DNA from: an uncultured candidate division Zixibacteria bacterium
GTDB taxonomy: Bacteria; Zixibacteria; MSB-5A5; GN15; FEB-12
Length of the DNA stretch: 14,407 bases
NCBI GenBank assembly: GCA_913009765.1
Contig: CAJVYT010000061.1
Location: forward strand, 1 to 14,407
Direction of reading: 5' to 3'
Shown here: positions 1 to 14,407 of the stretch, one piece after another
How positions within the stretch are numbered: the first letter of the stretch is position 1
How the letters are laid out: the number at the start of each line of letters is the position of its first letter
Translations under genes and position numbers: made by a program
Notes under the pieces: generated by a model
The model's database searches: none
The model's input: only the letters and a program-made list of their open reading frames with translations
Told to the model about the DNA's origin: nothing

Positions 1-14
1 GGGACTCATTTAAT

Positions 15-281
15 GTGGACAACACCTTGAAAAATAATGGGTCTGCAGTACTTTGTTTCGTTGTTTTCATTAAAATTAAGGATACCATTATTTGCCTTAA
101 AAGTAAATGTTATTTATTGTTAACCCCTTATGATAAGCGAATCATATATTATCTATTGGATAATAGACTGGGGAATATTGCTTCACTTTTAAATATCGGA
201 TTTAAGTTGTCGAATGGTGATGTAATAGCCCGTCAAGATGCAGACGATGTGTCTACAAAACCGGGGGAAGTCCAGTTTTAA
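15..281 (+). pseudogene. Glycosyltransferase family 2 remnant
   Basis: The reading frame encodes 88 residues, and only the second half looks like a known protein. Residues about 39-78 contain a DKRI segment, a SLLNIGFKLSNGD stretch and the IARQDADD block. In GT-A family 2 glycosyltransferases this is the region just before and including the acidic, metal-binding part of the sugar-nucleotide site. The usual N-terminal strand, the nucleotide-binding half and everything after DADD (normally 150 or more residues) are missing. The first ~38 residues show no GT2 pattern and are probably out of frame or replaced. The stop overlaps the 3' end of the convergent nucleotidyltransferase gene. I infer a decayed fragment of a polysaccharide-type transferase, which hints that the neighbouring operon once sat in a glycan locus. 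Function as an enzyme is very unlikely. Confidence 0.5.
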
Positions 282-1273
282 TTGTCAGCACGACTATGTA
301 AAAAGCGTAGAAGTTTTTCTTTTAAGGTTATATTGGTAGCTAGTCCTACAGAAATTAAGCGTGTTAGCTCAGTTGAAGATTCAATTAAGTTAAAACAAAG
401 GATGCCCTTCAAATCAGAAAGTTCATTTTCTGTTAACTCATTCTGACATTCTATGAGAATGTCATCAACAGTTGTTCGTTTATTCAATTGGACATATTTT
501 CGGTAGTAATAGGTGTATACATCTTCGGGAATATCTGGATATCGCTGTCTTACCTCTGTCATAACAACCGAGAATATATGATTTAGTACTTGTATTCGTC
601 TTTGTATTTCGCATAATTCAAATCCTTTAACAAGTAATGCATTCATGAATGAATTATGCAAATCTCCGAAAGGTGACTCCATACCCTTCAGATATACCAA
701 ACCCCATTTACGGTGTGGCGGGTATGAATTGAGTAAAAGAAAGACCGCTTCTAACAGCAGCTCAGCACATTGGTTCAGCAAATCATGCGCTGCCTCCGGA
801 TGGCCCCGCTGATAAGCCCTAAGAGAGTGAATTTGGCCGCGCCATTGATATTGGTGTGCTATCCACAGGAGTCGCTGAAATGCTTCATCTTTGTCAAAAA
901 CTGTTTTCCCCTCAATTAAGCGTAGAATTTTTCCAGTAGGGTCGTAAAGAATTCTACTTCTACTATATGCCTCAACTTTACCGTGCCCCCACTTCGCTGT
1001 CACCTCCTCATCCTCGATTATTAATTGGTGGATGTTAAACTCTAATACTCTCTCATTAACTCTGTAATGAAACTCAAAAGGCAATGGAAAATGCGTTGCA
1101 TCTTCTCTCAATGTAAACACAGCTATATCAATATCTGAGAACTTGTCCATAAATTGCCTAGTTCCGAGCCCGCCGAGCAGAACAACACCTTGGACATACG
1201 ATTTTGCACACAGCATATGTAAAAACGGTTCAATTAGTTTCTCCACCTCTGACATAATATTAAGTGTTTTCAT
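278..1273 (-). CDS. Nucleotidyltransferase-fold protein (minimal/ANT-like)
   Basis: This 331-residue protein has the DNA polymerase beta-type nucleotidyltransferase signature near its N terminus: a glycine pair (residues 34-35, LLGGLGTR) followed about 12 residues later by SDIDIAVF, giving the two metal-binding aspartates D47 and D49. E78 in the VLEFNIH segment is a plausible third carboxylate. The rest, roughly 125-331, is predicted mostly helical, as in kanamycin/streptomycin nucleotidyltransferases and related stand-alone proteins. It would transfer an NMP to a small molecule or protein; the substrate cannot be read from the sequence. It is the last gene of the minus-strand operon. Its ATG overlaps the preceding stop (TAATG) and has its own strong AGGAGG eight bases upstream, so it should be well translated. 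Antibiotic modification is possible, but the operon suggests a tailoring or activation step. Confidence 0.75.
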   Translation of the reverse strand: MKTLNIMSEVEKLIEPFLHMLCAKSYVQGVVLLGGLGTRQFMDKFSDIDIAVFTLREDATHFPLPFEFHYRVNERVLEFNIHQLIIEDEEVTAKWGHGKVEAYSRSRILYDPTGKILRLIEGKTVFDKDEAFQRLLWIAHQYQWRGQIHSLRAYQRGHPEAAHDLLNQCAELLLEAVFLLLNSYPPHRKWGLVYLKGMESPFGDLHNSFMNALLVKGFELCEIQRRIQVLNHIFSVVMTEVRQRYPDIPEDVYTYYYRKYVQLNKRTTVDDILIECQNELTENELSDLKGILCFNLIESSTELTRLISVGLATNITLKEKLLRFLHSRADN

Positions 1274-2193
1274 TAAGGTGTCCTCCTATATATAGATTGT
1301 ACATCTCTAAGTATAGCTACAGGATTACGTTCCTCAATAAACAACTCTCTCCAAATAGTATACGTCAGCATATTCCACAGTATATAACGAGCATCGTGAT
1401 TTTGTGAAGCAGCTCTCACAACCTCTTCTTTAAATGTATTTGGTAAGATAGAGAATAGTGGCAATAAATACTCTTCCCAATCTGAACAAGTTGGCCCAAA
1501 ACTCGCTTTGCTTCTAGTTATTATCCACTCTGGAATTCCCATTTTCCTTGCTGCTTGCCGAAGGATATATTTGGTCTCTAAGAACTTCTTATTGGCGTCA
1601 GAGCCTATCGTGTAGACACGAAGATCTCGGGATAAATATGGATAGATAAGATGATGGCCTTGACGAGCTAATACTTGTGTCCATTCTGATTGTGTCGCTG
1701 CCATTCCACCAGCAATGTCAAAACAAGATATTACATCAATCAAGGCTAATTTCACATTAAGACTCTCAATAAACTCTTTTCGATGAGCCTGTACAGCACA
1801 TAAATCTACTCCTAAATAATCCAATAAAAAGTTGTGTCCAGGACCAGTATGAAGGATATCAGGCCTGATGCCAGAGAGAAACTCCATTTGATAGGATAGT
1901 CCAAATACAGCATCTGCCCCCTGTCCACACAGGATGTTATTGCAATTTACAGGGATAATATTTGTCAGACTTCTCAAGAGGGCTGTTTGCATACGTAACA
2001 GTGGCAGCCCTGTTGCATTTATTGCCTCGATAACATTTTCAAAGAATACAATAGGTTTTGGTTTGAAATGATGGTGATTCGCTTTATAATAGGAAGCACA
2101 AGTCTCAGAGTACTCCTTTTCCTTGTCATAACATGTGTCAACCCAGTAACTTGCAGAATAGCTTTGGATATTGGGCCACTTTTTTTTGCACAA
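1273..2193 (-). CDS. Asparagine synthetase-like amide synthase, C-terminal part (after frameshift)
   Basis: This frame continues the ATP-pyrophosphatase domain that begins in the frame upstream. It holds the synthetase half of an AsnB-type protein: NILCGQGADAVFGL corresponds to the SGxGADExFGGY loop, and the YLSRDLRVYTIG...ETKYILRQAARKMG...RSKASFGP region matches the PFLD...K.ILR.A...R.K.GF block. The only upstream start is a TTG at 2193 with no ribosome-binding site, and it would remove the SGGLDS ATP-binding loop, so this is not an independent gene. A -1 shift at the A8 run (2180-2187) joins it to the 2807 start and gives about 511 residues. That is close to lasso-peptide cyclase McjC (about 513) and a little shorter than typical AsnB. 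Expected role: activate a carboxylate as acyl-AMP and form an amide. The 3' end overlaps the nucleotidyltransferase start by 1 nt. Confidence 0.75.
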   Translation of the reverse strand: MCKKKWPNIQSYSASYWVDTCYDKEKEYSETCASYYKANHHHFKPKPIVFFENVIEAINATGLPLLRMQTALLRSLTNIIPVNCNNILCGQGADAVFGLSYQMEFLSGIRPDILHTGPGHNFLLDYLGVDLCAVQAHRKEFIESLNVKLALIDVISCFDIAGGMAATQSEWTQVLARQGHHLIYPYLSRDLRVYTIGSDANKKFLETKYILRQAARKMGIPEWIITRSKASFGPTCSDWEEYLLPLFSILPNTFKEEVVRAASQNHDARYILWNMLTYTIWRELFIEERNPVAILRDVQSIYRRTP

Positions 2194-2807
2194 TGAAAAA
2201 TCAAGGTTGAGTCCAAACCACCGCTCAGTAAAACTCCTGGTTCGTCGTATGGAATTTCGATCTGATCCAACACATCATCAATTAAATTGGGAATATTCTT
2301 CTCATGCTGCCTTCCTCCAAACTCTCTTAAAAAAATATCCACAGGATTGCTTGTAGTAACTTGGAATCTGTCCGTTTGATTCCATGTCACTGACAAACAT
2401 TGTCCAGGGAATAACTGCTTGACATCTCGCAATAAAGTATGAGGCGGGAAAATATAACCATATGTCAGAAATTCTTGAAGAAACGCCGGCAGCACCTCTA
2501 AATGAATGCCAAGTTTGCGAAGACCGTGCATACTATCACTAACTAAAACGCGGATAGGTGTTGATACCCAGTAAATTGGGCATCCCGAAGAGATATCACG
2601 CACAACTCGAAAACTTCGATTCGTATATTCCCATAGTGGTGTAGATAAGTCAGGATGAAGGTTCGCAGGGATTGTGTGGCTGTGGTACGTTTGTCTCTCT
2701 GTTAAATTATTGCACATAACCAACACAAAAGGACGCCGATGAAGAACTTTAAAAGAAGACGAATTAGGCAGTTCAGTTTCTTTATCTGATATCAAAGCAA
2801 CAAACAT
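2019..2807 (-). CDS. Asparagine synthetase-like amide synthase, N-terminal part (before frameshift)
   Basis: Residues 1-~150 resemble the later part of the AsnB glutaminase domain: a VRDISSGCPIYW segment, LTYGYIFPPHTLLRDVKQLFPGQ, then a linker. The domain is abbreviated and the usual catalytic Cys2 is absent, so it probably cannot hydrolyse glutamine. The PP-loop GVLLSGGLDSTLIFH (~191-205) begins the ATP-pyrophosphatase domain. After codon 209 the in-frame continuation loses similarity and stops at 2019, while the family pattern resumes in the -1 frame. An inactive glutaminase half and a GGLDSxLIFH loop are also found in the lasso cyclase McjC and resemble beta-lactam synthetase logic, where an internal amine rather than ammonia attacks the acyl-AMP. 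Start: ATG at 2807, with TAAGGA overlapping the stop of the ATP-grasp gene. I infer amide-bond or macrocycle formation; a surface-sugar amidase role remains possible. Confidence 0.75.
   Translation of the reverse strand: MFVALISDKETELPNSSSFKVLHRRPFVLVMCNNLTERQTYHSHTIPANLHPDLSTPLWEYTNRSFRVVRDISSGCPIYWVSTPIRVLVSDSMHGLRKLGIHLEVLPAFLQEFLTYGYIFPPHTLLRDVKQLFPGQCLSVTWNQTDRFQVTTSNPVDIFLREFGGRQHEKNIPNLIDDVLDQIEIPYDEPGVLLSGGLDSTLIFHCAKKSGPISKAILQVTGLTHVMTRKRSTLRLVLPIIKRITIISNQNLLYSLKMLSRQ
2180..2187 (-). other. A8 homopolymer / slippery frameshift site
   Basis: On the coding (minus) strand the sequence reads GC, eight A, then GTGG. The upstream frame reads GCA AAA AAA AGT. A -1 slip on A AAA AAA continues as AAG TGG CCC and restores the asparagine-synthetase family pattern. 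The run also suits transcriptional slippage. A lost A in the genome, or a homopolymer error in the assembly (A8 for A9), would look identical, and I cannot separate these. Confidence 0.55.
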
Positions 2808-2822
2808 TTCGTCTTCAGTTCC

Positions 2823-3938
2823 TTACTTAAAATAATTAGCAACTCCGCCAAATCGTTGAACAGACCCGATATCGGGACTACTATTTCCTTCTATAAGTAC
2901 AGGGCCTTTATCAGAAAGTGCAATATCCCAACCAGCAACAGAAATTAATGGAAAAGTCATTGCGGCACTGCATGCTAAGTCGAGTATTGGATCTATTGCA
3001 AATTTCTCATTACCAAAGATTGCGCCCGTTTCGGGATGTTCAAAATACTCAGTAAGTTCTACATCTATGGCACGCGTTGATAATTGGCCGGACGATATAT
3101 CAACATTGACAAGAAGACCTCCCGCATGTAAATTATCTACCTCGCACTCACTTCGCCCAAATCGTACGACACAACGAATTAACTGTGGCGACTTATTCCG
3201 AAGTATTGTGGTGATTTTAAAAGTGTTTATTGAACCAGGAAATATTCGTTCAAGCTGATGTGTTTGTTCGACCTCCTCCTGAACTATCCAATCTGCCCCA
3301 GCTAGTTCATGTAATAGGGAAAGCGTGAGCTTGTTTGTTCCATAATAGAAATGCTTCTTCAATCGTCGGAATACTAGAATTCCTTGTCCGCCGCTTCCGC
3401 ACATCGCTGGTTTAAAATATACTTTTTCTGTTGTAATTTCTGCGAGTACGTTATAGAGTTGAGTTTCATCAGCGACAATAATACCGCAGTCTGTGATAAT
3501 CCTCTCATTACGAATAATAAAGATAGTTTTTGGCAGTGGTAGCCCTGCACTACTTGCTATCGCAGCAAATACTATTTTATCGTCTAATTGGTATGAATCT
3601 AAGCGCCATCGCGGTAAGATTCTGTAGTAAAAAACAGTCTCTGGGATGTATTGTAGTACATTTTCATATGAGACATGTCTCGAGTAGAGCACATGACGAA
3701 AATAGTGAAATGGTATGCATCGCCACTTTGCTAACAATATTGCCATCTCACATATACAGCGAAAGATAGTCTTCCTTTTGCGTTCTCCGCAAAATTTAGG
3801 CCAATATACATCTATGAACCGCCGGGTCTGATAACATGTCCATTTTGGCCAAAGAAGAGGTGGGACTGCAAACCATATTGCCAATTTCTCTGCCTTTCGC
3901 ATCATTGCATTCCACGAATAACCGAGATTTATTTTCAT
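2823..3938 (-). CDS. ATP-grasp ligase, sugar-transfer-associated type
   Basis: This 371-residue protein fits the ATP-grasp fold. Residues 117-140 (LDDKIVFAAIASSAGLPLPK) resemble the family's entry helix and hinge. VYFKPAMCGSGGQGILVF (173-190) holds the ATP-contacting lysine and glycine-rich loop, IVQEEVEQ (218-225) the hinge glutamates, and LIEGNSSPDIG (348-358) the metal-binding Glu/Asn pair. The arrangement with INTFKITTILRN and VDNLHAGGLLVNVD is the pattern of the 'sugar-transfer associated ATP-grasp' family often found in polysaccharide loci. Such enzymes join a carboxylate (via acyl phosphate) to an amine, thiol or hydroxyl. The N-terminal ~100 residues, rich in Trp/Tyr/Arg, are not assignable. 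Its ATG overlaps the racemase stop (ATGA), so translation is coupled. The substrate is unknown; a D-amino acid from the neighbouring racemase is a natural guess. Confidence 0.8.
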   Translation of the reverse strand: MKINLGYSWNAMMRKAEKLAIWFAVPPLLWPKWTCYQTRRFIDVYWPKFCGERKRKTIFRCICEMAILLAKWRCIPFHYFRHVLYSRHVSYENVLQYIPETVFYYRILPRWRLDSYQLDDKIVFAAIASSAGLPLPKTIFIIRNERIITDCGIIVADETQLYNVLAEITTEKVYFKPAMCGSGGQGILVFRRLKKHFYYGTNKLTLSLLHELAGADWIVQEEVEQTHQLERIFPGSINTFKITTILRNKSPQLIRCVVRFGRSECEVDNLHAGGLLVNVDISSGQLSTRAIDVELTEYFEHPETGAIFGNEKFAIDPILDLACSAAMTFPLISVAGWDIALSDKGPVLIEGNSSPDIGSVQRFGGVANYFK

Positions 3939-4753
3939 CTAAGCATAATACGCTCTACTTCAAAGCGCCTCCCCAACAATTTTTCTGCAATAATGTTTAT
4001 CTCGGGAGACCACACATGCAAATCCCCCGAAGCATACACACGTAATTGTGATTGGCTAGTTGCTTTTGTTTCAGGCATTCTAGCGGATGAAATTAGAGTC
4101 TGTGCAACATATTCGCTAGGGTCAAGAAATATAGCATGATGACCGAAAATATTTCTAAGCATCGGCTTAATAATAGAGAAGCAAGTGCAGCCAAGCACCA
4201 CTATTTCTGCATTTGGGTCTAGTTGACCTAGTATTTCATTGCGAGCCGCTTCTACTTCAAATGCATTATCCCATAGTCCGTACGCTACAAGCCTCTCGGT
4301 CTTAGTGCCAACTATGTGATAAACTTCGGAAGCACCCCCCTCCAAAAGCGCACGTTCGTACTCGCCTGATTCAATAGTAAATTGGGTTCCAAAAAGTGAG
4401 ATTGCGTGCCCATTGATTACAGGTGCATTTTCTTCAATGCACATAATCAGTCCGTCAAACATTGTTGTAAATGGAGTTTGCCATTTCAAGGAGAGTTCGC
4501 GGCGTATGGGTTCCACAGCCGCAGCAGCCGTGTTGCATGCAATTACCAGTGCATCAAGTTGCATATCTGGTCCTGCAAAGTATCTGAGCCACTCTTCCAC
4601 GGTTTCCTGTATTTGGGCACGGTTTCTAAGACCGAAGGGGTTTCGTTCACCATCCGCAAGATACATCAACCTGAAATTGGTGGTGCAATCCATAATCTCA
4701 CGCACCACACACATTCCACCAGCGCAGGAATCAGCAACAAGTATATTCTTCAT
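3935..4753 (-). CDS. Asp/Glu racemase family protein (MurI-like)
   Basis: This 272-residue protein follows the glutamate racemase pattern from end to end: DSCAGGM near residue 8 (MurI DSGvGG), YLADGERNPFG (31-41, the NxPYG region), VIACNTAAAAV (70-80) with first catalytic cysteine C73, and VVLGCTCF (185-192) with second cysteine C189. Cofactor-independent racemases use this cysteine pair to interconvert L- and D-Glu or Asp. Two residues are atypical: DSC for DSG at the N terminus, and Cys191 where MurI has the helper histidine (GCTHF). Altered substrate choice is therefore possible. Expression signals are good (GAGGG six bases before ATG) and it begins two bases after the radical SAM stop. 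Its setting beside ligase genes suggests it supplies a D-amino acid to a product other than peptidoglycan; a housekeeping murI role cannot be excluded. Confidence 0.82.
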   Translation of the reverse strand: MKNILVADSCAGGMCVVREIMDCTTNFRLMYLADGERNPFGLRNRAQIQETVEEWLRYFAGPDMQLDALVIACNTAAAAVEPIRRELSLKWQTPFTTMFDGLIMCIEENAPVINGHAISLFGTQFTIESGEYERALLEGGASEVYHIVGTKTERLVAYGLWDNAFEVEAARNEILGQLDPNAEIVVLGCTCFSIIKPMLRNIFGHHAIFLDPSEYVAQTLISSARMPETKATSQSQLRVYASGDLHVWSPEINIIAEKLLGRRFEVERIMLR

Positions 4754-4755
4754 AG

Positions 4756-5835
4756 CTAGCCCTCATCAACAAAATACTTCCAACAACTAGGGTCAGAACT
4801 TACCAAAGCATCCAAATCAGATAGCCCCTTAGCCTTGGCCATCGTAAATGATAGGCCTCGACAACCAACACAAATGTGCCCATACTCGCATTGTGAACAA
4901 CTGCCAGTCAAATACTCTTCAATATATCGCGATCGCACAAAAAATTCTGTCTTAAGAATCTCATTAAGACTCATGTCCTTGATATTTGCTATGCGGATAT
5001 GCATGGAGGAACAAGGCCGAGCCCAACCATTCACGTCAATATAGACATTGTACATACATTGGAAACATCCTACTGAAAGCAAAGGGGTATACGGCAAGTA
5101 GGATATGCCGTATTTATCAATGTCTAGTCTTAGGAGTTGCATCTTCAAATGTTGGTAGTCTTCAAGATTTGGAAGAAGGTTTATACCAGCACGTCCGTTT
5201 GGAATAAGCATCTCTAGGTTAGGAAATAAGTGGTTTTCCCTACAGTATTCCCAAACGTGAGGAATATCATCTATGTTAAGTTTGGTAGCAACCATTGAAG
5301 CGCCAGCGCGTAAAGAGGTGCCCTGCTCTAGAAAACCAATGTTACCTAAAATCTCTATTGCCGAAATAATGTTCAAAGCAACACCATCCTTTCCCGCAAG
5401 AGTATCTTGTGTTGCTGGATTTAATGAATCCATTTTGACAATTACACTGGCCCCTATTTCATATAAAAACGCCGCTAATCCTTTAGACATATTCTGAGCA
5501 TTTGTAAATACAACTGGAATTAATCCAATCTGCGAAACATACTGTACTAAAGTTTGAAAACCCTCATAAATAGTCGGCTCACCTCCACCGATAATGATAA
5601 CAGAACGCGCTCCCAGCTCTGATGCTTGGCTTACAATGTCTTTTAGTGTTTCTAAACTAGGTCCATTTTTTGAGACTGCTCCACTAGTATTACAACAGTA
5701 GATACAATTCAAGTCACACTTCAGACTCGTTTCAATGCGTATTGATAGTAACTTCCCTGCATCTCTACATAATCGAGCTTCCAAGGACGAATAGACATAG
5801 CCAGCTAGGATAGGGGCAGAATTTATTGTTTTCAT
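4756..5835 (-). CDS. Radical SAM/SPASM domain protein
   Basis: This is a radical SAM enzyme of about 359 residues from the ATG at 5835; a GTG at 5841 would add two. With that longer numbering, KCDLNCIYC (41-49) is the CxxxCxxC motif for the SAM-binding 4Fe-4S cluster, and IIGGGEPT (83-90) is the GGE motif that contacts SAM. The C-terminal third is a SPASM region: C259 and C262, C277 in a CX14C stretch with NGWARPC, C315/C318/C324/C327, and C353, enough for auxiliary Fe-S clusters. SPASM proteins commonly modify ribosomal peptides (thioether, C-C or epimerised residues) or act as sulfatase maturases and small-molecule enzymes. It is the first confident gene of the operon, so its substrate probably sets the pathway. 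I cannot tell peptide from sugar substrates. A possible short peptide lies directly upstream. Confidence 0.85.
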   Translation of the reverse strand: MKTINSAPILAGYVYSSLEARLCRDAGKLLSIRIETSLKCDLNCIYCCNTSGAVSKNGPSLETLKDIVSQASELGARSVIIIGGGEPTIYEGFQTLVQYVSQIGLIPVVFTNAQNMSKGLAAFLYEIGASVIVKMDSLNPATQDTLAGKDGVALNIISAIEILGNIGFLEQGTSLRAGASMVATKLNIDDIPHVWEYCRENHLFPNLEMLIPNGRAGINLLPNLEDYQHLKMQLLRLDIDKYGISYLPYTPLLSVGCFQCMYNVYIDVNGWARPCSSMHIRIANIKDMSLNEILKTEFFVRSRYIEEYLTGSCSQCEYGHICVGCRGLSFTMAKAKGLSDLDALVSSDPSCWKYFVDEG

Positions 5836-5852
5836 TCGCACGGCTTTCTTTT

Positions 5853-5972
5853 TTAAAGTCTCAGGCTTCGCACCGAAGGATCAGTCGAGGTATCTATCAC
5901 ATCAAAGCCAAAATCTTTGAGAAGTAACCCCCTAATTTGTTTTGATAAAGTGTTCTTCTTGAAATTTTCCAC
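5853..5972 (-). CDS. Possible 39-residue peptide upstream of the radical SAM gene
   Basis: A GTG at 5972 opens a 39-codon frame ending 17 bases before the radical SAM ATG, on the same strand. The composition is protein-like: a lysine/leucine-rich amphipathic first half (KKNTLSKQIRGLLLKDFGF) and a tail rich in Asp, Thr, Ser and Arg (DTSTDPSVRSLRL). Position, size and a leader/core-like division would suit a precursor for the downstream enzymes. Against this, there is no clear ribosome-binding site, no ATG, and I recognise no family. It could equally be the 3' end of a lost gene. Treat it as a candidate only. Confidence 0.25.
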   Translation of the reverse strand: MENFKKNTLSKQIRGLLLKDFGFDVIDTSTDPSVRSLRL

Positions 5973-6006
5973 TGCAACATTTTCTTGATGGGCATTTTTT
6001 GTATTT

Positions 6007-6027
6007 ATTATAAATTATGGTATTATA
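6007..6027 (-). promoter_or_regulatory. Possible -10 elements for the minus-strand operon
   Basis: Two perfect TATAAT hexamers read on the minus strand (6007-6012 and 6022-6027) lie in the AT-rich divergent intergenic region, upstream of the radical SAM operon. No good -35 hexamer stands at the correct distance from either, so the assignment is weak. The divergent plus-strand promoter lies immediately to the right. Confidence 0.3.
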
Positions 6028-6037
6028 TAACGTATTA

Positions 6038-6067
6038 TTGACTCATAAAATTAAAACATAGTATACT
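6038..6067 (+). promoter_or_regulatory. Sigma-70-type promoter for the DUF169-SepCysS-SepRS operon
   Basis: TTGACT (6038-6043) and TATACT (6062-6067) are separated by 18 bases and each matches five of six consensus positions. Initiation near 6074 would leave a leader of about 58 nt before the ATG at 6132. No riboswitch or attenuator fold is evident in that leader. Confidence 0.65.
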
Positions 6068-6131
6068 CTAAGCCCAATCTTTATTATAAAGCATATTTAA
6101 AGTACAGTTTGTTTCGGAAAAAAGTAATAAA

Positions 6132-7055
6132 ATGAAAAACAATGTGGAAGAAATTATAAGGTCTTATCTGGGAATGAAGCATAACCTTGTCGGAATCAAG
6201 TTTTTCCACGAGGATATCCAGGGGGAGAGCCTGCCAAAATCCGCGCGATTCTGCCCTTTCAATCCCCAGATATTGAGTGGAAATACCTATGTTATTAAAG
6301 AAGATGACCTTGACTGCCCGACAGGTGAACTTGTCATGGGTCTGAGGCAGTCAAAATACGCCCATATAGAGCCGAGCATTAAAGAAAAGTTCAAGGCAGT
6401 CCGTATCGGTCCTATTGACGATGCTGACGTGGTTCTTTTTTTGGTCAACGCAGACCAGGCTATGAACCTCTCCATTTTACTTGTGGGGATCTCGGCTGAA
6501 TTTAAGGGTGAGCTGGCTATCTGCGGGGAAGCAGTAGCAAAGGTGTATCTGGACCAGAAGCCGAACATAAGCATGTTATGCAACGGGGCACGTATGTTCG
6601 GCGGGTTTGCAAAAAATGATATGGTTGTCGGCATGCCTTACTCCATAATGATTGACCTTGCTGAAAAAATAAAGTCGCTCACAAAATCCGGAGGTGCCCT
6701 CTGTGGCTGTCAGGTATCGGATATACCGGCAGACATAATAAGAAGTTTTGAGGAGATAGGATTCAAGAAATATTCGGATTACTTTTCAGGCAGGATCAGG
6801 GGACAGAACGTCAAGATCTACCTGAACAAAGATTCTGAGGGCAGGTTTAACCTGATAACCATATATCTCCCGGTCAAGGGAGAGTTAAAGACAAAAGTTG
6901 AAGAGCCTTTCAAAACAAAGAAGAGAGGGGATTGGACAGATGTCTATGCAATCCTGAACCCCAAGACAGTAGGGATAAGTCTTTATTCCTCGGAAAATCT
7001 GAAAGAGGCATTGACACTGCTTACTGAAAAGGCAATGGGGTTGGATAATGGCTAA
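6132..7055 (+). CDS. DUF169 family protein, cysteine-rich
   Basis: This 307-residue protein fits the uncharacterised DUF169 (COG2043) family, common in anaerobes and methanogens. Visible landmarks are ARFCPF (C41), LDCPTGELVMGL (C62), ELAICGEA (C131), SMLCNGARMFGGF (C150) and GALCGCQVSD (C191, C193). The six cysteines in otherwise ordinary sequence suggest metal, Fe-S or persulfide chemistry; this is inference, as no biochemical role is established that I know of. The C-terminal ~90 residues (from about 215) form a tail of beta-type sequence (VKIYLNK, LITIYLPVKG, VGISLYSS). It is the first gene of the operon, and its stop lies 8 bases inside the SepCysS gene, so the two are translationally coupled. 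Together this makes it a reasonable candidate accessory or sulfur-delivery protein for tRNA-dependent cysteine formation. Confidence 0.75.
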   Translation: MKNNVEEIIRSYLGMKHNLVGIKFFHEDIQGESLPKSARFCPFNPQILSGNTYVIKEDDLDCPTGELVMGLRQSKYAHIEPSIKEKFKAVRIGPIDDADVVLFLVNADQAMNLSILLVGISAEFKGELAICGEAVAKVYLDQKPNISMLCNGARMFGGFAKNDMVVGMPYSIMIDLAEKIKSLTKSGGALCGCQVSDIPADIIRSFEEIGFKKYSDYFSGRIRGQNVKIYLNKDSEGRFNLITIYLPVKGELKTKVEEPFKTKKRGDWTDVYAILNPKTVGISLYSSENLKEALTLLTEKAMGLDNG

Positions 7056-8439
7056 GATGACCAAATACGAAAAATTTTTAGCGTCAGGCGACAATGAATA
7101 CAAGGATTTTCTGGTAGTAAGCCCTCTAATGAGAGGAGGCATAATACCTCCGGAAATCAGGCTCAAGTTACAGAACTGGATGGATGTAGGTTATATCAAC
7201 TGCACCACATGTACGCCGGGCCGTTCTTCTTTTCTCGATAATCCGCCAATTAAAGAATTTTTGCAAAATGTGGCTGAATTCTTTGGAGGAGACTCAGCAG
7301 AGCATACGTTTGGATGCCGAGCAGCGCAGTTCAGTGTAATGAAGGCTGTAACAGACCAGGTTAAGAGTGGCGAATTTGCCAATATGATAGTGACCGATTC
7401 CTTAAGCCACTACAGCACCAATATAGCTGCAGAGATGAATAGCCTTGAGGTGACTGAAGTACCGAATTCCGGTTACCCTGAATACCTTCTGGATCCGGAG
7501 CATTACGATGAGAAAATAGAGGCTGTCAAGGAAAAGACAGGCAAACTCCCTGCACTTGTCGTTGTGACCCATGCGGATCCATATCATGGAAATATCGCGC
7601 CCATAAAGGAAATTGGCGAGATTTGCAGCCGGCATGAAGTCCCTTATATGATTAATGCGGCTTATACTGCAGGGGTACTGCCCATAAATATGCGGGAGAT
7701 GAAGGCGGATTTCCTGACGGTATCTGCCCATAAATCAATGGCAAGCATCGCGCCTCTGGGTTTTCTTGTGACGAACTTCGTTTGGCAGAAGACGGTCTTT
7801 GCCATGTCACAGGACAGGCCCGATTGGTCCGGCAGGGTTTTTGGCAAAAAAATACCCAATATTTTCGGCTGCAGTATCGGAGGACTGCCCCTTATCAGCA
7901 GTATGTTCTCTTTTCCATATGTTAAGGAGAGGGTATCAAGGTGGAATGAGCAGAAGGAAAAGATCAACAGCTTTATCAGTGAGATGGAGAACTTTCAGGA
8001 TGTTATGATGCTGGGGCAGCGGCCTCATGAGCATCATCTCCTGGAGTTTGAAACCCCTTTTATGGACGCGATTGCTGAAGCACACAGCAAAAAGGGATAC
8101 TTCCTTTTCAATGAGCTGAAAAAGCGCAGGATTGTCGGAATACACGCGGGAAAGACAAAAAACATAAAGCTGTCGATATATGATATGACGGACGATGAAA
8201 TAGGAAAGTTCCTGGAATCTTTTTCCGACATTGTAAAACATGGCAATAAAAAGAGAATAGATAAACTGGCAGAACAGAAGGGGAAAAAGGAAACTCTTGA
8301 AAAAGAAATAGAAGTGATTGAAGAGAAAAGGGCTGCTCATACAAAAGACAATGTTCCTTCCGAGGATGTAACGGAATATGATAAAGCCAAGAAGGATCTT
8401 GAAGATACAAAAAATAAGATTGGGAAGTTAAAGTATTAA
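7048..8439 (+). CDS. pscS: Sep-tRNA:Cys-tRNA synthase (SepCysS)
   Basis: SepCysS is a PLP enzyme that converts phosphoseryl-tRNA-Cys to cysteinyl-tRNA-Cys with a sulfur donor. Diagnostic features are the N-terminal SPLMRGGIIPPE segment (archaeal IQRGGVLT region), NCTTCTPGR (C52, C55), the THADPYHGN region, NAAYTAGVLP (203-212), the Schiff-base lysine in VSAHKSMAS (K229), and FGCSIGG (C275), which aligns with the third conserved cysteine. The three cysteines correspond to those implicated in persulfide transfer in archaeal SepCysS. At 463 residues it exceeds the usual ~370-400. From about residue 395 it has a charged Lys/Glu-rich tail that reads as a coiled coil. Shortened homologues of the scaffold SepCysE are known fused to SepCysS in some lineages, so the tail may dock SepRS or tRNA. 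The start at 7048 overlaps DUF169; M4 is an alternative. Confidence 0.93.
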   Translation: MAKMTKYEKFLASGDNEYKDFLVVSPLMRGGIIPPEIRLKLQNWMDVGYINCTTCTPGRSSFLDNPPIKEFLQNVAEFFGGDSAEHTFGCRAAQFSVMKAVTDQVKSGEFANMIVTDSLSHYSTNIAAEMNSLEVTEVPNSGYPEYLLDPEHYDEKIEAVKEKTGKLPALVVVTHADPYHGNIAPIKEIGEICSRHEVPYMINAAYTAGVLPINMREMKADFLTVSAHKSMASIAPLGFLVTNFVWQKTVFAMSQDRPDWSGRVFGKKIPNIFGCSIGGLPLISSMFSFPYVKERVSRWNEQKEKINSFISEMENFQDVMMLGQRPHEHHLLEFETPFMDAIAEAHSKKGYFLFNELKKRRIVGIHAGKTKNIKLSIYDMTDDEIGKFLESFSDIVKHGNKKRIDKLAEQKGKKETLEKEIEVIEEKRAAHTKDNVPSEDVTEYDKAKKDLEDTKNKIGKLKY

Positions 8440-8463
8440 GATAAACTACTGATTGAGAAATAT

Positions 8464-8730
8464 ATGGAAAAACCTGTTATAGAACTCTTTTATTCCCCAC
8501 TATGTCCTACCTGCCCGGAGGCAAAGAATATTGCCCGTGAGGTTATTGAGACAAAAGACGTTTCTTATGAAGAGATAAATATCCTCGCTGACGATGGCAT
8601 GGAGAGAAGCAAGGCATATAATATTAAAGGCGTACCGTATATTGTCATAAACGGCAAAGTACACATATCCGGCGTTCCTTCTCAAGAGAGACTTGAGAAC
8701 GCAATAAGTGATTCAATGGAGAATAATTAA
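8464..8730 (+). CDS. Thioredoxin/glutaredoxin-like protein with CPTC motif
   Basis: This 88-residue single-domain thioredoxin-fold protein has a CPTC active site at residues 14-17 (FYSPLCPTCPEA) and the cis-proline segment KGVPYIVINGK (P58) before the last strands. Its size matches the small archaeal/anaerobe glutaredoxin-like redoxins, not full thioredoxin. It lies between SepCysS and SepRS, and its stop overlaps the SepRS start (TAATG). SepCysS catalysis passes through disulfide and persulfide states that need a reductant, so this redoxin is a sensible partner, either to reduce SepCysS cysteines or to release sulfide. That role is inferred from position. No signal peptide is present, so it should be cytoplasmic. 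Confidence 0.85.
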   Translation: MEKPVIELFYSPLCPTCPEAKNIAREVIETKDVSYEEINILADDGMERSKAYNIKGVPYIVINGKVHISGVPSQERLENAISDSMENN

Positions 8731-10646
8731 TGCGGCTTCTCTTGATTCATGCGGATAGTTTTTCATTTAGGGCAACCGAGAGGGCCCCACACACACCATC
8801 TACAGGCACAGAAGACGAAAGCGCCTCTGTATCGGATTGCCTCGTTGTTTTTACCGCTGTTGAGAAGGGCGATGCTGATAATGCCGTAGAGATCGTTAAC
8901 AATGCAAAAGCAGAGATCAATAAACTCTGCGAAGAGCTAAAAGCAGAAAGGGTAGTTCTGTATCCGTATACTCATCTGTCAAGTAATCTCTCCACTCCTC
9001 TTCAAGCTATTGAGGTTCTGAAGAAACTCAAAGAGGCTCTGTCGCAGGTTAACGTAACAGCAGCACCTTTTGGATGGTACAAGGCGTTTGATATTAAGTG
9101 CAAGGGGCACCCCCGCAGCGAATCACTTAGAGAGATCACGTCTTTTAGTGTGGTAAAGGAGAGGGCAAAGAAGTCTCCGGGCAAAGCGCATCCTGTTGCA
9201 AGCTTGAACCAGCGTTTCCGTGAGATTTTCCTAAACCTTGGCTTTGACGAGATCGTTAACCCTTCAATTATTCAGGATACGGAGATTTATAAGCAGTACG
9301 GACCTGAGGCCCCGCTTATATTGGACAGGGTATTTTATCTGGCAGGGCTTCCAAGGCCTGACATCGGGATCAGTCAGTCAGCGATTGAGCAGATAAAAGC
9401 GCTTGTCCCCGGCTTTGACAAAAAAGAGACCTTTGAGCAGATATTCAGGGATTACAAGAAGGGTGAGATCGAGAGCGATGACTTTATTGAAGAGCTGGTC
9501 AGACGCACCGGCATTGATGAAGATATAGCGATCAGGATCATTGATGAAGTCTTTCCGGGACTCAAGGGTCTGACACCGGAGCCTTACAATAAGACTCTGC
9601 GTTCTCATATGACATCGCTCTGGTTTCCGCTGCTTGAAAATGCTCAGAAGCACAGGCCCGTACCTCTCAGGCTCTTTTCAATAGGCCCGCGTTTCCGTAA
9701 GGAGCAGAGAGAAGATTCTAGCCACCTCTTTGAGAGCACAAGCGCATCGATCGTTATTATGGATGATAGCCTTACCCTTGAGGACGGCAAAAAGATCACG
9801 GTTGAAATCCTTAAGGGTCTTGGCATTGAAGAGTGCGAGTTCAGGCTCAAAGAGGTGACCAGTAATTATTATGAGCACGGGACCGATACAGAGGTCTTTG
9901 TAAAGATAGGCGGCCAGGATATGGAGATCGCAAATATAGGTTTCTATTCCAAAAAGGCCACTGCAAATTACAATATTAAGCATCATGTCTTTAATCTCGG
10001 GTTCGGTGTCGAGAGGATAGCGATGGCATATGAAAAGGCGGTTGATATACGTGCTTTTGTATACCCGCTGCTGTTTGAGCCAGAGATTCCGACTGATGAA
10101 GAGATCGCCGCAAGCCTGCGGCCGGAAAAAGCGCCATCCACAGAAGAGGGTAAAACAATCGCTGAAAAGCTGATTAGGACTGCGCTTGATAATAAAGACA
10201 AGCCAGGGCCTGTTGAGTTCCTTGCCTATGAAGGTTCTCTTTTAAATGCTGGGATAAGGGTTTTTGTTTACAACTGGGATGACGGAAAACCTATGCTCAG
10301 CACGGCTGCTTTGAACTCGGTCATTGTCGAGGACGGCAGCATACATGGCCTTCCTGCAGGTCATCCCGAACTTCCGGACAAGTTCAAGGAAATTGTGGAT
10401 AAAGGGATCAACACAAACATGACATACCTTGACCTTATAATGACTGGTATCGCTGCTGAACTTGAGACTGCTGTTAAAGATGGGCAAAAAGAATATGACA
10501 AAAAATTCAAGATGATTAGAAATCCTACCCAGGTTAACCTGCACATTCCTTCCTATATTTATAATTTCATGACCGCGCATAAGAAAAAAAATAAGATAAT
10601 AGGGCCGGTCTTTGCCGGGGTAAGGGCAGAGATTTCAAAAAAATGA
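8730..10646 (+). CDS. sepS: O-phosphoseryl-tRNA synthetase (SepRS) with N-terminal ThrRS-type editing domain
   Basis: SepRS is a class II synthetase that attaches O-phosphoserine to tRNA-Cys. The catalytic part begins near residue 150. KQYGPEAPLILDRVFYLAG (188-206) and LRSHMTS (290-296) are typical of SepRS. RFRKEQREDSSHLF (321-334) is motif 2, and FNLGFGVERIAM (421-432) is motif 3. The C-terminal ~180 residues are the anticodon-binding part. Residues 1-~140 are something else: MRLLLIHADSFSF, LVVFTAVEKGD, VVLYPYTHLSSNLS and FGWYKAFDIKCKGHPRSES reproduce the archaeal threonyl-tRNA synthetase editing domain (DTD-like fold). Its key residues H82, Y117/K118, C124 and E131 are kept, so it may be active. 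At 638 residues the protein is about 100 longer than archaeal SepRS. A GGAG eight bases before the ATG supports the start, so the fusion is not a mis-called extension. A mis-serylated or D-aminoacyl tRNA is the likely editing target (inference). Confidence 0.95.
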   Translation: MRLLLIHADSFSFRATERAPHTPSTGTEDESASVSDCLVVFTAVEKGDADNAVEIVNNAKAEINKLCEELKAERVVLYPYTHLSSNLSTPLQAIEVLKKLKEALSQVNVTAAPFGWYKAFDIKCKGHPRSESLREITSFSVVKERAKKSPGKAHPVASLNQRFREIFLNLGFDEIVNPSIIQDTEIYKQYGPEAPLILDRVFYLAGLPRPDIGISQSAIEQIKALVPGFDKKETFEQIFRDYKKGEIESDDFIEELVRRTGIDEDIAIRIIDEVFPGLKGLTPEPYNKTLRSHMTSLWFPLLENAQKHRPVPLRLFSIGPRFRKEQREDSSHLFESTSASIVIMDDSLTLEDGKKITVEILKGLGIEECEFRLKEVTSNYYEHGTDTEVFVKIGGQDMEIANIGFYSKKATANYNIKHHVFNLGFGVERIAMAYEKAVDIRAFVYPLLFEPEIPTDEEIAASLRPEKAPSTEEGKTIAEKLIRTALDNKDKPGPVEFLAYEGSLLNAGIRVFVYNWDDGKPMLSTAALNSVIVEDGSIHGLPAGHPELPDKFKEIVDKGINTNMTYLDLIMTGIAAELETAVKDGQKEYDKKFKMIRNPTQVNLHIPSYIYNFMTAHKKKNKIIGPVFAGVRAEISKK

Positions 10647-10701
10647 ATTAATAGTATTAGAAATAGATAGGCCTGATATACATCAGTAAATGGAGGGTAA
10701 T

Positions 10702-10812
10702 ATGGCTAAAGAAAAAATAACAAACTTAGATATGACTCAAAGAATATTAAACTTAGAAAAAGAAGTGCAAGAATTAAAAGATACCATCATTTGTTTATCC
10801 AACACTATTTAA
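10702..10812 (+). CDS. Small 36-residue coiled-coil ORF
   Basis: An ATG preceded by GGAGG at ideal spacing opens 36 codons encoding a charged peptide with heptad-like hydrophobic spacing (RILNLEKEVQELKDTIICL) and one cysteine. It lies 55 bases after SepRS on the same strand and could be the last gene of that transcript. No family is recognised. The strong ribosome-binding site and helical composition favour a real small protein. The remaining sequence to 10996 holds only a 23-codon ATG frame (10817-10888) with no ribosome-binding site, and a promoter-like site. Confidence 0.5.
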   Translation: MAKEKITNLDMTQRILNLEKEVQELKDTIICLSNTI

Positions 10813-10896
10813 ATTAATGCAAAAAAATATAGTTAGCGAGCGTAATGAATTTAATGATTTTGATTGGGAAAAGACGGCTGGTGGTTGAAGGGATTA

Positions 10897-10925
10897 TTGT
10901 ATAACTGTTATGCTGTATATATAAT
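10897..10925 (+). promoter_or_regulatory. Possible promoter upstream of the membrane protein gene
   Basis: A perfect TATAAT (10920-10925) follows TTGTAT (10897-10902) after 17 bases. The -10 is consensus; the -35 matches only three of six. Initiation near 10932 would give a leader of about 65 nt before the ATG at 10997 and would start a second transcript carrying the membrane protein, cysteine desulfidase and coaB. Confidence 0.4.
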
Positions 10926-10996
10926 AAAGCAAAGGATGTAAGGGAGAAGGAAGTCTAAGGAAAAAATAGATGTTGGAAAAGTGGGAGCATTTATAA

Positions 10997-11746
10997 ATGG
11001 GCAAGCTTAGCGCGGACCTTCATTATTTGTGTGATTGTTCTAAGACTCATAGAGAGGATAGATTAGAAGTCTGCTGTTTTTGGAAGACTAAAGAGAACGC
11101 AGATTCACCAAAGGATATTTTTGAAGAATTTGAAAAGAATTATTATAATAAATCACATAAAGAGTGGTGTATCTACTATCAATATGAGCTTAGATGCAAT
11201 GGCTACGATAAAAAAAAGATAAAAAATACTAGAGATGGCGTTCGGTATATTGGAGCAAGGTTGCATGAAGAGTGCCATGGACCTTTAGAGCTTACACAGA
11301 ACAGGATTATAGGAGCTAAAAAACTAGAACGAGTTGAAGAAAAAATAGAAGAAATATTAAGAAGACAGTATCATGAAGTGGCATGTTTAAAAACAACATT
11401 AATAAGTGAAATTAATTTAAAAGAGGAAAAACTATCTACTCAAATAAATATTGGAGCCTTTTTTGCTTCGATATTAATTTCAGTAGGTATAGCAAAATGG
11501 ATTAGTCAGACTGGTTTTATCAATTTCACCCCAAGGTTTATAGAATCAATTGCTTCACCATATATTTGGTTTGTGATCACTATTTCTATATTAATGCTTT
11601 TATTTACTCTCTTTAGGTATTTTCAATGTTCTATTGACCTTAATGAAGTGAAGGATAACTTGTATATCTGTTTTGGTGTGGATGTTGATAGGAAAAAAGA
11701 GGAAGGAAAAAACATTATCGATGAGGCGGGGGGAAACTCTCCATAA
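10997..11746 (+). CDS. Two-TM membrane protein of unknown function
   Basis: I do not recognise this 249-residue protein. The N-terminal ~145 residues are soluble and charged, with cysteines at 12, 14, 26 and 27 (LCDCSKTH, EVCCFW), 58, 67 and 93. The CxC and CC pairs could bind metal. Residues ~108-145 are Glu/Lys-rich and probably helical or coiled coil. Two hydrophobic segments follow, about 150-168 and 188-208, so the C-terminal region should be a membrane hairpin with both long ends on the same side, probably cytoplasmic. A GGGAG nine bases before the ATG supports the start. The coding sequence is visibly more AT-rich than SepRS before it, which may indicate separate acquisition. Its stop directly abuts the next reading frame. 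The position inside a cysteine-related cluster may be meaningful or incidental. Confidence 0.6.
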   Translation: MGKLSADLHYLCDCSKTHREDRLEVCCFWKTKENADSPKDIFEEFEKNYYNKSHKEWCIYYQYELRCNGYDKKKIKNTRDGVRYIGARLHEECHGPLELTQNRIIGAKKLERVEEKIEEILRRQYHEVACLKTTLISEINLKEEKLSTQINIGAFFASILISVGIAKWISQTGFINFTPRFIESIASPYIWFVITISILMLLFTLFRYFQCSIDLNEVKDNLYICFGVDVDRKKEEGKNIIDEAGGNSP

Positions 11747-11761
11747 ATGAAAGGTAATAAA

Positions 11762-13102
11762 ATGATTGATATTTCCGCTTTATTTAAGAATCAAATAAAG
11801 GAATCTTGTGGCTGCACCGAGCCTGTTGTTATAGGGTTGGCAACTTCGATAGCATATAATGCCCTAAAGGGAGAATTGCCCTCAGAAATTATTGTTAAAG
11901 AGAAATTGAAGAAGCAGCCATCAGAAATAAAAAAGATCAAAATATCCCCAGAAGAAATAGAAAAAATCACAATTAAGGTTGACAGGGATGTTTATAGGAA
12001 TGCTTTGCACGTTGGGATTCCTGGGACAGGAGAATTAAGCGGCATTAAATTGGCCGTGGCGCAAGGGGTTTTCTGCGATCCAAACAAAGAATTGAACCTG
12101 TTTACCAGTTTTGGCGGAGAGAAAAGATCAGTTGACAAATTAATTAATGAAGACCGGATAGAAATTGCTCCAAAGTATGATGAGAATGATATCTATATTG
12201 AAGCAATCGTAGAAGCAAAAAATCATAATGCTATTTGCCGGATACAACACACCCACTCAAATATCACATATGTCAAAAGAGATGACGAATTGTTCTATGA
12301 AAACAATGAAATAGAAGAAGATAGTAACATAAATAAATTGGGAGAAGTGGTTACACTTGAAGAAATTTTTGTTTTAGCTGAACAAATACCTGAAGAAGCT
12401 AAAAAGCTTATCAAGGGAGCTATCCAAATGAACAGAGCCGCTGTTGAATTTGCGGTGGAAAAGCCTCTGAAATTTGCTCCCACAATCAAAAAAATGGTGC
12501 AAGAAGGAAAGTTAAGTGATGGCAGTATTGCTCATTCCAAGTATTTTACTATGGCTACCATAGAAGCACGTATGGCCGGGTATGATATAGCTGTAATGAC
12601 TTGTGCCGGGGCAGGCAACCTAGGTTTGATGGTTACATTGCCGATTATAGCAGTGGCAGAAAAAGAAAGTAAAGAAGATAAAGAGAAGCTGATCAGGGCT
12701 GTGGGGTTAGCTAACTTGGTTACAATTTATGCCACTGCACATTCAGGATATCTTTCTGCAGTTTGTGGATGTGCCATTAAGGCAGGTTTTGGTGCAGTTG
12801 CCGGGATTACTTATTATCTGGGAGGCGACTGCAAAAAGATTGGAGCAGCAATTAATAACTTTGCGGCAACGATTGCCGGAATGATTTGCGACGGTGCAAA
12901 TATTGGCTGCGCCTTAAAAGCATCAAGGGCAGTTGGAGCGGCGATAGAGAGTGCGGAACTGGCTTTGAATAGTGAAGAAATGCCTCCGCAAGGCACTGTT
13001 GATAAAGACCCATTAAAAACCATACGAAATACCGGGAAACTTTCAGAAGCTATGATTGAAACTGATAAAAAGATGATTGAAATATACGAGAACAAACAAT
13101 GA
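11762..13102 (+). CDS. cyuA: L-cysteine desulfidase family protein (CyuA/UPF0597)
   Basis: This protein belongs to the UPF0597/serine-dehydratase-alpha-like family that includes the [4Fe-4S] L-cysteine desulfidase of Methanocaldococcus and E. coli CyuA (YhaM). These split cysteine to sulfide, ammonia and pyruvate. From the ATG at 11762 it has 446 residues. ESCGCTEPVVIGLA (14-27) carries the substrate-binding CTEP cysteine (C18). GIPGTGELSG (85-94) and TCAGAGNLGLMV (280-291) are family glycine loops. C335/C337 (SAVCGCAIKAGFGA), C376 and C383 (ICDGANIGCALK) match the spacing of the cluster ligands. I chose the start with AAGG seven bases upstream; an ATG at 11747 would add five residues. It could feed sulfide to SepCysS or remove excess cysteine. 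It precedes coaB by 10 bases, so they are probably cotranscribed. Confidence 0.85.
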   Translation: MIDISALFKNQIKESCGCTEPVVIGLATSIAYNALKGELPSEIIVKEKLKKQPSEIKKIKISPEEIEKITIKVDRDVYRNALHVGIPGTGELSGIKLAVAQGVFCDPNKELNLFTSFGGEKRSVDKLINEDRIEIAPKYDENDIYIEAIVEAKNHNAICRIQHTHSNITYVKRDDELFYENNEIEEDSNINKLGEVVTLEEIFVLAEQIPEEAKKLIKGAIQMNRAAVEFAVEKPLKFAPTIKKMVQEGKLSDGSIAHSKYFTMATIEARMAGYDIAVMTCAGAGNLGLMVTLPIIAVAEKESKEDKEKLIRAVGLANLVTIYATAHSGYLSAVCGCAIKAGFGAVAGITYYLGGDCKKIGAAINNFAATIAGMICDGANIGCALKASRAVGAAIESAELALNSEEMPPQGTVDKDPLKTIRNTGKLSEAMIETDKKMIEIYENKQ

Positions 13103-13112
13103 AAAGCTGGAG

Positions 13113-13787
13113 ATGAAAGGTCTCAAGATATTAATTACAGCAGGCCCCACAAGGGAATATTTGGATCCGGTTAGGTTTTTAAGCAACCCCTCAAGCGGGA
13201 AGATGGGCACGGCATTAGCTGAAGAAGCCTTGTCTCTTGGAGCAGATGTAACTATTGTATATGGTAGAGGTACAGCTCTCCCCCCTACAAAAGCCAAAGT
13301 AATTAATATCGAAACCACCAAAGAAATGCTTGATGCGGTGGTTAATGAACTCAAAAATGAAAAATATGATGTATTGATTGCCGCAGCGGCCTGTGCAGAT
13401 TATCGCCCTATAAACAAAGAAAAAGGGAAAATATCATCAAAACAAGCTGAACTCGTTATTAATTTAATACCTACACCCAAGATCATTGAAGAGGCAAGAA
13501 AAGTATCGCCTGATATTTATTTATGTGCGTTTAAGGCTGAGTCCAATTTGTCTGCAAAGGAATTGATTGGAAGAGCTGACAAGAGATTAAAGGAGGTTGG
13601 GCTTGATCTGATAATAGCAAATGATATTGGAAAACCCGGAAGCGGTTTCACAACTGACACAAATGAGGTGTTTATAATTAATAATAGAGAAAGCATTCAT
13701 GTTCCCTTGGTTTCAAAGAAGGAAGTTGCTTATAACATTTTAGAAATAATTAGAAAAGATCTGAATCCTTCCAATGTCAACCAATAG
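13113..13787 (+). CDS. coaB: Phosphopantothenoylcysteine synthetase, stand-alone CoaB
   Basis: CoaB joins 4'-phosphopantothenate to L-cysteine, using CTP in most bacteria, in coenzyme A synthesis. From the ATG at 13113 it is a 224-residue protein comprising only the CoaB domain of the usual CoaBC (Dfp) bifunctional enzyme; the flavin decarboxylase half (CoaC) is not present here. ITAGPTREYLDPVRF, LSNPSSGKMG, AAAACADYRP, the KIS segment that follows, FKAES and IIANDIGKPGSGF are characteristic, and the Asn of the AND motif is the residue that forms the acyl-CMP pocket in E. coli CoaB. A TTG 36 bases upstream could extend the frame but overlaps cyuA and lacks similarity. It is a direct user of free cysteine beside cysteine-making and cysteine-splitting genes. 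A weak terminator-like hairpin follows. Confidence 0.9.
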   Translation: MKGLKILITAGPTREYLDPVRFLSNPSSGKMGTALAEEALSLGADVTIVYGRGTALPPTKAKVINIETTKEMLDAVVNELKNEKYDVLIAAAACADYRPINKEKGKISSKQAELVINLIPTPKIIEEARKVSPDIYLCAFKAESNLSAKELIGRADKRLKEVGLDLIIANDIGKPGSGFTTDTNEVFIINNRESIHVPLVSKKEVAYNILEIIRKDLNPSNVNQ

Positions 13788-13826
13788 TTTAAGCCCATCA
13801 TTTCAATAAAACGAAAAATAGCAAGG

Positions 13827-13856
13827 TTGATTAATTCCATAGAAAAAGAGTAATAT
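13827..13856 (+). promoter_or_regulatory. Candidate tRNA-Cys promoter
   Basis: TTGATT (13827-13832) and TAATAT (13851-13856), 18 bases apart, each match four of six consensus positions. They place initiation near 13863, about 16 bases before the mature tRNA 5' end. The -10 overlaps the hairpin that may end the coaB transcript. Confidence 0.4.
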
Positions 13857-13869
13857 ACCACTCTTTTTT
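13843..13869 (+). terminator. Probable intrinsic terminator after coaB
   Basis: AAAAAGAGT (13843-13851) pairs perfectly with ACTCTTTTT (13860-13868) around an 8-base loop, and the T-run doubles as the U-tract. The stem is mostly A-T with three G-C pairs, so it is weak. It lies 55 bases after the coaB stop and just before tRNA-Cys. Confidence 0.45.
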
Positions 13870-13879
13870 AGTAATTAAT

Positions 13880-13954
13880 GGCGACGTGGCCGAGTGGTTT
13901 AGGCAGAGGTCTGCAAAACCTCCTACAGCGGTTCGATTCCGCTCGTCGCCTCCA
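13880..13954 (+). tRNA. tRNA-Cys (anticodon GCA), CCA encoded
   Basis: A complete cloverleaf of 75 nt: acceptor GGCGACG/CGTCGCC, D-stem GCC/GGC, anticodon stem GAGGT/ACCTC around CTGCAAA (anticodon GCA), T-stem AGCGG/CCGCT with loop TTCGATT, discriminator U73 and encoded CCA. U73 and GCA are the main cysteine identity elements. Position 37 is A, as in typical bacterial tRNA-Cys, whereas methanogen tRNA-Cys has m1G37, reported to help SepRS. It is the expected substrate of the SepRS/SepCysS pair encoded upstream. Whether a conventional CysRS also exists in this genome cannot be seen. Confidence 0.95.
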
Positions 13955-13982
13955 TAATTATAAATTTACAATTCTTGAATAA

Positions 13983-14012
13983 TTGATTGTTTGGTACGGC
14001 AGGCTGTACAAT
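13983..14012 (+). promoter_or_regulatory. Possible promoter of the HydG/ThiH-like fragment
   Basis: TTGATT (13983-13988) and TACAAT (14007-14012) are separated by 18 bases and would start a transcript about 40 bases before the ATG at 14057. A second -10-like TATAAT occurs at 14030-14035 without a convincing -35. Confidence 0.3.
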
Positions 14013-14056
14013 GTCACTTTACTTCTTCCTATAATTAGTGTAAATAAGCATATATC

Positions 14057-14323
14057 ATGAATAAGAATACTATTACAGATATCATTTACATTAGGGATAT
14101 TATTGACAAGTCTTTAGAACTTCAGAATTTAAATTCGACTGAGGTTTCAAGCCTTATAGCCTTGGATGATAAAGAATTGTGGCCTGAAGTTTTTGATACA
14201 GCCCGCAGAGTTAAAGAAAAAGTCTATGGTAAGAATATAGGTAATAGTTCAGCCCCTTTCCGCAAGTTAACAGTTCAAAAAAAGGGTTCTTGCATTCCAG
14301 ATCATTCATATGCTATTGTTTAG
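14057..14323 (+). pseudogene. HydG/ThiH-like radical SAM protein, truncated N terminus
   Basis: Residues ~10-61 match the N-terminal helical region of HydG/ThiH-type tyrosine-cleaving radical SAM enzymes: RDIIDKSLELQNLNSTEV, DDKELWPEVFDTA and RVKEKVYGKNI, which in HydG is followed by IVxFAPLY and then the CxxxCxxC cluster motif. Here the similarity ends at codon 61 (about 14239). The frame continues with unrelated residues to a stop at 14321-14323, so no radical SAM core is present. HydG makes the CO/CN ligands for the [FeFe]-hydrogenase H-cluster; ThiH makes the thiazole precursor dehydroglycine. The sequence after about 14239 probably belongs to the inserted element whose gene starts at 14327. 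Whether the rest of the gene resumes beyond the element is outside the window. Confidence 0.6.
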
Positions 14324-14329
14324 CATATG
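14307..14329 (+). promoter_or_regulatory. Perfect hairpin covering a start codon
   Basis: CATATGCTA (14307-14315) and TAGCATATG (14321-14329) are a perfect 9-bp inverted repeat with a 5-base loop. The ATG of the downstream partial gene is the last three bases of the 3' arm, so it would be paired in any transcript reading in from upstream. Confidence 0.55.
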
Positions 14330-14407
14330 AATTTGGATGTTAAATATCAAGGAAGGGTTGCAACAACAGAAGACACGGAATTCATCAAGAAATTGATTAC
14401 CGGGAAT
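14327..14407 (+). CDS. DUF4338-like protein (DruA/transposase type), 5' fragment
   Basis: Only 27 codons lie in the window, running off the right edge. The encoded start (NLDVKYQGRVATTED, then TEFIKKLITGN) resembles the opening of the DUF4338 family, whose members begin with a short strand, RGR(x)ATEEDI and FIRxLIAxNP. The family includes the DruA component of the Druantia anti-phage system and related transposase-like proteins. Given the short overlap the family call is moderate, and mobile element versus defence gene cannot be decided here. Disruption of the adjacent HydG/ThiH-like gene favours a mobile element. Confidence 0.45.
   Translation, partial: MNLDVKYQGRVATTEDTEFIKKLITGN

Follow-up and report, generated by a model that had tools for sequence, protein, structure and literature searches.

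Two-step aminoacylation deliberately makes a misloaded tRNA, and how that intermediate is kept out of protein is the question at stake at this locus. The whole stretch of DNA analyzed here (14,407 nucleotides; hereafter the window) encodes a SepRS, whose core is predicted to charge tRNA-Cys with phosphoserine, in one chain with an apparent serine editor. This built-in editor changes slowly in the branch of the window and is missing in others, which makes the question accessible to deacylation assays. The relevant features of the window are as follows.

6132–7055 (+): DUF169 protein, first gene of the operon (PF02596, E 2.6e-26)
7048–8439 (+): SepCysS, second enzyme of the pathway (NF006810, 391.6 bits, cut-off 301)
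8464–8730 (+): thioredoxin-like (Trx) protein (PF13192, E 1.4e-13)
8730–9137 (+): ThrRS-type serine editing domain (ED), residues 1–136 of the fusion (PF08915, match to 4rrf, superposition of the model)
9138–9179 (+): linker of 14 residues (137–150)
9180–10643 (+): SepRS core, residues 151–638 (TIGR00470, 2du5; Sep pocket including Asn-X-Gly kept)
13880–13954 (+): tRNA-Cys (GCA) with U73, A37 and an encoded CCA (ARAGORN; RF00005, 64.1 bits)

The region 8730–10646 (+) is a single unbroken ORF of 638 amino acids. A sequence-only reading had taken it for a complete SepRS fused in frame behind an editing domain of the archaeal ThrRS type, and the ED motifs that it named are found in the translated ORF. 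In Pfam, PF08915 matches residues 1–136 over its full profile (1–137 of 137; E 9.9e-44; 149.2 bits against a cut-off of 30.2) and is followed in the same protein by PF01409. The NCBIfam model TIGR00470 (sepS) matches residues 144–635 over positions 37–532 of 533 with 443 bits, likewise over its cut-off (380.65), which bears out the predicted joining of the two domains. PF18006, a C-terminal model that many relatives carry, is absent among the Pfam matches of the window up to E 1; the C-terminal region of SepRS nonetheless aligns to TIGR00470 and 2du5. In a search of solved structures, residues 1–137 matched the ThrRS editing domain of M. jannaschii (4rrf, E 8.3e-32), residues 1–136 that of P. 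abyssi (1y2q, E 6.7e-29) and residues 149–635 the A. fulgidus SepRS (2du5, E 6.5e-101), while the M. jannaschii SepRS (2du7) also matched the SepRS half. An AlphaFold2 model of the fusion was built from a 41-row alignment (mean pLDDT 81.8; pTM 0.46, which is too low for reading the placement of the ED relative to SepRS). Using Foldseek, the ED of this model superposed on the four listed chains of 4rrf with TMt of 0.93–0.95 and rmsd of 1.1–1.2 and on 1y2q with TMt of 0.93. The linker, whose residues 143–146 have pLDDT below 50 in the model, is 10–16 residues long across 41 fusions.

These fusions came from a protein search with 2073 matches. Among the best 120, PF08915 and PF01409 occur together in 41 clusters including the window, and the 40 others are 44–82% identical to it. 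A locus scan of one genome per species (84,980 species, two peptide patterns; 80 of 220 relatives kept) found an ED encoded at seven of the 80 kept loci (L001–L006 and L010, L006 ending at the contig edge). The closest named relative among these 80 is that of Nitrospirae HyVt-268 (L001; 83% identity). The same architecture in 40 other clusters and on the HyVt-268 contig rules out an error of assembly or frame. Wide presence of SepRS in the phylum of HyVt-268 was not borne out: one of 395 genomes drawn from it, HyVt-268 itself, has SepRS over the cut-off. Weaker matches to the SepRS model (E up to 0.001) occur in 365 of the 395, most of which are probably PheRS kin. The fusion may extend to a further lineage: P0121 (245 aa) reads as an ED and then the start of a SepRS, and this partial record comes from a 3.4-Mb contig labeled Deltaproteobacteria.

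The sequence-only reading knew of no described SepRS with such a module. This was mistaken, as Mukai et al. report it in the available text of both their 2017 (PMC5424206) and 2022 (PMC8762117) papers. The former describes a SepRS with a ThrRS-type ED in ADurb.Bin236 and proposes that some SepRS edit serine, since dephosphorylated Sep-tRNA-Cys is Ser-tRNA-Cys. The latter, in its available part, gives three fused SepRS, in Desantisbacteria-like bacteria and Nitrospirae HyVt-268, models the fusion, notes that the fused enzymes have no N-terminal extension yet calls them SepRS, and asks which amino acid gets misloaded. Full-text searches, covering few subscription journals and preprints and some papers in part, returned no later work on ED-SepRS and no assay. 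The HyVt-268 protein has the same architecture and gene order as the window (DUF169, SepCysS, Trx, ED-SepRS), whereas the tRNA-Cys lying about 3 kb downstream in the window falls beyond the end of the L001 contig. The ADurb.Bin236 protein (L002; 46% identity to the window) has the same two domains in the same order but differs in a Gly at position 124, in a SepCysS on another contig and in a ThrRS-like gene with its own ED. The Desantisbacteria-like proteins, as far as the available text describes them, also share the two domains and their order. With its N-terminal ED, the lack of the canonical extension and a bacterial two-step cysteine system, the window is of the fusion type of Mukai et al. 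and thus already of a published type; new here are the wider family, the extension replacement that marks a clade and the exchange of SepCysS for ED. The window is taken as bacterial from its relatedness to HyVt-268 and from the A37 of its tRNA-Cys.

By alignment, His82, Tyr117, Lys118 and Glu131 of the window correspond to His83, Tyr120, Lys121 and Glu134 of P. abyssi ThrRS; fold and pocket residues are like those of the archaeal ThrRS EDs (4rrf, 1y2q), from which the ED of the window differs in being joined to SepRS. In the 41-row alignment, His82 is present in all 40 fusions that cover the position, Lys118 in 40/41 and Tyr117 in 39/41, and Glu131 is kept in 36/41 (Val in four, among them P0022 and P0039, and His in one); in these counts, P0036 looks degenerate at the ED pocket, and P0006 and P0034 lack part of their N-terminus. 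The earlier reading had listed His, Lys, Cys and Glu as kept catalytic positions. His82, Lys118 and Glu131 are indeed mostly kept, but Cys124 occurs in only 13/41 fusions and is ruled out as a catalytic position. The label "catalytic" was also overstated, as the available text of PMC4491819 gives catalysis in three archaeal EDs to the 2'-OH of A76 of the tRNA, with Lys121 positioning the water. In the same text, Tyr120 and Glu134 are dispensable in P. abyssi while a change of the Glu kills the M. jannaschii enzyme; ThrRS EDs hydrolyze Ser-tRNA-Thr and spare Thr-tRNA-Thr, and all three EDs hydrolyze Gly-tRNA-Gly more actively than Ser-tRNA-Thr. The kept pocket residues thus speak for ED activity, but they alone do not identify the substrate.

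The ED is also the most constrained part of the operon in the comparison of the window with HyVt-268. In this one sequence pair, dN/dS is 0.051 for the ED, the lowest of the five operon pieces, against 0.076 for DUF169, 0.100 for SepCysS, 0.133 for the SepRS core and 0.136 for Trx. Therefore, as judged from these ratios, selection holds the ED, at least in the branch of the window and HyVt-268. An ED tree from a quick search (67 rows, among them 28 of the 41 fusions and 35 other EDs after dereplication) gave two groups of fused EDs in the best trees. A single clade of all fused EDs is compatible with the data (p-AU 0.357) in a test set of 53 rows, obtained by removing 14 mostly long or short rows. 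Borrowing of the ED from the archaeal-type ThrRS of the same genome was rejected, as in G002, G006 and G010 the ED of ThrRS groups with other ThrRS EDs and not with the fusions. G010 has three EDs, one in ED-SepRS, one on a ThrRS-like gene and one encoded by a short gene of its own at L102:1501–1914 (−), about 20 kb from the ED-SepRS, in which the pocket is altered (GWFNRL, HPLSR).

The SepRS half keeps its own pocket. T295 and S340, which we take from the 2du5 alignment to be Sep pocket positions together with S338, are present in 41/41 fusions; S338 is present in 33/41 and is Ser in the window. The Asn-X-Gly motif that the available text of PMC8762117 places in the Sep pocket corresponds to N422–G424, and both N422 and G424 are found in 41/41 fusions. 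The tRNA partner fits as well: U73, an ED determinant in the available part of PMC8762117, is present together with A37 in the tRNA-Cys of the window and in 11 tRNA-Cys genes of six of ten related genomes (G002, G003, G006, G007, G009 and G010; at L151 the ARAGORN tRNA ends are off by one base). One search pattern found no tRNA-Cys gene in G001, G004, G005 and G008, which may reflect the pattern or incomplete bins. G002, G003 and G006, which have both CysRS and SepRS, each carry tRNA-Cys (GCA) of two kinds, all with U73 and A37; the two kinds may be divided between the two synthetases.

The canonical N-terminal extension of SepRS is absent in the window; the ED stands there, and the TIGR00470 match begins at model position 37. 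The 41 fusions and 47 non-fused proteins, taken from the best 120 of the 2073 matches, make up a SepRS tree of 88 rows, in which the fusions all fall within one branch of 61 rows (SH-aLRT 99), and a careful tree of 54 rows (29 fused) supports the fusion branch with 100/99. In the 88-row tree, all 27 rows outside the branch have an extension of 34–42 residues, and the 20 non-fused rows inside it are without the canonical one: 18 begin at most 12 residues from the core and two carry SepCysS. Among these 18, P0058 is a partial record amid fusions whose front was probably lost to assembly, and the short contigs of P0045 and P0067 (1.5 and 1.8 kb) may cut off their starts; bare SepRS genes with intact upstream sequence are found at L007, L008 and L009. 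The simplest reading of these trees is that the ED took the place of the extension at the base of the clade and was then lost several times. The ED may instead have been gained several times. The number of gain or loss changes is eight on the 88-row tree, with P0058 counted, and seven on the 54-row tree without it.

The ten genomes G001–G010 behind loci L001–L010 are bins of untold completeness. CysRS is over the cut-off in six (G001, G002, G003, G006, G009 and G010) and PF08915 in seven (G001–G006 and G010). In the three without ED, SepRS belongs to the fusion clade but is bare, and G009 alone of these has CysRS, so the function of the ED is dispensable in some. SepCysS is over the cut-off in seven; G001 (363.1 bits) and G007 (319.1 bits) fall below 365.25, and the profile search gave no SepCysS match in G008. 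The cysK gene is over the cut-off in G002, G003, G006 and G010 and cysE in G001, G002, G003 and G006, while G004, G005, G007 and G008 have none of CysRS, cysK and cysE over the cut-off. Of the seven ED genomes, the five with CysRS all keep Glu131, and the two without it (G004 and G005) have Val there. CysRS is thus present in 5/5 genomes with Glu131 and in 1/5 with Val131 or no ED (Fisher p 0.048), a link spotted post hoc among ten bins, several of them close kin and one (G006) with an ED that is a contig-edge fragment; it is only a hint that Glu131 retention goes with CysRS. In G001 (HyVt-268), CysE and CysRS form one ORF of 705 aa at L081:1486–3603 (−), and our literature search found no paper on such a fusion.

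We propose that the ED probably clears Ser-tRNA-Cys in cis, whereby we infer its activity, its substrate, its action in cis and the source of the serine. SepRS would load phosphoserine on tRNA-Cys, and SepCysS would convert it to Cys-tRNA-Cys. Ser-tRNA-Cys would arise by early loss of the phosphate or by misloading of serine, and serine would then be placed at cysteine codons. The ED of the fusion would take the flexible CCA end and exclude an amino acid with a gamma-methyl group, and the 2'-OH of A76 would direct a water so that serine is released. The fusion may also keep the ED, whose relatives attack Gly-tRNA-Gly, off other U73 tRNAs. This proposal, the same as that in the available text of Mukai et al., is supported by sequence, fold and conservation: the ED sequence and structure, retention of His82, Lys118 and Glu131, the lowest dN/dS, the SepCysS operon and U73 point to it, as do Asn-X-Gly in 41/41 fusions and, in the available texts, the specificity of ThrRS EDs (PMC4491819) and archaeal ED genes beside SepCysS (PMC5424206). 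The latter, standalone tRNA-Thr-ED genes beside archaeal clade VII SepCysS, tie the same domain to the two-step cysteine pathway, but as separate genes they would act in trans, whereas the ED of the window is fused. Against clearance stand Val in four and His in one of the 41 fusions at Glu131, and the ED genomes without CysRS have Val131, although Ser-tRNA-Cys should matter there. The ED thus seems altered or absent where SepRS appears to be the sole route to Cys-tRNA, which clearance leaves unexplained in this small, post hoc sample.

The substitutions at Glu131 would suit an ED that merely stands in for the N-terminal extension in tRNA binding or assembly and hydrolyzes little, as would the lack of the canonical extension in the SepRS of the fusion clade. 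We regard this as improbable: the bare SepRS of the same clade lack both ED and extension, His82 and Lys118 are present in nearly all fusions, and the ED evolves more slowly than the synthetase between the window and HyVt-268. A general editor in trans, acting on U73 tRNAs loaded with small amino acids (e.g., on Ser-tRNA-Thr) and merely carried by SepRS, would draw on the family's editing of Ser-tRNA-Thr (PMC4491819) and on the separate trans-editing forms (PMC5424206) in the available texts. However, all seven ED genomes own a ThrRS or a ThrRS-like gene with an ED. In three (G001, G004 and G005), ThrRS scores above the TIGR00418 cut-off and PF08915 occurs in SepRS only; in the other four (G002, G003, G006 and G010), ThrRS-like genes carry a PF08915 domain of their own and match TIGR00418 over almost its full length, though under the cut-off (349–356 bits against 383.65). 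The need for Ser-tRNA-Thr editing would be met by these genes, and ED-SepRS shares an operon with SepCysS in the window and HyVt-268, which leaves a general editor in trans little likelihood.

Equally slight is the chance that free cysteine is the product of the pathway, set free from Cys-tRNA-Cys by the ED. As cysteine has no gamma-methyl group, by which the pocket rejects, Cys-tRNA could fit; known EDs also hydrolyze Gly-tRNA-Gly and are thus not serine-specific (PMC4491819, available part), and all five Glu131 genomes have CysRS, so that translation need not rely on SepRS. However, those genomes mostly have tRNA-independent synthesis (cysK and cysE each over the cut-off in 4/5), and G004, G005, G007 and G008, most in need of release, have Val131 or no ED. 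Recognition of D-aminoacyl-tRNA, also raised in the sequence-only reading, is an analogy for which the shared DTD-like fold is the one argument.

Two proteins of the clade carry another module in the place of the ED. P0041 (903 aa; two member sequences) and P0043 (911 aa; five) have an N-terminal SepCysS with SepRS behind it (PF05889 and PF01409). We came upon no such chains in the available parts of PMC8762117, PMC5424206, PMC9499178, PMC5688128 and PMC8516115. Their SepCysS halves are sisters (100/100). Their SepRS halves are both placed among the fusions, in different branches, and sisterhood of these halves is rejected (p-AU 4.2e-6, for a pair chosen after the tree was seen), so that the chains may stem from one fusion event or from two. 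As the SepRS parts lie in different fusion branches, the swap of SepCysS for ED may have happened twice. A tentative and rather unlikely generalization is that the N-terminus of this clade carries whichever module prevents Sep-tRNA-Cys from becoming Ser-tRNA-Cys: a fused SepCysS would never release the intermediate, and an ED would instead clear the serine. If this were true, single-chain SepCysS-SepRS would leak less Sep-tRNA-Cys than the split enzymes, without need of an editor.

Within the operon of the window, the stop codon of the Trx gene (8728–8730) shares one base with the start codon of the fusion, and SepCysS scores 365.1 bits against TIGR02539, marginally below the cut-off of 365.25. 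Near the operon, 11747–13102 (+) encodes an SDH_alpha (PF03313) protein, presumably an enzyme of the L-cysteine desulfidase type; the L001 contig ends before the corresponding region. On the other side, an asparagine-synthase-like gene at 1273–2807 (−) consists of two overlapping ORFs in different frames, with PF00733 on the downstream piece only, and is probably interrupted. The cluster at 2823–5841 (−), with ATP-grasp (PF14397), Asp/Glu racemase-like and radical SAM/SPASM genes, is perhaps a peptide- or sugar-modifying pathway. Finally, an ORF of 88 aa at 14057–14323 (+) matches positions 29–83 only of the HydG model (E 3.1e-5, below the cut-off) and then diverges, and it may be a remnant.
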